From Jatrophihabitans endophyticus (GTDB taxonomy: Bacteria > Actinomycetota > Actinomycetes > Mycobacteriales > Jatrophihabitantaceae): a stretch of 64,000 nt of DNA. A program made the translations under genes and the position numbers. Shown here piece after piece: positions 1-64,000 of the stretch; within the stretch, counting starts at the first letter, position 1; every line of letters begins with the position of its first letter. The notes under the pieces were generated by a model. That model saw only the letters and a list, made by a program, of their open reading frames with translations. It was not told the DNA's origin and searched no databases. The stretch spans positions 496,001 through 560,000 of the forward strand of contig NZ_FQVU01000002.1 in the NCBI RefSeq assembly GCF_900129455.1, written 5' to 3'.

Positions 1-217
1 GGACCGGGAGCCGAACCACCACCTCGGTTTCGGGCGCGGCGCGCACGCCTGCGTCGGGGCTGCCCTCGGCCTGCGGGTGCTGCGGGCCGCGCTCGACGGG
101 TTCGGGCGTCGTTTCCCGGCGGCCACGCTCGTCGAGTCGCCCGCCTGGGCCGCGAACGCGACCCTGCGCGGCCCCGCCGCGGTGCTCGTCTCACCCACCG
201 GACGCGAGAGGAGGTGA
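1..217 (+). CDS. Cytochrome P450, C-terminal fragment
   Basis: This is the last 71 codons of a cytochrome P450; the rest lies upstream of the window. The heme-binding loop is plain: LGFGRGAHACVG fits the FGxGxHxCxG signature, with Cys as the axial thiolate ligand. The helix that follows (ALGLRVLRAAL) and the closing beta region are of normal length for the family. The substrate cannot be judged from this piece. AGGAGG at 209-214 overlaps its stop codon and leads only to a five-codon reading frame starting at 223. Confidence 0.9.
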   Translation, partial: DREPNHHLGFGRGAHACVGAALGLRVLRAALDGFGRRFPAATLVESPAWAANATLRGPAAVLVSPTGRERR

Positions 218-370
218 GCGTCATGACGTACGTCCACTGAGCACGGTCCAAGGTCCGCAGCGAACCTACGGGCCGACAGGACCCGCCGGGCCGACACCGC
301 TCGGGCCGGCGGGCCCCCGACCGTCGCCGCCGACATCCCGCGTCCCCTCCGATCCGAAACGGGCTCCGCC

Positions 371-1801
371 ATGACGTTCGCCCTGCACCCGCACCGCAGG
401 ACCGCCGGCCGCGTCGCCGCGCTGGCCCTGTCGGTCCTGACGCTGGCCGCGGGCACGCCGGCCCACGCCGCCAGTCGCCCGACGCTCGATCGCTTCGGCG
501 CCCTGGTCGCGTCGCGGACGAGCACGGCCGCTGCGGTGGCCGATCTCGCCGTGTTGCAGCGGATCGCCCAGCGCGACCACGGCAACCGGGCGACGGGCAC
601 GCGGGGGTACCGCGACTCGCAGGACTTCGCCGTGCGCCGGTTGCGGGCCGCCGGCTACCGCGTGCAGCTGCAGCCCGTGCCGTACACCAAGTTCCACGTG
701 AGCGCCGAGCGCACGCGGCTGCAGCTCGGGGCCCGCACCGTACGACTCACCTCCCTGCTCATGGACGAGTCGCCCGCACGGCGGGTCACGAACGCGCCGC
801 TCGTGGCCCCCGCCGACGGCCCGACGGCCGGCTGCCAGGCCGCCGACTTCGCCGGGCAGGACGTCAGCGGCGCCGTCGTGCTCGAGCCGCGCGCGTCGTG
901 CGGCTACGCCGCCCAGCTCGCGGTCGCGGCGGGCCTCGGTGCCACGGCGGTGCTGCTCTCCTATCCCACGCCGCGGCCGCAGAACGTCCTGCGGCTGCAC
1001 TGGTTCGACAGCACGCCGCCGGCGATCCCGCTCGCCTCCATCCGGCACACCGACGAGACGGCGTTGCGGGCGGCGCTCGCCCGCGGACCGATCCGCGTCG
1101 ACCTCGACTGGCGCGGTCACGACGTCAGCGGCGTCACGCACACCGTGATCGCCGAGACGCGCGGCGGCTCGGCGCATCACGTGGTCATGTTCGGCGGCCA
1201 CCTCGACAGCGTCGACGAGGGGCCGGGCATCAACGACAACGGGTCGGCCGTGGCGGCGGTGCTCGAGACGGCGGTGGCGCTCGCGCCGTTCCAGGACCGG
1301 CTGCGCAACCGGGTGCGCTTCGTCCTCTGGGGCGCCGAGGAGCTCGTCGACGTCGGGTCGGACCACTACGTGGCGCAGCTCGACGCGCAGCAGCGGGCCG
1401 ACATCGACGTCTACGTCAACGCCGAGATGATCGCGTCGGACAACTTCGTCCGCTTCGTCATGGCGGGCGCGGGCATCGTGTCAGCCCCGTTCGAGGCCTA
1501 CTACGCCGCCCGCGACCTGCCGATCGAGCGGGTCGGCTCGGACGCCGTCGGCTCGGACCAGGAGCCGTTCTTCGCGGCCGGCATCCCGATCGCCGGTCTG
1601 TTCGACGGCGCGCTCGGCGTCAAGACGCCGGCACAGGCCGCCGTCTACGGCGGCCGGGCAGGGCAGCTCTACGCCTCGTGCTACCACCAGGCCTGCGACA
1701 CGCTGGCCGCGATCGACCGGCGCGCGCTCGAGCAGAGCACCCACGGCCTCGCCTACGCCGTCGCCACCCTCGCGGGGCAGGCGGCTCCCGGCGCGCGCTG
1801 A
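371..1801 (+). CDS. Secreted M28-family zinc aminopeptidase
   Basis: A 476-residue exported metallopeptidase. An N-terminal signal peptide ends near the AHA-A site (about residue 34). A PA-like insert precedes the M28 domain, whose metal-binding segments are visible: GGHLDSV (about residue 277), GINDNGS (about 290), WGAEE (about 322) and YHQACDT (about 438). In the well-studied Streptomyces griseus enzyme the fourth ligand is Asp in NFDMIGS; here the matching segment reads NAEMIAS, giving Glu. The SDQEPFFAAGIPIAG segment is also family-typical. It probably releases N-terminal residues from peptides outside the cell. It stands alone, with no strong ribosome-binding site. Confidence 0.88.
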   Translation: MTFALHPHRRTAGRVAALALSVLTLAAGTPAHAASRPTLDRFGALVASRTSTAAAVADLAVLQRIAQRDHGNRATGTRGYRDSQDFAVRRLRAAGYRVQLQPVPYTKFHVSAERTRLQLGARTVRLTSLLMDESPARRVTNAPLVAPADGPTAGCQAADFAGQDVSGAVVLEPRASCGYAAQLAVAAGLGATAVLLSYPTPRPQNVLRLHWFDSTPPAIPLASIRHTDETALRAALARGPIRVDLDWRGHDVSGVTHTVIAETRGGSAHHVVMFGGHLDSVDEGPGINDNGSAVAAVLETAVALAPFQDRLRNRVRFVLWGAEELVDVGSDHYVAQLDAQQRADIDVYVNAEMIASDNFVRFVMAGAGIVSAPFEAYYAARDLPIERVGSDAVGSDQEPFFAAGIPIAGLFDGALGVKTPAQAAVYGGRAGQLYASCYHQACDTLAAIDRRALEQSTHGLAYAVATLAGQAAPGAR

Positions 1802-1825
1802 GCCTGCGACCCGGGCCGCGGCCGG

Positions 1826-2293
1826 TCACGGGCGGTAGTGCGTCTCGCCCTGCAGGTACCGCACGCCGCCGTCGTCGTCGACCGGCTCGTCGGGCGTGCG
1901 CACCGTGCCGTCGTCGATGACGTCGTAGACGTGTCGGCTCGCCCCCGCGCCGCAGTAAAGGTAGTTCTCGAGCGTCACGCTGCGGTTGCCGTCGGCGTCG
2001 AGATACGCACCGCGCCGGCCGAGGAAGAAGCATCGACCGTCGCCCTCGGACTCCGCGTGCGCGATCGCCCCGTGCAGGTCGCCGGTGGCGAGCCGCTGCC
2101 CCTGCACGCTGCGATAGACGGTGTCCGGATCGCTCCACACCGCCACGGCCAGCACGACGACCGTCGCGGCGAGCGCCGCGATGCAGGCACCGAGGACCGC
2201 GACGGTGACGACGAATGCGCGCCGTGACACCGGACGGCCTCGCCGCGCCCGTCGTTCCATCGCCGGGTTCGGCAACCCGCCCGTCTCCGTCAC
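1826..2293 (-). CDS. Membrane-anchored hypothetical protein
   Basis: A 155-residue protein with a basic N-terminus (MERRARRGRPVSRR), one strong transmembrane helix near residues 28-50 (FVVTVAVLGACIAALAATVV), then a soluble domain, predicted outside, with two Cys (CFFLG, YLYCGAG). The GTG start at 2293 is preferred because GGAGGGAGA lies just upstream. I do not recognise the family. It is divergent from the universal stress gene at 2438. Confidence 0.6.
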   Translation of the reverse strand: MTETGGLPNPAMERRARRGRPVSRRAFVVTVAVLGACIAALAATVVVLAVAVWSDPDTVYRSVQGQRLATGDLHGAIAHAESEGDGRCFFLGRRGAYLDADGNRSVTLENYLYCGAGASRHVYDVIDDGTVRTPDEPVDDDGGVRYLQGETHYRP

Positions 2294-2437
2294 GGCTCTC
2301 CCTCCGGGCCGCTCGTGCCGACCGGGCACGAGCCGACGGCCCGATCCATGTCGTTTCGGCGAGAAAGTACCCCATGCCCGGGTCGGCACGCCGTGCCTCG
2401 GGCAGCCACGACGCCGTCGCGGGCCTAGGCTCGTCCC

Positions 2438-2839
2438 ATGAGCGTCGTCGTGGGGTACGTGCCGGATGCAACGGGTCTCTTGGCCGTCAGGCAGGCGGCG
2501 CAGGAGGCGACCTGGCGCGGGACCGACGTCGTCATCGTCAACGTCATCGGGGCGAGCGGCTACACCACGCCGACCGCCGCCGACGAGCAGCACATGGACT
2601 CGGTCGCGGCGCTGCTCGCCGACGGCGGGGTCGCGCACACCGTCCGCACGGTCGGCGCCGAGGAGGGCGTCCGCCCGGCCGAGGCCATCCTGCAGATCGC
2701 CGACGAGGTCTCGGCCGACCTGATCGTCGTCGGCATCAAGCGCCGGTCCGCCGTCGCGAAGGCCGTGCTCGGCAGCACGGCCCAACGCGTGCTGACCGGC
2801 GCGGTCTGCCCCGTGCTCGCCGTCCGCTCCGACGACTGA
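2438..2839 (+). CDS. Universal stress protein (UspA family)
   Basis: A 133-residue single-domain Usp protein of normal family length. It has the N-terminal beta strand SVVVGYVPD and the C-terminal block ADLIVVGIKRRSAV...LGSTAQRVL. The ATP-binding pattern G-2X-G-9X-G(S/T) is partly broken: G99 is present and G112-S113 fit the spacing, but the second Gly is Arg102, so nucleotide binding may be altered. The last strand CPVLAVR is typical. Likely a cytosolic stress protein; nothing in the neighbourhood fixes a more specific role. Confidence 0.85.
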   Translation: MSVVVGYVPDATGLLAVRQAAQEATWRGTDVVIVNVIGASGYTTPTAADEQHMDSVAALLADGGVAHTVRTVGAEEGVRPAEAILQIADEVSADLIVVGIKRRSAVAKAVLGSTAQRVLTGAVCPVLAVRSDD

Positions 2840-2938
2840 CCCGCACCCTCGCTGCCCCGACCTTCGAACGCGACGGGCGCACGTAGCCGCTTGCCGTGTG
2901 CGGCGTGGCCGGGAACTCCGCGCAGCTAGGCTGCCGCC

Positions 2939-3490
2939 ATGCGACGCCACCTCGCGACCCGCGGTTGGCTACCGGTCTTTGCGGCATCGGCCGTCGCAAT
3001 CGGTTGCGTGGCGTGCGCATCGGACGAGCAGACGACCGTCACCGTCCGCAGCAGCAACAGCTACTACGGCGAAGCTTCCTACGACGACGGCGTGACCGAT
3101 ACCCGTGCCGCGATTCCGGCGGTAGACCTGCCCACTGCGTCCGGCGCCAGTCTGACTGTGCACGCCACCGCGGAGGCGCCCCCCACGCCGCGCTTCGCGT
3201 CGCGGTACCTGCGACATGGCAACGGGTCGCGCATCCAGCCGGCGGACCACCACGCAACCATCCGATTTGCCATCTCGAACTGGAACGGCAGCCACTTCTC
3301 CCACAACACCTGGGCGGACCCGGGTGCGACCCCCGTCCGCGTCGGCAGGTCGACACCGACAGACGTGCTCGCACGCGTCTACACCCTCGTTGTCGGCGAC
3401 ATCGTCGAATTCACCGACCGCGCGGGTCCCGAGCTCAGCCGAAGCGGCCCGACCCAGGTCGTGGTGCTGGAGGTCGTGAGCCGCGGTTAG
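2939..3490 (+). CDS. Putative lipoprotein or secreted protein
   Basis: A 183-residue protein of unknown function. The N-terminus has a charged start (MRRHLATRG), a hydrophobic stretch and two possible lipidation cysteines (AIGC, CVAC at about residues 23-26); neither is a textbook lipobox, so lipidation is tentative. The rest is polar, rich in Thr, Ser and Arg. The start is at the ATG where the hydrophobic leader begins. No recognised domain. Confidence 0.5.
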   Translation: MRRHLATRGWLPVFAASAVAIGCVACASDEQTTVTVRSSNSYYGEASYDDGVTDTRAAIPAVDLPTASGASLTVHATAEAPPTPRFASRYLRHGNGSRIQPADHHATIRFAISNWNGSHFSHNTWADPGATPVRVGRSTPTDVLARVYTLVVGDIVEFTDRAGPELSRSGPTQVVVLEVVSRG

Positions 3491-3809
3491 CTGTCAGCCC
3501 ACTCACGGCGCGGCTCCCACACCCCAAGGGCGCCTCGATCACACCGGCACGGGCGCGTTCGGTCGGTCGACGGTCGTGCCACCGACATCCTCCTCGGCAC
3601 TCTGGCGGGGCTCGCAAAGTTGAGCGAGTACCCCTCCGGCCTAACCCACGAAGGCTCGTAGTCGCCAGCCCGTGGTGTCTCCGATGCGAAGCGACGCGGA
3701 CCTAAGCCCAGCAGCTTCCCTTAAGGCGCCCCCTCCCGCCACTGCTACGACTACCGCGAAGCTGCCTGATGGACGATCAGCGCCGAGTGTGTCGCCGGAA
3801 TCTCAGCGG
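3491..3809. other. Intergenic region at left edge of the defence island
   Basis: No supportable gene here. Base composition is a little lower in GC than its surroundings. This is where the core-like genes on the left give way to the jet operon, so it is the likely left boundary of the inserted block. I looked for a copy of the tRNA-Ser 3' end (15621-15650) as an attachment-site repeat and did not see one. Confidence 0.5.
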
Positions 3810-4880
3810 TCAGCAACCGGCCCAGCCGGCACCGGTCAGAGCACGCACCCCGACCGCCTCCTGCGGCATTCGGCATCCCGACGCCAACAGGGCGGCAACC
3901 CGGTCTGCGACATCGGTGCCTGCTTCGTCGGGCCCAGCGAGCCAGCGGGTCAGATCGGCAGCTGCGGCTACCTCGACACTGCGTCCGGCGGTCTGCTCAG
4001 CGCCGCTGTTCAGAAGTTGCCGGTACAGACGCAGCGCCGGCCGGACCGGCGGCAGCTGCTCGAGGTCGGAGATCCGGGCGGCTGCGGCCGGGATACGCAG
4101 CCCGTCGAAGTCGAGGTCACCGAAGTAGCGGACCTCGTCCGCCGCGGGGTGTAGTTCCGGAACTGTCCGGACCGACGCCTCGAAGGCGCCGCCCGCTCCC
4201 CATGCCACCCAGCCGATGCCGAACGGCTCGCGGCGCACGCACTCGAGCAGGGTGGTGAAGGTATCGGAGTTCTCGACGACGAGAAGGACGCCGCCGGGCC
4301 CGGTGTGCACCGCCGGGAGCGGCGGATGAGCGCGGAACGTGCGCAGCAGGGCGAGGGTCAGCCGGTCCGGGCCGAACAGGCCGGTGCCGAGCAATCGGTC
4401 GAGGGTCTTCTCGTGCCCGAAGATCTCCAAGGACCGTTCCCGCAGCGGCACCCGGTCAGTGTCGCGGCTGCGGTCACGCAGCCAGTCATTCACGCACGCC
4501 AGGCGATGCACCTGTGACACGGTCAGGCGGGCGGTCGCCGCCCACGCCAGTTCCGGGCGCCACACTTTCGCCCGGGCCATCGCGGCCGCGGTCGGGGTCG
4601 CGTCCGGCGCCGGGAGCGTCACCTGCCGCGGAAGCCAGGGGCGGGCGGTGCGGTCCTGGGCCTGGGAGGACGACAATAGGCCGGCGGCAGCGAGCGTACG
4701 GAGATCCTCGGCTAGCACCGCCCGCTGCTCTGCGCGGCCGACCGAGGCCGGGTCGGCTTGGGCTGCGAGCCGCCACAGATCTTCTAGGCGCACGGTGCGG
4801 TTCGGCCACTCCTCGAGCGCCGCGGCCAGCCGCGCCTGGCGGCCGGTGAGGGTCCCGGTCTCGGGCACCGCGGCCGTCAC
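3810..4880 (-). CDS. jetD: Wadjet protein JetD (Toprim-type nuclease subunit)
   Basis: A 356-residue protein, last gene of the jet operon; its ATG overlaps the jetC stop by 4 bp, indicating translational coupling. An N-terminal helical, winged-helix-like part (residues 1-170) is followed by a Toprim-like C-terminal part. The acidic motifs are clear: VVENSDTF (about residue 200, the conserved Glu) and YFGDLDFDG (about residue 250, the DxD pair). In Wadjet systems JetD is the topoisomerase VI/Spo11-like subunit that cuts circular plasmid DNA after loop extrusion by JetABC. The assignment rests on these motifs and gene order. Confidence 0.85.
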   Translation of the reverse strand: MTAAVPETGTLTGRQARLAAALEEWPNRTVRLEDLWRLAAQADPASVGRAEQRAVLAEDLRTLAAAGLLSSSQAQDRTARPWLPRQVTLPAPDATPTAAAMARAKVWRPELAWAATARLTVSQVHRLACVNDWLRDRSRDTDRVPLRERSLEIFGHEKTLDRLLGTGLFGPDRLTLALLRTFRAHPPLPAVHTGPGGVLLVVENSDTFTTLLECVRREPFGIGWVAWGAGGAFEASVRTVPELHPAADEVRYFGDLDFDGLRIPAAAARISDLEQLPPVRPALRLYRQLLNSGAEQTAGRSVEVAAAADLTRWLAGPDEAGTDVADRVAALLASGCRMPQEAVGVRALTGAGWAGC

Positions 4881-7800
4881 CGGCCTGCCGGTTTCCGGTC
4901 CGGAGCGCTGCCGCTGGCTGCGCGCGTGCGCAGGTGAACCCGGGCTGCGGTGACGGTGCCGGGCCGGGAACCGGGGGTGTCACCGCCGCCGGCGGGCTCG
5001 TATGGGTCCGGCAGGCGGCGGCGCATCTCGTCGGCAACCTCGATGTATTTCAGCCCGGCCCGCAGGTCGGCGTCGTTCCGCATCCTGATCCACAGCGGGA
5101 ACGAGGCCAGCGCCCGGTCGTCGAATAGGCCGGTCGTGTACACCAGCTGGACGTTGAGGGCGGCGGCGACCATGGTCTGCATGTCGAGCAGGTAGCGGGC
5201 CGACGCCTTCCCGATCGGGTTGTCCAGGAACAGCACGCCGGCGTGCGGTGACCGCAGCCGGCCGCGGTTGTTGGCCTTCAACGCCGCCAGGGTGCAGTAC
5301 AGCAGGATGGCCGCGGTGAGTTCCTGCCCGCCGGAGAAGACGTCGTTCATCTCCTCGACCGGGGCGCGTTCGTCGCGCAGCACTTGGTCCGGTTTCAGGA
5401 CCGTTACCCGGAACCCGTTCGGGACGGCGGCTTTCACGCCGGCCAGCAGCAGGTTGAACCCGTCCCGGCGCGACGACCGCGCGGCCTGCCCGGGGTCCCG
5501 TTCGCGGGCCAGCTTGTCGAGCAGGTCCCCGACGCGGGTGGCGATGGTGGCCGCGTCCGGGTGCGTGTATCGGATCTGCAGGAAGTCCTTCCCGGCCCAG
5601 TCGCCGAGGGTGTCCGGCAGCCGCGACAGCCGCGACGCCTGCCCGACGGTCCTCAGCGCCTGCTCGACCAGCGTGGCCAGCTGCCGGGCGATGATGCCGC
5701 GGTGCCGCAGCGCGTCCTCGAGCTCGCCCTGCAGCGATGTGCGCCGCGCCGTCATCTGGCCGGACCAGTCGACGGCGTTGGCCGCGACGACGTCGCCCGG
5801 CGAGTCCAGCAGCGCCGTCCGCAGCGGGTTGCGCATCTGCTCGTACTTCTCCGAGCGGGTGAACTCGATGAGTTCGTCGTGGGCGCGGCGGGCGGCGTCG
5901 CGGGCCAACTGCTTGGCCAGCGTGGTCTGCTGCAGCTGGTCCCGGGCGGTTTCGGCGGCGGTCTCGGCAGCGGCGGCCACCCCGGCGAACGGCGGCACGT
6001 CTCCGGGCTCGGTACTGGTCGCGTTGCCGCTGGCCTGCAGGACGGCAGCCAGCGGTCGGTACGTCCCGCCGAACGCGGCCGCGCGGCGTTCGGCGTCGAC
6101 GACCCGGACCGTGAGCGTCTCGATGCGGCCGGTCACCTCGTCCAGCGCAGCCTGCGCGGCCCGTTGGACGACGGTCGCGCGGGCGAGCAGCTCGTCGCCT
6201 TGCGCGATCGATGTCGGCCGCCACTCTTGCGCCAGGTTGATCCAGCTGCCGCTCCCGTCACCCGGAGCGGAGTCGGCGTAAGCCGTCCGGGCCTCACCGA
6301 CCCGGACGGCGACCTCCTCCACGCGGCGGGTCAACGCCTGCACCTGCTGCTGCGCGAGTTCGGCCGCACGGGCCCACAGCGACGGGGCGGCGCCGTCCGG
6401 GCCGGCGAGCAATTCTCGCGCGGCCTGCAGATGATCGACGGGCCGCATCGCCAGTTCCCGATGGAGGGACTGGGCCGTCTCGGCGGCCTTGTCCGCGGCA
6501 ATCTTCAGCTCCTCCGCGGGCGCGGCGGCGCGGTAGTTCGCTGCGGCCGCGTCGTAGGCGGCGGTGAGCTCGGCGACCGTCTCGGTGGGCGGTTGGACGT
6601 CCACGGCCCGCGTGGATGTCTCCACGCCGGCCATCGCGTGCCGCAGCCGTGCCGCCTCGTCCCGGCGGCGGCTACGGTCGGCCCGGAGCTGTTCGGCCTC
6701 GGCCAATGCCTGGTCACGCCGAGTTTCGGCGTCCTCGGCCGCGCGGCGGGCCGCGGCGGCGGCGTCGTGGAGGCCGGGCAGGTCGGCTTCGACCTGCTCG
6801 GCGGCCCGGACGGCGTCGGCGAGCATGGCGAGATCCTTGACCCGGTCCGCAGCGGCCCGTTCTCCGTCACGGGCCCGGCCCAGCTGCTCGGTCGCAGTTT
6901 GCCGGTCCTGCTCGGCTTCGGTGACCCGATGGGCGGCGGCGGCGTGCGCGACCTGTGCCGCGTCCGCGACCGCGGTGGTCTCGGCGGCGGTGGCCTGCAG
7001 CGCGGCCAGGTGCCCGGCCGGGTGGTCCGCGCGCCACGCCGCGATCGTAGCGCGAGCGGCGCTGAGTTCCTGGACCTGCCGGGTGGTGCTGGTGATGCTC
7101 TCGCTGCGGGCGGCCATGACGCTCAGGATCTGGTCGCGGCGCTCCGCGGCGGCCTGCTCGTCGTACATGGCGGGGCTGGCCTCGACGACGAACCGGTCAT
7201 CGGCAACGGTGACGAGCTGCAGCAGCGCCGCGCCGCTGCCGATGGTGACGGCTGCGGCCGGCAGCAGCCGTGCCTCAAGCAGCACTTCGCGCGCGGCGGG
7301 CAGCTGGCTGGGGTCGGTGACGACGATCCCGTCGGCGAGGTCGGGGTGGGCGGCGACAAGTTCCGGCCGCTCGCCGGGTGCAGCCGCCCCGGACAGGTAC
7401 CGCCACCCGGAGTGCGCGGCGATCCCGGCCTCGGTCAGCTTGCCCAGGGCCCGCTCGACCTCGCTGCGGGGCGGAAGGAGCCCACCGTCGCCGAGCGCGT
7501 CGAGGACACGCTGGTCGTCGCGCTGGTGGCCGCGCAGCTCGTCGAGCGCGTCGGTGTGCGCGTCCATGTCGTCCTGAAGCGCGGCCGTGATCGCGTCAAC
7601 CCGGTCGTCGAACGCGGTGACCAGCAGCGGCTCGTCGCCGCCGACCGCCTGGTGCACCGCCGGCAGCGCCGCGACGCGCCGCGTGTGTTCCTCGGCTGTG
7701 TGAGCGGCGTCGACTGCGGTGTGGCGACGGGCGACCGCGGCTTGGGCGATGTCCCGCTTCCGTCGTTCCTCGTCCGTGGCGTCCTTCAGCGCGGTGGCGG

Positions 7801-9400
7801 CGTCGGCGTCGGCTCGCTCGCGGTCGGCGAGCTCCAGTTGGGCGGCGTCGTTGACCTCGCCCGCAGCTGCCGCCTCGTCGGGGACGGACCGGGGGGTGGT
7901 GCCGGGGCGGGCCAGGCCGCTCGCGACGGCCGCAGCGACCTTGGCGGCCGCGTCGTCGACCACGCGTTTCATCTGCTTGGCCCGTTCCTCCAGCCGCGAT
8001 GCGGTCTCCAGCGCGCTGCTGCGTTCGCCGTCGGCGTCAGCGGCGTCAGCCGTCCGCGTGGCGGCACGGGTCTCGGCGTCGGTCGCGTCGGTCTGCGCGG
8101 TCGTGGCGGCGGCGTCGAGGCCAGCGAGCAGCCGCGCGGCCGCCTGGTCGCGCCGCCGCAGCGTCGGCGCCGCCTCGGAGTCGGCCGCCTCGAGCAGCTG
8201 TGCGGCCTCCTCGGCGCGAGCCTGCGCCGTGACGCTCTCGGCCAGTTTCGGGACGACGGTCCACCCGGCCGCGACCAGCTGTTGCCGGGCCAGCCGGTCC
8301 CGGACCTCGCCGGCTTCGGCTTCGGTCTGCTGCTGCCGCAGCCGCAGCGTCTGCCGTCGGACCTCGCGGATCACCTGGGTGGCGCGATCGCGTTCGGTGG
8401 TGCGGGGAGCGTGGAACGTCTCCGCTTCGGCGAGCTCGCCCTGCAGGGTCTCCTCGGCGCGGGTCTCCTGGACGTGCCGGGCAGCGAGCGCGGCAGCGAG
8501 CTGCTGGGCGGACGTGCGGGCCGCCGCGGCGCGGGCCGCGGTGTCGGCGTCCTCCTGGTGTGCGCCGGCGAGCACGTCGAGGCCGGCGATCGCGCCGTCG
8601 AGGAAGTCGCGTTCGAGCAGCATGCTGTCGCGCTCGGCCAGGGTGGCCGACCACTTTTCGAAGTTGTCGGCGACCGCGACGGAGTCCTCCGGCTCGGACA
8701 CGATCGTGAGCAGCCACTCGATGAACTCGGCCGAGGACTTGAACGCGAACGCGTTGGCGGCGTCGCCTTCGTCGACGTTCATGCGGCGTTGGATGTCGAA
8801 CAGGTCCGGTTCGAGGCCGAGGCTGCGCAGGTGCGTGACCCACTGCCCCTGGTCCTCGCCGATCCAGGCGACCTGCACCGACGGGTCGGCCTGGCCGATC
8901 TCGCGCACCTCGTCGCGGTAGCCCTCCAGCCGGCGGCGTCGGCCGGTGTCGGCGACCGGGAGGGTGTCGAAGGTGAGCATCCCGTCGGTGGGCCGGAACG
9001 AGTACCAGGCTTCGACGAGCGGGTTGGTGCCGGCGGGGACCCTGTTCCGGCGCTGGAACACCTTGCCGGTGACGACGAGGTCACCGGTGGTGACGTTCAT
9101 CCATTCCAGCGCCACATGCCCGGTGTCGGTGTCGGACACGAACTTGTCCAGTGACGCGCCACCGACGGTGCGGCGTCGGCCGGGCAGAACGACTGAGAAC
9201 AACAGCTTGAGCAGCACGGTTTTGCCGCCGCCGTTCTCGAGCATCAGCAGCGACACCGGCGACGGGCGCCGCAGGATCGGGCCGAGCAGGGTCGCCTGCC
9301 CGACCGGCGCGCCGATGCCGGACAGGTCGAGGGTGACGTCGGCGTACCGGGCGCCGCGGGGACCGATGCCGACGAGCCGGGCACGGTTGATTTCATACAT
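4877..9400 (-). CDS. jetC: Wadjet protein JetC (SMC-like ATPase)
   Basis: A 1507-residue SMC/MukB-like ATPase. The N-terminal head carries a Walker A (LENGGGKTVLLKLL, Lys60). A long Ala/Glu/Arg-rich coiled coil fills about residues 260-1280, interrupted near the middle by a more globular hinge-like stretch. The C-terminal head has the signature FSGGQE (about residue 1353) and Walker B GVLFLDNPIGKAS (about 1390). The usual Walker B acidic pair DE is D-N here. A GAGGAC ribosome-binding site precedes the ATG. JetC drives DNA loop extrusion that senses small circular DNA. It sits 63 bp after jetB and overlaps jetD. Confidence 0.9.
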   Translation of the reverse strand: MYEINRARLVGIGPRGARYADVTLDLSGIGAPVGQATLLGPILRRPSPVSLLMLENGGGKTVLLKLLFSVVLPGRRRTVGGASLDKFVSDTDTGHVALEWMNVTTGDLVVTGKVFQRRNRVPAGTNPLVEAWYSFRPTDGMLTFDTLPVADTGRRRRLEGYRDEVREIGQADPSVQVAWIGEDQGQWVTHLRSLGLEPDLFDIQRRMNVDEGDAANAFAFKSSAEFIEWLLTIVSEPEDSVAVADNFEKWSATLAERDSMLLERDFLDGAIAGLDVLAGAHQEDADTAARAAAARTSAQQLAAALAARHVQETRAEETLQGELAEAETFHAPRTTERDRATQVIREVRRQTLRLRQQQTEAEAGEVRDRLARQQLVAAGWTVVPKLAESVTAQARAEEAAQLLEAADSEAAPTLRRRDQAAARLLAGLDAAATTAQTDATDAETRAATRTADAADADGERSSALETASRLEERAKQMKRVVDDAAAKVAAAVASGLARPGTTPRSVPDEAAAAGEVNDAAQLELADRERADADAATALKDATDEERRKRDIAQAAVARRHTAVDAAHTAEEHTRRVAALPAVHQAVGGDEPLLVTAFDDRVDAITAALQDDMDAHTDALDELRGHQRDDQRVLDALGDGGLLPPRSEVERALGKLTEAGIAAHSGWRYLSGAAAPGERPELVAAHPDLADGIVVTDPSQLPAAREVLLEARLLPAAAVTIGSGAALLQLVTVADDRFVVEASPAMYDEQAAAERRDQILSVMAARSESITSTTRQVQELSAARATIAAWRADHPAGHLAALQATAAETTAVADAAQVAHAAAAHRVTEAEQDRQTATEQLGRARDGERAAADRVKDLAMLADAVRAAEQVEADLPGLHDAAAAARRAAEDAETRRDQALAEAEQLRADRSRRRDEAARLRHAMAGVETSTRAVDVQPPTETVAELTAAYDAAAANYRAAAPAEELKIAADKAAETAQSLHRELAMRPVDHLQAARELLAGPDGAAPSLWARAAELAQQQVQALTRRVEEVAVRVGEARTAYADSAPGDGSGSWINLAQEWRPTSIAQGDELLARATVVQRAAQAALDEVTGRIETLTVRVVDAERRAAAFGGTYRPLAAVLQASGNATSTEPGDVPPFAGVAAAAETAAETARDQLQQTTLAKQLARDAARRAHDELIEFTRSEKYEQMRNPLRTALLDSPGDVVAANAVDWSGQMTARRTSLQGELEDALRHRGIIARQLATLVEQALRTVGQASRLSRLPDTLGDWAGKDFLQIRYTHPDAATIATRVGDLLDKLARERDPGQAARSSRRDGFNLLLAGVKAAVPNGFRVTVLKPDQVLRDERAPVEEMNDVFSGGQELTAAILLYCTLAALKANNRGRLRSPHAGVLFLDNPIGKASARYLLDMQTMVAAALNVQLVYTTGLFDDRALASFPLWIRMRNDADLRAGLKYIEVADEMRRRLPDPYEPAGGGDTPGSRPGTVTAARVHLRTRAASGSAPDRKPAGR

Positions 9401-9463
9401 GCGCTGTCCTCACGGGCGTCGAAGAGGGTACGGCGGACAGGTCGACGGGCTCGAGGTGGTGGC

Positions 9464-10258
9464 TCACAGTTCGGCCACGGCGTCGTCGGTCCAGACGAGG
9501 GTGACGAGCGTGCCGGTGCCGTCGGTGATGGCGGGGACGCCGAGGCGGACCAGATCCCCGAACAGTCGGGCGCCGGCGTCGAGGACCTGCACCCGGTACC
9601 GGGACGTGGTGCGGTAGGTGCCGCCTCGTTCGTCGCCGGCCGGAGCGAGCATGCCGTGGTCGGCCAGGAACGCGAGCGCCTTGCCGACCATGCCAGTGGT
9701 CGAGCTGGCGACGCGGCGCCCGTCGCCGGAGGACGGGCTGGCGGCGCGACGCTGGTAGACCCGCCAGGCAACTTCGAGGTCGGGCTGGTCGGTCGGCGGA
9801 TCGAGCTCCTCGCCGTCCGCGGCGGCCAGTTCGGCGAGGCGGCGGGCTGCCTCTCGGACGAACGCGTCGACGCCGTTGACGGTGATCCGGCCGACGTAGG
9901 CGGGGTTGGCAAGGTCGGCTGGGCGCGGGTACGCCATCGCGGCCGCGCCGAGGTGGGCCAGGGCGTGCAGCACCCGCTCGGCGGCGCGGCCTTCGCTGGC
10001 CGTCCGGCGGGCGTAGTCGCCCATCCGGACAGCGAACGGGGAGTCCTCCGTCGCGGCGGCGACAAGGCCGTGGCTGTCGTCGACGTCGAGCACGATGAGG
10101 TCCATCCCGAACGCGACGGACGTGACGGCGTCGGCGAACGTCGCGTCGCCGCGGTAGCGGCGCACGAGGGCGGCGTACTCGGCGTCGCGGGCGGGGCGCA
10201 CCTTGGGGCGCAGCCCGAAGGCGATCAGCCGTGCCGCGTCGCGGGTGTCGGTGCTCAT
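9464..10258 (-). CDS. jetB: Wadjet protein JetB (KITE-like subunit)
   Basis: A 264-residue protein matching the position and size of JetB (DUF4194-type, winged-helix KITE/MukE-like subunit). I choose the ATG at 10258, one base after the jetA stop codon (TGA-G-ATG), with AGGAAAGGA just upstream inside jetA; an upstream in-frame start at 10294 would add a poor N-terminus. Segments rich in aromatic and charged residues (AEYAALVRRYRGD, VAFGMDLIVLDVDD) are compatible with a winged helix. It would bridge JetA to the JetC head. Assignment depends mainly on operon context. Confidence 0.78.
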   Translation of the reverse strand: MSTDTRDAARLIAFGLRPKVRPARDAEYAALVRRYRGDATFADAVTSVAFGMDLIVLDVDDSHGLVAAATEDSPFAVRMGDYARRTASEGRAAERVLHALAHLGAAAMAYPRPADLANPAYVGRITVNGVDAFVREAARRLAELAAADGEELDPPTDQPDLEVAWRVYQRRAASPSSGDGRRVASSTTGMVGKALAFLADHGMLAPAGDERGGTYRTTSRYRVQVLDAGARLFGDLVRLGVPAITDGTGTLVTLVWTDDAVAEL

Positions 10259-10259
10259 C

Positions 10260-11804
10260 TCAGCCGGTCCTTTCCTGCACGTCGTCGTCGTCACGGGGTT
10301 CGGCGCTGGGGTCGGTGTCGGGGGTGTGGGCGGCGGGGAGGAGCCCGGCGCGGGCGACGAGCAGGTCCGACCCGACGAAGTCCGGGTCGTTGAGCGGAGT
10401 GCCGTCGTCGACGGCGACCATTACGTGCCGTTCCTGGTTGTTGCGGGCGGCGCCGATCTCCTGCGCGGCTAGGGCGAGGACCCTCACCACGGTCAGCAGC
10501 GGCAGGTCGACCACGTCCTCGGCCCTTTCCTGGGTGTCGCGGGCTTGCTCGAGCAGTCCGGACAGCCGCTGCGGTGCGTCCGGGTCGAGAGCGAGCAGCC
10601 GGTCGAGCGCGGCGTAGGTCGCCTCGTTGAACCGTTCCGGTTCGGTGATCTCCTCCAGCTCCGGTTCGGTGATCTCCTCGCCAAGCATGTCCCGTTCCAC
10701 TGGTGGCGTGGTGAGCCCGTCGTAGAGGTCGATGAGGCGAGGCGCGAGGGGTACGTCTAAGCCGACGGAGGCGCGGAAGTAGCCGTCGAGGGCGGCGGAC
10801 GCCGCCTGGACGGGCAGCCGCAGCGTCGGGACCAGGAGTTGGCCGTGCAGATCCAGGGCGACGGCCGCGGCCGGATTGATAGTGAACGTCTGCCGGTCCT
10901 GTTCGGCCCGGAACCGGCCGCGGGCGTCCTGGAGGCCTCGTTGCAACTGGGCGTGGCGGCGCAGGCATTCCCGCACCAGTTCGACCAGGCGGGCCGCTTG
11001 CTCCTTGCGTTGTTCGGTGTCCGCGGTGTCGCGGGTCTCGGTGATGCTCAGCAGGATCGCCGACTCGGTACGGGTGCGTTCCTCGATGTGTCCGAGCGCG
11101 TCGGAGAGGAACTTCGGCATCTCCTCCACCCAATCGACGTTGCGAACGTCGCGGGTGGTCGCGTCCAGATGCAGCCGCAGCATTTCGCCGTACCGGATGG
11201 TCTGATAGCGGGCGGCCTGCGCGGCCGCCTGGGCCTCGGACAGCTTCCCGCGCCGGATCAGGACCTCCAAGCGCAGGTCCGCGGCGATCTGTGCGGACTC
11301 GATGTCGACGTCGAGCGCACCGACGAGCACGTTTACCGCCTCGTTGGACGCGCGCAGGTACAGCTCGCCGTCGGCGCCGTACGTCTCCTCGAGGAGCTTG
11401 AAGTCGAAGTGCCGGCGGGAGTATCCGCCCGGGCCGGTGACGCCGTACACGGCCCGGAATCCGCGGTCGGCGTTGCCGGCGTTGAGAAGGTTGTCCAGCA
11501 CCCAGGCGGCGACCTCCGCGTGCTCGTCGGCGGGCCGGTCCGGTGCCTGTTCGGCGGCGGCCGCGATTACCCCGGACAGGACATGGTCTGGCCGGGCGCC
11601 GCGGTCGAAGTCCATGGCGAGGGTGACGAGGTCGATTGCACTCAACGCCAGTTCGGACATCTGGTAGATCGTCCAGTCGCCGGTTTTCGCGCTCTTGCGG
11701 GCATCGAGGTCGTGCAGGGGCACGGTCGTCGCCAGCGCCTTGATCCGCAGCGCGAAGCCCGCGTCGGTCGTCGCTACGAACTCCTGCCCGGGCATGACGA
11801 TCAC
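10260..11804 (-). CDS. jetA: Wadjet protein JetA (kleisin-like subunit)
   Basis: A 514-residue protein, first gene of the jetABCD operon. It is largely helical with coiled-coil-like stretches in the middle (residues 220-290) and an acidic tail. By order and size it fills the JetA (MukF/kleisin-like) place. The start is either GTG at 11804 or ATG at 11795; no strong ribosome-binding site separates them and the message may be leaderless. A 7-bp inverted repeat (11816-11834) lies directly upstream. Without jetB, C and D beside it I would not have named it. Confidence 0.75.
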   Translation of the reverse strand: MIVMPGQEFVATTDAGFALRIKALATTVPLHDLDARKSAKTGDWTIYQMSELALSAIDLVTLAMDFDRGARPDHVLSGVIAAAAEQAPDRPADEHAEVAAWVLDNLLNAGNADRGFRAVYGVTGPGGYSRRHFDFKLLEETYGADGELYLRASNEAVNVLVGALDVDIESAQIAADLRLEVLIRRGKLSEAQAAAQAARYQTIRYGEMLRLHLDATTRDVRNVDWVEEMPKFLSDALGHIEERTRTESAILLSITETRDTADTEQRKEQAARLVELVRECLRRHAQLQRGLQDARGRFRAEQDRQTFTINPAAAVALDLHGQLLVPTLRLPVQAASAALDGYFRASVGLDVPLAPRLIDLYDGLTTPPVERDMLGEEITEPELEEITEPERFNEATYAALDRLLALDPDAPQRLSGLLEQARDTQERAEDVVDLPLLTVVRVLALAAQEIGAARNNQERHVMVAVDDGTPLNDPDFVGSDLLVARAGLLPAAHTPDTDPSAEPRDDDDVQERTG

Positions 11805-11815
11805 GCTAGGGCGTA

Positions 11816-11834
11816 CCTACGACGATTTCGTAGG
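11816..11834. promoter_or_regulatory. Inverted repeat upstream of jetA, candidate operator
   Basis: CCTACGA and TCGTAGG form a perfect 7-bp inverted repeat around five bases, 12-30 bp before the jetA GTG. The position suits an operator or a promoter-overlapping regulatory site for the jet operon. No regulator gene is encoded within the operon itself, so the binding protein is unknown. Confidence 0.4.
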
Positions 11835-11984
11835 ATGGCGCAAAGGTTTCGTCCGCGTGGGGTGCCAGTGACCGATGTGAGTGGCGCGGTTGGAAAGGCG
11901 CGGCCCGGATCGCCCGCATTCACGTGCAGCGCCTCCTTCGCTCGTGCGCAGCGAGCGACCGGCTGAAGAGCAACTGCTCACCAA

Positions 11985-12674
11985 TCAGGTGAGCAAGCGG
12001 CGGAGGTACAGCTCCATGACGTGATCGTTGCCGACCATCTGCTGTGCAGCGGCGAGGTCGTAGCTCAGCGTCAACCCCGCCGCGCCCATCGGGACCGCAC
12101 CCGGGCGTGGTTTGCCGGGGAGGGGCACTGGGATACCGAAGTAGGCGCCCACTGTGACGACAAGAAGGCGCGCCGTCGATCCGTTGATGTTGACGAATGG
12201 GTGAATACGAACCCATTCGCCGTGCACCCAGGCGAGGAGGGCTACGACGTCATCGAACAGTTCCTCAGGCATAGGGGGCGCCGAGTGACGACGCGTACCG
12301 AGTCCGGATACGCGTCGTGCGAGCTCGGCGAAAAAGCTCCGCACCTGCGATGGGACTTGGCCCGGCGGCGTGCCGGGGACGTTGTTGACGTGGACGGGGC
12401 AGGCGGCTAAGCGGCCGGCTGGCGGTCCTTCGCCGCGGAAGTGACCGGCCACGAACGGGTCGATCAGGCGTACTCCGGCGACCGCCTTCTTGTGCCAGCG
12501 GCGGAGGTCCTCCTCGGTGACGAGCTGACCGCCTCGCCCGAGCTTCGCGGCTTGCTCACGAACGCCGACGAGCTGGTCGGCGATGCGGGCTTCGTTGACG
12601 GGTGTGTCCGCCCACGGCCAGGGGCGGGAGGTCGCTCGACGAGGCGGCCGGTTCCTACGGGGCTTCGGGGGCAA
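11985..12674 (-). CDS. Fic-domain protein with degenerate active-site motif
   Basis: A 229-residue Fic/DOC-type protein. The core motif region reads HPFVNINGSTAR (about residues 160-171), against the consensus HPFx(D/E)GNG(R/K)xxR. The His, Pro, Phe, the second Asn-Gly and the last Arg are kept, but the metal-binding acidic residue is Asn, the first Gly is Ile and the first Arg is Ser. Classical Fic enzymes transfer AMP or another phosphate-linked group to proteins; here the activity may be changed or lost. TTG at 12674 is the likely start and lies 20 bp inside the preceding gene. Third gene of a three-gene operon next to jetABCD. Confidence 0.8.
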   Translation of the reverse strand: MPPKPRRNRPPRRATSRPWPWADTPVNEARIADQLVGVREQAAKLGRGGQLVTEEDLRRWHKKAVAGVRLIDPFVAGHFRGEGPPAGRLAACPVHVNNVPGTPPGQVPSQVRSFFAELARRVSGLGTRRHSAPPMPEELFDDVVALLAWVHGEWVRIHPFVNINGSTARLLVVTVGAYFGIPVPLPGKPRPGAVPMGAAGLTLSYDLAAAQQMVGNDHVMELYLRRLLT

Positions 12675-13332
12675 GAGACCGCCCGGGCCAATTTACCTCG
12701 CGGTGCAACTGCTCGGGCTCGTCTTCGCGCCAGGCTTGCGCTGCGCTCTCCCAGTCAGCGTCGGTGAAGGTCCGCCGAGGGGCGGGCTTTGCTCGGCGGA
12801 GCCAGGCGTACCCGTCCCGCTCCACGGCTGTGACGTAGGCGTCGCCGGTGCCACGAGCGTCTCGCCGGGTGCTGTCTTGAAGCCAAGCCCGCACTGTTTG
12901 GTCGCCGTACTGCGCGACAAGCAATCCGATGATGGCGTGGAGCCGAAGCAGCAGACCGGCTTTGTTGGGCTTGACCTCGGCGGTCGGCACGTTGCGCCAG
13001 TACGCCAGGGACGACTCGGCAAGACCCACGCTTGCGACGACATCTGCCTTGGTGGCGAGAAGCCACCGGCTTAGATCACGCGCCGCGATCGCAGCGGGGT
13101 GCTCGCGGGCGGTTGGCGCACTTCGCTGCCCTTGCTCACGCAGCACGATCGTTACGTGGTGGAGCAGCAGCTCCCACGAGGAGATCGGCGTGACGGCCTC
13201 ATGGCGAATCCCAGTGGGCGTGATTCCCCAGTCCGAGAGATCTGCCGAGACGGGCGTGCTCAATTCTTCCGGCGGCAGCCCGGTCGCGTCGACCGGCAGC
13301 CGTGGCATTCGCAAAGTGCGCATCGTTGTCAT
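12655..13332 (-). CDS. Helix-turn-helix, antitoxin-like protein
   Basis: A 225-residue protein. The middle (residues 95-130, SRWLLATKADVVASVGL...SLAYWRN) looks like a helix-turn-helix that reads as a DNA-binding segment, and the part after it (LLLRLHAIIGLLVAQYG...VRAWLQD) resembles the C-terminal half of Xre/MbcA/ParS-type antitoxins. The ATG at 13332 is chosen because GGAGG precedes it by 10 bases. It overlaps the TIGR04255-like gene by ATGA and the fic gene by 20 bp. Most likely it regulates the operon and neutralises or partners the Fic protein; this is inference from context. Confidence 0.6.
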   Translation of the reverse strand: MTTMRTLRMPRLPVDATGLPPEELSTPVSADLSDWGITPTGIRHEAVTPISSWELLLHHVTIVLREQGQRSAPTAREHPAAIAARDLSRWLLATKADVVASVGLAESSLAYWRNVPTAEVKPNKAGLLLRLHAIIGLLVAQYGDQTVRAWLQDSTRRDARGTGDAYVTAVERDGYAWLRRAKPAPRRTFTDADWESAAQAWREDEPEQLHREVNWPGRSLAPEAP

Positions 13333-14117
13333 GGTGACTTCGCCTCCCCCCGCAAGTAGCCGAGCATGGACTCTGAAACAAGGTGCTGGAACAGCGACAC
13401 GCTGACATCGTTCAGCTGCGAGATCAATTCGGGGAGCTGCGTGCTCGCCCAAAGGGTCGACGTCTCGGTGTAGGTGTCGATGTCCAGCAGGAAGCGGCGT
13501 TGTCCATCACCGTCGTGGACAGGTCCCGATCGCACCGATGATCGGATCTGGTCGTCGATCTCAAGGAGCATCCGCTGCTCGAAGGCGAGGACTCCATCAC
13601 GAAGTGTGTCGTCGCTAAGTGGGGCCGCCAAGACTGCGTTGAGCCGCTGCTGCCAGTTCTCGTCCGAACCGTCGGTTTCTGGCGCCGGAAGCAGGTTGAT
13701 GAAGCGCAGACCGACCCGCGTGACGAGCGTTGGGGCGGCTTGCGCTGTGACTGCGTCCAGTGCGGTAAGTACCCGCGGCAGCATGTCGTCGAAGCCGGTG
13801 AACTGCGGCGTCTCCAGGGAGACGGAATCGGGCAGCAGACTGAGGTGCCAGGCGTCGTCCTCGCTGGTCAGCCGCCATCCGCGCCGTTCGGTCGGCCCGG
13901 CAGGAAGAGGCCCGTTGAGGCTGACCAGAAGTTCCTGTGCTGAAAGCTGCGCGACCTGCGGATACGGGTGACCGCTGACTGCGAGTTGGTCTTGGAGCCC
14001 ACCAAGCAGCTCACCCGGCACAGCGTCGCGTTGCGCGTCGAACCGCACCTGTGTCGCGACCAGCGAGAGCGCGGCGTTCGGCAGCGGGCGACGATCAGGG
14101 GACGACAACTTCAACAT
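13329..14117 (-). CDS. TIGR04255-like protein, first gene of Fic operon
   Basis: A 262-residue protein. The opening (SSPDRRPLPNAALSLVATQVRFD) and the pattern of a central beta-rich part ending in a C-terminal helix that contains TSTLWASTQLPEL...LFQHLVSE match the sporadically distributed TIGR04255 family, whose function is unknown. ATG at 14117 has GGAGGGG four bases upstream. The reading frame stays open upstream into a dead helicase fragment (14238-14717), but that part is not homologous and the ribosome-binding site fixes the start. It is coupled by ATGA to the antitoxin-like gene. Confidence 0.7.
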   Translation of the reverse strand: MLKLSSPDRRPLPNAALSLVATQVRFDAQRDAVPGELLGGLQDQLAVSGHPYPQVAQLSAQELLVSLNGPLPAGPTERRGWRLTSEDDAWHLSLLPDSVSLETPQFTGFDDMLPRVLTALDAVTAQAAPTLVTRVGLRFINLLPAPETDGSDENWQQRLNAVLAAPLSDDTLRDGVLAFEQRMLLEIDDQIRSSVRSGPVHDGDGQRRFLLDIDTYTETSTLWASTQLPELISQLNDVSVSLFQHLVSESMLGYLRGEAKSP

Positions 14118-14237
14118 GACCCCTCCATCGACCTTACTGTAGGCCAACTGTAGCCAGCGAGAGATGTGATTCTTCACGATCACGCCGAGCCGACAGCTGT
14201 GATGCTGGTCGGGCGAGCACTCGGTCGGGCCTGCGCT

Positions 14238-14717
14238 GCCACCGGCCTTGATCGTCGTGCCCAGCCCCACATCGTCCGCGATCAGCAGCGCCACGCGCGG
14301 CATGTGCAGGGCCTCTGCGACAGGTTCGAGCTGGTAGTCCTAGATCTGGATGCCGGCCCGGAACGGCGCCTGCGACGTCGCGACGTCCGCTGACGCGACG
14401 GTGCCCCACCGGACAGCGTCGATCAGCGCGCCGAGATGCTGCGGAGCGTTCCACTGATCCGGGCCGGGGACGTCGGGAAGCGCCCCTGCCGGAACGATGG
14501 CACGGCCCGGCTCGCCCTCCCACGCAACCTCGAGCTCCTCGCCGAGGTCGTCCTCGGACACGGAGGTCAGACGGATGAGCGTGCGGCCAGGGACAACGCT
14601 CGCCGCGAGCTCGTCGGCCGGGAGGCTTGATAAGTTCAGGTCTGACACGACCCACTGCTGCCCGCGCACGCGCACGCGCTGACCGCCCTCAAGCGCGTCG
14701 GGGGTAAGGGTCTCGAC
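14238..14717 (-). pseudogene. Remnant of SNF2-type helicase (DrmD-like)
   Basis: Translating the minus strand gives the N-terminus of a large SNF2/HepA-type helicase similar to DrmD of class 1 DISARM: RVRVRGQQWVVSDL, a stretch ending QAPFRAGIQI, then after an in-frame TAG (14340-14342) DYQLEPVAEALHMPRVALL, IADDVGLGTTIKAG. The Walker A-like motif (normally DVGLGKTIEAG) has Lys changed to Thr. Homology stops just after it, with the rest of the gene deleted and the TIGR04255-like operon following. Both the nonsense codon and the loss of the body show it is dead. The 5' end also lacks a start codon. Confidence 0.7.
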
Positions 14718-15070
14718 TCGAGATCCTAAGTCACGGCCGTGGTGTTGAAGATCAGCAACACCACGGACTGCGCGTAGCTTGCGCGGTACCTAGGCCACAG
14801 AGGCAACGTCTTCATCCCGGTCGACAAGCGGCGCGATCCCTTCGTACAACGCTCTAAGCCAAAGAGTCGCTCGTCGCCAGGCCCGACGAAGTCCAGAACG
14901 GCCCTCGCTCTCGCGGATGCCACTTCGGCGGTGCGCTGCACGTCGTCGTCACCCACGGCGTGCGCGTCTTCATCGCCGCGGAGGCAGCGATGTCGGCCCT
15001 AGCCTGGGCGACGTTGTTCTGCCAGTGCTCGAGACGGGAGACCGAATTACGGCGCCTGGACGCCGTGCAG
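14718..15070. other. Junction region without a gene
   Basis: About 350 bp between the helicase remnant and the transposase remnant. It contains a strong hairpin (14737-14766) and otherwise no reading frame I can support; short open frames here have no recognisable content. It probably includes degraded insertion-sequence DNA. Confidence 0.45.
14737..14766. terminator. Hairpin, 11-bp stem
   Basis: CCGTGGTGTTG and CAACACCACGG pair perfectly around an 8-base loop. There is no T-run on either side. It could be a factor-independent terminator of the actinobacterial kind or part of a mobile-element end, since it lies at the junction between two remnants. Confidence 0.45.
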
Positions 15071-15571
15071 AAGAACTCACGCCTGAACCACCCCACCACC
15101 TGCGGCAAGGTCGAACGCGTCCAACAGACGATGAAGAACTGGCTGCGAGCACAACCTGGCCAGCCGACCACCATCGACGAGCTGCAGTCACTGCTGGACA
15201 CCTTCGTCGAGCTCTACAACCATCACCGGCCACACCGAGCCCTGCCTCAGCGCGCAACGCCGGCCGCGATCTACCACTCGCTCCCCAAAGCCACCCCAAC
15301 ACCCGGCGCCCGCACCAGCGACACCCACCACCGCGTCCGCCGCGACACCATCGACGACTCCGGCGTCGTCACCCTGCGCGTCCACGGCCGCCTGCACCAC
15401 ATCGGCATCGGCCGAACCCACGCCCGAACCCACGTCATCCTGCTCATCGCCGACCTCGACGTCCGCATCGTCGACGCCGCCACCGGCGAACTCCTACGCG
15501 AGCTCACCATCGACCCCAGCCGCGACTATCAACCCACCGGCAAGACCAGAAAATCAAGAAACAACAGCTGA
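15071..15571 (+). pseudogene. IS481-family transposase, C-terminal remnant
   Basis: The last 166 codons of an IS481-type DDE transposase. Recognisable parts are HPTTCGKVERVQQTMKNWL, which carries the catalytic Glu, LYNHHRPHRAL, then the C-terminal block NGRLHHIG-like (HGRLHHIGIGRTHARTHV), LLIADLDVRIVDAATGELL and the end RDYQPTGK. The catalytic Asp residues and the HTH are missing, so the copy cannot transpose. The open frame extends upstream to 14960, but that part has no transposase content. Confidence 0.85.
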
Positions 15572-15590
15572 ACCCACGAAACGCAGGTTC

Positions 15591-15619
15591 ACCTGTCGCC
15601 GATGGCCCGAGACATCACA
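15591..15619. mobile_element. Right end of the IS481-type element
   Basis: The stretch between the transposase stop and the tRNA-Ser gene ends in CCCGAGACATCACA, resembling IS481 terminal inverted repeats. It stops one base before the tRNA-Ser 3' CCA (complement at 15621). I did not find the matching left end, which fits a 5'-truncated element. Confidence 0.5.
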
Positions 15620-15620
15620 C

Positions 15621-15712
15621 TGGCGGAGGGCGTGGGATTCGAACCCACGATGACGCTTCCGCGCCATAGCGGTTTTCAAGACCGCCGCACTAGGCCACTA
15701 TGCGAGCCCTCC
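15621..15712 (-). tRNA. tRNA-Ser(TGA)
   Basis: A 92-base type II tRNA on the minus strand. It begins GGAGGGCTCGC and ends CCCTCCGCCA, so CCA is encoded. The anticodon loop CTTGAAA holds TGA; a long variable arm (ATGGCGCGGAAGCGTCAT region) and the T-loop GGTTCGAATCC are present. Its 3' end faces the defence island on the left, a common arrangement for islands integrated at tRNA genes. Confidence 0.96.
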
Positions 15713-15891
15713 GGATGGTGCGGCTCGACCCTACTGGGGCGTCGGGGTGCTGCGGATCGCCTCCACGGAACGTGATGGGTCGCGATGACTCCGACGTCAC
15801 GTTCCGGTGACGACATCGCCCAGGATCGGGCGACTGCGTGCGCGACGGACCGCAACGGTCGGTGTGGCGTACCCGGCTCGGCTGAGCAGGC

Positions 15892-17139
15892 TCACGCCGC
15901 GGGAAGGACCGGGGACGGGCCGTCGTCGTGCGCGACGTGCGCGAGCTGGCGCCAGATGAGCCCCACGAACACCGCCGACCCGCCGAAGGCGAACCAGAAC
16001 GGCGCGGTCACGCCGTAGTGCTGGGCGAGCAGTCCGCCGACGCCCGAACCGACGACGAGGCCACCGAAGACGCCGACGACGTTGACCGAGTTGACCCGCC
16101 CCTGCAGCGCGGTCGGGACGGCACGCTGGCGCACGGTGATCGACGTCGCGCCCCAGACGAACGCGTGCGCGCCGAACACGAAGAAGATCACGAGCGCGAC
16201 CCACGGCACCGTGGTCAGCGCCAGGCCCAGGTGCGTGACGGTCTCGATGATCAGCCCGACACGCAACAGGTTCCCGAGCGAAACGTGCCGGGTGATGCGG
16301 TCGTAGCCGAGCGTCCCGGCGAGCCCGCCCGCGGCCTGGACCGTCGTCACCAGCCCGAAGCCGACCGCCCCCAGGCCGAGGCGGTCGGTCGCATACACGA
16401 CGAGCACCGACCAGGCGGCCCCGAACGTCACGTTGAAGATGAGGATGGTGAGGACGAGCGTCCGCACGGCGGGATGGTGCACGACGAAGCGGAAGCCCTC
16501 GGCCACGTCGCGCCGCAACGACGTGACCGTCTCGCCCCGGCCGTGGGTCGGGAGGACGACACGCGCGACGAGCCCGATCGAGACGAGGACGAGGACGGCC
16601 TGGGTCGCGAACGGCCAGGCCCGTCCCGCCGCGAACAGCGCGGCGCCGATCGGCGGCCCGACCAGCTGGTTCAGCGTCACGAAGCCCGTCTGCAGCCGGG
16701 CGTTGCCGACGGCGAGATCCTCGCGCCGCACGAGCATGGGCAGCAGGGTCTGCGAGGCGTTGTCGGCGAAGACCTCGGCCGTCCCCATCACGAACAGCGC
16801 CCCGAGCGCCACCGCGACCGACACCGTGCCGGTGACGATGGTGAGCGTCAGTGCGGCGAGGACGACGCACCGCGCGGAGTCCACCGCGACGACGATGGCG
16901 CGGCGGTCGCGCCGATCGGTGAGTGCGCCGGCCAGTAGGCCGAACAGCAGCGGCGGCAACCACTGCGCGGTCGCGCCGAGCGCGATGAGGAACTTCGAGT
17001 CGGTCTGCGACGCGACCAGCAGCGGCCCGGCGGCGACGGCGACGCCGTCCCCGAGGTTGGACGTCCACGTCGAGGCGAGCAGCCAGCGGAAGGGCCGGCC
17101 GAAGCGAGGCGGCGCGACCGCGTCGACCACCCGGCTCAC
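15892..17139 (-). CDS. MFS exporter (EntS/MFS_3-like)
   Basis: A 415-residue, twelve-helix major facilitator transporter. The loop between helices 2 and 3 reads GLLAGALTDRRDRRAI, the family motif A. The pattern of helices and the conserved VNSVNVVGVFGG region near the C-terminus resemble the MFS_3 group that includes enterobactin exporter EntS and macrolide exporters. GTG at 17139 is chosen; upstream in-frame codons give a polar, unlikely N-terminus. It is divergent from the DHA2 exporter at 17291, so both may respond to the same regulatory region. Confidence 0.82.
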   Translation of the reverse strand: MSRVVDAVAPPRFGRPFRWLLASTWTSNLGDGVAVAAGPLLVASQTDSKFLIALGATAQWLPPLLFGLLAGALTDRRDRRAIVVAVDSARCVVLAALTLTIVTGTVSVAVALGALFVMGTAEVFADNASQTLLPMLVRREDLAVGNARLQTGFVTLNQLVGPPIGAALFAAGRAWPFATQAVLVLVSIGLVARVVLPTHGRGETVTSLRRDVAEGFRFVVHHPAVRTLVLTILIFNVTFGAAWSVLVVYATDRLGLGAVGFGLVTTVQAAGGLAGTLGYDRITRHVSLGNLLRVGLIIETVTHLGLALTTVPWVALVIFFVFGAHAFVWGATSITVRQRAVPTALQGRVNSVNVVGVFGGLVVGSGVGGLLAQHYGVTAPFWFAFGGSAVFVGLIWRQLAHVAHDDGPSPVLPAA

Positions 17140-17213
17140 GGCCGCGACGCTATCGCCCTGGCGCAGCCGATCTCGGTGTGGTCCAGGTCTCGTAAAATCG
17201 GAGGACACATCTC

Positions 17214-17229
17214 CGTATTCGCGAGTACG
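17214..17229. promoter_or_regulatory. Candidate TetR operator between two MFS genes
   Basis: CGTATTCGCGAGTACG is a near-perfect palindrome (one mismatched pair) centred 70 bp before the DHA2 exporter start and 80 bp from the divergent MFS start. The TetR gene at 18832 is cotranscribed with the DHA2 exporter and is the natural candidate to bind it. Confidence 0.45.
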
Positions 17230-17290
17230 GTGGTCCGAGAACCGGAGGTACAAGCTCCGCTAAGTCCTACGCTACCCCTAGGAGTCCCTC

Positions 17291-18799
17291 GTGACCGCCA
17301 CGATGACGAAGTCGCGCACCGACGCGACCTCGGCGGGTGACACCCACGCCAAGCGCTGGTGGATCCTCGCCGTCCTCGGCATCGCGCAGCTGATGGTCGT
17401 GCTCGACGCGACCGTCGTGAACATCGCGCTGCCCACCGCCCAGACCGACCTCGCCTTCTCCGACAGCTCGCGCCAGTGGATCGTCACGGCGTACTCGCTG
17501 GCCTTCGGCTCGCTGCTGCTGATCGGCGGCCGCATCGCCGACATCGTCGGCCGCACCCGCATCTTCATCATCGGCATGATCGGCTTCGCGATCGCCTCCG
17601 CCGTCGGCGGCGCCGCCGTGAACGTCGGGATGCTCATCGCCGCCCGCGCGGTCCAGGGTGTCTTCGCCGCCCTGCTCGCGCCCGCCATCCTGGCGCTGCT
17701 GACGACGACCTTCACCGAGGCCCGCGAGCGCAACAAGGCGTTCGGCATCTTCGGCGCCATCGCCGGCTCCGGCGCCTCGATCGGCCTGCTGCTCGGCGGC
17801 GTCCTCACCGAGTACGCGAACTGGCGCTGGACGCTGTTCGTCAACCTCATCTTCGCCGTCATCGGCGTGGTCGGCGGGCTGAGCCTGCTGCAGAACGAGG
17901 TCTCCGAGCACCGCCCCAAGCTCGACGTCCCCGGCACGATCCTCGTCTCCGCCGGTCTCTTCGCACTCGTCTACGGCTTCTCGCACGCCGAGACCGACAG
18001 CTGGAGCAGCCTGATCACGATCGGCTTCCTCGCCGCCGCCGGCATCCTGCTCATCGCCTTCGTCGTGACCCAGATGCAGGTCAGGCACCCGCTGCTGCCG
18101 CTGCGCATCGTCACCGACCGCAACCGCGGTGGCGCGTTCCTCGCCATGGTGCTGTCGGCCATGGGCATGTTCGCGGTGTTCCTGTTCCTCACCTACTACC
18201 TGCAGGCGTCGCTCAAGTACAGCGCGGTGATGTCCGGCGTGGCCTTCCTGCCCATGACCGGTGTGCTGGTGGTCGTGGCGGGCGTCGGCTCCACGGTGCT
18301 CATCCCGCGGGTGAGCCCGCGCATCCTGATCCCGCTCGGCATGCTGCTGGGTGCGCTGTCGATGTACCTGCTCACCAACATCGGCGTCGACACCGCCTAC
18401 GTCTCGCACGTGCTGCCCGCGCTGCTCGTCCTGGGCGCCGGCCTCGGCCTGGTGTTCGCTCCCGCCTTCAGCCTGGCCACGCTCGGCGTGAACCGGGACG
18501 ACGCGGGCGTGGCCTCGGCCGCGGTCAACACCGTGCAGCAGGTCGGCGGCGCCGTCGGCACCGCCCTGCTCAACACCATCGCGGCCTCGGCCCTGACGTC
18601 GTACTTCACGTCGCACCCGCCGGCGAGCCGCACCCCGGCCGCCGTCCAGGCGGCGCGGGCCGAAGCCCTCGTGCACAGCTACGTCGTGCCGTTCTGGTGG
18701 GCCACCGCGATCTTCGCGTTCGGCGCGGTCGTCAGCGCACTGGTCCTGCGCTCCGGGGTGCCGGACATCGACCACGAGAACGCCGCAGTCGTAGCCTGA
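17291..18799 (+). CDS. DHA2-family multidrug efflux MFS (EmrB/QacA type)
   Basis: A 502-residue, fourteen-helix drug:H+ antiporter. Diagnostic motifs are D1 (LDATVVNIALP) in helix 1, motif A (GGRIADIVGRTR) and motif C (GAIAGSGASIGLLLGG) in helix 5. GTG at 17291 follows AGGAGTCCCTC. It is followed 32 bp later by its likely TetR repressor gene, forming an exporter-regulator operon. It should expel hydrophobic drugs or metabolites across the cell membrane; the substrate is not predictable. Confidence 0.9.
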   Translation: MTATMTKSRTDATSAGDTHAKRWWILAVLGIAQLMVVLDATVVNIALPTAQTDLAFSDSSRQWIVTAYSLAFGSLLLIGGRIADIVGRTRIFIIGMIGFAIASAVGGAAVNVGMLIAARAVQGVFAALLAPAILALLTTTFTEARERNKAFGIFGAIAGSGASIGLLLGGVLTEYANWRWTLFVNLIFAVIGVVGGLSLLQNEVSEHRPKLDVPGTILVSAGLFALVYGFSHAETDSWSSLITIGFLAAAGILLIAFVVTQMQVRHPLLPLRIVTDRNRGGAFLAMVLSAMGMFAVFLFLTYYLQASLKYSAVMSGVAFLPMTGVLVVVAGVGSTVLIPRVSPRILIPLGMLLGALSMYLLTNIGVDTAYVSHVLPALLVLGAGLGLVFAPAFSLATLGVNRDDAGVASAAVNTVQQVGGAVGTALLNTIAASALTSYFTSHPPASRTPAAVQAARAEALVHSYVVPFWWATAIFAFGAVVSALVLRSGVPDIDHENAAVVA

Positions 18800-18831
18800 C
18801 CACCACCACCCGCGGACGGGAGGCACCAGCC

Positions 18832-19542
18832 ATGACCACGGTGAACGACGACGTCACCGAGTCGACCGACGAGGACACCGTGCTCGACGGTGCCTCCCGC
18901 CCGCTGCGCAAGGACGCCCTGCGCAACCGGCAGGCGCTCCTCGCCGCCGGCCGCGAGGTGTTCGCCGAGCGCGGCCTCGACGCCAGCCTCGACGACATCG
19001 CGCATCGCGCCGGTCTCGGCGTGGGCACGGCGTACCGGCACTTCGGCAACAAGCACGAGCTGGCCCGCGCCATCTTCACCGCCGCGGTCGACGACGTCAT
19101 CGCGCTCGCCGAGCAGGCCGCGGCCGACGCCGATCCCTGGTCGGGGCTCGTGCGCTTCCTCGAGGGCGCCGCGGCCGCGCAGGCCGCCGACCGGGGACTG
19201 CGCGAGGTCATGATGGGCTTCCACGACGAGCTCGAGACCACCCGCATCAACAACGCACTCACCACGTCGCTCAATCAACTGGTGACCGCCGCCAAGGCCA
19301 AGGGTCAGCTGCGCGAGGACGCCGAGGCGTCCGACGTCGGCGTCGTCGTGCTGATGCTGTGCACCGTCGCCGACGTGTTCGGCGACTACTCCTCCAACCT
19401 GTGGCGGCGCTACCTGCCGATCCTGCTCGACGGGCTGCGGCCGGGCGGGGTGCTGCCCGAGCCGCCGCTGGACGACGAGCTCGTCCGCGAGGCCTTCGCC
19501 AGCCACAAGCAACGGCTGGCGGGGCGTGCGCCCCGCGTGTGA
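18832..19542 (+). CDS. TetR-family transcriptional regulator
   Basis: A 236-residue TetR protein. The DNA-binding domain is classical: RQALLAAGREVFAERGLDA, then DDIAHRAGLGVGTAYRHFGN. An acidic 20-residue tail precedes it. The C-terminal helical part is the ligand domain. It lies directly after the DHA2 exporter and is expected to repress this operon until the exported compound or an analogue binds. The ATG at 18832 follows GGGAGGCACCAGCC. Confidence 0.92.
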   Translation: MTTVNDDVTESTDEDTVLDGASRPLRKDALRNRQALLAAGREVFAERGLDASLDDIAHRAGLGVGTAYRHFGNKHELARAIFTAAVDDVIALAEQAAADADPWSGLVRFLEGAAAAQAADRGLREVMMGFHDELETTRINNALTTSLNQLVTAAKAKGQLREDAEASDVGVVVLMLCTVADVFGDYSSNLWRRYLPILLDGLRPGGVLPEPPLDDELVREAFASHKQRLAGRAPRV

Positions 19543-19545
19543 GCG

Positions 19546-20352
19546 TCAGGCCAGCAGCTTGGCCCGCAGGGCCGCGCCGTCCGCGTCGGTCCAGCCGTGG
19601 GTGCGCAACCAGGCGGGGACCCCGCCGTACTGCTCGGTGACCGCATCGAGCAGCCGCCGCATCGTCTCGGCCCGCGGTCGGTGCCGGTCCTCGTCCACCT
19701 GCCCGGCGAGGTCACCGGCATAGGTCGTCGAGGCCCGCAACCGTGCCAGGATCGCCCCGATGCGCTCCGCGGTCCGCTCGTAGTCGGCCACGATCTCGTC
19801 CCGCTCGACCCCGACCTCGGCCAGCGCGAACGCGACCACCACGCCGGTCCGGTCCTTGCCGGCCGCGCAGTGCACGACCGTCGCGCCGGGGCTGCCCGCG
19901 ATCGCGCGCAGCGCCGCGATCACCGAGTCGGGGCGGTCGTCGAGATAGGCGAGATAGACGCCGGACGCGCCCCGACGGCGCTCGTCGTCGGACGCCGGCA
20001 GCTCGCGCTCCTGCCAGGGCAGCACCACGGTGCCGTCCTCGGCCGAGGCCACGTCGGTGGTTCCGCCCGCCTCCGGGAACAGCGACAGGTGCCGCACGTC
20101 CACCGCCGGCTCGCGGGTCAGCGGGCCCGGCCCCTCCGCCTGCACCTCGACGCCGGTGCGCAGGTCGACGACGGTACGGACACCGACGTCGTCCACGAGC
20201 CGGCGCACGTCCGCGTCGCTCAGACCCTGCAGGTTGTCCGCGCGCACGAGCCGGTGGGGCGCGACGGCGCGGCCGTCGGCGGTCGGGAGCCCGGCCAGGT
20301 CGCGGACGTTGACCGCGCCGTCCAGGTCGAGCCAGGCGGGGGTGATGGTCAC
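19546..20352 (-). CDS. Tyrosine/dual-specificity protein phosphatase
   Basis: A 268-residue phosphatase of the PtpB/Tyr_phosphatase_3 type. The N-terminus has the family signature NVRDLAGLPTADGR, and the active-site P-loop reads VVHCAAGKDRTG (Cys about residue 165, Arg about 171), which fits HCxxGKDRTG. GTG at 20352 is used because it opens directly on the conserved region. The gene ends 3 bp from the convergent TetR gene. Cytosolic or secreted action cannot be told; no signal peptide is seen. Confidence 0.88.
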   Translation of the reverse strand: MTITPAWLDLDGAVNVRDLAGLPTADGRAVAPHRLVRADNLQGLSDADVRRLVDDVGVRTVVDLRTGVEVQAEGPGPLTREPAVDVRHLSLFPEAGGTTDVASAEDGTVVLPWQERELPASDDERRRGASGVYLAYLDDRPDSVIAALRAIAGSPGATVVHCAAGKDRTGVVVAFALAEVGVERDEIVADYERTAERIGAILARLRASTTYAGDLAGQVDEDRHRPRAETMRRLLDAVTEQYGGVPAWLRTHGWTDADGAALRAKLLA

Positions 20353-20374
20353 GTGGACCGAGCCTACGGCCCGC

Positions 20375-20737
20375 TCAGGCGAGCGTGCGCTGCAGCCGGG
20401 TCCGGACGATCGCGGCGAGCTCGTCACGCAGGGCCAGCTGCTGCGCGGCACGGTCGTCGCCGACGCGCGCGACCACGGCGCTGCGGGCGTCGGCGACCTG
20501 CGCGTCGTTCGCCGCGGCGAGGGAGAGCTGCGGCGCGGACAGCGTCGCGACGACGGCGTCGGACGTCGCCAGCACCCGGTCGATCGTCCCGTGCGGGCGC
20601 CGGGCGACCATCGCGTCCATCCATGCCGGGCTCGCGCACAGCGGGCGGACGAGCTCGAGCGCCGCCGGAGCCGACACGGCGTCGAACGCGGCGACGTCGA
20701 GCCGGGCATCGTCGGGGTCGACCCGCTCTTCGGACAT
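20375..20737 (-). CDS. OHCU-decarboxylase-like protein, shortened
   Basis: A 120-residue protein resembling the N-terminal two thirds of 2-oxo-4-hydroxy-4-carboxy-5-ureidoimidazoline decarboxylase: FDAVSAPAALELVRPLCASPAWMDAMVARRP and the following helix are family-like. The catalytic His-Pro region and the PxPhE motif of UraD are not visible, so an active urate-pathway enzyme is doubtful. Start ATG at 20737; another lies at 20749. It ends 22 bp before the phosphatase gene and could share its message. Confidence 0.5.
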   Translation of the reverse strand: MSEERVDPDDARLDVAAFDAVSAPAALELVRPLCASPAWMDAMVARRPHGTIDRVLATSDAVVATLSAPQLSLAAANDAQVADARSAVVARVGDDRAAQQLALRDELAAIVRTRLQRTLA

Positions 20738-20750
20738 GCCCTCGAACATA

Positions 20751-20787
20751 CGAGGGCCCCGCCCGATGGTGTCGGACGGGGCCCTCG
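20751..20787 (-). terminator. Terminator after the acyl-CoA dehydrogenase
   Basis: CGAGGGCCCCG and CGGGGCCCTCG form an 11-bp GC-rich stem around a 15-base loop, 22 bp after the acyl-CoA dehydrogenase stop and just before the next gene. It fits a factor-independent actinobacterial terminator without a T-run. Confidence 0.75.
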
Positions 20788-20808
20788 ACGTCGGCGTCAC
20801 TCAGCGGG

Positions 20809-22647
20809 TCAGAACGACTCCTCGGCGACGTCCATCAGCGCGTTGTCCATCGCCTCGGCGGTGGCGCGGCGCGCGCTCAGCTCGGGCAGCACCGTGGTCG
20901 CGAAGAAGCGCGCCACGGCGGGCTTGCCGGCGTAGAAGGCGCGCTCGGCGGCCGACAGCCCGTTCTGGTCCAGCTTCGTGAGCGCGACGGCGGCCTGCCG
21001 CAGCAGCAGGTAACCGACCATGAGGTCGCCGGCCGAGAGCAGCAGCCGGGTGGTGTTCTGGCCGACCTTGTAGACGTTCGCGACGTCCTCCTGGCCGCTC
21101 ATGAGCTGGTTGAACATCGCGCCGACGATGCCGCCGAGGTCGTCGAGCGCCTGCGTCAGCAGTGCGGCCTCCTCCTTGAGCCGGCCCTCGTCGGCGATCG
21201 ACTCCAGGAAGGCGGTGACCTCGTTGGAGATCGCGCCCAGCGCCGCACCCTTGTTCTTCACGATCTTGCGGAAGAAGAAGTCCTGGCCCTGGATCGCGGT
21301 GGTGCCCTCGTAGAGCGTGTCGATCTTGGCGTCGCGGATGTACTGCTCGAGCGGGTAGTCCTGCAGGTAGCCCGAGCCGCCGAAGGTCTGCAGCGCCTGC
21401 GCGAGCTGGTCGTAGGAGCGCTCGGAACCCGCGCCCTTCACGATCGGCAGCAGCAGGTCGTTGATCGCCTCGTCCAGCTCGACGTCGGTGCCGGCGGCCT
21501 TGCCGACGATGATGCGATCCTGCGCGCTCGCGGTGTAGTAGACGAGCGAGCGCAGGCCCTCGGCGTAGGCCTTGTTCAGCATCAGGCTGCGACGGACGTC
21601 GGGGTGGTTGATGATCGTGACGCGGGGCGCGGACTTGTCGGCGGCCTTGGTCAGATCGGCGGACTGGACGCGGCTCTTGGCGTAGTCGAGCGCGTTGAGA
21701 TACCCGGTCGACAGCGTCGCGATGGCCTTGGTGCCGACCATCATGCGGGCGTGCTCGATGACCTGGAACATCTGCGCGATGCCGTTGTGCACGTCGCCGA
21801 CGAGCCAGCCCTTGGCGGGGATGTCGTCGATCTCGCCGAAGCGCAGCTCGCACGTCGTGGACGCCTTGAGGCCCATCTTGTGCTCGACGTTGGTGACGAA
21901 GGCACCGTTGCGCTCGCCGAGCTCACCGGTCTCGGGGTCGAAGAGGGTCTGCGGGACGACGAAGAGCGACAGCCCCTTCGTGCCGGCGCCGGCGCCCTCG
22001 GGGCGGGCCAGCACGAGGTGGACGACGTTGTCGACCATGTCGTTGACGCCGGAGGTGATGAACCGCTTGACGCCCTCGATGTGCCAGGTGCCGTCGGGCT
22101 GCTCCTTGGCGATCGTGCGCCCGGCGCCGACGTCGGAGCCGGCGTCCGGCTCGGTCAGCACCATGGTCGAGCCCCAGCCCTTGTCGACCATCTGCTGGGC
22201 CATCTTCTTCTGGGTCTCGTTGCCGTTGTTGTAGAGGATGCCGGCGAACGGCGCCCCCGCCATGTACATGTGCAGCGCCGGGTTGGACCCGAGCACCTGC
22301 TCCGCGATCGCCCAGACGACGGTGCGGGGGACGAGCTGGCCGCCGAGCTCGGGCAGCGTCTCGAGCCGCCACCACTCGCTGTCGAAGAGGGCCTTGAACG
22401 ACTTCTTGAACGACTCGGGGAGCTTCACCGAGTACGTGTCCGGATCGAAGACCGGCGGGTTGCGGTCGGCATCGGCGAAGGACGCGGCGAGCGGGCCCTC
22501 GGCCAGCTTCGCGACCTCGGCGATCATGCCGCGCGCGGTCTCCTCGTCGACGTCACCGAACGGTGCGGTGTCGAGCGTCTTCGCGGTCCCGAAGACCTCG
22601 AACAGGTTGAACTCGATGTCGCGGACGTTGCTCTTGAAGTGGCCCAT
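20809..22647 (-). CDS. Acyl-CoA dehydrogenase (FadE type)
   Basis: A 612-residue flavoenzyme catalysing the first, alpha,beta-dehydrogenating step of fatty acyl-CoA beta-oxidation. It is longer than the usual 380 residues because of a C-terminal extension seen in FadE5-like enzymes. Family segments include [16 protein letters not shown] (substrate/FAD loop), [20 protein letters not shown] and [17 protein letters not shown] near the C-terminus. ATG at 22647 follows AGGAG by 9 bases. Two palindromic operators (22693-22731) lie upstream, suggesting control by a TetR-type fatty-acid regulator encoded elsewhere. Confidence 0.92.
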
Positions 22648-22692
22648 GTGCCGGTACTCCTGATCTGGTTCCTCGCAGCGGCGAGCACGGGG

Positions 22693-22708
22693 GTTACCCG
22701 TCAGTAAC
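22693..22708. promoter_or_regulatory. Upstream copy of tandem operator for acyl-CoA dehydrogenase
   Basis: GTTACCCGTCAGTAAC is an inverted repeat (GTTAC/GTAAC arms) centred 24 bp from the stronger copy at 22718-22731, on one face of the helix. TetR-family regulators of lipid genes in actinobacteria bind such repeats. Confidence 0.6.
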
Positions 22709-22717
22709 TTCAGGATA

Positions 22718-22731
22718 TTACCGGTCGGTAA
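22718..22731. promoter_or_regulatory. Perfect palindromic operator for acyl-CoA dehydrogenase
   Basis: TTACCGGTCGGTAA has perfect TTACCG/CGGTAA arms around two bases. With its partner at 22693 it sits 46-85 bp ahead of the start codon, where a repressor would block the promoter. Confidence 0.65.
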
Positions 22732-22784
22732 CGCAGGCAAGCGACAGCGCGCGACACCGATCCGCGTCACAGCCCGCAAGCGGC

Positions 22785-23996
22785 TCAGAAGATGACGCGC
22801 AACCGGATCGTCTCGGGCATGGCGCGGATCTGGTCGACGATGGTCTGCGTCGTGCCACTGGCGCTGTCGGTCACCACGTAGCCGACGTCGCCGCGCGTGC
22901 CGAGCAGCTGGGCCTCGACGTTGACGCCGTTGTCGGCGAGCAGGCCGTTCACCCGGGCGAGCACCCCGGGCACGTTGCGGTGCAGGTGGATGAGGCGCAG
23001 CGTGCCGTCCGGGCGGGGCAGCGAGATGCCGGGCACGTTGACCGACATGCCCGTGGACCCGTCCAGCACGTAGTCGCGGAACTTGCCGGCCACGAAGCGC
23101 CCGATGTCCTGCTGGGCCTCCTCGGTCGAGCCGCCGATGTGCGGCGTGAGGATGACGTTCGCCAAACCGCGCAGCTCGGAGACGAACTCGTCGCCGCGGC
23201 CCTTGGGCTCGACCGGGAAGACGTCGACGGCCGCGCCGGCGATGTGGCCGGACTCGATGTGCGTCCGCAGCGCCGCGTAGTCCACGACGAAGCCGCGGGA
23301 CAGGTTCAGGAACAGCGAGCCGGGACGCATGAGCGCGAAGTCGGCCTCACCGAAGAAGTTCTCGTTGGCCGGGCGTCCGTCGACGTGCAGGGTGACGACG
23401 TCGGAGTCGGCGAGCAGGTCCTTGAGCGAGAGGCAGCGCCGGGCGTTGCCCAGGGCCAGCTTGTCGGCGGTGTCGAAGAAGAGGACCTTCATGCCGAGGT
23501 TCTCGGCGAGCACCGACAGCTGGGTGCCGATGTTGCCGTAGCCGACGATGCCCAGCGTGCGGCCACGGACCTCGTGGGCGCCGCTGGCGGACTTGTCCCA
23601 CACGCCGTCGTGCATGAGCGCGTTCTTCTCGCTGAGGCGACGCGTCAACGAGATGATCTCGGCGATGGCGAGCTCGACCACCGAGCGTGTGTTGGAGAAC
23701 GGGGCGTTGAACACCGCGACGCCGGCGGCGGACGCCGCGGCGAGGTCGATCTGGTTCGTCCCGATGCAGAAGGCGCCGATGGCGACCAGCTGACCGGCGG
23801 CGTCGATCACGCGCTGGCTGACGTGGGTCTTCGAGCGGATGCCGAGCAGCCCGACGCCGGCGACGCGCTCGACGAGCTCGTCCTCGTCCAGCGCACGGTC
23901 GAGCGTCTCGACCTCGAACCCGCTCGATCGCAGGATCTCCACCGCGTCGGGATGGATCTGCTCGAGCAGCAGGGCACGCGTGGGACCGTCGGTCAT
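22785..23996 (-). CDS. serA: D-3-phosphoglycerate dehydrogenase
   Basis: A 403-residue NAD-dependent dehydrogenase that oxidises 3-phosphoglycerate at the head of serine synthesis. It is of the Escherichia coli type (about 410 residues): [13 protein letters not shown] and [17 protein letters not shown] match that group closely. The nucleotide-binding motif is GYGNIG, the catalytic His lies in [13 protein letters not shown], and a C-terminal ACT domain ([19 protein letters not shown]) should bind serine for feedback inhibition. The extra lactate-type domain of long actinobacterial SerA is absent, so the host may also carry that form. Confidence 0.9.
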
Positions 23997-24071
23997 CGAG
24001 CAGGGCCTTCCTTCGTCACGCCGCGGCCGGTGGTGGCCGCCTCCTCCGCGAGTCTAGTGAGGACGACGAAA

Positions 24072-24105
24072 CGCCCCGCCCCCGAAGCGTTCCGGGGACG
24101 GGGCG
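24072..24105 (-). terminator. Terminator after glsB-like gene
   Basis: A GC-rich stem, CGCCCCGCCCCCG against CGGGGACGGGGCG with a small bulge, closed by an AAGCGTTC loop. It lies just after the stop of the small membrane-protein gene at 24120 and ahead of serA. Confidence 0.7.
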
Positions 24106-24119
24106 ACGACGAGAGTGCG

Positions 24120-24392
24120 TCAGGCGTGGACCTGGCGGCGTCCGCCCACCTTGCGCCAGACGAGCAGGACGAGGATCGAGCCGAGGACCGAGCCGACGAT
24201 GCCCGACACCTGGAACATGCCGTCGTCGCCGTCCTTGTGGAAGATCAGGTAACCGAGGAAGCCACCGACGAGCGAGCCCACCATGCCCAGCACGATGGTG
24301 CCGATGATCCCCATCGGGTCCCTGCCCGGTACGAGCAGCCGGGCGATCGCACCTGCGATCAGTCCGACGATGATGAAACCGATGACGAACAT
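24120..24392 (-). CDS. GlsB/YeaQ/YmgE-family stress membrane protein
   Basis: A 90-residue membrane protein with three hydrophobic segments and the family signature GLIAGAIARLLVPGRDPMGIIGTIVLGMVGSLVGGFLGY (read in parts: ARLLVPGRDPMG, GMVGSLVGGFLG). Members respond to stress but their exact job is unknown. The ATG at 24392 follows GAGGAGGCACGC. On the minus strand GTTA (24453) and GGGTAT (24432) upstream could be a weak SigB/SigF-type promoter, with a spacer of 17 that is one base long. Confidence 0.85.
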   Translation of the reverse strand: MFVIGFIIVGLIAGAIARLLVPGRDPMGIIGTIVLGMVGSLVGGFLGYLIFHKDGDDGMFQVSGIVGSVLGSILVLLVWRKVGGRRQVHA

Positions 24393-24455
24393 GCGTGCCT
24401 CCTCGGGCGACGTGGTCGCAGCGGGCATACCCGCCGAGTCGGACGCCGCTAACCG

Positions 24456-24998
24456 CTAGCTCACAGCAGGACCGGTCCCGACGCCGACCGCGCTCCGGCT
24501 GATGCCGATGCCACCGGCGGTGGTGGGGCCGTAGCGGGCGATCTCGCGGCCGAGATCCAGCGGCCGGATGCCGGTCCGGCCGGCGAGCGCCGCGTCGTCG
24601 AGCAGGTCGGCCGGGACGATCCACGCGACCTCGAACTCGAGGCCGTCCGGGTCCTGCGCGTAGAGCGACTTGGTGGTGCTGTGGTCCGAGGCCCCCACCA
24701 GCGCGCCCGCCTCCGCGAGCCGCGCGGCCAGGGTCTCCAGGTCGTGCAGGGTCTCGACCTCCCACGCCAGGTGGTAGAGCCCGACCGTGGTGCGGCCGGC
24801 GCCGGAGGCCGCCGCGTCGGCACCGATCTGGAACAGCCCGAGGTCGTGATCGTTCGACGACGCCGCTGCTCGCAGGAACGCCGCGCGGCCGGCGAGCTCG
24901 GTGATGACCTCGAAGCCGAGGACGTCGCGGTAGAAGGCGACGCTGCGTTCGACGTCGCGCACGTAGAGCACGGCGTGGTTGAGGCGATGGACGGGCAT
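24456..24998 (-). CDS. VOC-family dioxygenase/glyoxalase-like enzyme
   Basis: A 180-residue vicinal-oxygen-chelate protein resembling catechol-2,3-dioxygenase (CatE) type enzymes. The metal ligands are seen at LNHAVLYV (His8), YHLAWEV (His, central strand) and LEFEVAW (Glu). The substrate is unknown. It is divergent from a MarR gene at 25095 with a 7-bp palindrome in between that overlaps neither coding region, so aromatic or thiol-reactive compounds probably induce it through MarR. Confidence 0.85.
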   Translation of the reverse strand: MPVHRLNHAVLYVRDVERSVAFYRDVLGFEVITELAGRAAFLRAAASSNDHDLGLFQIGADAAASGAGRTTVGLYHLAWEVETLHDLETLAARLAEAGALVGASDHSTTKSLYAQDPDGLEFEVAWIVPADLLDDAALAGRTGIRPLDLGREIARYGPTTAGGIGISRSAVGVGTGPAVS

Positions 24999-25051
24999 CG
25001 GCGAACCTGCTTCCTGCGACGCCGCACCGTCGTCGAGCCGGGCGGCGAACT

Positions 25052-25069
25052 TGGTTGATCGCTCAACCA
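25052..25069. promoter_or_regulatory. MarR-type operator
   Basis: TGGTTGATCGCTCAACCA has perfect 7-bp arms around TCGC and lies in the 96-bp divergent space between the VOC gene and the MarR gene, 26 bp before the MarR start. This is the classic location for an autoregulatory MarR operator. Confidence 0.7.
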
Positions 25070-25094
25070 TACGCCACGGACGTACGCTGCGGGG

Positions 25095-25550
25095 GTGACG
25101 ACCACGTGGCTCTCACCCGCCGAGCAGCGGGCCTGGCGGGCGTACGTCGAGTCGACGAAGGTGCTCTTCGACGCCCTCGATCGACAGCTGCAACGCGACG
25201 CCGACATGCCGCACGCGTACTACCAGCTGCTCGTCCGGTTGTCCGAGGCCGACGGACGTTCCCTGCGCATGAGCGAGCTCGCCGAGCTGACGCTGTCCTC
25301 GCGCAGTCGGCTCTCGCACGCCATCGCCCGCCTCGAGGAGCGCGGCTGGGTCATCCGGTCGGACTGCGAGACCGATCGCCGCGGCCAGATCGCGACGCTC
25401 ACCGACGCCGGCTTCGACGTGCTCGCCACGGCCGCGCCGGGGCACGTCGCCGCCGTCCGCCGGTTCCTGGTCGACGGCCTCAGCGCCGACCAGCTCGCCG
25501 AGCTCGCCCGCATCGGCGAGTCCATCGTGGCCCGCGTCAACGACGCCTGA
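25095..25550 (+). CDS. MarR-family transcriptional regulator
   Basis: A 151-residue winged-helix regulator. The recognition region reads MSELAELTLSSRSRLSHAIARLEERGWV followed by the wing CETDRRGQIATLTDAG, close to the MarR consensus. GTG at 25095 has no good ribosome-binding site but has TACGCT seven bases upstream, so translation may be leaderless. It should repress the divergent VOC gene and itself through the palindrome at 25052-25069. Confidence 0.9.
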   Translation: MTTTWLSPAEQRAWRAYVESTKVLFDALDRQLQRDADMPHAYYQLLVRLSEADGRSLRMSELAELTLSSRSRLSHAIARLEERGWVIRSDCETDRRGQIATLTDAGFDVLATAAPGHVAAVRRFLVDGLSADQLAELARIGESIVARVNDA

Positions 25551-25572
25551 CGACGCCGCGGGCCGATCGTCG

Positions 25573-26526
25573 CTACTTCACGGCCGCGAGCAACGCCCGC
25601 CACGTACGCGTCCACATCACGCCACTTCGACCCAGGTGGTGCTTGGCCTGGAAGCGGCGGACGGCGGCGACGGTGGCGCCCGTGTAGTGGCCCGTCGCGC
25701 GCACGTGCAGCGCCGTCTGCAGCGCGGTCACCGCGGGGCCGGTGAGACCGCGGCGCAGCGTGGCGCCGGAGTAGGCGACGAGCGCCTTCTTGGTCGACGA
25801 CGACTTCCTGGGCGCCTTCACCGACGCGTAGTTCTGGCAGCCGCTCAGGTTGCGCTTGCGGTACATCGGCGCCCAGTTCATGCCCTGGTAGCGGCAGGGG
25901 CCGTAGTCGGTCGCGTAGACCCGCTTGGTCCAGAACGTCGTGCGGCCCATCGCGCCGTTCCAGCTCAGCGAGATGTGGACGTGGGTGCGGTGGCACCAGT
26001 TGTCGTTCGCCCGGCTGGGCAGCTTGCCGCAGCCGTTGTAGTCCTCCCAGCGGCCGCTCCAGGCGCCCCACATGCGGTTGTCGTAGATCAGGTACATGAC
26101 GCCGAGCCGACGCGCCATGGCGAAGCGGTTGCCCGCCTTGTCGGTCGCGAGCAGCCACGCGATCGCGGCCTTCGCCGCTGCGTGCTGCGCCTTGTTCCGG
26201 ATGCTGACCATCCAGTCGATCGCCCGACCGTCGTAGTGCTCGCTCCGGCTGCCGTCGGTGCCGCAGGCGTAGGTGGTGTTCCAGCTGCGTCCCGCGGAGT
26301 AGGTCGCGGCGAGCAGCGTGGCCAGCTTGCGGGTCCCCGGCCGGGTACGGGGGTCGCAGGCCACCTGTCCGCTGTAGCCGGCCATGGGCTCGATGGTGGC
26401 GGGCAGGCCGCTCGGGGTACGGGGCGCCCGGGTGGCCGCCTGCGCCGCCGTGGGCGCGACCAGCAGGGCCAGGGCGGCGAGCGTCGTCGCGACGAGCGCA
26501 CAGAGCCGGGAGAGCGGGCGGGGCAT
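25573..26526 (-). CDS. Secreted peptidoglycan-binding protein
   Basis: A 317-residue exported protein. A signal peptide (LCALVATTLAALALLVAPTA, cleavage after AQA) is followed by a domain with EHYDGRAIDWMVS and HRTHVHISLSWNG, a common actinobacterial extracellular module of unresolved activity whose His and Asp residues recall VanY/LAS-type peptidases. The C-terminus (residues 255-317, LRRGLTGPAVTALQTALHV, VRRFQAKHHLG) is a peptidoglycan-binding domain 1. It probably acts on or attaches to the cell wall. Confidence 0.82.
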   Translation of the reverse strand: MPRPLSRLCALVATTLAALALLVAPTAAQAATRAPRTPSGLPATIEPMAGYSGQVACDPRTRPGTRKLATLLAATYSAGRSWNTTYACGTDGSRSEHYDGRAIDWMVSIRNKAQHAAAKAAIAWLLATDKAGNRFAMARRLGVMYLIYDNRMWGAWSGRWEDYNGCGKLPSRANDNWCHRTHVHISLSWNGAMGRTTFWTKRVYATDYGPCRYQGMNWAPMYRKRNLSGCQNYASVKAPRKSSSTKKALVAYSGATLRRGLTGPAVTALQTALHVRATGHYTGATVAAVRRFQAKHHLGRSGVMWTRTWRALLAAVK

Positions 26527-26665
26527 CGGGCTACCTCGATCGTGTCGGCCGTCGACGGAATCCCGCGACGGCTGCCGTACCCCCGGCACCATCCACCCGC
26601 CCGTTCATTCTGACCGACCGCTGCCGATAAAGAAAGTGTTAGCTCGATGGATTGCCGTCGATGTG

Positions 26666-26691
26666 GTTTAGCCGAACTGACCCCGGGGTAA
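26666..26691 (+). promoter_or_regulatory. SigB/SigF-type promoter of the STAS gene
   Basis: GTTT (26666-26669) and GGGTAA (26686-26691) are separated by 16 bases, matching the GTTT-N14-16-GGGTA promoters used by stress sigma factors of the SigB/SigF group. It lies about 50 bp before the STAS-domain gene, a fitting target because that gene class regulates such sigma factors. Confidence 0.65.
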
Positions 26692-26740
26692 AGACGACCA
26701 GGCCCGTGACCGGCGGGTCGCGTACACGCACGGAGGCGTG

Positions 26741-27112
26741 ATGACCTCGACGGCGCAGTCCGAGCCGACGGTGCTGCCCGAGCAGGCCGCCGGCTTCGAG
26801 GTCGCGACCGTCTCCGCCGACACCCTGCGCGCCGGCATCCGCGTCGTCGGCACCCTCGACGCGACCACCACCCCGCTATTGGCCGGCATCCTGCGCACTC
26901 ACACGGTCGCCGGCCGCCGTTACCTGCGCGTCGACCTCCGCGCCGCCACGCTCGACGACGCGGCGACGATCGACCCCGCGGTGGTCCGCACCCTCGCCGC
27001 GGCCCACGCCGCGGTCGACGCGCTCGGCGGCATGCTCGTGCTGGAGAACGCCACCCCGCTCGTCCTCGCCGCCGCCCGAGCGGCCGGGTGCTACGCCCGG
27101 GCCGCCGACTGA
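26741..27112 (+). CDS. STAS-domain protein, atypical anti-anti-sigma factor
   Basis: A 123-residue single STAS domain. The fold pattern is kept (GIRVVGTLDATTTPLL, YLRVDLRAATLDDAATIDPAVV, LVLENA), but the phosphorylated Ser of anti-anti-sigma factors, usually IDSSGL, is replaced (IDPAVV). It may therefore bind an anti-sigma factor without kinase control or have another ligand. GGAGG at 26732 fixes the ATG at 26741. A likely SigB/SigF promoter upstream suggests feedback in the general stress response. Confidence 0.8.
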   Translation: MTSTAQSEPTVLPEQAAGFEVATVSADTLRAGIRVVGTLDATTTPLLAGILRTHTVAGRRYLRVDLRAATLDDAATIDPAVVRTLAAAHAAVDALGGMLVLENATPLVLAAARAAGCYARAAD

Positions 27113-27155
27113 CGACCCGAGCACGCGGCCCGGCGCGGCCGATCGGCGGCGCCCG

Positions 27156-27626
27156 TCAGGGTCGGTCGAAGGACGCGCCGAGGGCGTCGAGCAGCTCCTC
27201 GGTGCCGGCGCGACGCTGGTCGTTGGTGTCGAGACCGTCCAGGTAGGCGCCCTGCTCGGTCAGGACGAGGCGCGTCCCACCCGCCACGGGCGTGACCTCC
27301 ACGGTGGCGACCGAGACCGAGATGCGGCGCCCGTCGAGGTGCATGTCGTAGGACCACACGATGCGCCGGCCGTCCACGATGTCGTAGAACGTGGCGTCGA
27401 AGTCGTAGCTGGGCCCGTCGTGGACCTGTCCCCGCATGTGCTCGCGACCGCCCACGCGGAAGTCGAGCGTGTGCTCGGCGACGACGTCGCCCTCGGCGTC
27501 GGGTCCGAACCAGCGCGCCTTGGCCTCGCGCGACGTCCACGCGGCGAAGACGCGCTCCGGGGCGGCGGGATAGGTGCGTTCGACGACGAAGTGGTCGTGG
27601 ACGACCGAACGGTCGGTGGTGGTCAT
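27156..27626 (-). CDS. SRPBCC/AHSA1-domain protein
   Basis: A 156-residue START-like (AHSA1/Hsp90 activator homology) protein. Segments VERTYPAAPERVFAAWT and EAKARWFGP near the N-terminus and RLVLTEQGAYLDG near the C-terminus are family-typical. Members bind hydrophobic ligands; most have no assigned function. The ATG at 27626 overlaps the ArsR stop by ATGA, so the two are cotranslated. Such ArsR-SRPBCC pairs are frequent in actinobacteria. Confidence 0.85.
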   Translation of the reverse strand: MTTTDRSVVHDHFVVERTYPAAPERVFAAWTSREAKARWFGPDAEGDVVAEHTLDFRVGGREHMRGQVHDGPSYDFDATFYDIVDGRRIVWSYDMHLDGRRISVSVATVEVTPVAGGTRLVLTEQGAYLDGLDTNDQRRAGTEELLDALGASFDRP

Positions 27627-27994
27627 GACTCGTCCTCTCGGGATCGGTCGCCGCCCCCGGGCGGCGGCAGGTCGGGCTCGGCCAGGAAATCGCCGAGGCG
27701 ATCGAGGCGGTGGGCCCAACCGCGCTTGCGCTCGCCGATCCAGTCCTCGACGGTCGTCAGGGTGGTGACGTCGAGACGGCACGTGCGCACCCGGCCGACC
27801 TTCTCGCTGGTCACGACACCGACCTCCTGCAGCACCCGCAGGTGCTGCAGGAGCGCCGGCATCGACATCGGCAGCGGGTCGGCCAGCTCGCTGACCGACA
27901 ACGGCCCCGTCCCCAACCGTTCGACGATCGCGCGCCGGGTCGGGTCCGCGAGCGCGTGCAGCACGCGGTCGACCTCGGTCAGATGGTTAGGCAC
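27623..27994 (-). CDS. ArsR-family regulator
   Basis: A 123-residue ArsR winged helix. The signature is VDRVLHALADPTRRAIVERL followed by SVSELADPLPMSMPALLQHLRVL. It lacks the Cys pairs of metal sensors. GTG at 27994 is chosen since the conserved region starts there and the promoter places the transcript start at about that codon, implying leaderless translation. It should repress its own operon, including the SRPBCC gene. Confidence 0.9.
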   Translation of the reverse strand: MPNHLTEVDRVLHALADPTRRAIVERLGTGPLSVSELADPLPMSMPALLQHLRVLQEVGVVTSEKVGRVRTCRLDVTTLTTVEDWIGERKRGWAHRLDRLGDFLAEPDLPPPGGGDRSREDES

Positions 27995-27999
27995 ACGCT

Positions 28000-28029
28000 T
28001 AAGTATTGGCACGCGCGCCGCACTGTCAA
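28000..28029 (-). promoter_or_regulatory. Promoter of the arsR-SRPBCC operon
   Basis: On the minus strand TTGACA (28029-28024) and TACTTA (28005-28000) are separated by 18 bases, a strong housekeeping-type promoter. The expected transcript start is at or next to the GTG at 27994, so the message is probably leaderless. The CTTAAG palindrome over the -10 region could be part of the ArsR site. Confidence 0.7.
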
Positions 28030-28048
28030 GGGCGTGCCGCCCGCCCCG

Positions 28049-29716
28049 TCAGCGCCGTGCCGCGATCCAGTCGTCGACGACGAGCGCGAGGACGGGCATG
28101 GTGACCGATCCGCTGTCGACCAGCGCGGCGTTGAAACCGGGCAGGTCGAACGCCGCAGCGAGGGCGTCCTCGGCGTGCGCGCGGAGCCGCACGATCTCGC
28201 GCAACCCGGCCTGATAGGCCAGCGCCTGCCCGGGCCGGGCGATGTAGCGGTCGACCTCGTCGAGGAGGAACTGCTCGGGCAGCGCCACGTGCTCGATCAG
28301 GTAGTCGCGGGCCTGCTGCCGAGTCCACCGCAGGGCGTGCAGGCCGGTGTCGACCACGAGCCGGGCGGCGCGGTGCATCTCGATGTAGACGGCACCGAGC
28401 TGCGCGCGCACGTCGCTGAGCAGGCCGAACTCGTCGGCGAGCCGCTCGGCGTAGAGCCCCCACCCCTCGGCGTGCACGGTGATGGACAGCTGCTGCAGCA
28501 GCGGCAGGTCGGGGAGTATTGCGGCCCGCGCGAGCTGGGAGTGGTGACCGGGCACCGTCTCGTGGAACGCGACCGCCTCGAGGTCCCAGCCCGCGCCTGC
28601 GCTCGGTCGCTGCGTGTTGAACCAGTACGTGCCGGGCCGGCTGCCGTCGGCGCGGGGACGGGAGTAGTGCGGGGCCATGCCCGACTGCGCGACGGTCGTG
28701 GGCATCGGCTCGACCGCGCACGGCGCCGGCAGCGGCGCCGGCATGATCTCGCCGGCACGCTCCTCGGCGCGGGCGACCGCCTCGCGCGCCCGCCGCAGCG
28801 CCGCCTCCGGCGCGAGCTCGCCCGACGACTCCCGCACCGCCCGGACGACGGCCGCGAGGTCGTGCAGTCCCAGCTCGGCGCCGAGCTCGACCGCGCGCCG
28901 CTCGAGACGCGCCACCTCCGCGAGGCCGATGCGGTGCAGCTCCTGCGGCTCGTAGGGCAGGGTGGTGTGGACGGCGACCGCGCGGCGGTACGCCGCCGCA
29001 CCGTCGGGGAGTGCCCAGAGTCCGGCGGCGTCGTCCGGGCGGGACCGGGACAGCAGGGCGGCGACGCGATCGCGCCAGCTCCGGAGTGACGGGACGACCG
29101 CACCGGTGACGACAGCCTCGAGCTCGGCCCGCCACGCAGCGGAGGCGTCGGCGGGGACGGCGGCGGTGAACGCGGCGGGGACGCCCTCGGCGAGCGTCCG
29201 GTCGGCCCAGGCGACGGCGCTCTCGACCAGCGACGCGACCGGGAAGCAGCCGGCCGCCGCGCCCTCGTCGAGCCGCGCGGCGGTGCCGTCGATCCAGTCC
29301 GGCAGGCTTCGCAGCCGGGTGAGGTAGTCCGCGGCGGCCCGGTCGTCCACGAGCACCGTGCGCGCCGCGGTGGCGAGGGCCGCCGGCGGACCCACGTACG
29401 GCATCGCCGTGACGGTGTACTCGGACTCGCGCGCGGCGAGCTCCAGCCGGGTGCGCTCGCACACGGCCGCCACCGCCGCCGCGGTGATGCGCTCCGGCGA
29501 TCCCGGCCGCGTGGCCTCGGCCGGCAGTGCCGCGACCTCGGCCGCGACCTCGCGCAGCCGGCGGTCCAGCTCGTCCGCCGCGGCGCGCGAGGGATCGGGG
29601 ACGAGCGCGTCGTACTCGCGTAGCCCCAGCCCGCTCGCGACGAAGGGCTCGGCCTCGAGCAGGACGGTGGCGAGGCGATCGGCGATCGCCCGGGCGGACG
29701 GCGCGGGCGAGGTCAT
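28049..29716 (-). CDS. DUF885-family protein, probable metallopeptidase
   Basis: A 555-residue DUF885 protein of normal length. The family's likely zinc-binding motif FHETVPGHHSQLA (about residue 385) and the second conserved block HAEGWGLYAERLADEFG (about 425) are present. By these motifs it is expected to be a zinc carboxypeptidase-like enzyme, but the activity is not established for most members. No signal peptide is seen. ATG at 29716 follows GAGGGTGG. It starts 14 bp after the upstream beta-lactamase-fold gene ends, suggesting one operon. Confidence 0.8.
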   Translation of the reverse strand: MTSPAPSARAIADRLATVLLEAEPFVASGLGLREYDALVPDPSRAAADELDRRLREVAAEVAALPAEATRPGSPERITAAAVAAVCERTRLELAARESEYTVTAMPYVGPPAALATAARTVLVDDRAAADYLTRLRSLPDWIDGTAARLDEGAAAGCFPVASLVESAVAWADRTLAEGVPAAFTAAVPADASAAWRAELEAVVTGAVVPSLRSWRDRVAALLSRSRPDDAAGLWALPDGAAAYRRAVAVHTTLPYEPQELHRIGLAEVARLERRAVELGAELGLHDLAAVVRAVRESSGELAPEAALRRAREAVARAEERAGEIMPAPLPAPCAVEPMPTTVAQSGMAPHYSRPRADGSRPGTYWFNTQRPSAGAGWDLEAVAFHETVPGHHSQLARAAILPDLPLLQQLSITVHAEGWGLYAERLADEFGLLSDVRAQLGAVYIEMHRAARLVVDTGLHALRWTRQQARDYLIEHVALPEQFLLDEVDRYIARPGQALAYQAGLREIVRLRAHAEDALAAAFDLPGFNAALVDSGSVTMPVLALVVDDWIAARR

Positions 29717-29730
29717 GCCGCCACCCTCAC

Positions 29731-31074
29731 TCACGGCGTGGTCGTGCCGCCGGCCGGTTCGCTGCCGGTGGCCGGGGTCGACGATGCCGACGATGCCGAC
29801 GATGCCGACGACGAGCCGGCCGGGGCCGACGTCGCGCCGGCCGTGGCCGGGGTCGACGACGCCGGGGACGAGCCGGCCGGTGCCGTCGTCGCCGGTACGG
29901 TCGGCGACGGGGTCGCCGGCCGCGTCGTGCCTGGGTCGGTCGCCTTGGTCGTCCTGCGGGTCGCCGTGGTGGCCGGCGAGGAGTAGACGAACACCGGTGC
30001 GGTGTGCGTCCGCCCGTACTTCGTCCGCACCCAGATCTTCACCTTGCCCGCGGCGTGCTTGGGCGCGACGGCCGCGATCGTGCCGGTCGACGTGACGCTG
30101 AACCTCGCCCGCGTGCCACCGAAGGCCACCGCCGTCACCTTGCTGAAGTCACGTCCGTGGATGGTGACCTTGGTGCCGCCCGCGGTGCTGCCCTTCTTCG
30201 CCGAGACGGTTGTGATCACGGGCGCGTTGCTCGGGAAGGCGCCGCCGGGCAGCACCCGCTTCGCCATCTGCGTGATCGCGTTGCCGAGTCGGCTGCCGTA
30301 GCTGCTCGCCGGGCCGCGGGCGAGGATGGCCACCGCGTACCGGTCGCCGTTGACGAAGCCGGTGGAGTTCTGGCTCGCGTTGCCGCGGCTGTAGCTGTAG
30401 TCGCTGCCCCAGCCCTGCTTGATCGCGACCCGCTTGGCCGCCTGCGGGAGCCCGAAGTTCTGGTAGAAGCCGTCCGAGCCGTGGACGGTGTGGTCGTGCA
30501 TGGCGCTCAGCAGCCACTTGCTGACCCTGCGGTCCTTCTTCAGCTTGGCGTAGAGGCGCACGAGGCCGTCGGAGGTGATGCGGTTGCTACCCCACCAGTT
30601 GCTGCGGATCGGGCCGCTGCCGAGGCTCGGGACCTTCCAGTGCTTCTTCGTCCAGTTGAGCAGGCCGTCGCCGCCGACGCTGCCGTAGAACGAGTTCGCG
30701 ATGTTGTCGTCGGACTGCGCGATCATCTTGTGGGCGCGCTTGGAGGTGCTGCCGTGCATGCGTCCCTGGACGATGAGGCGCGCCGCGATCATGACCTTGA
30801 TGACCGACTCGCTCGCGAAGCCGCTGGTGTGCCGGCCCGACGAGTAGAGCTGCCCCGTCTTGGTGTCGAGGACGGAGATGCCGGCGATGTAGCCGTGCGC
30901 CTTGGCGTACTTGGCGGCGCTCGAGACCGCGGCGCCGCGGGCGGTCGCCGCGCCGGCCGACGGCGCGGTCACCGTGGCCGCGGTCAGGCCGCCGGCGGCG
31001 AGCGCCAGCACCGTCGCGGCGACGCCGGCGCGGCGCGCGGCAGGCCGTGCCGCTCGGTGGAGGGGTCGGTACAT
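29731..31074 (-). CDS. Exported serine hydrolase (beta-lactamase fold) with IPT domain
   Basis: A 447-residue exported protein. After a signal peptide (residues 15-43, ending GAA) comes a class A beta-lactamase-like domain with SxxK at SVIK (Ser90), an SDN-like motif SDDN (121-124) and KQGWG as the KTG-like motif. An IPT/TIG immunoglobulin-like domain follows (about 280-365, NAPVITTVSAKKGSTAGGTKVTI in part), then a long Ser/Thr/Pro/Ala-rich tail of the last 80 residues, low in complexity. It likely acts at the cell wall as a penicillin-binding-like or esterase enzyme rather than as a resistance factor. Confidence 0.78.
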   Translation of the reverse strand: MYRPLHRAARPAARRAGVAATVLALAAGGLTAATVTAPSAGAATARGAAVSSAAKYAKAHGYIAGISVLDTKTGQLYSSGRHTSGFASESVIKVMIAARLIVQGRMHGSTSKRAHKMIAQSDDNIANSFYGSVGGDGLLNWTKKHWKVPSLGSGPIRSNWWGSNRITSDGLVRLYAKLKKDRRVSKWLLSAMHDHTVHGSDGFYQNFGLPQAAKRVAIKQGWGSDYSYSRGNASQNSTGFVNGDRYAVAILARGPASSYGSRLGNAITQMAKRVLPGGAFPSNAPVITTVSAKKGSTAGGTKVTIHGRDFSKVTAVAFGGTRARFSVTSTGTIAAVAPKHAAGKVKIWVRTKYGRTHTAPVFVYSSPATTATRRTTKATDPGTTRPATPSPTVPATTAPAGSSPASSTPATAGATSAPAGSSSASSASSASSTPATGSEPAGGTTTP

Positions 31075-31325
31075 CGAGGCGTCCTCTTGGTCAGGGGCCG
31101 AGCGCAGCGGGGTCGTCGCGTCGTGCTGATCGGGTGATCGTCGACGGGGGCGACGAGGTGACGCAGGTGTTACGTATGTGATGAACGCACACGTTCGGTC
31201 GTGGATCAAGTCGGAACGGGCGAATACCGGAGAACGACACGCCCCCCTTCGCCGGTCGGGCCGACTGGTCAGGCACAGCAAGGCGTGTCACCATCAGCGC
31301 GCCGAACCCCGGGCCGCCCGATCGG

Positions 31326-31904
31326 ATGACCATGACCAGTGCCGTCCTGCACGATCTCGTCGCCGCGCTGTGCGCCGCGGCCGCGTTGCTGCTCGTCGCG
31401 TCCGGAGCCGCCAAGGTGGCTCGGCCACAGGCGACGACGGCCACGGTGGACTCGCTCGTCGGCCGGCTGCTCCCCCGGCCCCGCCGCCGGCCGCTGCTGC
31501 GCGTCGCGGCACGTCTCGTCGGCGTCGGCGAGGTGGCGGTCGGTGTCGTCGTCCTGGCCGTCGGGGGCCGGCCGGCCGCGGTGCTGCTGGCTGCGGCCTA
31601 CCTCGTCTTCGCCGCCGTCGCCGCCCGCCTGGCCACGGCGGCCGATCCCGTCTCGTGCGGCTGCTTCGGCCGTTCGGACGCACCGGTCGGCGTACCCCAC
31701 GTCGTCCTCGACCTCGCCGCCGCCGCCGTGGCCATCGCCGCGATCGGGGCCGGTCTGCCCGCCGGCGGCGGCCTGTTCGACGACGGCGCAGCCGTCGCCG
31801 TGGGCGGTCCGCTGCTCGTCGCACTCGTAACCTGGTCGGCCTATCTGGCGATCACCGCGCTGCCGGCCCTGTCGTCCGCGCGCCGTCTGGTGGAGGCCCC
31901 GTGA
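31326..31904 (+). CDS. MauE/DoxX-like membrane protein
   Basis: A 192-residue membrane protein with four to five helices and the motif VSCGCFGRSD on the loop after helix 3, typical of MauE-like proteins that take part in disulfide or electron transfer during maturation of methylamine dehydrogenase. It opens a five-gene operon: its stop overlaps the start of the MauD-like gene (GTGA). The start may be ATG 31326 or 31332; there is no clear ribosome-binding site. Confidence 0.72.
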   Translation: MTMTSAVLHDLVAALCAAAALLLVASGAAKVARPQATTATVDSLVGRLLPRPRRRPLLRVAARLVGVGEVAVGVVVLAVGGRPAAVLLAAAYLVFAAVAARLATAADPVSCGCFGRSDAPVGVPHVVLDLAAAAVAIAAIGAGLPAGGGLFDDGAAVAVGGPLLVALVTWSAYLAITALPALSSARRLVEAP

Positions 31905-32707
31905 CCGTCCTCGTCCTGATCGAGACCGTCGTCCTCGTCGTCCTCTGCGTGCTGGTCGCGGGGCTGCTGCGCGGCTACGGCACCGTCCTGCGCCGGCTGC
32001 ACCAGCTCGACGGCGACGCCGGGGGCTCGGACGGCTCGCGCGACTTCACCCTGCTGCCGCTGGTCGACCGGCCGGCGGACGAGCCGCCGTTACGCCCGCG
32101 GACGGCGCCCGCTCCGGCCGCCGAGTTCGGCGACGCGCACGACATCGCCGGCGAGACCCTGGCCGGCGAGATCGTCAGTGCCCGCGTCGTCGGCACGGGC
32201 AACGACACGCTCCTGCTGTTCCTGTCGAGCGGCTGCGCGTCGTGCGCGACCTTCTGGGAGGAGCTGGGTCGCCCCGGTTCGATCCACCTGCCCGCCGGGA
32301 CGCGACTGCTGGTCGTCCCGCAGAGCCCGGCCGACGAGAGCGTCTCCGACCTCGTCGCCATGGCGCCGCCCGGGATCGACGTCGTCCTCTCGAGCCGGGC
32401 GTGGCGCGACTACGGCGTGCCGGGGTCGCCCCACGTCGTGTACGTCGACGGCGCGTCCGGCCGCATCCGCGGCGAGGGCACCGGGCAGTCGCTGGGGCAG
32501 GTCGCCGATCTGCTCGCCCGGTCGACCGGCGACGCCGGGTTCGTCACCGGCGAGCGGTCCCGCAAGCCCGCACGCGACGCCGAGCAGGAGGCCGCCGTCG
32601 ACCGCGAACTGCTCGCTGCCGGCATCCTGCCCGGCGACCCGCGGCTCTACGGCGCGGCCGAGGAGCCGGCCGGGCACGGCGGGCTCGGCGGGCACGCCCA
32701 TGGCTAG
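31901..32707 (+). CDS. MauD-like membrane-anchored thioredoxin-fold protein
   Basis: A 268-residue protein. One N-terminal helix (TVLVLIETVVLVVLCVLVAG) anchors a thioredoxin-like domain predicted outside. The redox motif is CASC in LFLSSGCASCATFWEEL (about residue 113), and the cis-Pro region reads YGVPGSPHVVYVDG. MauD proteins help form the many disulfides of methylamine dehydrogenase light chain. GTG at 31901 overlaps the mauE-like stop. The C-terminal 60 residues are charged and His-rich at the end (GHGGLGGHAHG). Confidence 0.75.
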   Translation: MTVLVLIETVVLVVLCVLVAGLLRGYGTVLRRLHQLDGDAGGSDGSRDFTLLPLVDRPADEPPLRPRTAPAPAAEFGDAHDIAGETLAGEIVSARVVGTGNDTLLLFLSSGCASCATFWEELGRPGSIHLPAGTRLLVVPQSPADESVSDLVAMAPPGIDVVLSSRAWRDYGVPGSPHVVYVDGASGRIRGEGTGQSLGQVADLLARSTGDAGFVTGERSRKPARDAEQEAAVDRELLAAGILPGDPRLYGAAEEPAGHGGLGGHAHG

Positions 32708-33299
32708 GACGCAGGCCGCCGGGCCGCTCGCCACCGTCGCGGGCCACGGCCTGCGGATCACGCTGCCGGCACGGTGGGAGGCCCGGCTGTACCTGCGCGA
32801 CCGGCCGCCGGAGACGGCGGTGGAGCCCGAGGACGACGACGCCGGGACGGCCGTCGGGATCACGGGCGGTCTCGGGTCCGGCGTGCACCCCGCCGCGTAC
32901 GGGTGGGCCGGCGAGTCGCCGAACCCGGTGCTGCACCTCGCGAACTTCGCCCTGCCGCCGGGCCGGGGCGACTTCGGCACCGGCGCGGTGGAGGTGATGG
33001 GCGCGGAGCACGCGTTCGTCTCGCTGCTCGAGTACGACGCCGAGGAGGCCGGCCGCCCGCTGTTCGAGCACCGTGGCGTCCCTCGCCCGGTTTTGCGCGA
33101 TTTCGCGCCCAATCAGTTGCAGCGACGGTTGGCCGGTCAGCTGGGCCGACAGACCTTCTTCACGCACGAGGGGCGACCGTTCTGCCTGTACGTCGTGCTC
33201 GGGTCTCGCGAACACGCGGCCGACCTGGTCGCCGACGTGCACGGCGTCCTCGACAACCTGGAGGTGAGCGCACGTGACGACGTCGACGCCACTGTCTGA
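32700..33299 (+). CDS. Hypothetical protein in the mau-like operon
   Basis: A 199-residue soluble protein of unknown family. It overlaps the previous gene by 8 bp and the next by 26 bp, so it is translated with them. Visible features are LRITLPARWEARLY near the N-terminus and the repeated segment types LHLANFALPPG and CLYVVLGS with VHGVLDNLEV at the C-terminus, suggesting an alpha/beta fold. No signal peptide or helix. It has no counterpart in the classical mau cluster that I can name. Confidence 0.65.
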   Translation: MARTQAAGPLATVAGHGLRITLPARWEARLYLRDRPPETAVEPEDDDAGTAVGITGGLGSGVHPAAYGWAGESPNPVLHLANFALPPGRGDFGTGAVEVMGAEHAFVSLLEYDAEEAGRPLFEHRGVPRPVLRDFAPNQLQRRLAGQLGRQTFFTHEGRPFCLYVVLGSREHAADLVADVHGVLDNLEVSARDDVDATV

Positions 33300-34224
33300 G
33301 CGCATCGTCAACCGGCTGGCCCAGCTCGGGAACCGGCGGCCGAGCCGTCGCAGCTTCCTGACCACCGCCACGCTCGCCGGCACCGCCCTCGCGGTCAACC
33401 CGTGGGACTACCTGACCAAGCCGCAGAACGCGTACGCGTCGGTGTGCGGGCCGGGCGCGACCTGTGACGCCGGTTGGTCGGCGATGTGCTGCTCGATCAA
33501 CAAGGGCCACAACACCTGCCCGCCCAACACCTTCGCCGGCGGATGGTGGAAGGCCGACCGTTCGTCGTTCTGCGGCGGCGCGGCGCGGTACTACATCGAC
33601 TGCAACGCCAAGCCCGGGCACCACTTCCACTGCCGCTGCAACAAGTCGAACTGCGACCACCGCTACGTCGCCTGCAACGTCTTCCGCTACGGGCAGTGCA
33701 ACACGCAGGTCAAGGGAACGACCGCGGTGGTGTGCCGCCAGATCAGCTGCCGGCCGCCGTGGGAGCTCTATCCCGGCAAGTGCGGCAAGTCCAGCGCCAC
33801 CGACAACAACACCCGCGCCCACAACGCGCCGTGCCTGACCAAGGCCAACACCTACCCGCGGCTCGTCACGTTCAAGGAGGGCCGGGCCGTGCTGCACGAG
33901 GGGCAGTACCGCAAGACCGGGCAGCGCCTCGTCGCCCCGAACCGGCACACCAAGGCCTACCTGCAGTCCGACGGCGACTTCGTGATCGCCAACCAGGACG
34001 GCATCGTGTGGTCGACCCGCACCTCGCCCGAGGCCCGTGGTGGCCGGCTCGTCATGGGCAAGGACGGCCGGCTCGCCGTCGTCGACAAGTCGGGCACGGT
34101 GCGCTGGCGCAGCTCCAACCCGGCGACGACCACGACGTCGTACCTGCGGCTGCGCAACAACGGCCAGCTCGCCATCTACCGCGGCGACAAGGTCGTCTGG
34201 CACACCAAGACGCACACCCCGTAG
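33274..34224 (+). CDS. Tat-exported MauA-like Cys-rich protein fused to a bulb-lectin-like domain
   Basis: A 316-residue protein. The N-terminus has a twin-arginine signal (SRRSFLTTATLAG). Residues 55-175 are very rich in Cys and resemble methylamine dehydrogenase light chain (MauA): TCPPN, GGWWKADRSSFC and YYIDCN align by eye with its core. MauA makes its TTQ cofactor from two Trp; a Trp is present at 91-92, but the second site appears to be Gln before a Cys, so TTQ may not form. Residues 195-316 hold three beta repeats like a bulb lectin (LQSDGDFVIA, MGKDGRLAVV, LRNNGQLAIY) with degenerate mannose motifs. The MauE-, MauD- and MauF-like neighbours support a disulfide-rich exported protein. 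Confidence 0.65.
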   Translation: MTTSTPLSERIVNRLAQLGNRRPSRRSFLTTATLAGTALAVNPWDYLTKPQNAYASVCGPGATCDAGWSAMCCSINKGHNTCPPNTFAGGWWKADRSSFCGGAARYYIDCNAKPGHHFHCRCNKSNCDHRYVACNVFRYGQCNTQVKGTTAVVCRQISCRPPWELYPGKCGKSSATDNNTRAHNAPCLTKANTYPRLVTFKEGRAVLHEGQYRKTGQRLVAPNRHTKAYLQSDGDFVIANQDGIVWSTRTSPEARGGRLVMGKDGRLAVVDKSGTVRWRSSNPATTTTSYLRLRNNGQLAIYRGDKVVWHTKTHTP

Positions 34225-34232
34225 GAGCGCCG

Positions 34233-35033
34233 ATGCTGCTGTCCCTCGCCCTCGTCACCGCGGTCGTCGCCGCTGCGCGCGGCGTCTGGTCGCCGTGCGG
34301 GCTGTCGATGCTGTCGTCGCTGAACCCCGTCTCCGAACGTGCCCGTGGGCACCGCTTCGGCCTCACCGCCGCCTGGTATGTCGCCGGCGCGGTCGCGGGC
34401 GGTGCCGCCCTCGGCGGCGGCCTCGCGCTCGCGGCCTTCGGCGTCGGGCGCGCCGGCGCGCGCGACTCGCTCACCTGGGCACTCGTGCTCGGCTGCGCCG
34501 CGATCGCCGTCGCGTCGGACACCCGGATGTTCGGTCGCTCGCTGCCCGTCCACCCCCGTCAGGTGGACGAGCGGTGGCTGACGACCTACCGGCGCTGGAT
34601 CTACGCCGGCGGTTACGGCGTGCAGATCGGTGCGGGCTTCGCGACCTACATCATGACGGCGGCGGTGTACCTGACCGCTGCGCTCGCCGTGCTCACGGGC
34701 TCGCCCGCCCAGGCGTTCCTCGTGGCGGTCGTCTTCGGGGCGGTGCGGGGGTTGGCGATCGTCGGCTGCGCCGTCGCGAACACGCCTGACCGGCTGCGCT
34801 CGTTGGTGGCGCGCATCGACGGCTGGGCGACACCCTCGACGTGGGTCGCGACGGCGGTCGCGGCAGGCGTCGCCGGTGTCGCCGCGGCGCAGCTCGGCGG
34901 TGCGCCGGCCGCGGGTGTCACGGTCGCGGTGCTGGCGGCGGGCGTCGCGATCTCGCGCCGGTGGGCCGACGGCGTCGTCTCCTGCCCGGTGCCGGCGCAG
35001 GCCGGCACCCGCGCTACTTCGGCGGCATCCTGA
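34233..35033 (+). CDS. MauF/CcdA-like membrane protein
   Basis: A 266-residue membrane protein with seven or eight hydrophobic segments. The N-terminal SPCGLSMLSSLNP motif is that of the MauF/CcdA group, which carries electrons across the membrane to extracytoplasmic thiol partners. It follows the MauA-like gene after 8 bp with AGGAGCG as ribosome-binding site, and closes the operon. Its 3' end overlaps the convergent SDR gene by 20 bp. It would supply reductant to the MauD-like thioredoxin. Confidence 0.72.
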   Translation: MLLSLALVTAVVAAARGVWSPCGLSMLSSLNPVSERARGHRFGLTAAWYVAGAVAGGAALGGGLALAAFGVGRAGARDSLTWALVLGCAAIAVASDTRMFGRSLPVHPRQVDERWLTTYRRWIYAGGYGVQIGAGFATYIMTAAVYLTAALAVLTGSPAQAFLVAVVFGAVRGLAIVGCAVANTPDRLRSLVARIDGWATPSTWVATAVAAGVAGVAAAQLGGAPAAGVTVAVLAAGVAISRRWADGVVSCPVPAQAGTRATSAAS

Positions 35034-35790
35034 TCCCGCCGTCCACCCGGACGACCTCGCCGTTCATGTAGGAGTTCGTCAGGCACTCGACGACCATGCT
35101 GGCCAGCTCGTCCGGCACACCGAGCCGCTTGGGGAACAGCACGCTCTCGCCCAGCTTGGCCTTGAACGCCTCCGCCTCGTCGCCGCTGCCGTAGATCGGG
35201 GTGTCGATGAGGCCCGGGGCGATGGTGTTGAGGCGGATGCCGGCCGCGGCGAGGTCGCGAGCGACCGGCAGCGTCATGCCGACGACCCCGCCCTTGGACG
35301 CCGAATAGGACGCCTGCCCGATCTGGCCGTCGAAGGCGGCCACGCTCGCGAGGTTGACGATCGCGCCGCGGCACCCGTCGGCGTCGGGCTCGTTGCGGCT
35401 CATCGCCGTCGCCGCCAGTCGCGTCATGTCGAAGGTGCCGATCAGGTTGATGGCGACGACCTTGGTGAAGGCCTCGAGCGAGTGCGCGGAGTCGAACTCG
35501 CCGTCCCGGCCGATGGTGCGCTGCGCCCAGCCGATGCCGGCGGAGTTCACGACGGCCCGCAGCGGCGCGAGCTCGACGGCCCGCTCGACCGCGGCCCGGA
35601 GCTGCGCGGTGTCGGTGACGTCGACGGCGACGAACGCCCCGCCGACCTCGTCGGCGAGCTCCTGGCCCTTGTCGGCCTGCAGATCGGCGACGACGACGCG
35701 CGCGCCACGTTCGGCGAGACGGCGGACGGCGGCGGCACCGATGCCGCTCGCGCCGCCGGTGACGATGGCACTGGCTCCGGTGATCTCCAT
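35014..35790 (-). CDS. Short-chain dehydrogenase (3-hydroxyacyl-CoA dehydrogenase type)
   Basis: A 258-residue classical SDR. The cofactor motif TGGASGIG (residues 12-19), the NSAGIG motif, catalytic Ser in NLASVAAFDGQIG and the YSASK pair (Tyr about 158) are all present; DLQADK after strand 2 favours NAD. The segment GQIGQASYSASKGGVVGMTLPVARDLA (in part) is close to type 10 17-beta-hydroxysteroid/3-hydroxyacyl-CoA dehydrogenases, so a role in fatty acid or steroid side-chain oxidation is likely. It is transcribed alone. Confidence 0.88.
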   Translation of the reverse strand: MEITGASAIVTGGASGIGAAAVRRLAERGARVVVADLQADKGQELADEVGGAFVAVDVTDTAQLRAAVERAVELAPLRAVVNSAGIGWAQRTIGRDGEFDSAHSLEAFTKVVAINLIGTFDMTRLAATAMSRNEPDADGCRGAIVNLASVAAFDGQIGQASYSASKGGVVGMTLPVARDLAAAGIRLNTIAPGLIDTPIYGSGDEAEAFKAKLGESVLFPKRLGVPDELASMVVECLTNSYMNGEVVRVDGGIRMPPK

Positions 35791-35815
35791 GTCGCGGAGA
35801 CTATCCCCGCCCGCG

Positions 35816-37099
35816 TCAGGACGTCGGGCAGGCCTGCCGTGCCGTCTCGCGGGGGCACAGCTGCTCGACGACGACGGGTGCGGACCGGTCGGCCCGGCCC
35901 CGGACGAGCAGGCTCGCCGCGGCCAGCAGCGCGAGGACGATGACGGCGAGGCCGTACTCGCGCGCGGTGCCGGGCAGGTCGGCGTTGTGGACCGCGAGCA
36001 GCCCCCCGATCATGGCCGGGATGCCCAGCGCCAGATAGGACACCACGTAGACCAGCGAGAGCAGACCGGCCCGCTCGTGGGGCCGGGCAAGCGGCAGGAC
36101 CGTCCGCACGCCGCCCTGGAAGGCCGCGCCGAAGCCCAGCCCGGCGACGAAGACCGTGCCGAAGAACAGCGCGGACGAGTCGACCGCCACCGCGACGAGC
36201 GTGGCCGCCACGCCCAGCACGATGCCGGCCGTGCCGGCGAGCATGACCCGGTCGGGGTCGGCGTTGCGCAGCAGAAGGGTGCTCAGGGCCGCGGCGGAGG
36301 CCAGCAGGAAGAGCGGCAGGCCCCCGAGCAGCACCGACCCCGAGCCGGTCACCGTGCGGACGAGGCCCGGGCCGAGCGAGGCGAAGAAGCTGGGCAGCGC
36401 CCAGGCCGCGATCAGCGCCGGCGTCGCGACGAGCAGGGCCCGGCGCGCCGGCGGCGGCAGCGCGAACTCCGGCACCAGCGAGCGCACCGCGCCCGGCGCC
36501 CGGCTGACGGTCTCGCGCATCGCGAGCACTCCGGCCGCCTGGACGGCGAACACCCCGAGCAGCAGCCAGTACACGAGCCGGGTCGGCGCGGGCAGGAACT
36601 GCACGAGCACGCCTGCGCCGAGCGCCCCGAGCCCGGTGCCCAGCGGCGTGACCACCGCGTTGACGAGGGTGCCGCGCCGGCTGTCCAGGTCGATCAGACC
36701 GGCCCCGATCGCACTCGCGGCCGCCCCGGTGGCGATGCCCTGCACGATGCGCGCCGCCATCAGCCCCGGCACGCCGTCGGCCGTCAGGAACGCGGCCGTG
36801 GCCACCAGTTGCACGGCCAGCGCCGCGAGCAGCACGGGTCGGCGTCCGACGTGGTCGGAGAGCCGTCCCAGCGCCAGCAGCGTCACCAGCACGGAGATCG
36901 CGTAGACGCCGAAGACGACGGTCGTCGTGACCGGGGAGAAGTGCCACTCCGCGGCGTACGTCGCGTAGAGCGGGGTCGGTGCCGACGAGGCCGCCAGGAA
37001 GGCGACGATGACGGAGGCGAGCAGCCAGAAGGCCGCTCGGTCGGGCAGTCGACGGGCACGGCGACGGCCGTCCAGGTGAGTAGACCGGTCTGTCTGCAT
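35816..37099 (-). CDS. MFS transporter
   Basis: A 427-residue, twelve-helix transporter of the drug/sugar efflux type. Motif A is LGRLSDHVGRRPVLL. The pattern PTPLYATYAAEWHFSP in helix 1 recurs in actinobacterial efflux MFS proteins. ATG at 37099 lies only 6 bp from the -10 element, so the message is practically leaderless. The divergent TetR gene and a perfect palindrome between them indicate drug-induced derepression. Its first codons overlap a second palindromic half-site (37082-37091). Confidence 0.87.
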   Translation of the reverse strand: MQTDRSTHLDGRRRARRLPDRAAFWLLASVIVAFLAASSAPTPLYATYAAEWHFSPVTTTVVFGVYAISVLVTLLALGRLSDHVGRRPVLLAALAVQLVATAAFLTADGVPGLMAARIVQGIATGAAASAIGAGLIDLDSRRGTLVNAVVTPLGTGLGALGAGVLVQFLPAPTRLVYWLLLGVFAVQAAGVLAMRETVSRAPGAVRSLVPEFALPPPARRALLVATPALIAAWALPSFFASLGPGLVRTVTGSGSVLLGGLPLFLLASAAALSTLLLRNADPDRVMLAGTAGIVLGVAATLVAVAVDSSALFFGTVFVAGLGFGAAFQGGVRTVLPLARPHERAGLLSLVYVVSYLALGIPAMIGGLLAVHNADLPGTAREYGLAVIVLALLAAASLLVRGRADRSAPVVVEQLCPRETARQACPTS

Positions 37100-37105
37100 G
37101 CTTCG

Positions 37106-37135
37106 ACGCTAGACAGATCTGTCTGGTAGCGTCAA
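37106..37135 (-). promoter_or_regulatory. Promoter of the MFS gene
   Basis: On the minus strand TTGACG (37135-37130) and TAGCGT (37111-37106) are 18 bases apart and the start codon follows six bases later. The operator palindrome lies inside the spacer, so a bound repressor would exclude RNA polymerase. Confidence 0.65.
37111..37124. promoter_or_regulatory. TetR operator between MFS and TetR genes
   Basis: AGACAGATCTGTCT is a perfect 14-bp palindrome in the 43-bp divergent region. A related palindrome, AGACCGGTCT, lies at 37082-37091 in the first codons of the MFS gene. Both are likely bound by the adjacent TetR protein. Confidence 0.75.
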
Positions 37136-37142
37136 GTCCGTT

Positions 37143-37742
37143 ATGACACGGACCGCACCGGCGGGCGCCGCCACCACCGCGTCGCGACGCACGGCTCGCG
37201 AACGGCTGCTCGCCGCGGCCACCGAGCTCTTCTACGCCGAGGGCATCCACACCGTCGGCATCGACCGCATCATCGAGCGGGCCGGGGTGGCGAAGGCGTC
37301 GCTGTACAACACCTACGGCAGCAAGGACGAGCTCGTCCGCGCCTACCTGCAGCAGCGCCACGAGCTCACCTCCACCCGGGTGGCGGCGGTGCTCGAGCGC
37401 TGGGACGATCCGCGCGACAAGCTGCTCGGCGTCTTCGTCGCGCAGGGCGAGCGGATGGCCGAGCCCGACTACCACGGCTGCCCGTTCATCGGCGCCACCG
37501 CCGAGAGCCCTGCCGGCAGCCCGGCGCGGCAGGCCGCCGACGGCTACCGCGGCTGGCTGCGCGGGCTGTTCGCCGAGCTCGCCGCGGAACTGGGCGTGGC
37601 CGACGCCGACACGCTGTCGCGGCAGCTGGTCATGCTCTACGACGGCGCCGCCCTCGCGCACCGCCTCGACGGCCACCAGGGGGCCGCCGCGGCGGCCCGC
37701 GCCGCGGCCGCGAACCTGCTCGACGCCGCATTGCCCCGGTAA
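37143..37742 (+). CDS. TetR-family regulator
   Basis: A 199-residue TetR protein with the HTH segment ARERLLAAATELFYAEGIHTVG and IIERAGVAKASLYNTYGSKDELV, characteristic of the group that controls adjacent efflux pumps. The ligand domain includes DYHGCPFIGATAE, a conserved Cys-containing segment of this subgroup. It is divergent from the MFS gene and should repress both through the AGACAGATCTGTCT palindrome. Confidence 0.92.
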   Translation: MTRTAPAGAATTASRRTARERLLAAATELFYAEGIHTVGIDRIIERAGVAKASLYNTYGSKDELVRAYLQQRHELTSTRVAAVLERWDDPRDKLLGVFVAQGERMAEPDYHGCPFIGATAESPAGSPARQAADGYRGWLRGLFAELAAELGVADADTLSRQLVMLYDGAALAHRLDGHQGAAAAARAAAANLLDAALPR

Positions 37743-37856
37743 GTCCCCGGCACGACCTGCCGATCTCGCGCGCGTAACCCGGCGGACACGCCGCGGATGC
37801 CAGGATGCCCCCACGCGGGGCGGCCGGCCTTCCGCGCGATCCGAGGGGAGACGCAG

Positions 37857-39266
37857 GTGTCGATGTTTCGCTGGACGCTCGTGCACGGTGGCAAGACGCC
37901 GCCGGCGGGGGCCGTCGTCCGACCGGACGAGCGGCTGTCGACGCCCCGGATGGTGGGGCTCGGCGCACAGCACGTCGTCGCCATGTTCGGCGCCACCTTC
38001 GTCTTCCCGCGCGTCATGGGGCTCAACCCCAACCTCGCGGTGCTCATGTCGGGCGTCGCGACGATCCTGTTCCTGCTCATCGTCAAGAACCGCATCCCCA
38101 GCTACGTCGGCACGTCGGCATCGTTCGTGGCCGGCGTCGCGGCCATCCGCGCCCAGGGCGGCGACTCCGCCGACGTCACCGGCGCCATCCTGATCGCCGG
38201 GCTGATCCTCGCCGTGGTCGGCGTGATCGTGCACGTCGGCGGCGCGCACCTCGTGCGCGCCGCGCTCCCGCCCGTTGTCACCGGCGCCGTGGTCATGCTC
38301 ATCGGCTTCAACCTGGCCACGGTGGCCACGACGTTGTACCTGCCGAACGAACAGTGGATCGGGCTGCTCACCGCGGCCTTCGTCATCGTCGTGTCGGTGC
38401 TCGCGCGAGGATTTGTGTCGCGCCTCGCGATCTTCCTCGGGCTCGTGTTCGGCTACGTCGCCTCGTGGATCGCCGATCAGATCAACCAGGTGCCGTCGTC
38501 GGCCGACCCGAAGATGATGGTCGACCGCATCGACTGGTCCGGCATCTCCGACGCGGCCTGGATCGGCGTCCCCAAGACCATCCCGCTCGTCGGCGATCCC
38601 AACCTTAAGGAGCTGACCGGTCCGCACCTGCCGACGTTCAGCATGACGTTCATCCTGCTCGTCATCCCGTCGGTGATCGCACTCCTCGCCGAGAACGCCG
38701 GGCACGTCAAGGCCGTCTCGGAGATGACCGGCGACGACCTCGACCCCTACCTCGGCCGCGCCTTCATCGGCGACGGCGTGGGCACTGCGGTGGCCAGCGT
38801 CGTCGGCGGCTCGCCCACCACGACCTACGCCGAGAACATCGGCGTCATGGCCGCCACCCGGGTGTACTCCACGCTTGCCTACTACATCGCGGCGGCCGTC
38901 GCGATCCTGTTCGGCTTCTGCCCCAAGTTCGGCGCGCTGGTAGCCGCGACGCCGGCGGGCGTGCTCGGCGGCATCACGCTCGTGCTCTACGGCATGATCG
39001 GCCTGCTCGGCGCCAAGATCTGGATCGAGGCGCGCGTCGACTTCGCCAACCCGGTCAACCTCGTCCCGCTCGGCGCCGCTCTCATCGCCGGCATCGGTGA
39101 CCTCACCATCAAGTTCACCGACGACTTCTCCATCACCGGCATCGCCGCCGGCACGCTGATCGCGTTGCTCGGCTACCACCTCTGCCGGGCGCTGGCGCCG
39201 GCGCACCTGCGCGAGCCGCGGACGGGTCGTGACGACCGGCCCGACCTCGCCAAGCCGCTCGCCTGA
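37857..39266 (+). CDS. Uracil/xanthine permease (NCS2 family)
   Basis: A 469-residue nucleobase:cation symporter with about fourteen hydrophobic segments. Family motifs are GLGAQHVVAMFGATFVFP in helix 1, ENAGHVKAVSEMTG (helix 8) and the NCS2 signature SPTTTYAENIGVMAATRV (helix 10). It is closest in pattern to UraA/uracil permeases. GTG at 37857 is preferred since GGGGAG lies eight bases upstream; an ATG lies two codons later. Likely imports uracil or another nucleobase with protons. Confidence 0.88.
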   Translation: MSMFRWTLVHGGKTPPAGAVVRPDERLSTPRMVGLGAQHVVAMFGATFVFPRVMGLNPNLAVLMSGVATILFLLIVKNRIPSYVGTSASFVAGVAAIRAQGGDSADVTGAILIAGLILAVVGVIVHVGGAHLVRAALPPVVTGAVVMLIGFNLATVATTLYLPNEQWIGLLTAAFVIVVSVLARGFVSRLAIFLGLVFGYVASWIADQINQVPSSADPKMMVDRIDWSGISDAAWIGVPKTIPLVGDPNLKELTGPHLPTFSMTFILLVIPSVIALLAENAGHVKAVSEMTGDDLDPYLGRAFIGDGVGTAVASVVGGSPTTTYAENIGVMAATRVYSTLAYYIAAAVAILFGFCPKFGALVAATPAGVLGGITLVLYGMIGLLGAKIWIEARVDFANPVNLVPLGAALIAGIGDLTIKFTDDFSITGIAAGTLIALLGYHLCRALAPAHLREPRTGRDDRPDLAKPLA

Positions 39267-39269
39267 CGC

Positions 39270-39455
39270 CTACTGCGCGGGCGGCTTTCGGTCGAGCAGG
39301 CCGCGGACCCGGTTCGCGGCCTGCTCGACCTGGCGCTCCTTGCCCTTGGCCCGCTTCTTCGCGAAACGCTCGGCGCCGCTCACGCCCTTGTCGATGGTGC
39401 CGCCGTGCTTGCGCAGCATGTCGTCGGCGCGGGCCCGCAGTCCTCGTGTGTCCAT
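39270..39455 (-). CDS. Small basic protein, MT0933/Rv0909-antitoxin-like
   Basis: A 61-residue, Lys/Arg-rich protein (DTRGLRARADDMLRKHGGTI, then AKKRAKGKERQVEQ). Its composition and layout resemble the small MT0933-type antitoxins of actinobacteria, but no toxin gene is next to it. It converges on the permease gene with a 3-bp gap. The call is weak; a small nucleic-acid-binding protein is equally possible. Confidence 0.45.
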   Translation of the reverse strand: MDTRGLRARADDMLRKHGGTIDKGVSGAERFAKKRAKGKERQVEQAANRVRGLLDRKPPAQ

Positions 39456-39524
39456 GGCCCGACGCTACGAAGCGGTGATGGACGGCGCCTGTGCGCGGGC
39501 TCGGCGTCGGCCGTGCGCACCGTC

Positions 39525-40431
39525 CTACCGCCGGGCTCCGGCGAGAGCGACGAGCACGATGCCGGCACCGACGAGTGCGAGGCCGACCCGGCCGGTCGCG
39601 CCGAGCCGTTCGTGCAGCACGAGGGGTCGCGAGGAGCGTCGCCACGACGGGTTCGGCGAGTGCGATGGTCGTGGCGCTCGAGGCGTCCATCCCGCGCAGC
39701 CCGTAGTCGAACAGCAGGTAGGCCAGGGCCATCGGGACGACGGCGAGGTAGGCGAGCACGACCACCCCGCGCGTGTCGGTGAGCAGCGGGCCGGGCCCGT
39801 CGAGGGCGAAGGCGGGGAGCAACCCGACCGCCGCGAGGGCGAACGAACCCGCCATGACCGGTCGCGACCCGTGCCCGCGCCCGATCGTGCGGGCCCCCGA
39901 CCAGGAGTAGTGCGCGTAGCCGAAGCCGGCGGCGAGACCGAGCACGACACCCTGCACGGGGCTGGCCCCCGCGTCGCCGCTCGTCGAGGCGGCGAGGCAC
40001 GCGATGCCGGCCGTGGAGACGGCGGTGGCCACGGCCCAGGGCAGGCGCACGCGTCGGTGTTCGACCGACAATTCGAGCAGGGCGGCGAAGACGGGTCCGG
40101 AGCCGAGGGCCAGGGCGTTGCCGACGGCGACACCGACGAGGTCCATCGACCAGTAGTAGAAGGTCGCGTACGCCAACACCCCGACGGCGCCGACCACCAG
40201 CCCCGGCCACGCGGTGCGGTCCCGCGCCAGGCGCAGCACGCCCCGGGCGTCGAGAGCCAACAGGAGCAGGCCCCCGAAACCGAAGGTCGACAACCCGATC
40301 AGCGTCTGGGACGCACCCGAGGGCGCCTGGTGGGCGACGGTTCCCGTCGTTCCCCACAGCGCCGCGGCGACGAGGACGGCTCCGGTGTGCCCGCCGCGTC
40401 GAACCGCCACGGCCGAAGCGTCGGCACGCAC
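39525..40431 (-). pseudogene. EamA/DMT-family transporter with a frameshift
   Basis: Two EamA repeats, about ten helices, read from GTG 40431: VAAALWGTTGTVAHQAP opens repeat 1 and FDYGLRGMDASSATTIALAEP is near the end of repeat 2. The frame is broken in a C4 run (complement of 39623-39626): removing one C restores LVLHERLGATGRVGLALVGA and a normal stop at 39525. The total of 907 bp is one base more than a whole number of codons. Either a single-base insertion has inactivated the gene or the read is wrong. Confidence 0.75.
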
Positions 40432-40473
40432 GTCTGTGCCGTGGCCGGCGGCCTCGACACCGTTCGTCCGTCG

Positions 40474-40547
40474 TGGAGCGGGTGACGGGAATCGAACCCG
40501 CACTGTCAGCTTGGGAAGCTGATGTTCTGCCATTGAACTACACCCGC
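40474..40547 (-). tRNA. tRNA-Gly(CCC)
   Basis: A 74-base tRNA on the minus strand, from GCGGGTGTAG to CACCCGCTCCA with encoded CCA. The anticodon stem TCAGC/GCTGA holds the loop TTCCCAA, giving CCC. D-loop (AATGGCAGAAC) and T-loop (GGTTCGATTCC) are normal. Confidence 0.95.
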
Positions 40548-40729
40548 GGAACGCTGCGACGATACCCGACGACCCGGATTCCGGGACGTCGGGAGGTCGG
40601 CCGCTGCGTGCGGACGGTCCACGGGCGGCGTCGGCGACCGGGCGTGCGACGACTCGACTAGAAGCGGGCTGTTCGCCGTCCGGCTGCTTGCTGTCGCCGC
40701 CGTTGCGCTGTGTCCCGGCGCGGGATTCG

Positions 40730-41047
40730 CTACCGGATGACAGCCACATCGGCGCGGCAAACGCTGGTCGTCGACCACTTGTCGGTGCCGTGGTGTCGTT
40801 CTCGGTTCTTCTGGTGATGGTGGATGCCTCCCGGTCCTCGGTGGCCGGCCCGAACGGCTCGATGAACGGCAGCACGGCGACCAGCGCCTCGGCGCGGGCC
40901 AAGATCGATCTCGGGGATCGGGTCGTGCGGCCACGGCATCGTCAGGACCACGCTCGGGTTGTCGAACGCGGTCCGCAGCGCCGCGCCGTCACTGCGCTCG
41001 ACGGCGCCGTGCCCGTCGTCCGGGGTGATGCTGCGTGGATCGGTCAT
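40730..41047 (-). pseudogene. Hypothetical gene, probably frameshifted
   Basis: ATG at 41047 has an excellent GAGGAGG ribosome-binding site. The first 48 codons (TDPRSITPDDGHGAVERSDG..., TAFDNPSVVLTMPWPHDPIP) look coding. Near 40905 third-position GC preference moves to another frame, which reads LARAEALVAVLPFIEPFGPA, suggesting a one-base change. In the first frame the protein ends at 40730 (105 residues); the second has no early stop. No known family; it may be a small protein broken by an indel. Confidence 0.4.
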
Positions 41048-41653
41048 GGGGTCCTCCTCGGGTTGGGAAGCCCCGTGTTGGGCTTCGCTGAGGTGCGGTC
41101 GTTCTTGCCGCACCTCGGCGTAGCCGCCTCGCTGCTCCGGACGGTCGAACCGGGCCACGCGTGGTGCGGAGCACCATCCCCGGACACGCTGGAAGGGATC
41201 ACCCCTTGCGGCCGGAGGCCGGCCGGGGCTACCTGGCTGGAATCGCCACCGCCGGGAGACGGAGCTGCACGGTTACCACGACTGCGCCATCTGCTGTTCG
41301 CACGCCACGTTTGCCGGCCACCCACGGCGGCGACGTCGACCACGGCGCTGCTCGAGGACACGTCGCCCGGCCGCGCTAGGCCAGGCGTTTGGCAGACACC
41401 CATGAGATGGCGTCGCTGCCGGGATTTCTGAGTCCCGGAGGACGCTCAGCCCGCCACCAACTAATGGGCGCTGGTGGCAAACCGGTCGAAAGGCACGAGC
41501 GCCCCGAGACGGTTGCTTTTCCCGGGAAAGTCCCAATCGACGCGGGACGAAAGGCCTCCGCTGATGGGCCCCGGGCCTGAGACAGTCTCAGCTGATCTTG
41601 ATTGATTCTTAGGTTCGGGGGTATCGCGCGTGGCGCGCGGTAGGGGAGAACGC
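41048..41653. other. Gene-free leader region with RNA-like structure
   Basis: About 600 bp without a convincing gene. It holds a 7-bp stem GGGCGCT/AGCGCCC (41466-41504) enclosing GGTGGCAAACCGGTCGAAAG, which resembles part of a c-di-GMP-I (GEMM) riboswitch, and a CTGAGAC-A-GTCTCAG palindrome (41577-41591). It may be a structured 5' leader of the secreted protein gene at 41654. Confidence 0.4.
41440..41600 (+). promoter_or_regulatory. Possible GEMM-like riboswitch (weak)
   Basis: The segment GGCAAACCGGTCGAAAGG followed by ACGAGCGCC recalls the conserved GGCAAACC...CGAAA...ACGCAAAGCC core of c-di-GMP-I aptamers, and GGTTGC occurs downstream as in their 3' side. The match is imperfect: ACGCAAAGCC is not kept and the expected P2 pairing is poor. 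It lies before a secreted surface-type protein gene, a common target of such switches. Confidence 0.25.
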
Positions 41654-44107
41654 ATGTCTAGAGGTAGGCGTTGCGTGGTCGCGGTGGCGACGACCAGCGT
41701 GCTGTTCGCCAGCGTGTGCACGGCGATCGAGGCCACGGCCGAGCCGACGGGCTCGTCGAGCTCGGCGAGTCAGTCGGAGGTGGACGAGGCGGCCGCGAAG
41801 GCGGCCGAGACAGGCAAACGGGTCTTGGTGAAGTCGGAGCTGACCGAGACGTCGACGACGTGGGTCAACCCCAACGGCAGCCTGACCACGGACATGGCCT
41901 CGAGCCCGGTGCGGGGTGAAGCGCGACAGCGAGTGGGTGGACGTCGACCTGACGCTGCAGCACACCGCCGCCGGCTGGACGCCGGCCGCATCACCGCACC
42001 CGGTCGTGTTCTCCGACGGCGGGGACCAGGACGCGGTGTCGCTGGGTTCGGGCGCCAAGCGGGTGCAGCTCGGCTGGGACGCCACCCTGCCCACCCCGAC
42101 CGTGCACGGCGCCGAGGCCCGTTACACGCTCGGTGACGGGCAGACGCTGGTGCTGACCGCGACCGAGGACGGGTTCGAGCAGTCCCTGGTGCTCGAACAC
42201 GTACCGACCTCGCTGCCCAAGCAGCGGGTGCCCTTCGACACCTCGGCGCTGACGATGACCGAGAACTCGACCACGCGCAGCATCGACTTCACCGACACCT
42301 CCGGCCAGGTCGTCTACACGATCCCGACGCCGGTCATGTACGGCGCGGCCCGTGACCCGCTGACCGAGGAAGCCACGCAGGTCAAGCCGGTCGACGTCGC
42401 GCTGGCCCAGACCGCCGACGGCGCACGGCTGGACCTCACCCCGTCCATGTCCTGGCTGCAGGACCCGGTCACCACGTACCCGGTCACGATCGACCCGAGG
42501 TCGTGGCCATCGGCGACGCCGAGGACACCTACGTCCAGGACAACGTCACCGCCAACGTCGGCGCCGCGTCCACCCTGCGCGCCGGTTCCTACTCGGGCCA
42601 CGCGGCGCGGAGCTACATCCGATTCGGCGACATGTCCGCCCTCGCCGGCGCCGACATCCAATCTGCGGTGCTCAACGCCTACTACACCGGCGCCAACTCC
42701 TGCACCAGCGCCAGCATCGCGAAGTGGGCGCTCGCCGCCCACCCCGTCACCTCGGCCTGGTCCAAGCAGGGCATCACCTGGGCGACCAAACCCTCGGTCT
42801 CCTACGCCTCCGCCTACACGGCGGAAGCCAACTTCGCCCACGGCATCGAAGGCACCTGCGCCAACGCCTGGGACACCATCGACCTGCAGAAGATGGTCCA
42901 GGCATGGAGCAACGGGACGATCACCAACTACGGCGTCGTCCTCAACGGCAGCGAAAGCACCGGCAACACCCAAGCCTGGACCTTCTGCTCCCGCAACCCC
43001 GCCAGCTCGGGCAGCGCATGCATCTACTCCTCACGCGTTCCGACGCTGTCGATCACCTACGTCGAAGCCAAGCCCGACGCGGCTACCTACGACCCGGACC
43101 CGGTCCCGACCACTACACCTCCGGACGAGTCGACGACCCCCGATTCCCCTCAAGAACAGCCCACCACCGCGCCCATAAGCAAGACCTTCGGCGGCACCCT
43201 CTACAACGCGAACGGAACGCCCCAGGCGAACGTGCCGGTGACAATTTACGACGCCGATGCCGACGCGCCCGGCAACGTGAGCGAATCCAACCCTTTCGAT
43301 ACGCCAATCGTTGGTACCGCCACCACGGACTCCTCCGGCCAGTGGACGTACACACTGCCCGACCCGTTGCCGGCCGCCTTGCAAGCCGAGGCTGACGACA
43401 ATTCGGGCGTTCTGGATCTCGACGTCCGCGCTGTCGGCGCCGCCACCGACGGCACCGTCCTCGAGTCGCTGACCACTGTCTCGGTCGGCGTCGGGGCATC
43501 GGACGACCCCGCGGGCGGCAGCCTGCTCGCCCAAATGGCTGCCGCGAAGCAGAACTCCTCGAAAACGGCTCTGCACGTCGCCTCGTCCAACGACCTCGAC
43601 ATCAGCGACACCTCCGACGAAGACGCCGAAGGCAACTTCACTCCCGGCCAGGTCACAGCGAGCGGAACGACGACCGACGCAACCACTGGAGACACGACCA
43701 CCGTCCCGGCTACGCAGATCGTGGACTCTGGGACCACGGACGTCGAGTCAACCCGCGACAACACCCCGCAGACCGCCGGCTACTCCGGCAATCCAGACGT
43801 GGTGAACGGCACCGACTACCGATCCGCGAACGTCCAGGGCGCCACCGTCGAGACAACAGCCGCAGCGGCTGAAGCTCACAGCCAGAGCCCTGTTGGGCAA
43901 CTCTCTTGCGACCGGCCCAAGGTGGTCAAGGAGAAGAACGCGATCCGGTACACCGTCATCGGCGAGGCCCATGCTTACTGGAACGCCAAGGCGTCCTTCT
44001 TCTACGAGAAGAAGATGGGCACCAGCACCGAAATCAAGGCCAGCATCAACGGTAAGTTCTGGAGCGTTTCCGGCAGCGTGACCCACGAAATCGCGATGAC
44101 TAGGTGA
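41654..44107 (+). pseudogene. Secreted DNRLRE-domain surface protein with two compensating frameshifts
   Basis: A large exported protein of the actinobacterial DNRLRE group. It starts at ATG 41654 (GGGGAGAACGC upstream) with a signal peptide (CVVAVATTSVLFASVCTA). An extra G in the G4 run near 41914-41917 shifts the frame, and a missing G near 42498-42500 restores it; the corrected product reads PVRVKRDSEWVDVDLTL and TIDPEVVAIGDAEDTYVQDN. The DNRLRE domain (42503-43070) is followed by a Thr/Pro linker, a carboxypeptidase-regulatory-like beta domain (NANGTPQANVPVTIYDADAD), and a C-terminal part with YWNAKASFFYEKKMG. As read it stops at 42136. Such proteins often form the N-termini of RHS or polymorphic toxins; no RHS repeats follow here. 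Confidence 0.65.
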
Positions 44108-44225
44108 AGTTGGCCTGAGCACGCTGCCAACCCGTTCGTATCCGGATTTCCGCCAGGCAGGAAGCCCGCCTCGGTGACATCAACCAATCCGGGCCCTGCA
44201 CCTACGGTGACACTAGGGATCGTGA

Positions 44226-44360
44226 GTGCCGGCTCGGGTGGGGGTGCTGATCTTCTTCGTGCTGCTCTTCGCGGTCGTCTACTACGTCCTGCACGCCCAC
44301 AAGTACCAGAACTGCCTGATCACGCCCGGGCTCTTCGAGTGGCCCTCGACCTGCGTCTGA
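44226..44360 (+). CDS. Small single-pass membrane protein
   Basis: A 44-residue reading frame from GTG 44226 to TGA 44358-44360: PARVGVLIFFVLLFAVVYYV is a strong transmembrane helix, followed by a short polar tail with two Cys (YQNCLITPG, WPSTCV). AGGGATCG lies upstream. It follows the surface protein gene by 118 bp. It could be a small partner or immunity-like membrane protein; no homology is recognised. Confidence 0.45.
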   Translation: MPARVGVLIFFVLLFAVVYYVLHAHKYQNCLITPGLFEWPSTCV

Positions 44361-44522
44361 TCAGCCAGCGTCGGCTGCGGGACACGAGCGCACCGAGCAG
44401 AGCTGGACGACCGTTACCTCGGCAGCTCGGTCCCCTTCAACGAAGGCGCACTGTCCGTACTTGGCAGTCACACATAGTGTGCGTAGCGTCACGAAGTACT
44501 CATCTTGATGACGGAGGTCGCC

Positions 44523-45086
44523 ATGAGCCTCAAGCTCGTCCAATCACTGCTTCACCGGCACGCGCCAGGTAGGACGCGCAGCCGCTGGGTCGCGATCTGC
44601 GCGATCGCGCTCACCCTGACGGGCATCGCGTTCGCAGGGCCGGCGCAGGCGGCGACGGGTTCCTACAGCTTCACCAGCTGGAACAACCGATCTGCCGTCC
44701 TCTATGGCAACTTGGCAGACGGTGACACCTTCGCCCCTCCAGCGACCGTGCCGTCTACGGCGACAGTCACCGGACTGTCGGGGCGGGTCGATTTCGCCAA
44801 CATCTCGTCCCAATGCCCGGGTGCCTGCCCGCCGCAGGCGACAGCGACCGCCTTCGCATGCCTAGACGTCAACGACACGCAGTGTTTCCAACTCGGGACG
44901 AACAATTCGTCGTTCCCTACGCGGATCATCTGGAACATCGCGATCACACCCGGCAATTACCCGGCGGCCACATCGCGGTTCCACTTCGCGTTTGTGATCA
45001 GCAACGGGACCACCAAGGCCATCAACCCAGCGATCTACTTGGCAGCCGGCGGTTCGAAGAACTTCACAGTGTCCTACTCGTACTAG
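44523..45086 (+). CDS. Secreted protein of unknown function
   Basis: A 187-residue exported protein. The signal peptide is RWVAICAIALTLTGIAFAGP with cleavage after AQA. The mature part is small, Ser/Thr/Asn-rich and beta-like, with four Cys forming two likely disulfides (SSQCPGACPP, AFACLDVNDTQC). It ends in NFTVSYSY. ATG at 44523 is favoured by GGAGG eleven bases upstream. No domain recognised. Confidence 0.65.
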   Translation: MSLKLVQSLLHRHAPGRTRSRWVAICAIALTLTGIAFAGPAQAATGSYSFTSWNNRSAVLYGNLADGDTFAPPATVPSTATVTGLSGRVDFANISSQCPGACPPQATATAFACLDVNDTQCFQLGTNNSSFPTRIIWNIAITPGNYPAATSRFHFAFVISNGTTKAINPAIYLAAGGSKNFTVSYSY

Positions 45087-45249
45087 CCAGAATCCGAATC
45101 TTGGGCGGGCCCCGGCTGCGGAACGACCGGGGCCGGGCTCAAGTCCAGTCCGAAATGGACGATTCCACCCCTTGAAGAGCCCTGGAACTTCCCGTGGCAC
45201 AGACATCGGGTTGGCCAGGTCGAGAACCCGGGAAGGACTGCGACCGCCC

Positions 45250-45639
45250 ATGATCAGTGCAGTTTCGGGCACCAGCGCTGCCAGTTACATAGCGCCCACC
45301 ACCAGCGGCACCTGGACCACGGCCAGCACGGCCGACATGTTGTCTCATCTGACGGCCCAGGACTGGGCGCTGGGCAGCGCGATGGCCGGCAAAGAACTCG
45401 ATCACGACCCGGGCACGGCCAAGCCCGCAGCGTTGCTCCTCATGGCGCAGGACCGCACGAGCGGTCGGCTTCCGGCGGATCAGCCGGTGAGCGAGAGCTA
45501 CTTGCGAGCGATGGCGAGCGTTTCCACCAACCCGGGATACACCGAGTCGATCAATCGTGCGATCGCCCTGCTCAAGAGCCAGGCCGGCTCCGCGAGCGCT
45601 GACCAGGTGACGGGCAACGCCCTCGACCTTTTGGGGTAA
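45250..45639 (+). CDS. Hypothetical protein
   Basis: A 129-residue protein, Ser/Ala/Thr-rich, without signal or helix. ATG at 45250 follows GGAAGGACTG. The body reads as helical repeats (ESYLRAMASVSTNPGYTESI, NRAIALLKSQAGSA). A strong terminator follows at 45672. I do not recognise the family. Confidence 0.5.
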   Translation: MISAVSGTSAASYIAPTTSGTWTTASTADMLSHLTAQDWALGSAMAGKELDHDPGTAKPAALLLMAQDRTSGRLPADQPVSESYLRAMASVSTNPGYTESINRAIALLKSQAGSASADQVTGNALDLLG

Positions 45640-45671
45640 CACCGCCGAACCAACTGACGCCAAGCCGCAAA

Positions 45672-45707
45672 CACGACGGCCGGGACGTGGACGTCCCGGC
45701 CGTCGTG
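45672..45707. terminator. Strong bidirectional hairpin terminator
   Basis: CACGACGGCCGGGACG and CGTCCCGGCCGTCGTG form a perfect 16-bp stem with a four-base TGGA loop. It lies between the hypothetical gene ending at 45639 and the convergent recombinase gene ending at 45741, so it can stop transcription from both sides. Confidence 0.8.
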
Positions 45708-45740
45708 CTGCTCACCTGCTATCTCCCGTCGATGTGTCCG

Positions 45741-46310
45741 TCAGGCACCCGACGGTTCGTTGCTCAAGTGCCTATAGATGGTGGCGCGGCCGACGCCGAG
45801 GGTGTCGGCGATCTGTTGGACGGTGTGGTTGCCGGTGTCGTACATCTGGCGGGCGACGGTGATCTTGTCCGGGGTCATGACGGTGCGGCGGCCGCCGTTG
45901 CGGCCGCGGGCGCGGGCGGCCTCGAGGCCGGCGAGGGTGCGTTCGCGGATGAGGTCGCGTTCGAACTGGGCGAGGCTGGCCATGATGCCGAACAGCAGCC
46001 GGCCGGCGGGGGTGGTGGCGTCCAGGCCTTCGGTCAGGGACCGGAACCCGATGTCGCGTTGGCCGAGTTCGGTGACGGTGGTGATGAGGTGGTGCAAGTT
46101 GCGGCCGAGCCGGTCCAGGCGCCAGACCACGATCGTGTCGCCGGGCAGCACGCGTTCGAGCAGGTCGTCGAGTTGGGGGCGGTGGTCGAGTTTGCCGGAG
46201 GCGTGGTCGGTGAAGATCCGGGCGCAGCCGGCCGCGGTGAGCGCGTCGTGCTGCAGGGCCGGGTCTTGTTCGAGGGTGGAGACGCGGGCGTAGCCGTACA
46301 GGTGGGCCAT
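45741..46310 (-). CDS. Serine recombinase (resolvase/invertase family)
   Basis: A 189-residue small serine recombinase. The catalytic domain has YGYARVSTLEQD (nucleophile Ser11, Arg9) and VVWRLDRLGR with the active-site Arg pair; the E helix and LIRERTLAGLEAARARGRNGGR lead to a C-terminal HTH (VQQIADTLGVGRATIYRHL). It would bring about site-specific inversion or resolution. It stands directly after a 16-bp tandem repeat (46312-46382), on its 5' side, which could be its recombination target or a replication slip product. Confidence 0.93.
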   Translation of the reverse strand: MAHLYGYARVSTLEQDPALQHDALTAAGCARIFTDHASGKLDHRPQLDDLLERVLPGDTIVVWRLDRLGRNLHHLITTVTELGQRDIGFRSLTEGLDATTPAGRLLFGIMASLAQFERDLIRERTLAGLEAARARGRNGGRRTVMTPDKITVARQMYDTGNHTVQQIADTLGVGRATIYRHLSNEPSGA

Positions 46311-46311
46311 T

Positions 46312-46382
46312 CAGATGCCGTCCAACTCAGATGCCGTCCAACTCAGATGCCGTCCAACTCAGATGCCGCCAACTCAGATGCC
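46312..46382. repeat. Tandem 16-bp repeat
   Basis: Three exact copies of CAGATGCCGTCCAACT (46312, 46328, 46344), a 15-base variant at 46360 and a half copy at 46375. The array starts two bases before the recombinase ATG and runs into the 3' end of the neighbouring gene; each unit includes the complement of that gene's GGCATCTGA terminus. It could be a product of slippage at this terminus or a protein-binding array. Confidence 0.8.
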
Positions 46383-46703
46383 CAGCCGGTTGTTGATCCG
46401 CACGGCGAGCTCGCGGGCCTCGCGGCCGAAGTCCTTGTCGGGGTAGAGGTCTGCGAGCTTGTCGAGCAGGTCGGCCACGGTCTGCGCTTCTTCCTCGGTG
46501 AGCGGGGGCCTGGCGAGCGCGGCGGGGAGCAGATCCTCCACGGTGAGCAGGGGGGCGTCGTGGATCGCAGCCATGAATTCCTGCTCAGTGAGCGGGGGCG
46601 CGTCGCGGCTCGCAGCGGCGAGCATGTCCTGCTCGGTGTGGTCGACGTCGGCCTGGGTGGCGTCGGCCTGGGTGGGGTCGTCAGCATTGCGGTGCTCGGT
46701 CAT
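46374..46703 (-). CDS. Small hypothetical protein, member of a local family
   Basis: A 109-residue acidic protein. The N-terminus (TEHRNADD, then ADVDHTEQDMLAAA) is related to the N-terminus of the gene at 48343, while the C-terminal 40 residues (QTVADLLDKLADLYPDKDFG, RELAVRINNRLGI) match the C-terminus of the gene at 47313. It therefore looks like a recombinant of its neighbours. The leader GGAGGGCACACCG before the ATG is almost identical to that at 48343. Function unknown. Confidence 0.65.
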   Translation of the reverse strand: MTEHRNADDPTQADATQADVDHTEQDMLAAASRDAPPLTEQEFMAAIHDAPLLTVEDLLPAALARPPLTEEEAQTVADLLDKLADLYPDKDFGREARELAVRINNRLGI

Positions 46704-46827
46704 CGGTGTGCCCTCCTGGAGGTGGCCCCGTGGTCAGTCTGACGTCGGACGGTTGCGTGGTCGAGGAGCGCGCGGCATCGGTGGCCGGCGCGGGGGACGT
46801 CGATCGCGGGGCAAGCGGTGACGGGCA

Positions 46828-47313
46828 TCAGATGCCGAGTCGGTCGTTGATCCGCACGGCGAGTTCGCGGGCTAGTCGGCCGAGGTCCTCGCGGGGGTAG
46901 ACGCCGGCGAGCTCGTCGAGCAGGGCGGCCACGGCCTGGCCTTCTTCGTCGGTGAGCAGGGGCCGGCGCTGGCCGCCGCGGCCGAGGTCCATCTGCGCCT
47001 GCAGGTGGGAGGCGTAGTGGTCGCGCTCGAGCGGGCGGTCGTCCAGCCCGCGGACCGTGGCGGTGACACGACGGGGCCGGCCGGTGTCCCGTCGGGCGTC
47101 GACCGCGCTCGCGGTGTCGGCTGAGCCGGCGGGGAGGTCGAGTGCGGCGACGGCGATGCCGGCGAGTGCGGCGGCCTCGAGCCAGCGTTGCGCCTCGTCG
47201 GCCGCGCCGAGCAGGTAGCGGCCCTCGCGCAGCTCCAGTTCCTCGCGGGCCTGGCCCAGCTTGCGGGCCAGCGCCCGGTCGCCGCCCGGGTCGCTGGTGT
47301 CGTGGCCGGTCAT
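46828..47313 (-). CDS. Hypothetical protein, member of a local family
   Basis: A 161-residue protein of unknown function. A helical N-terminal half (ARKLGQAREELELREGRYLL, AADEAQRWLEAAALAGIAVA) is followed by a basic middle and the C-terminal module AVAALLDELAGVYPREDLGR, ARELAVRINDRLGI shared with the 109-residue protein at 46374. Its ATG at 47313 overlaps the stop codon of the upstream gene. No DNA-binding or enzymatic motif is clear. Confidence 0.6.
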   Translation of the reverse strand: MTGHDTSDPGGDRALARKLGQAREELELREGRYLLGAADEAQRWLEAAALAGIAVAALDLPAGSADTASAVDARRDTGRPRRVTATVRGLDDRPLERDHYASHLQAQMDLGRGGQRRPLLTDEEGQAVAALLDELAGVYPREDLGRLARELAVRINDRLGI

Positions 47314-48343
47314 CAGAACCCCAGCGGTGAGACGCCGGCGGGCTGCGCGTCGGTGTACCAGGTGTGCCAGCGGGTCCACCAGGCCTCGTAGTCGTGCTTG
47401 AGCTGTTGCGCGCGGGTGTACTTCGTGTCGTCGTGGCGGGCCAGCCCCAGGGCCAGGGCGTAGAGCAGCGACACGGCGTTGCGGTCCTCGGGATCGACGC
47501 CGAAGGTGACGCCGTCGGTGAGGTCCGCGGGCTCGTGTTCGCCGGCAAGGACGGCCAGCTCGTCGAGGTCCTGGCCGACGGCCTCGAGTTCGGTGTCCTC
47601 GAGGTCGGTGGCGTGGTCGGTCTGGCAGTAGCGCTGCACGGCCAGGGGCCGGCTGTGTAGGTAGTCGCGGTCGAGCACGTCGAAGTAGACACCGCCGTCG
47701 TAGGTCGCCGCCCGGTCGCGGTAGAGGGTGCCGAGCAGGCGGCCGGGGGCCGGCTGCCCTTCGTGCATGTCGGCGCCGGCGTGGGCGAAGGCCTCGGCGA
47801 CGTCGCCGGCGCCGAGCTCGCGCCACCGGAACGGGTTGATCTCGCTCTGGTCGACCAGCCAGGCCTTGCCGTCGGTGTAGACGTCTTCGTCGGGCTGCAG
47901 GGCCGAGGGCGGACGTAGACCGTCGCCGGCTGGTCCTCGGTGCCGTCCCAGGGCCGGGTGACCAGCCACAGCGTGTGGTCGGCCGACTCGTACAGCGCGA
48001 CCGAACCCAGCGGCACGTGGAACCCCTCGGGCAGGAAGGCCTCGAGGTCGCCCGGCCGGACGCCGGCGGTGGCCAGCACGAAGTCGCGGACCTTGTCCGA
48101 CTCCCACGACCCGGGACGGGCGGCGACCAGAGCCTCGACGCCGCCGCACATCGCAGCGACCCGCGCGAGCACGTGGGACAACCACTCCGCGAAGTCGGGC
48201 GCCCCTCCCCCATCGGCGGCCGCCGCGGCGGCGAGCATCGCCCTCACGGCCTGCTCGGTGTGGTCGACATCGGTGTGGTCGACGTCGGCCCCGGCGGCGG
48301 CGACAGGCTCGGCGGCGTCGCCGGCGTTGCTGTGCTCGGCCAT
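47313..48343 (-). pseudogene. Hypothetical gene with a frameshift
   Basis: From ATG 48343 (GGAGGGAACACCG upstream) the protein starts AEHSNAGDAAEPVAAAG, ADVDHTDVDHTEQAVRAML and continues to ATVYVRP. There a C is missing in the CCC run (complement of 47907-47909); adding it gives SALQPDEDVYTDGKAWLVD and a long continuation ending WYTDAQPAGVSPLGF at 47313. The intact product would be about 343 residues. No known domain; the second half has KYTRAQQLKHDYEAWW near the end. It overlaps the next gene by one base group. Confidence 0.6.
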
Positions 48344-48375
48344 CGGTGTTCCCTCCTGGGGGGGTGGTGCCGTGG

Positions 48376-48591
48376 TCAGTCTGACGTCGGGGTGCGACGG
48401 TTGCGTGGTCGACGAGCACGAGCGGCATGGGCGGCGTCGCCCGACTGGGCGGCCGCGGTGACCGCGGCCGGGCTGGCGGCGTCGCAGTCGCCGGCGTGGC
48501 AGCGCGGGCAGTGGGCCGTGCCCCGGGAGTCGGTGCCGCAGTGCGCCCCGCACAGCGGGCCCAGCGCCTCTACCGGCGCCGCGGTCGTCAT
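48376..48591 (-). CDS. Small Cys-rich hypothetical protein
   Basis: A 71-residue protein with zinc-ribbon-like cysteines in its first half: LCGAHCGTDSRGTAHCPRCH then AGDC. The second half is basic (HAARARRPRNRRTPTSD). Its ATG overlaps the stop of the upstream 101-residue gene (ATGA), so the two are coupled. Possibly a small nucleic-acid-binding protein. Confidence 0.55.
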   Translation of the reverse strand: MTTAAPVEALGPLCGAHCGTDSRGTAHCPRCHAGDCDAASPAAVTAAAQSGDAAHAARARRPRNRRTPTSD

Positions 48592-48893
48592 GACCGCTCT
48601 TCGGAAAAGCGCTGGGCCTGCAGGCCGGCCGAGCAGCGCAGGTCGCAGCGCGAGCAGATCGCGGCGTGCGGGGTGGCGTCGCTGTCGACGTCGGCCGGGT
48701 AGGTCGAGGGCCGACCGCAGAGCAGGCACGAGATCTCGACGTCGACCACGCCCGGGATCTCGCGCAGCTCGTCGGCCAGCGCGGCGGGCACCTGGTGGCC
48801 GACGCCGGCGACCGCGGCGGCCGCCGCCTGCAGGCGATCGCGTCGGGTCCGCAGCTCGACGAGCTCGCCGACGGTGATGGTCTCGGTTGCCAT
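48588..48893 (-). CDS. Small zinc-ribbon-like hypothetical protein
   Basis: A 101-residue protein. A helical N-terminus (VGELVELRTRRDRLQAAAAAV) precedes two CxxC-type pairs: ISCLLCGRPSTYP and ICSRCDLRC. These could bind one zinc. It opens the coupled group of genes that runs down to the recombinase. ATG at 48893; no clear ribosome-binding site. Family unknown. Confidence 0.55.
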   Translation of the reverse strand: MATETITVGELVELRTRRDRLQAAAAAVAGVGHQVPAALADELREIPGVVDVEISCLLCGRPSTYPADVDSDATPHAAICSRCDLRCSAGLQAQRFSEERS

Positions 48894-48916
48894 GCACCTA
48901 TCGTCCCATAAACGTC

Positions 48917-50008
48917 TTAAACGTCAATAGTGAGACGCTGATTTCGGGCACGATTTATGAGACACGGACACGCCGTGGTCGGCCAGCAACTCGTCGACGT
49001 CTCACAGACGGTCGTTTGCGAGACCGCCGGCGCGACTCGCCCCCAACGAACAAGCTCTGCCGGAAGGTCGGATATAAACCTCGCTCCGGTGGTCCAGATG
49101 ACCATGCCGCTGAAGGTCGCCCCGTCGAACGCGGTGGCCTCGCCGCTGAAGGTCGCCCCGTCGAACGAGGCGGTCTCGCTGCTAAAGATCGCCCCGTCGA
49201 ACGACGCGGTCTCGCTGCTGAAGGTCGCCCCGTCGAAGAAGGTGGCCTCGCTGCTGAAGATCGCCCCGTCGAAGAAGGTGGTCCTGCTGTCGAAGGTCGC
49301 CCCGTCGAACGCGGTGGCCTCGCCGCTGAAGGTCGCCCCGTCGAACGAGGCGGTCTCGCTGCTAAAGATCGCCCCGTCGAACGACGCGGTCTCGCTGCTG
49401 AAGATCGCCCCGTCGAACATGGTGGCCTCGCTGCTGAAGATCGCCACGTCGAACGAGGTGGTCTTGCCGCTGAAGGTCGCCCGGGTGAACGAGGCGGTCT
49501 CGCCGCTGAAGGTCGCCCCGAAGAACGAGGTGGTCTTGCCGCTGAAGGTCGCCTCGTAGAACGAGGTGGTCTCGCCGCTGAAGGTCGCCACGTTGAACGA
49601 GGTGGTCTTGCCGCTGAAGGTCGCCCCCCGGAACGAGGTGGTCTCGCCGCTGAAGATCGCCCGGTAGAAGGTGGCCTCGCCGCCGAACGCTGCCTCGGCG
49701 GCGGTGAAGTCGTGGAGGTGAGCCCCTGTGAGGTCGAGGTTGGGGGAGGTCGCCCCGTCAGGATGGCCGTTGGCGTAGCCGACAAGCAGCCGTTGGGCGG
49801 TGTGCCGGACTTCGAGTTCGCTGATCAGCTCTTCCGGGACGTCGTCGGCTGCGCGGCGATCAAACATGTAGTCAACGAGGAACCGAGGCGGTGCCATACG
49901 CAGGTAGGCGCAGAGGACGTCGATGCAGGTTTGCGCCAGTCCAGCGCAGTCCGACAACCTCACACCGGATCGGAGATCCAAAATGGGCAACTCGGAGCAG
50001 CCCCCCAC
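48917..50008 (-). CDS. Atypical pentapeptide-repeat protein, N-terminus possibly truncated
   Basis: A 363-residue protein. Residues 30-110 hold the family-typical lead segment (CIDVLCAYLRMA, RHTAQRLLVGYANGHPDGA, LDLTGAHLHDF). Then about twenty repeats of the type ATFSGETTSF run to residue 320, with a 12-residue (36-bp) period, like the Pentapeptide_3 group and unlike the strict 5-residue type. They should fold as a right-handed beta helix. A block of about 105 bp is duplicated exactly 180 bp apart (49118 and 49298). GTG at 50008 has no good ribosome-binding site and the usual upstream part is missing. Function unknown. Confidence 0.75.
   Translation of the reverse strand: MGGCSELPILDLRSGVRLSDCAGLAQTCIDVLCAYLRMAPPRFLVDYMFDRRAADDVPEELISELEVRHTAQRLLVGYANGHPDGATSPNLDLTGAHLHDFTAAEAAFGGEATFYRAIFSGETTSFRGATFSGKTTSFNVATFSGETTSFYEATFSGKTTSFFGATFSGETASFTRATFSGKTTSFDVAIFSSEATMFDGAIFSSETASFDGAIFSSETASFDGATFSGEATAFDGATFDSRTTFFDGAIFSSEATFFDGATFSSETASFDGAIFSSETASFDGATFSGEATAFDGATFSGMVIWTTGARFISDLPAELVRWGRVAPAVSQTTVCETSTSCWPTTACPCLINRARNQRLTIDV
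49118..49400. repeat. Direct repeat within the pentapeptide-type gene
   Basis: An exact repeat of about 105 bp, starting CCCCGTCGAACGCGGTGG, occurs at 49118 and again at 49298, exactly five 36-bp units apart. It shows recent expansion of the repeat array by unequal exchange or slippage. Confidence 0.8.
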
Positions 50009-50045
50009 CTCGACCCACCGTCGTTACGAACGGAGGCACTGAATC

Positions 50046-50276
50046 GTGGGCGCACCGCCTATCTACCTGGACGACATGAGGCGAGCCGAACGTCGCGACG
50101 TTCCGGTTCAGACACGACTCACACCGAGCGAGTCCGCGGCGCTCGACGACTTCGTCGAGTGGGCCAAGCAGCAGGGAGTCACCGAAGCGACACGGGCTTC
50201 CGCCCTGCGCACTTTCGCGCTCGCCGGCCTGCGAGCACATCGGGAAACCGTCGACGAAGGGGACGGAACTCGGTAG
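50046..50276 (+). CDS. Small ribbon-helix-helix-like protein
   Basis: A 76-residue protein. RRDVPVQTRLTPSESAALDD then FVEWAKQQG and ASALRTFALAGLR fit the strand-helix-helix layout of CopG/Arc-type DNA-binding proteins. GTG at 50046 follows GGAGG by eight bases. It is divergent from the repeat-protein gene by 37 bp and may regulate it or the neighbouring small gene. Confidence 0.55.
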   Translation: MGAPPIYLDDMRRAERRDVPVQTRLTPSESAALDDFVEWAKQQGVTEATRASALRTFALAGLRAHRETVDEGDGTR

Positions 50277-50387
50277 GGACCTCACACAGGTTTGACGCCT
50301 GGACCCTGCGCGGGGGGCGCAGCCTGGCAGCAGCAGGCTGTCCGGCATACGCGTCTCAGCGAACCAGGCGGAACAGGAGGGTCGCAT

Positions 50388-50681
50388 ATGCCCACCAACC
50401 AGGGGGCCGCGATCCCACCCGAGGACGACCCGAACCACGACAAGGAGGTGATGAAACCCGGCGGCGGTGAACCCGAGGACAGGTCCCCCAAGCCACCCCC
50501 CCACGAGGATCCGGCGACTGACGATTCGCTCGACCAAATCGCGCGGCGAGCAGAAGACGAGATGCGCCAGTACATGGAACAGATCAAGTCGGGGGCGGCG
50601 AAGGGGCTTGCCAACGAGCTGGGGCGAGCCATCGGGCGAGCGGTGTGGGAAAAGTTCATTCGGCCACTGGGTGAAGACTGA
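50388..50681 (+). CDS. Small acidic/helical hypothetical protein
   Basis: A 97-residue protein. The first half is Pro/Asp/Glu-rich and disordered; the second is helical (LDQIARRAEDEMRQYMEQIK, GLANELGRAIGRAVWEKFI). ATG at 50388 follows AGGAGG. It follows the ribbon-helix-helix gene by 111 bp and could share its promoter. Function unknown. Confidence 0.55.
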   Translation: MPTNQGAAIPPEDDPNHDKEVMKPGGGEPEDRSPKPPPHEDPATDDSLDQIARRAEDEMRQYMEQIKSGAAKGLANELGRAIGRAVWEKFIRPLGED

Positions 50682-50806
50682 CGAGGCGGTAACGGCGCTC
50701 GTAGATCGAGCGGGCTAGACGGACACAGGCGCAGGCGCGGGGCACCACGACAACGAGCCGCGGGGCGATGCATAGGCGGAGGTCGCTTTCCCAAGGCGTA
50801 AATAGG

Positions 50807-50848
50807 CGTGTATCCGCTGGGTGGACAGTGCAACCCGGCGGATACACG
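50807..50848. repeat. Long inverted repeat, possible recombination or termination site
   Basis: CGTGTATCCGC and GCGGATACACG pair perfectly, and TGGGT/ACCCG extends the stem to 16 pairs with one wobble, around a ten-base loop GGACAGTGCA. It lies in a gap between two plus-strand genes, 41 bp before the membrane-protein start. It could be a terminator or a recombinase target; the site is not matched elsewhere in the window as far as I can see. Confidence 0.7.
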
Positions 50849-50888
50849 TCTGTCGAGACGTCGTCACCGGGGAGTACACGATCTAGAC

Positions 50889-51470
50889 GTGGCGTGGAGT
50901 CGACGCCGGCACGTCGACGAGCTGGGCGTGCTCGCGCTCGTGCTGGTGGCGATCGCGGCGGCGACCGCGCTGGTGACGGGCTCGGGGACGGCGGTGGCGG
51001 TGCAGGCGAGCGTGACGACCGGGTTGTGCGGGCTCGCGTTCTTCGCCTCGCTGCTGGTGTTGCCTCGGCCGTTGACGTTCTACGTCGGCCGCCGGTTCGC
51101 CGGCCTCGAGCTCGACGAGTGGGACGGGCTGTGGCGCTACGCCGGGTTTCGGCGGGTGCAGCGTCGGCTGACCGCGGCGTGGGGTGTCGTGTTGCTCGGC
51201 GAGGCCACCTTTCGGGCGGTGGCGACGTGGCTGCTCGGCGCTGACGGGTTCATGCTCGTGGCCAACCAGGTCCTCCCCTACGCCGTGGTGGCGGTGATGA
51301 CCGCGGTCAGCATCCGCACCGGCCGCCGGCACCAGGTCGCGGCCGCCGGTGGCGGCCGGTCAGCGCTGACCCGGCGGGGTGAGCGTCGGCCCCAACGTCA
51401 GAATCGGCCCCGGGCGTGCGGTGTAGGACGCGCGCCCGGGGACCGATTGATCAGATGTAGGGACGGGTGA
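50889..51470 (+). CDS. Membrane protein, VC0807-like
   Basis: A 193-residue protein with four hydrophobic segments. FFASLLVLPRPLTFYVGRRF and FRRVQRRLTAAWGVVLL resemble the VC0807-like family of small membrane proteins, whose function is unknown. The C-terminal 40 residues are basic and low in complexity, and overlap the convergent VOC gene by 20 bp, so the true end may be altered. GTG at 50889 lies directly after the hairpin region; no ribosome-binding site is visible. Confidence 0.6.
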   Translation: MAWSRRRHVDELGVLALVLVAIAAATALVTGSGTAVAVQASVTTGLCGLAFFASLLVLPRPLTFYVGRRFAGLELDEWDGLWRYAGFRRVQRRLTAAWGVVLLGEATFRAVATWLLGADGFMLVANQVLPYAVVAVMTAVSIRTGRRHQVAAAGGGRSALTRRGERRPQRQNRPRACGVGRAPGDRLIRCRDG

Positions 51471-51825
51471 TCAGCTCTACGTAGTGGCCTGCGGGGTCGA
51501 GGGTGTAGACGCCGCGGCCGCCGTGTTCGGTGTTGGTCTGGCCGGGTTGTTGGCGCTGGGGATCGGCCCAGTAGTCGCGCCCGTCGGCGCGAATCCAGGC
51601 CATGGCGCGATCGAATTGGTCTTCGCTCATCAGGAAGGCGTAGTGCTGGGGCGGGAAGTCGATCGGTGGTTCGGCGAACTGTAGAAGGACGTCACCGTCG
51701 AGTTGGAGGTTGACGAACAGGCCCCATGACGGGGCGTCGTCGGCCTCCAGGACGTGCCGGTAGAACTCGGCGGACTCGTGCCGAGATGTGGCGGCGACGA
51801 TGGTGTGGTTGAAGCGTGCGGTCAA
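51451..51825 (-). CDS. VOC-family protein
   Basis: A 124-residue single VOC (glyoxalase/bleomycin-resistance-like) protein. The ligand positions are FNHTIVAA (His), PPQHYAFLMSE (His) and HYVELITRPY (Glu). TTG at 51825 is proposed as the start since it opens just before the first strand and AAGAGAGAG lies upstream. Substrate unknown. Confidence 0.72.
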   Translation of the reverse strand: MTARFNHTIVAATSRHESAEFYRHVLEADDAPSWGLFVNLQLDGDVLLQFAEPPIDFPPQHYAFLMSEDQFDRAMAWIRADGRDYWADPQRQQPGQTNTEHGGRGVYTLDPAGHYVELITRPYI

Positions 51826-52076
51826 GGCTCTCTCTTTCGTGGAGGGTCTAACAAGGACGTGGGCGTGTCCTCGTCGGCGGTCCACGAGCGGAGTGCGGTG
51901 ATCGGGCTCGAGGCCCGAGCGCGTTCACCGAGCAGCCGGGTGAACTTTCCGTGAGCGGCTCGAAGCCATCCCGGATGTCATGGCCTCCACGCTAACAGCG
52001 AGGCCTCCCTGAGACAGCTCGCTACGGCGCGCTCCAGTCGAATGCCCGTGGCACGGTTGCTGGTTTGACTGAGCGC

Positions 52077-52424
52077 CTATCGGGGCTCGGCGCAGAGAGC
52101 GACGATGGTGAGGCCATCTGCGCCGGCGCGTACTTGGCGTGGGGTTCCGATGGTGACCGCGATGAACTGTCCAGTCCGAATCGGCACGGGTTCATCGTCG
52201 ATGAGCACCCACCCATCGCCGGTGACGACAAAGTACAGATCCTCGACGCCGTCGGCGAGGTGATCGTGCCGCACAGTCTCGGCGTGCGGGGGCAGTTCGA
52301 CGGTGTAGACCTCGAATGCGGTGATGCCCAACGCTTCGCTGACACGTTTGTCGAATGGGCTCGCTGCGGGGTGCGGACCCGGTCCGGCAGTCAAGGAGGC
52401 GGGGTCAACGATCTTGTAGCTCAT
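52077..52424 (-). CDS. Cupin-domain protein
   Basis: A 115-residue single cupin. The first motif region is VYTVELPPHAETVRHDHLAD with two His and the Glu of EDLYFVVTGDG; the second motif (RTGQFIAVTIGTPRQVRAG) lacks the final His. Metal binding may still occur through the first motif. ATG at 52424. It is a stand-alone gene of unknown substrate. Confidence 0.75.
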   Translation of the reverse strand: MSYKIVDPASLTAGPGPHPAASPFDKRVSEALGITAFEVYTVELPPHAETVRHDHLADGVEDLYFVVTGDGWVLIDDEPVPIRTGQFIAVTIGTPRQVRAGADGLTIVALCAEPR

Positions 52425-52588
52425 CTCGGCCACGCTAATCGGCATGGCGCGCAGACCGTCCCGCACAGGATCGGTGGCTGGACGCGGGCCGCGGACCTGC
52501 TGCACGCCGGGTGCCGGGTCGTCGTGCCCGCCTTCAGGGTCGTTGCTAGGGTGCGCTGACCCCGAGCGAGCCCGTATCGGAGGTACCC

Positions 52589-53257
52589 GTGAAACTGCTG
52601 CTGACGTCGGCCGGCGTGCGCAACCCGGCGATCCGCGACGCGCTGACCGCCCTGCTGCCCAGACCGGTCGATCAGTGCACTGCCCTCGCGATCCCGACCG
52701 CGATGTACGGGCACCCGCACGCCACGCTGGAGTACACCTGGGAGTTCGCGGCCGGGCGGTCCGAGTCGCCGATGACCGACCTGGGCTGGCAGTCAGTCGG
52801 CTTGCTCGAACTCACCGCGCTGCCCAGCCTGCCGCGCGAACAGTGGTTACCCGACGTGAGGCGCGCCGACGTCCTGCTGGCCTCAGGCGGCGACGCGGTG
52901 TACCTGGCGTACTGGATGCGCGAGTGCGGGCTGGCCGACCTGTTGCCATCGCTGACCGACACCGTCTGGGTCGGGATGAGCGCCGGCAGCATGGTGATGA
53001 CCCCTCGGATCGGACCCGACTTCATGCAATGGCAGCCCCCGGACGGCTCCGACCGCACCCTGGGCCTGGTCAACTTCTCACTCTTCCCGCACGTCGACCA
53101 TCCCGACATGCCGGACAACGTGATGGTCGCGGCGCAGCGCTGGGCCGCCACCCTGGACAACCCCTCGTACGCGATCGACGACGAGACAGCGATCGCGGTC
53201 GACGGTGATCGGGTCGAAGTTGCCTCCGCAGGACACTGGCAGTACTTCCCCGGCTGA
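52589..53257 (+). CDS. Peptidase E-like (S51) protein
   Basis: A 222-residue protein of the S51 dipeptidase E/cyanophycinase group. The nucleophile elbow is VWVGMSAGSMVM (Ser about residue 131), the glycine motif LASGGDAVYLAYW lies before it, and NFSLFPHVDHPD carries the likely catalytic His. Peptidase E removes Asp from the N-end of dipeptides; substrate here is not proven. The start ATG follows GGAGGTACCC. Confidence 0.85.
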   Translation: MKLLLTSAGVRNPAIRDALTALLPRPVDQCTALAIPTAMYGHPHATLEYTWEFAAGRSESPMTDLGWQSVGLLELTALPSLPREQWLPDVRRADVLLASGGDAVYLAYWMRECGLADLLPSLTDTVWVGMSAGSMVMTPRIGPDFMQWQPPDGSDRTLGLVNFSLFPHVDHPDMPDNVMVAAQRWAATLDNPSYAIDDETAIAVDGDRVEVASAGHWQYFPG

Positions 53258-53599
53258 GGGTCCGCCGCTTCGTCCCACCCGAACCCGCGGGCAGCCACGC
53301 CGTGCGGCGGCTTGGCCACTCGCCGACCTCTCGAGCACGAGCGTCCCCGCCAGCATCGACAGCACCACCAAGACTTCCAACACGCGTCAGCATCACGTGC
53401 TGACCATCGCCCGTCAGCCGACCCTCCAGCGGGACACCGCGCAGCTGGCACGCTGTCGCGGCGCTGCAAGAGACTGGACCAGCTTTGCCTTTCCGACCCA
53501 CGGGTCCGCCCGCGCCTTGCTCGTGGCGCCATGCTCCCTGCGTGCCCTCCGCGCCCAGATCGAGGCGTCCCGACGCAACCGACGCGGCCCAGAGTGGTG
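53258..53599. other. Intergenic region without supportable gene
   Basis: About 340 bp. An open plus-strand frame covers it (53205-53690) but has no start signal, no good codon preference and no recognisable content. I see no RNA gene or repeat. Confidence 0.45.
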
Positions 53600-53833
53600 T
53601 TACGGGGCCGGTGCGTCCGTGAGCTTCGCGGGGCAGGTTCGGGCGCACAGTGCGATGCTAAAGGGCACGAACAACCGGTCGCCTTGGTAGCGGACGTCGA
53701 GGCCGTGGGTGACTCCTGGCGCCGGTCGAGGCCCGGCCGACGCTCCTGAGGAGCACGCTGCGGACACGAGCGCGCTCAGCGCGGCGAGGATGGTGACCCC
53801 GCCGCGCTGCGCGCGTCGTACCTGTCTCGACAC
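53600..53833 (-). CDS. Small putative lipoprotein
   Basis: A 77-residue protein. The N-terminus (RQVRRAQRGG, VTILAALSALVSAAC) has a charged start, hydrophobic core and a lipobox-like SAAC. The mature part is short, with two Cys in ALCARTCPAK. GTG at 53833 is the likely start. It may be a fragment of a longer lipoprotein. Confidence 0.45.
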   Translation of the reverse strand: MSRQVRRAQRGGVTILAALSALVSAACSSGASAGPRPAPGVTHGLDVRYQGDRLFVPFSIALCARTCPAKLTDAPAP

Positions 53834-53869
53834 GGGTGAATATTCAGCACGGGTGAACTGATCCCGCCG

Positions 53870-54198
53870 GCGACAGCAAGACCCACACCGAACTCGACAT
53901 CAGCGCCGCCGCGTCCACCGCCCGCGGCACGATGCGCGGCATCACGATCACCTACCAGTCCGGCGACGCCACACGGACGCTCCGCTCGCGCTCCGAGCTC
54001 GTGCTCTGCACGACCTCGGAATGCCCGGAGCAGCACTACTCGTCAGCACGGAACACGTCACCCTCGACCGCGCGCGGCAATGCGCGCCCAGCTCGAGCTC
54101 GCCAACGGCGACGTCGTAATCCCGTTCGCAGACGAGGAGGACCCCGCGCCCGGTCTCATCGTGACGGTGTCGCCGACGGCGTACCCGATGTCGAAGTA
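53870..54198 (+). pseudogene. Degraded gene fragment
   Basis: Two pieces of good coding character lie in different frames: SARGTMRG-like (TARGTMRGITITYQSGDATR, SELVLCTTSECPEQHY) to about 54050, then MRAQLELANGDVVIPFADEE and PGLIVTVSPTAYPMSK to the stop at 54198. A frameshift near 54050 and lack of a start indicate a decayed gene. Its 3' end overlaps the convergent lipoprotein gene by about 40 bp. Confidence 0.35.
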
Positions 54199-54947
54199 GC
54201 AGCAGGCCCGACTTCGATGGTCTCGGGGGTGGCCGCCGCCTTCTTCAGTTCGGCGACGGTGTCGGCGTCGATGATGATGCCGTCGGTCGCTTCGGTCTCG
54301 GTCCCCTCGCCTGTTGTCGCGACGCTCATTCGGATCTTGCCGGTGTTGGTCTTGATGGCGCCGAGCAACGCGTTGTCGGCGATGTCCCAGGTGGTGCTGC
54401 CCTGGAAACCGCCGGTGAGGAACACGACGGTGTTTCCCATCTTGGCCAGGGAGGCGCCGAATGCGTCGGAGTCGGTGTCCGGCGGTAAGTAGAAGGTGAC
54501 GGGAAGGCTGTCACCGACCTTGACCCTTGCTCCCTCGGCGGAGTTCGCAACCTTGCTGGCGACCCTGAACTGGGAGATGACCAGCTTCCACGGCGGCGAG
54601 TTGCTGCCGGCGTCGGCGGGCTCGGACGAATCGGTGCCGAGACGGGGCTGCGGGGTGGTGAAGCTGCCGAAGGAGCCGGTGGCGACGAGTGTGGAGTAGT
54701 GGATGTAGTGACTGCCGTCGTAGTAACGCACGTTGGGCAGCGCGTCGGTGACGGTCTTGGGCGTGAAGAGTTCTGCGGCCCCGTCGGCTTTGACGTAGCG
54801 AGTGAGGACGTTGATGGCGTAGTCCGCGGTCGCGGCGTTGCGCGCTGACGAGTTCGAGGTGGAATGGTTGGTGTCGCTGCTACAGGCGGACAGGCCGGCG
54901 GTCAGGATTGTCAGTGCGGCAACACCCAGAGAAAGCTTGCGTGACAT
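54156..54947 (-). CDS. Lipoprotein
   Basis: A 263-residue exported lipoprotein. The signal MSRKLSLGVAALTILTAGL is followed by the lipobox LSAC and a Ser/Thr/Asn-rich linker. The body includes INVLTRYVKADGAAELF, VTFYLPPDTDSDAF and VVFLTGGFQGSTTWDIAD; no enzymatic motif. The last 20 residues are Thr/Ser/Pro-rich. It lies 33 bp after the metzincin gene and probably belongs to the same operon. ATG at 54947; TTG at 54959 is less likely. Confidence 0.72.
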   Translation of the reverse strand: MSRKLSLGVAALTILTAGLSACSSDTNHSTSNSSARNAATADYAINVLTRYVKADGAAELFTPKTVTDALPNVRYYDGSHYIHYSTLVATGSFGSFTTPQPRLGTDSSEPADAGSNSPPWKLVISQFRVASKVANSAEGARVKVGDSLPVTFYLPPDTDSDAFGASLAKMGNTVVFLTGGFQGSTTWDIADNALLGAIKTNTGKIRMSVATTGEGTETEATDGIIIDADTVAELKKAAATPETIEVGPAATSTSGTPSATPSR

Positions 54948-54980
54948 TGGATTCCCCAATCGTGTGTCGTGGCTCGGGGT

Positions 54981-55646
54981 TTAGTAGTTGCCGTTGATCA
55001 AGTCCTTGTCGTGCTGGGAGTAGTAGTCGATCTTGACGATCTGCGGGGACATGACCTCGTTCGAGATCTGCGACGAGTGGGTCAGTCCGAGGCCGTGACC
55101 TGACTCGTGCAGCATGAGCGCCTGGTCCCAGCCTGCGGTCTGGGCACTGTCGTACTCCCACTCGAGGTCGATGTAGATGCGGTGTTGCTGGCACGCCTGC
55201 CCACTGAGCGACCAGCAGACCGTGTAGCCGATGACACCGCCGTTCGGGTACCACTTGTTGTTGCCGACGCAGGGCGGGCCGTCTTGAGTGGCGTAGTGCC
55301 CGTCGTTGTAGATGACGTCGGTGTTGCCGTCGTGGGTGTCGGTGCCCTTCTCGTCGATGACGGTCTCGTTCTCGATGTACTTGACCGTCCAGGCGAGTGC
55401 GGACTTCGTCTGATTGTCGAGGTAGTAGCCGAACCACGTGTTCACGCCGTTGTCGGCCATGTTGACGTAGCAGCCGGCGCCGTGAGCGCCGGAGGCGCCA
55501 GAGAAGCCGGTGGCAGCCGCACTCGCGGTGTCCTGCGCCGAAGCAAGGACGAGCGTGAGAAGGGTGACCGCGGCGAAGGCCAAACCGCGTCGGAGCCTTC
55601 GCCCTGGATACGAGAGTGAACTTGGTGTCGACGTAGCTCGGCTCAT
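54981..55646 (-). CDS. Secreted metzincin-type zinc metalloprotease
   Basis: A 221-residue exported protease. A signal peptide (LAFAAVTLLTLVLASAQDTA) is followed by a small beta domain with Cys pairs and the zinc motif LHESGHGLGLTH, matching HExxHxxGxxH, with VMSP as the Met-turn. The matrixin-like core is short. ATG at 55646 follows GGGAGGG. It is likely made as an active extracellular enzyme, since the propeptide seems short. It is probably cotranscribed with the lipoprotein downstream. Confidence 0.85.
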   Translation of the reverse strand: MSRATSTPSSLSYPGRRLRRGLAFAAVTLLTLVLASAQDTASAAATGFSGASGAHGAGCYVNMADNGVNTWFGYYLDNQTKSALAWTVKYIENETVIDEKGTDTHDGNTDVIYNDGHYATQDGPPCVGNNKWYPNGGVIGYTVCWSLSGQACQQHRIYIDLEWEYDSAQTAGWDQALMLHESGHGLGLTHSSQISNEVMSPQIVKIDYYSQHDKDLINGNY

Positions 55647-55882
55647 TGCCGCCCTCCCAGACGATCGCAATCGAGTGCCGGAAAACTAGCGCTAGTAGGA
55701 CGACGAGCGCAACGGAAACGCTGCACGCTTTCATAGTTGGAATTGGCCGCGTGGTTCAGCCGGTGTGCTCGACGGCAGTGGTTTCGCCGGTGTTGCGGCG
55801 GGCGAGGGATCGGGTGGAGGTCTCGGCGGTGATGCGGAGGGTGTCGTGCGCAGCCGCGTAGCAGCGGTCGGCGGGCTCGCCG

Positions 55883-56350
55883 TCAGCCGCGAAAGGCGAC
55901 CTGGACGTCGACGACCCAGGTCACGCCGAAGCGGTCGGTGAGCATGCCGAAGCCGGGGCTCCACGGCGAGGCGGCGAGCGGTTCGATGACGGTCGCGCCG
56001 TCGGCGAGTCCGTTCCACAGCTGCGTGACCTCCGCCAGGCTGTCGCCGCGCGCGGACTGGAAGAACGTGCGGTCGGTGACCGTGGTGCCGTTCTCACGCG
56101 TCGTCGTGCCGGCGATCGCGGCGGGGTCGGCGTCGTCCTGACCCGGGACGTCGTAGGCCATGAGGCGGAAGCCGTCCTCGGTCTCGAGCTGGCCGAAGAC
56201 GATCTTGTCCGCCCCGGGGGCGGCCGCGGGCATGCCGAGGTCGCCGTAGGTGGCAGCGACGACGTGGCCGCCGAACACGCGCTGGTAGAAGGCGAGCGCG
56301 TCGCGAGCGGTGCCGGGGAGGTTCAGGTGGGTGGTGGCCTTGATGGTCAT
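55883..56350 (-). CDS. PhnB-like VOC protein
   Basis: A 155-residue VOC-superfamily protein of the PhnB/3-dmu-9_3-mt type. Typical segments are THLNLPGTARDALAFYQRVF, FFQSARGDSLAEVTQLWNGL and FGMLTDRFGVTWVVDV. PhnB-like proteins lack a firm function. It is divergent from the WYL regulator at 56457, with an 8-bp inverted repeat in the space between. Confidence 0.88.
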   Translation of the reverse strand: MTIKATTHLNLPGTARDALAFYQRVFGGHVVAATYGDLGMPAAAPGADKIVFGQLETEDGFRLMAYDVPGQDDADPAAIAGTTTRENGTTVTDRTFFQSARGDSLAEVTQLWNGLADGATVIEPLAASPWSPGFGMLTDRFGVTWVVDVQVAFRG

Positions 56351-56412
56351 CTCGTGGTCCTTCGATCGTGGTGTCTCGGCGGTGTCCCGCCGACGTGCAC
56401 CACGTTGTCAGG

Positions 56413-56439
56413 GGTAGAGGTCAGGATCGGTCCTCTACC
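56413..56439. promoter_or_regulatory. Inverted repeat between PhnB-like and WYL genes
   Basis: GGTAGAGG (56413-56420) and CCTCTACC (56432-56439) are perfect arms around eleven bases, directly before the AGGAGG of the WYL gene. Centre spacing suits a dimeric regulator; the WYL protein is the candidate binder. Confidence 0.6.
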
Positions 56440-56456
56440 AGGAGGACGCTGACGGG

Positions 56457-57449
56457 GTGATCACGAGCTCGTCGCGCCTGTTGTCCCTGCTGTCGCTGCT
56501 GCAGTCCCGTCGGGACTGGCCCGGGCAGCTGTTGGCCGAACGGTTGTCGGTCAGCCCGCGGACGGTGCGGCGCGATGTCGATCGGCTGCGCGAACTGGGC
56601 TACCGGATCGGGTCGACGAAGGGTCCGGACGGCGGCTACCGGCTGGCGGCCGGGTCCGCACTGCCGCCCCTGTTGTTCGACGACGAGCAGGCGGTGGCCA
56701 TCGCCGTCGCGCTGCAGAGCGTGCCCACGAGTGGTGTGGACGTCGCCGACGCGGCGGCGCGCGCGCTGGCGACCGTGCGCCAGGTCATGCCGTCGCGGCT
56801 TCGGCATCGCATCGACGGCATCCGGTTCGCGGGCGTCGAGGCATCCGCCCGGGTCGAGCCGACCGTCCTGGAGGCGGTGAGCGCGGCCGTCCGCGACTGC
56901 GTGACACTGCGATTCGACTACGGCGACCGCGGGGACGCTCCGCGCCGGGTGGAGCCGCACGCCGTCGTGGCACGTGCGAGCCGCTGGTACCTGATCGGGT
57001 GGGACGTGGACAGGCACGACTGGCGGTTCTTCCGCCTCGACCGGGTGCGGCTACGGGTGCCGAACGGACCCCGTTTCACGCGCCGCGACCTGCCCGCCGA
57101 GGATCCGTTGTCGTTCCTCGAGGCCCGGTCGAAGGGGTCCGCCACGCAGAACCGATGGCCCTGCACGGGCCAGGTCGTCATCGACCTCCCCGCGCGCGAC
57201 GTCGCACCGTGGATCGGCGACGGCGAGATGACGGCGGCGACGCCCACCACGACCCGGGTCACGATCGGGTCGTGGTCGTGGACGGGGCTGCTGGCCGCGG
57301 TCGCCCGCTTCGACGCGCCCTTCACCGTGATCGGCCCCGCGGCCCTGCACGAAGCTGCCGACACCCTCGCCGCCCGGTTCGCTGCTGCCCGTCGTCGGCG
57401 CGAGGACCCCACCGACGGCAGCGACCCGGTCACCACGACGATGTGGTGA
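56457..57449 (+). CDS. WYL-domain transcriptional regulator
   Basis: A 330-residue regulator. Residues 1-55 are a winged helix (RLLSLLSLLQSRRDWPGQLL, LSVSPRTVRRDVDRLRELGY). The WYL domain follows (about 145-210) with RASRWYLIGWDVDRHDWRFF and the basic RLDRVRLR segment, which bind small or nucleic-acid ligands. The C-terminal part is the WCX extension. GTG at 56457 has AGGAGG eleven bases upstream. It is divergent from the PhnB-like gene and likely controls it. Confidence 0.9.
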   Translation: MITSSSRLLSLLSLLQSRRDWPGQLLAERLSVSPRTVRRDVDRLRELGYRIGSTKGPDGGYRLAAGSALPPLLFDDEQAVAIAVALQSVPTSGVDVADAAARALATVRQVMPSRLRHRIDGIRFAGVEASARVEPTVLEAVSAAVRDCVTLRFDYGDRGDAPRRVEPHAVVARASRWYLIGWDVDRHDWRFFRLDRVRLRVPNGPRFTRRDLPAEDPLSFLEARSKGSATQNRWPCTGQVVIDLPARDVAPWIGDGEMTAATPTTTRVTIGSWSWTGLLAAVARFDAPFTVIGPAALHEAADTLAARFAAARRRREDPTDGSDPVTTTMW

Positions 57450-57476
57450 CCGGGCCGCCCGTCCTGCCGGTCGAGA

Positions 57477-60400
57477 TCAGCGGATCCGGAAGGTCACCTT
57501 CTGCCTGGCGGCCGAGGTGACCTTGCCGGCGGCCACCGCGACGACCACCGCATGCTTGCCGCGGGCCAGCTTGCGCAGCGTCAGCGTCACGACGCCCTTG
57601 CGCAGGTGCCCACGGGCGAGCACCTTCTTGCCCTGCGTGGCCGTGACCGCCGCCGATCCGGCGGAGACCCCGCCGCGCAGGTGCACCCGGGCGGTCAGGA
57701 CCGCGGACCGCCCCGACCTGACCTTGGCCTTCACCGAGAGGGTCGGCTGCTGCCGCCCGACCTTCACGGTGACGGTGTTCGTGGCCTTGCTGCCGGACGG
57801 GTCGGTGACGGTGTAGCTGAACCGGTCCGTGCCGACGAACGTCCGCGCCGAGGTGTAGCGGAGGGTGGCCCCGCTCCCGGTCACGGTGCCGTGCTTGGGC
57901 GACGAGTGCGTGTACGTCAACCGGTCGCGGTCGCTGTCGGCGCCCGCCAGCCTGATGGTGACGGGCACGCCCACCGCGGTCCGGGCCACGACCGCCGCGG
58001 CGGTCGGAGCCGCGTTGGTGGTGTAGCTGACGGTGGTGGCCTTGCTGGTCGGGCGGGCCGGCAGCGAGACGGTCACCGTACGGGTGGCCGCGTCGTAGGA
58101 CCACGCCTTCGTCGCGAGCGCGACACCGTCGACCGACACCGTGGCCGGCTTCTTGGCCGCGTTCGTGAACTTCGCCGTCCACGAGCGCTGCGCGACCTGC
58201 CCGGTGTAGCTGCCCTTCGCGGCCGCGATGGCCAGCGTGTGCCGGTCCGCCTTCTCGCTGTAGTCGATGGCCGTCGTGGCCGACTGCGTCGAGTCGGTGG
58301 TGGTGCCGTCGTCCTCGTACAGCGAGTACGAGCCGTCGGCGCCCTCGGCGGCCGAGACCGTCACCTGGTCGAGCGGGTTCTGCTGGTCGTTCGCGACGTT
58401 GTTCGTCCGGGTGGTGACGATGCCGCCGGACTTCACGAACACCGGCATGGTGTCCAGTCCGGTGGTGACCGTCTGCGTCGTGCCGCCGGCGTAGGTCTTG
58501 CCGGTGAACCAGTCGGTCCACGAGTTGCCCGGCGGGAACCACACCTGCGTGTCGACCGAGCCCTCGCCCGCCTTGGTCACCGGTGCCACGAGGACGTCCG
58601 GGCCGTAGAGGTACTCGCCGGCCGCGTTGTCGTACGCCTCGGCGGCGTCCGGGTACTGCAGGTACAGCGGGCGGGTGATCGGGGCGCCGGTCGCCCGCGC
58701 CTGCTGCGCCAGCGTGTAGGTGTAGGGCACCAGGTTCTCGCGCAGGTTCAGGAACTTGTTCGCCGACGCGTTCGCCGCCGTGCCGTACTGCCAGGGCAGC
58801 CGGTCGCTGTGGTTGGAGTGCAGCCGGTCGATCGGCTGGAACGTCCCGAACTGCACCCACCGCGCGTAGAGGTCGTCGGGCAGCTTGGTCGAGTTCTTCT
58901 CGCTGCCCGGTTCCTGCAACCCGCCGGTGTGGCCGCCGATGTCGTGACTGATCGACGGCATGCCGGTCGCGACGGACTCCCCGGGCGTGTAGCCGACCTC
59001 GTAGGCCAGCGTGTTCCAGTTGGAGGTGGTGTCACCGGTGAAGTGCAGCGTGGTCCGCTTGTCGGCCCACGGCCCGGTGGCCGTCGGGGTGATGTTGCCG
59101 TAGCCGCCGGCCTCGAGCGTGCCGTAGGCCCGCGAGAACGCGAAGCCGCGGTCGACCGTCTTCGCGGTGTAGTCGGCGTAGGCCTGATTGACCCACGCGT
59201 CGCCGGTCACGCCGGGCAGCGACATGGTCGAGCCGTCGCAGCACCAGTCCATCCACCACAGGTCGTTGCCGGCAGCCTGCATGTCGTCGTGCAACGCCAG
59301 GTAGGCCTTGAGCTGGTCGGCGTCGCCGAAGTCGAAGACGTAGCAGTCCTTGGCGCCGCCGCCGCACGAGCCCGGCTGCAGCTTGCCCTTCGCGATCTCC
59401 TGCGCCTTGTCGAACTGCGGGTCGGACTTCTCGATGCTGGGGTGCAGGTTCAGTGACGTGCGCAGCCCCTGCGCGTGGGCCCACGCGAAGAACGCCTTGG
59501 GGTCGGGGAACTTCGCCGGGTCGATCTCCCACCCGTTCCACTGGTTCGGTGTCTTGAAGTCGGTGTCGACGACCAGGGTGTCCAGCGGGACGCCCTCGCT
59601 GCGGAAGCGCTTCACGATCGACTCGAAGTCCGCCGACGTCCGGTCGTAGTACTCGGAGTACCAGGTCCCGTAGGCCCACCGCGGCAGCAGCTTGGCCGGC
59701 CCGGTCAGCGTCGAGAGATCCTGCAGACCCTGCTGGTAGTCGTGGCCGTAGGCGAAGACGTAGCCGTCCTGGTAGGCCTTGCCGTCGTGGGACGGCCGCT
59801 GGGTGACCGTGCGCGTCGTGGCGTCGTAGAGGGCCGACGCGGTGTCGTCGAGCAGGTACCAGCCATCCCGGTAGAGCAGGCCGGGGTTGGTGATGGTCGC
59901 GCTGCCCACGTCGTCGATGCTGCGGCGGTAACCACCGAGCGGCACGTGCGGGGTGAGCGTCGGCGCGCCGGTCGCGGTGAAGGCGACGGTGTCGACGTTG
60001 ACGCCGCAGCTGTCGGCCGTGGGGCACTGGATCGCGACGTCGTTCGCGCCCGCGGTCAGGGTGACCGGGACGTCGACGGTGCGCCACTCGTCCCACCCGC
60101 CGGTGGACGGCAACGACGCGCTCGTGGCGTCGGCGGCGCCGACCTCGATCGAGACAGGACGCGAGCCGCTGCTGCCCTTCGCGTAGCGCAGCTGCAGCAC
60201 GTACGACCCGTCGGCGGGCACGCCGGTGAGGTGGAGCGTGTCCGATGCGTTGGTGTCGAGACCGGCGACGAAGGACGAGCCGGAGTACCCGTTGTGGTCG
60301 GTGGCCGGCGTGGCGCCCCCGGCCAGCGTGCCCTTCTCGGCCTCGCACACCGTGCCGAAGGCGCACGGCGTGGCCCCGGCCGCGACGGGATCGGGATAGG

Positions 60401-61241
60401 TGACGTCCTTGCCGAGCACGGCGACGTTGTCCATGTTCACGTCGCCGGAGTCCGTCGCGGACCGCACGATCCTGATGACGTGCTCGCCGGCGGTGAGGTG
60501 CAGCGATGTGCGGACGGTCGACCAGGTGTCCCAGTTGGCGGTCTGAGGCAGCGACAGTGCGACCGATGCCCCGCCGTCGGCGGACACCGAGAGGGTCCGG
60601 GTCTCGTTCTTGCCGTCCCCGCCCTGACTGTTGGCGTAGCGGGTCGCGATGTCGTAGTCGCCCTCGCTGGCCACCGTCGCGGTGAAGCTGACCGACGCGT
60701 TGGTGGCCTCGAAGCCGCCGACGAAACCGGTGCCGGTGTAGTCCTTGTGATTGGTCTGCACGGCGTTGCCGGTGAGCAGCAGGCCCTCGGCCTCGCAGCG
60801 GCTCCCGACGTCACAGGTCGGCGCGTTCTTGCCGGCCCACGGCGCGGCGGTGATGGGCTCGGTGCCGGCGTCCTCGCTCAGCACCAGGTTGGACTCGGTG
60901 AACTTGCCGGAGCCGATCTCGTACTTCAGCGTCGCCTTCGGCGTGGTGACGACGAACCAGCCGTCCTTCTCCTCGCCGGTCGACGTGGTGGGCGCGAAGC
61001 CGCCGCGGCCGATGGCGTTGAAGGTGGCGTCGTCGGTGAACGTCCCGTCGGCCGAGTACTCGGTCCGGATCAGGGTGGGTGACAGCACCTCGAAGCGCGC
61101 GTGGCCCGAGGTGTAGGTGGTGGTCGGTGTCGGTGTCGGGTCGGCCTGGGCAGCGGTGCTGCCGACGTTCAGGGTTGCGGCGACGACCGCGGTGACGCCG
61201 AGCAGCGCCACCGCCTGTCGCCGTGGTGCACGTGCGCGCAA
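57477..61241 (-). CDS. Secreted multidomain GH31 glycosidase
   Basis: A 1254-residue exported alpha-glycosidase. TTG at 61241 follows AAAGGAG. After a signal peptide (VALLGVTAVVAATLNVGSTA) comes the GH31 N-domain, interrupted by two CBM6/35-like modules (about residues 145-290 and 300-430; each opens with a CEAE segment). The catalytic barrel begins LLPRWAYGTWYSEYYDR; the nucleophile Asp is in WWMDWCCDG (about 663) and the acid/base in TGDTTSNWNTL (about 733). A beta-sandwich, two Ig/cadherin-like domains and a final basic Ig-like domain follow. It is likely an alpha-glucosidase or alpha-xylosidase acting on external polysaccharide. Confidence 0.9.
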   Translation of the reverse strand: MRARAPRRQAVALLGVTAVVAATLNVGSTAAQADPTPTPTTTYTSGHARFEVLSPTLIRTEYSADGTFTDDATFNAIGRGGFAPTTSTGEEKDGWFVVTTPKATLKYEIGSGKFTESNLVLSEDAGTEPITAAPWAGKNAPTCDVGSRCEAEGLLLTGNAVQTNHKDYTGTGFVGGFEATNASVSFTATVASEGDYDIATRYANSQGGDGKNETRTLSVSADGGASVALSLPQTANWDTWSTVRTSLHLTAGEHVIRIVRSATDSGDVNMDNVAVLGKDVTYPDPVAAGATPCAFGTVCEAEKGTLAGGATPATDHNGYSGSSFVAGLDTNASDTLHLTGVPADGSYVLQLRYAKGSSGSRPVSIEVGAADATSASLPSTGGWDEWRTVDVPVTLTAGANDVAIQCPTADSCGVNVDTVAFTATGAPTLTPHVPLGGYRRSIDDVGSATITNPGLLYRDGWYLLDDTASALYDATTRTVTQRPSHDGKAYQDGYVFAYGHDYQQGLQDLSTLTGPAKLLPRWAYGTWYSEYYDRTSADFESIVKRFRSEGVPLDTLVVDTDFKTPNQWNGWEIDPAKFPDPKAFFAWAHAQGLRTSLNLHPSIEKSDPQFDKAQEIAKGKLQPGSCGGGAKDCYVFDFGDADQLKAYLALHDDMQAAGNDLWWMDWCCDGSTMSLPGVTGDAWVNQAYADYTAKTVDRGFAFSRAYGTLEAGGYGNITPTATGPWADKRTTLHFTGDTTSNWNTLAYEVGYTPGESVATGMPSISHDIGGHTGGLQEPGSEKNSTKLPDDLYARWVQFGTFQPIDRLHSNHSDRLPWQYGTAANASANKFLNLRENLVPYTYTLAQQARATGAPITRPLYLQYPDAAEAYDNAAGEYLYGPDVLVAPVTKAGEGSVDTQVWFPPGNSWTDWFTGKTYAGGTTQTVTTGLDTMPVFVKSGGIVTTRTNNVANDQQNPLDQVTVSAAEGADGSYSLYEDDGTTTDSTQSATTAIDYSEKADRHTLAIAAAKGSYTGQVAQRSWTAKFTNAAKKPATVSVDGVALATKAWSYDAATRTVTVSLPARPTSKATTVSYTTNAAPTAAAVVARTAVGVPVTIRLAGADSDRDRLTYTHSSPKHGTVTGSGATLRYTSARTFVGTDRFSYTVTDPSGSKATNTVTVKVGRQQPTLSVKAKVRSGRSAVLTARVHLRGGVSAGSAAVTATQGKKVLARGHLRKGVVTLTLRKLARGKHAVVVAVAAGKVTSAARQKVTFRIR

Positions 61242-61453
61242 CGAGGCTCCTTTGCCAGGTTCGGACTAGCCGGGCAGGGCACCCGGCGTCGACTGCACCG
61301 GGACGTCGCCACGACACCCCGGTCCGTGGCCCGTGCACAGCAGCTGACGCACGCGACGTGTGAGCTGCGGCACCGGGCGACATCAACCTGGCCCGCCCAT
61401 GCCCTTCTGTCAATACGTCGACAGAAGTCGGGGTTTTGCCGTTGTGGCGCGTG

Positions 61454-63145
61454 TCAGCCCGATGTCGACGGCAGTCGCTGCACCATGAGCTCCTGCAGGT
61501 CGAGGGTCTGCTGGGCCCGGTGCAGGACCGCGGAGCTGTAACGGCCTTCGGCCTGGGCGGCGAGCAGGGCCTCCCGCTGCGCCGCGAGCACGACGCCCAT
61601 CAGCTCGCCGTGCCGGCGCGCCTGTTCGTCGTGGGCTGCGTCCTGCTCGCGGGGCTTCGCGCGGTCGCGGAGCAACCGCTCCATGCGTTCGACCGCCTCG
61701 ACCCCCACCGACGCGACGACGGCGTCGCGGCTGACCGCCTCCGCCGCCGCGTCGGTCATGTCCGCGGCGAGCGCGGCGTACGCGACGCGCTCGAGGGCCG
61801 GGTCGTCACCGGGCACCTCGAGCCACCGGATCACGTACGGCAGCGACGCCCCCTGCACGAGCAGGGTCACCACCGCGACGGTGAAGGCGATCAGGATCAG
61901 CTGGGCCCGGTGCGGGGTGTCGGCCGGCAGCGTCTGGGCCGCGGCGACGGTCACCGCGCCCCGCATGCCCGACCACGCCAGGACTCCTCCACCACGAGCG
62001 CCCAGACGTTGGGTGACCGAGAAGTCGAGGTCGGCCTTGTGCTGCGCCACGCGCTGTCGCGCCTGCTGCAACCGGCGCGGCGTGAGGCGGTCACCGAGGT
62101 CGTCGATCTTCTGCTCCACGCCGGCGATGCGCGCCCGTTGTCGACCGGCCCGTTCGGCGCTGTAGCGCAGCCGCGCGATGACCGGCGCGACGAAGACGAT
62201 GCGGATGCCCAGCGTGAGCGCTGCGACCAGCAACCCCGTCGCGACGGTCGTGCCCGCGCTCAACCCGGCGTCCTCGACGCCGTTCCACAGCGGCTTGAGC
62301 TGCAGCCCGAGGACCAGGAAGATGCCGCCCTCGAGCAGGAAGGCGATGGTGCGCCAGTTGACGGACTCGGCCAGCCGGCTCGGCGCGGGCAGATGTCGCG
62401 GCCCCATCGCGCCGGAGACGAGGCCCGCCACCACGACCGCGAGGACGCCGGACGCGTCGAGCAGGTCGGCGGGCAGGAACGCGACGAACGGGATCGTGAA
62501 CGACACCGCCGTCGTCGTCACGGCATCGCGCAACCAGGCCCGGGCGACCACCCCGAGCAGGCCGACCACGAGTCCGAACGCGGTGGCCACCGCGACCGAG
62601 TACACGAAGTCCACACCGACCCGCCACACGTGGGTCGGCGTGCTGATCGCGGTCGCGGCCGACGTCAGCAGCACCAGCGCGGTGGCGTCGTTGACCAGCC
62701 CCTCGCCCTCGATGATGGCCGTGAGTCGCGACGGCAGACCGAGCTTGCTCCCGACGGAGGTGGCAGCGACGGCGTCGGTGGGGCTGACGACCGCGCCGAG
62801 CGCGAGGCACGCGGCCAGCCCGACGCCGGGCAGCACGGCGTACGCGAGGTAGCCGGCGCCGACCGTGGTCAGCGCCACCAGGTAGACGGCCAGCGCGAAG
62901 ATCGTGCCGAAGTTGCGACGGAAGTCGTGGCCCGGCATCCGTGTGGCGCTGGCGTACAGCAGCGGGGGCAACACCCCGTCGAGGACGATCTCGGGTTCGA
63001 GCTCGACGTGGACGCCGGGCACGAAGCTCATCGCGATGCCGACGAGCACCAGGCCGAGCGGGGCGGCCACTCCGATGCGATCGGCGACCGCGCTCGTGGC
63101 GACGACGCTGACGATGCCGACGACCAGGACCAGGGTCAGGTGCAT
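61454..63145 (-). CDS. CPA1-family Na+/H+ antiporter (NhaP-like)
   Basis: A 563-residue antiporter with twelve hydrophobic segments. Family motifs are VSPTDAVAATSVG, EGEGLVNDATALVLL (the ND pair for ion binding) and WSGMRGAVTVAAAQTLP. The C-terminal 150 residues are cytosolic, charged and helical, as in NhaP/YjcE proteins. ATG at 63145 gives a direct start at the first helix. It should exchange Na+ or K+ for H+ across the membrane for pH and salt balance. Confidence 0.9.
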   Translation of the reverse strand: MHLTLVLVVGIVSVVATSAVADRIGVAAPLGLVLVGIAMSFVPGVHVELEPEIVLDGVLPPLLYASATRMPGHDFRRNFGTIFALAVYLVALTTVGAGYLAYAVLPGVGLAACLALGAVVSPTDAVAATSVGSKLGLPSRLTAIIEGEGLVNDATALVLLTSAATAISTPTHVWRVGVDFVYSVAVATAFGLVVGLLGVVARAWLRDAVTTTAVSFTIPFVAFLPADLLDASGVLAVVVAGLVSGAMGPRHLPAPSRLAESVNWRTIAFLLEGGIFLVLGLQLKPLWNGVEDAGLSAGTTVATGLLVAALTLGIRIVFVAPVIARLRYSAERAGRQRARIAGVEQKIDDLGDRLTPRRLQQARQRVAQHKADLDFSVTQRLGARGGGVLAWSGMRGAVTVAAAQTLPADTPHRAQLILIAFTVAVVTLLVQGASLPYVIRWLEVPGDDPALERVAYAALAADMTDAAAEAVSRDAVVASVGVEAVERMERLLRDRAKPREQDAAHDEQARRHGELMGVVLAAQREALLAAQAEGRYSSAVLHRAQQTLDLQELMVQRLPSTSG

Positions 63146-63184
63146 GCGGACAGTCTCGCCGACGCGATCTGCTAGACACCGGAG

Positions 63185-64000
63185 ATGGCAGCCGACGCCG
63201 TGCGGGGCGGGTCCCGCCTGCGTGATCGTGCCGACTTCCGGTGGTTCTGGACCGCGGCCACGATCTCGGACTTCGGCACCTACGTCACGGGTCTCGCGAT
63301 CCAGGTCCTGGTCGTCGTCACCCTGCACGAGGGCGCAGCCGGGGTCGGGGTCGTCAACGCCGCCAGGTGGCTGCCCTACCTCGCGCTCGGCCTGGTGGTC
63401 GGCGTCCTCGTGGACCGGGTACGTCGTCGACCGCTGCTCGTCGCGACCGATCTCGCGCGAGGGGCGCTGCTGATCGCGGTGCCCGTGCTCGCGGTGACCG
63501 GTGGACTGACGATCGCCGTGCTCGCGGGTTTCCTGGTGGTGTTCGGATTGCTGTCGGTGGTGAATGACGCGGCCACGCAGTCCCTCCTCCCCCGGTTGGT
63601 GCCGGTTCGGCTGCTCACGCGGGCCAATGCCCGGCTCGACCAGAGTGACGCGGTGGCGCAGTCGGGCGGCCCCGCGCTGGCCGGCGGGGTGGTGGCGTTG
63701 CTGACCGCGCCGTGGGCCGTGCTCGTGGACGCGGTCAGCTACCTGCTGTCGGGCCTGCTGCTCCTGCGCGTCCACGTCGTCGAACCGCCCTCGGCACGTC
63801 TCTCGCTCCGCGGCGTCGGTAGGGAGGCCCGCGAGGGGTTGCGCTGGATCTACCGCCATCGGACGCTGCGCCCCTACGCCCTCGGCACGCACGCGTGGTT
63901 CCTGTGCTTCGCCGTGGTCAACGTCGTCGTCCCGCCGTTCGCGTTGCGCACCCTGCACCTCGGCGCCGTCGGCCTCGGGATCGCCCTCGCCGCGGGTGGC
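63185..64000 (+). CDS. MFS transporter, N-terminal part
   Basis: At least 272 residues of an MFS protein; the 3' end is outside the window. DFRWFWTAATISDFGTYVTG and the motif A loop GVLVDRVRRRPLLV are those of MFS_3-type efflux proteins, similar in type to the transporter at 15892. ATG at 63185 lies 39 bp from the divergent antiporter start. Substrate unknown. Confidence 0.88.
   Translation, partial: MAADAVRGGSRLRDRADFRWFWTAATISDFGTYVTGLAIQVLVVVTLHEGAAGVGVVNAARWLPYLALGLVVGVLVDRVRRRPLLVATDLARGALLIAVPVLAVTGGLTIAVLAGFLVVFGLLSVVNDAATQSLLPRLVPVRLLTRANARLDQSDAVAQSGGPALAGGVVALLTAPWAVLVDAVSYLLSGLLLLRVHVVEPPSARLSLRGVGREAREGLRWIYRHRTLRPYALGTHAWFLCFAVVNVVVPPFALRTLHLGAVGLGIALAAGG

Follow-up and report, generated by a model that had tools for sequence, protein, structure and literature searches.

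A three-gene TIGR04255, helix-turn-helix and Fic operon with an altered Fic motif suggests a toxin-antitoxin-like module with an exchangeable effector

The window, namely the whole stretch of 64 kb that was analysed, carries on its minus strand three genes encoding a TIGR04255 family protein, a helix-turn-helix (HTH) protein and a Fic-domain protein (Table 1). As the preliminary description of this DNA had stated, the three genes overlap, the first two sharing ATGA and the last two sharing 20 nt, and the assignment of the first gene to TIGR04255 was borne out by NCBIfam (104.8 bits, cut-off 30). A literature search found no paper on this family. The third protein belongs to the Fic family PF02661 (34.9 bits, cut-off 24) and is the single match to it in the genome. 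Two traits of type II toxin-antitoxin systems are present in the operon, overlapping genes and operator-like repeats upstream.

Table 1. Positions of the operon genes and associated features in the window
Feature	Position	Strand	Basis
Gene 1, TIGR04255 family protein, 262 aa	13329..14117	-	NCBIfam match
Gene 2, HTH protein, 225 aa, putative DNA-binding antitoxin/autorepressor	12655..13332	-	family HMM
Gene 2 HTH and MbcA-like region, residues 78-153	12874..13101	-	hhalign range
Gene 3, Fic-domain protein, 229 aa, TTG start	11985..12674	-	PF02661
Altered Fic motif HPFVNINGSTAR, gene 3 residues 158-169	12168..12203	-	sequence
Operator-like direct repeat CTACAGT-N4-CTACAGT, 19-36 nt 5' of gene 1	14136..14153	-	
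Terminator-like stem at gene 3 end, 8-9 bp stem, weak T tail	11974..11996	-	

The Fic motif of gene 3 reads HPFVNINGSTAR, and the substitutions noted in the preliminary description are all there: Asn replaces the acidic residue, Ile the first Gly and Ser the first Arg. Gene 3 does retain His158, Asn164, Gly165 and the final Arg (Arg169), and it lacks the catalytic motif HxFx(D/E)GN(G/K)R, differing at three of the defining positions. The nearest Fic protein outside the trio (G560) has the motif HPFANGNGRTAR, and because Asn stands at the acidic position there too, this change by itself is nothing special. The inhibitory-helix motif [S/T]xxxE[G/N] is absent from all three proteins of both the window and the second trio described below, so the classic antitoxin block of Fic has no visible counterpart here. 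In PADLOC, gene 3 had weak matches to PDC-S04 (3.6e-7) and SoFic (0.01), and its G560 relative matched both better (3.2e-9 and 2.6e-6). AlphaFold2 models from single sequences were of low confidence (mean pLDDT 43.7 for P0002 and 33.8 for P0003), and scans of viral contigs turned up no relatives with which to enrich the alignment.

The view that the three genes form a conserved unit is strengthened by one further genome (G006), from the same family as that of the window, in which the trio occurs in identical order. There, the changed Fic motif is held (HPFVNLNGSTAR), and the searched data contained no trio of this kind in which the Fic motif was intact. Protein identity between the two copies is 57% for TIGR04255 (57 to 58%), 43% for the HTH protein and 51% for Fic, in which the best 30-column stretch has 26 identical residues and includes the motif. 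Differences are concentrated at the third codon position (at positions 1/2/3, 0.35/0.33/0.56 for Fic, 0.31/0.25/0.59 for TIGR04255 and 0.41/0.30/0.63 for HTH). The recurrence of trio and motif in G006 argues that the odd motif is maintained rather than decaying. No further Fic-type trio emerged from two genome contig scans, which may omit records near the window's genome: the first gave 68 pattern stretches and 0 relatives, and the second, which looked for HPFxN(hydrophobic)NG by means of a degenerate DNA pattern, gave 23 stretches, with the protein motif present in 19. Among the latter, the only real-looking Fic by eye was L042 (HPFENFNGRTIR, Bacteriovoracaceae), where the Arg is kept. On plasmids, neither Fic nor HTH had a match.

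Gene 2 had been described as antitoxin-like, a claim that stood at the level of its family and not for the protein alone. Indeed, gene 2 by itself reaches the cut-off of no curated Xre/MbcA/ParS antitoxin model. Its one Pfam match was far below cut-off, NCBIfam and PADLOC gave nothing at E values of up to 0.1, and a search of the PDB with its two-row profile yielded only an insignificant match to RhlR (E 0.94). An HMM of 31 HTH partners from other TIGR04255 loci, with gene 2 left out, matched it at 2.8e-6 (hhalign 96.5%). The profile of this family (A8; 18 rows, gene 2 included) matched MbcA Rv1990c (6fkg) at 3.6e-7 and the Xre/MbcA/ParS antitoxin 8qnl at 9.5e-5, the homology spanning the HTH and the part that follows it. 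By profile comparison, the HTH family of gene 2 is related to MbcA/Xre antitoxins. Searches started from the window, G006 and G623, or from seven other Cys-type loci (see below), recovered the same 34 HTH sequences; G913 was omitted from the HTH set as misplaced. An HTH match at G105 was attributed to chance from the ORFs found there.

The CTACAGT repeat before gene 1 has an 11-nt period and is found, identical, at the same place in G006. Counting both strands, this word occurs three times in the window, two of which are the repeat itself. Across TIGR04255 loci, upstream repeats with a period of 11-12, a range narrowed after the data were seen, precede 17/32 HTH loci vs 4/35 others (Fisher p 0.0004), or 15/30 HTH loci once three near-copies are collapsed (p 0.0009). 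Repeats with a period of 10-13 are also found before 11/35 loci without HTH, where 1.8 were expected, and five of these share GTCCTAG. The terminator-like stem is weak, being one site in 3.1 kb with 1.2 expected by shuffling.

TIGR04255 is often the first gene of a three-gene operon, followed by an MbcA/Xre-related HTH gene and by a gene for a protein with the motif QGD...QTCDI (Cys protein). Of 62 new TIGR04255 places, 61 were taken in; G961:C108 (147 bases) fell under the cut-off, and G961 was omitted from the TIGR04255 tree as too short. The HTH family is present at 33 of the 68 analysed loci, with a third slot occupied by a Cys protein in 27 (by HMM), Fic in two (the window and G006), a possible remote Cys form in two (by eye) and another gene in one, the remaining slot being cut by a contig end. 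The window operon has TIGR04255 and an HTH protein of the shared family, with Fic and not the Cys protein in the third slot. The Cys motif, which was written from these loci, is found in 23/1318 downstream same-strand ORFs vs 0/2500 upstream or antisense. None of six Cys proteins tested from related loci belongs to a Pfam family, and the Fic and Cys profiles have no relationship (hhalign 1.5%). Some third genes gave matches under the Pfam cut-off: HEPN-like in G996 and HicA-like in G776 (14.3 bits each), and, for the G805 counterpart, a weak match to LAG1, not HEPN.

In the TIGR04255 tree, third-slot labels were given by hand, with the Cys type defined by motif or HMM and the HPC and SHDC forms assigned first by eye; by the HMM, the seven HPC forms all belong to the Cys family, and the two SHDC forms (G951 and G873) do not. 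The Fic pair (100/100) lies within a clade (97/95) of eight Cys-type and two Fic-type rows, and its exact sister is poorly supported (82/70). Since the pair nests inside a supported Cys-type clade, Fic most likely took the place of the Cys gene. HTH and Cys genes accompany TIGR04255 in 7 of 8 plasmid records that carry it, and the records matched by one Cys protein were, in six of six cases, among those with the complete arrangement, which is found in plasmids from alphaproteobacteria, actinobacteria and one cyanobacterium. Phages gave no match for TIGR04255 or a Cys protein, and plasmids none for the TIGR04255 protein of G278.

Downstream of the trio lies a type III Wadjet operon, in which JetA, JetC and JetD were matched and JetB was assigned by position only; Fic and JetA are 180 bp apart on the same strand. 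Upstream, the fragment previously called a dead helicase proved to be an N-terminal piece of DISARM DrmD, and an IS481-like neighbour gene is also a fragment. A functional tie to Wadjet found no support: by eye, no JetC-sized gene lies in the 12 kb around the G006 trio (only two trios are known), and the trio has GC3 of 0.76-0.78 and CAI of 0.32-0.38, against 0.84-0.92 and 0.48-0.66 for JetA-D. On both grounds, the adjacency looks incidental. Among 109 neighbour proteins, taken without a control, the commonest Pfam family is phage integrase (5/109), and the PADLOC matches are scattered and carry no weight as evidence of defence. No att-like repeat at tRNA-Ser genes was recognised among the 20 largest of 26 families. 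In agreement with the early impression that the trio corresponds to no known system, genes 1 and 2 matched 0 families of PADLOC-DB 2.0.0.

On balance, we lean towards reading the operon as a mobile, autoregulated, three-gene toxin-antitoxin-like module, and the comparison of gene content suggests a regulatory gene pair able to exchange its effector. Gene 2, as an MbcA/Xre-type HTH protein, would probably use the CTACAGT repeat to repress the operon and probably also restrain the third protein, with TIGR04255 as its constant partner, probably a sensor or a second restraint. The effector would sit in the third slot, as the Cys protein in relatives and as Fic here. When the restraint by genes 1 and 2 lifts, Fic would probably act on a host or invader protein, as in abortive infection. 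Because the metal-binding acid, the first Gly and the first Arg are replaced, and His, Asn, the second Gly and the last Arg are kept, Fic is expected to be a poor AMPylator, which may instead perform a weak or altered phospho-transfer or bind its target tightly. More speculatively, and with doubt that all its parts will hold together, TIGR04255 and the MbcA-like HTH protein could be a sensor/antitoxin chassis found on plasmids and chromosomes of at least three phyla, with exchangeable effectors that mostly belong to a new Cys-centred family, and here with a Fic whose N-[IL]-N-G-S site would carry out a non-AMPylation phospho-transfer.

The reading that deserves most attention beside the toxin-antitoxin-like module, and to which we give an appreciable but minor probability, is that Fic is not an enzyme but a conserved binding module, which sequesters a target or serves as structural partner or inhibitor inside a TIGR04255/HTH complex. 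Three Mg/phosphate-binding positions are indeed replaced together in both copies, and an excerpt of PMC7842960 describes BepC, with its conserved non-canonical motif, as working with four active-site residues changed. In FICD, Arg371 is at the first-Arg position and touches the beta-phosphate, and an excerpt of PMC9994480 reports that R371S lowers AMPylation and makes deAMPylation no longer detectable; yet weak AMPylation remains in this mutant, and a pure scaffold need not keep His158, Asn164, Gly165 and Arg169 with the motif inside the most conserved stretch. That Fic is instead a decaying remnant, lying by chance beside a TIGR04255/HTH pair, would suit the changed catalytic motif and the fragmentary DrmD and IS481-like neighbours, but order, overlaps, motif at 51% identity and codon-position bias in G006 contradict it and make it very improbable.

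It is also rather unlikely that the operon serves regulation or metabolism and has no part in toxicity or defence, with gene 2 as the regulator and gene 3 as the modifier of a cellular protein. This would fit with 13 of the 68 TIGR04255 genes, all from one genus, that are accompanied by neither an HTH nor a Cys gene and of which 11 share, by eye, one conserved gene setting; hence, TIGR04255 is not bound to a mobile module. The scattered distribution of HTH-type loci, plasmid-borne in three phyla, the integrase genes nearby (no control) and the atypical codon usage of the trio speak against it. Improbable, finally, is a role of the trio as an accessory part of the adjoining Wadjet III, which its same-strand position 180 bp upstream of JetA could suggest, but which is at odds with the G006 neighbourhood and with codon usage, while the terminator-like stem, though weak, separates the trio from JetA.

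If the toxin-antitoxin-like reading is right, TIGR04255 would find its place as a constant part of a three-gene module, and the Cys protein would be introduced as a new effector family without a Pfam match. The natural effector swap would let one ask which signals the constant pair perceives and what it holds in check, and the Fic variant would probe how much change a Fic active site tolerates under continuing selection.

The toxins of MbcTA and RES-Xre systems are RES proteins. The trio resembles these systems (MbcA Rv1990c, PDB 6fkg; 8qnl) in that the antitoxin HTH and the part following it align with the HTH family, and in that an antitoxin-like gene precedes the effector gene. It differs in having TIGR04255 in front, an N-terminal extension in gene 2 and, in place of a RES-domain partner, Fic here and the Cys protein in relatives. 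With FicTA and Phd-Doc it shares a Fic effector and a DNA-binding partner gene, but it has the motif N-[IL]-N-G-S, no [S/T]xxxE[G/N] and three genes; Fic/Doc genes beside xre genes appear in 22 listings in an excerpt of PMC2701414. PDC-S04 and SoFic, Fic-based defence candidates of PADLOC, weakly match gene 3 through the Fic domain, over ~40 residues around the motif, whereas PADLOC has no model that matches gene 1 or gene 2. BepC, as far as an excerpt of PMC7842960 describes it, also has a conserved non-canonical Fic motif, but it is a secreted effector altered at the acidic residue only (to Lys), whereas the trio Fic is altered at three positions and belongs to an HTH operon. Panacea (DUF4065) antitoxins pair with swapped toxins, Fic/Doc included, according to an excerpt of PMC8832971. 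The trio would share with them a constant antitoxin side and an exchangeable effector, as read here from sequence, and, unlike what this excerpt describes, it uses another antitoxin family and a second constant component, TIGR04255.

The three overlapping minus-strand open reading frames of the preliminary description were confirmed, with an ATGA overlap between genes 1 and 2 and one of 20 nt between genes 2 and 3. The third encodes a Fic protein (P0003) with the motif HPFVNINGSTAR, the single PF02661 match in a search of the whole genome.

Features of the window at and around the TIGR04255-HTH-Fic trio
Feature	Window positions	Strand	Remarks
Gene 1, TIGR04255	13329-14117	minus	104.8 bits, cut-off 30
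Gene 2, HTH protein	12655-13332	minus	open reading frame
Gene 3, Fic, TTG start	11985-12674	minus	34.9 bits, cut-off 24
Type III Wadjet operon	3810-11804	minus	JetA, JetC and JetD match PADLOC
Gene in JetB position	9464-10294		no PADLOC match
Two perfect 20-nt copies within JetA	10636-10679		
DISARM DrmD N-terminal fragment	14340-14675	minus	about 110 aa of a 1021 model
IS481-like transposase fragment	14960-15571	plus	adjoins tRNA-Ser(TGA)
tRNA-Ser(TGA)	15621-15712	minus	
Second tRNA-Ser	1072-1162		

Both GC3 and CAI are lower in the trio (0.76-0.78 and 0.32-0.38) than in the Wadjet genes (0.84-0.92 and 0.48-0.66); the two were probably acquired separately. Three flank genes gave GC3 of 0.96-0.98 and CAI of 0.73-0.84, a comparison that is circular because all three belong to the six window genes of the CAI reference.

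The window trio is a real, conserved unit. At E up to 0.001, P0003 matched 7 of 101 genomes (relatives and its own), and the only full-length match besides its own genome was in G006, from another genus of the same family. As to whether the trio exists elsewhere, a check suggested in the preliminary description, G006 has all three genes in identical order, with the variant motif HPFVNLNGSTAR and overlaps of 4 nt (genes 1/2) and 47 nt (genes 2/3, if Fic begins at the first ATG). Protein identities are 57%, 43% and 51% for genes 1 to 3, and the motif falls in the 30-column stretch of Fic that is most conserved (26 identical). Differences by codon position (0.31/0.25/0.59, 0.41/0.30/0.63 and 0.35/0.33/0.56, respectively) follow the pattern of constrained protein-coding genes. 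Transposase-like genes and a tyrosine-recombinase-like gene were seen by eye upstream of the G006 trio, and phage integrase was the commonest Pfam family (5/109, no control set) among proteins encoded around the HTH-type loci and around the G006 trio.

A two-row Fic profile matched 10/397 order genomes: its own and G006 very strongly, G560 clearly (3.7e-23) and the remaining seven at 2e-6 to 9e-4. Among 306 phylum genomes it matched eight, its own and seven at 6e-5 to 1e-3. The two-row HTH profile matched 2/394 class genomes, one being its own and the other judged a chance match. The Fic-type trio is therefore rare, with two genomes in the searched set.

TIGR04255 itself was present in 31/397 order genomes, 31/396 phylum genomes and 8 plasmid records. 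The analysis covered 68 loci: the window, G006, five plasmids and, of the 62 new places that the two genome searches gave, 61. Three further plasmids were added later. At many loci TIGR04255 is followed, often with a 4-nt overlap, by an HTH gene and then by one whose product contains VVSQTCDI or a similar motif. This motif, derived from those loci themselves, occurred in 23/1318 downstream same-strand ORFs vs 0/2500 upstream or antisense ORFs. Iterated HMMs found the family of this uncharacterised protein (QGD...QTCDI, hereafter the Cys protein; L108, L109, L111, L112, L173-L175, L089-L104 and other DNA records) in 32/68 loci, with no match in reversed sequences, and it is the usual third gene behind TIGR04255 and HTH. 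In the alignment 33/33 sequences have the Cys and 94% have a Gly, most sequences having been chosen by a Cys-containing motif; in an unbiased test on 11 HMM-only sequences, two were split-gene pieces and the remaining 9/9 have the near-invariant Cys. An 11-row alignment has invariant Q, G, Q, C, D, D, R and R. Six Cys proteins had no Pfam match; NCBIfam and PADLOC each gave a single weak match to them, the former far under the cut-off and the latter at E 0.038. Another Cys protein weakly matched a type I specificity model of PADLOC (E 0.0029), and the best PDB match of the family profile was at E 1.6.

Other partners of TIGR04255 were HEPN-like (L155) and HicA-like (L151), both weak resemblances to known toxin families and under the Pfam cut-off, and, by eye, a GGxxxEWHxGG-like protein with a small gene (L105-L107 and others). 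In L089, where the Cys protein has the HPCAMR form, two further genes (2576-3667 and 6191-6973, +) accompany the operon; by eye, the one before it is DUF4062-like and the one directly after it TIR-like.

Among the eight plasmid records with TIGR04255, seven carry HTH and Cys genes (Sphingomonas, Chroococcidiopsis, Kocuria, Sinorhizobium, two Rhizobium etli and Paenarthrobacter); it is thus found in three phyla, Actinomycetota, Pseudomonadota and Cyanobacteriota. The Rhizobium sp. CB3060 plasmid has other partners; in L110, a Rhizobium plasmid, TIGR04255 with different partners adjoins a multiubiquitin/ThiF/DUF6527 cluster. The Chroococcidiopsis Cys protein as query matched six plasmid records, 6/6 adjoining TIGR04255.

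Iterative HTH HMMs started from the proteins of the window, G006 and G623 converged on 34 sequences, and a second start from seven other Cys-type loci ended in an identical set; one misplaced sequence (G913) was dropped. In the 33 remaining loci the third slot holds the Cys family in 27 (HMM), Fic in two, another gene in one (G990c) and a possible remote form (SHDC, by eye) in two, and is cut by a contig end in one (G329). At five further loci the Cys gene lies behind a short gene outside this HTH family. An HMM of the 31 other HTH proteins, excluding the window and G006, found G006 at 8.8e-10 and window gene 2 at 2.8e-6; hhalign gave 96.5%, vs 0.1-3.1% for three mismatched pairs. The antitoxin-like C-terminus claimed earlier for gene 2 found backing at family level: an 18-row profile including gene 2 matched MbcA (Rv1990c, 6fkg; 3.6e-7) and an Xre/MbcA/ParS antitoxin (8qnl; 9.5e-5) over the HTH and following part, although gene 2 alone matched no curated model. 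MbcA-type antitoxins have RES toxins as partners.

CTACAGT-N4-CTACAGT lies directly 5' of gene 1 in the window and G006, which also share a ribosome-binding site, in otherwise diverged DNA. Two TGTGAAG copies with period 12 occupy a similar place in five Cys-type loci (G956, G081b, G673, G728, Kocuria), with related repeats in G499 and Paenarthrobacter, the reverse complement (period 11) in Sphingomonas, and GGTGCAT twice (period 11) in the Cys-type loci G278 and G625. Exact 7-mer repeats of period 10-13 occurred in 17/32 HTH loci (1.6 expected by shuffling; the upstream DNA of one further locus was too short) and in 11/35 loci without HTH (1.8 expected), the latter excess being due partly to shared ancestry (five loci with GTCCTAG). 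For period 11-12, picked post hoc with the data already seen, the counts were 17/32 vs 4/35 (p 0.0004), or 15/30 vs 4/35 (p 0.0009) with three near-copies collapsed.

In the unrooted TIGR04255 tree (67 rows), the Fic pair (100/100) lies inside a starred 10-row clade (97/95) whose other eight rows are Cys-type; Cys-type rows also occur outside it, and the exact sister of the pair is weakly supported (82/70). Fic and Cys profiles showed no relationship. The simplest reading is that Fic replaced a Cys gene.

The nearest Fic outside the trio, in G560, is 32% identical and has the motif HPFANGNGRTAR; TIGR04255 was not found in 10 kb around it with the window/G006 HMM, which also missed some distant true members. 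Fic genes behind weaker matches (six other genomes) read HPFx-D-GNGR, as does a Sphingomonas plasmid Fic. The latter (L108, 6603-7736, +; HPFEDGNGR) lies about 530 bp past a TIGR04255-HTH-Cys operon. Of the substitutions noted earlier, Asn for Asp/Glu is thus common to the trio and G560, and it is Ile/Leu for Gly and Ser for Arg that distinguish the trio. Another odd Fic-like motif, HPFENFNGRTIR, lies in a 916-codon open frame of L042 (Bacteriovoracaceae, 1263-1297, -). The equivalent Arg (371) of human FICD contacts the beta-phosphate; the R371S protein has reduced AMPylation activity and no detectable deAMPylation (PMC9994480). Motif-variant Fic/Doc clades are described as possibly inactive or differently active by Khater and Mohanty (PMC4454073).

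The best reading of the trio is a toxin-antitoxin-like module whose effector has been exchanged; its repression, neutralisation, toxicity, chemistry and part in defence are inferred. Within PMC open-access full text, nothing relevant was found on TIGR04255 or on MbcA together with ParS, Fic and toxin. Like the window Fic, BepC has a conserved non-canonical Fic motif, and such a domain can function without catalysis (PMC7842960). Partner exchange around a constant antitoxin domain is known from Panacea, with Fic/Doc toxins among the partners (PMC8832971); in the main text of a later network paper, Xre and MbcA do not occur (PMC10440598). Panacea and the TIGR04255-HTH operons would share a constant antitoxin side and an exchanged effector.
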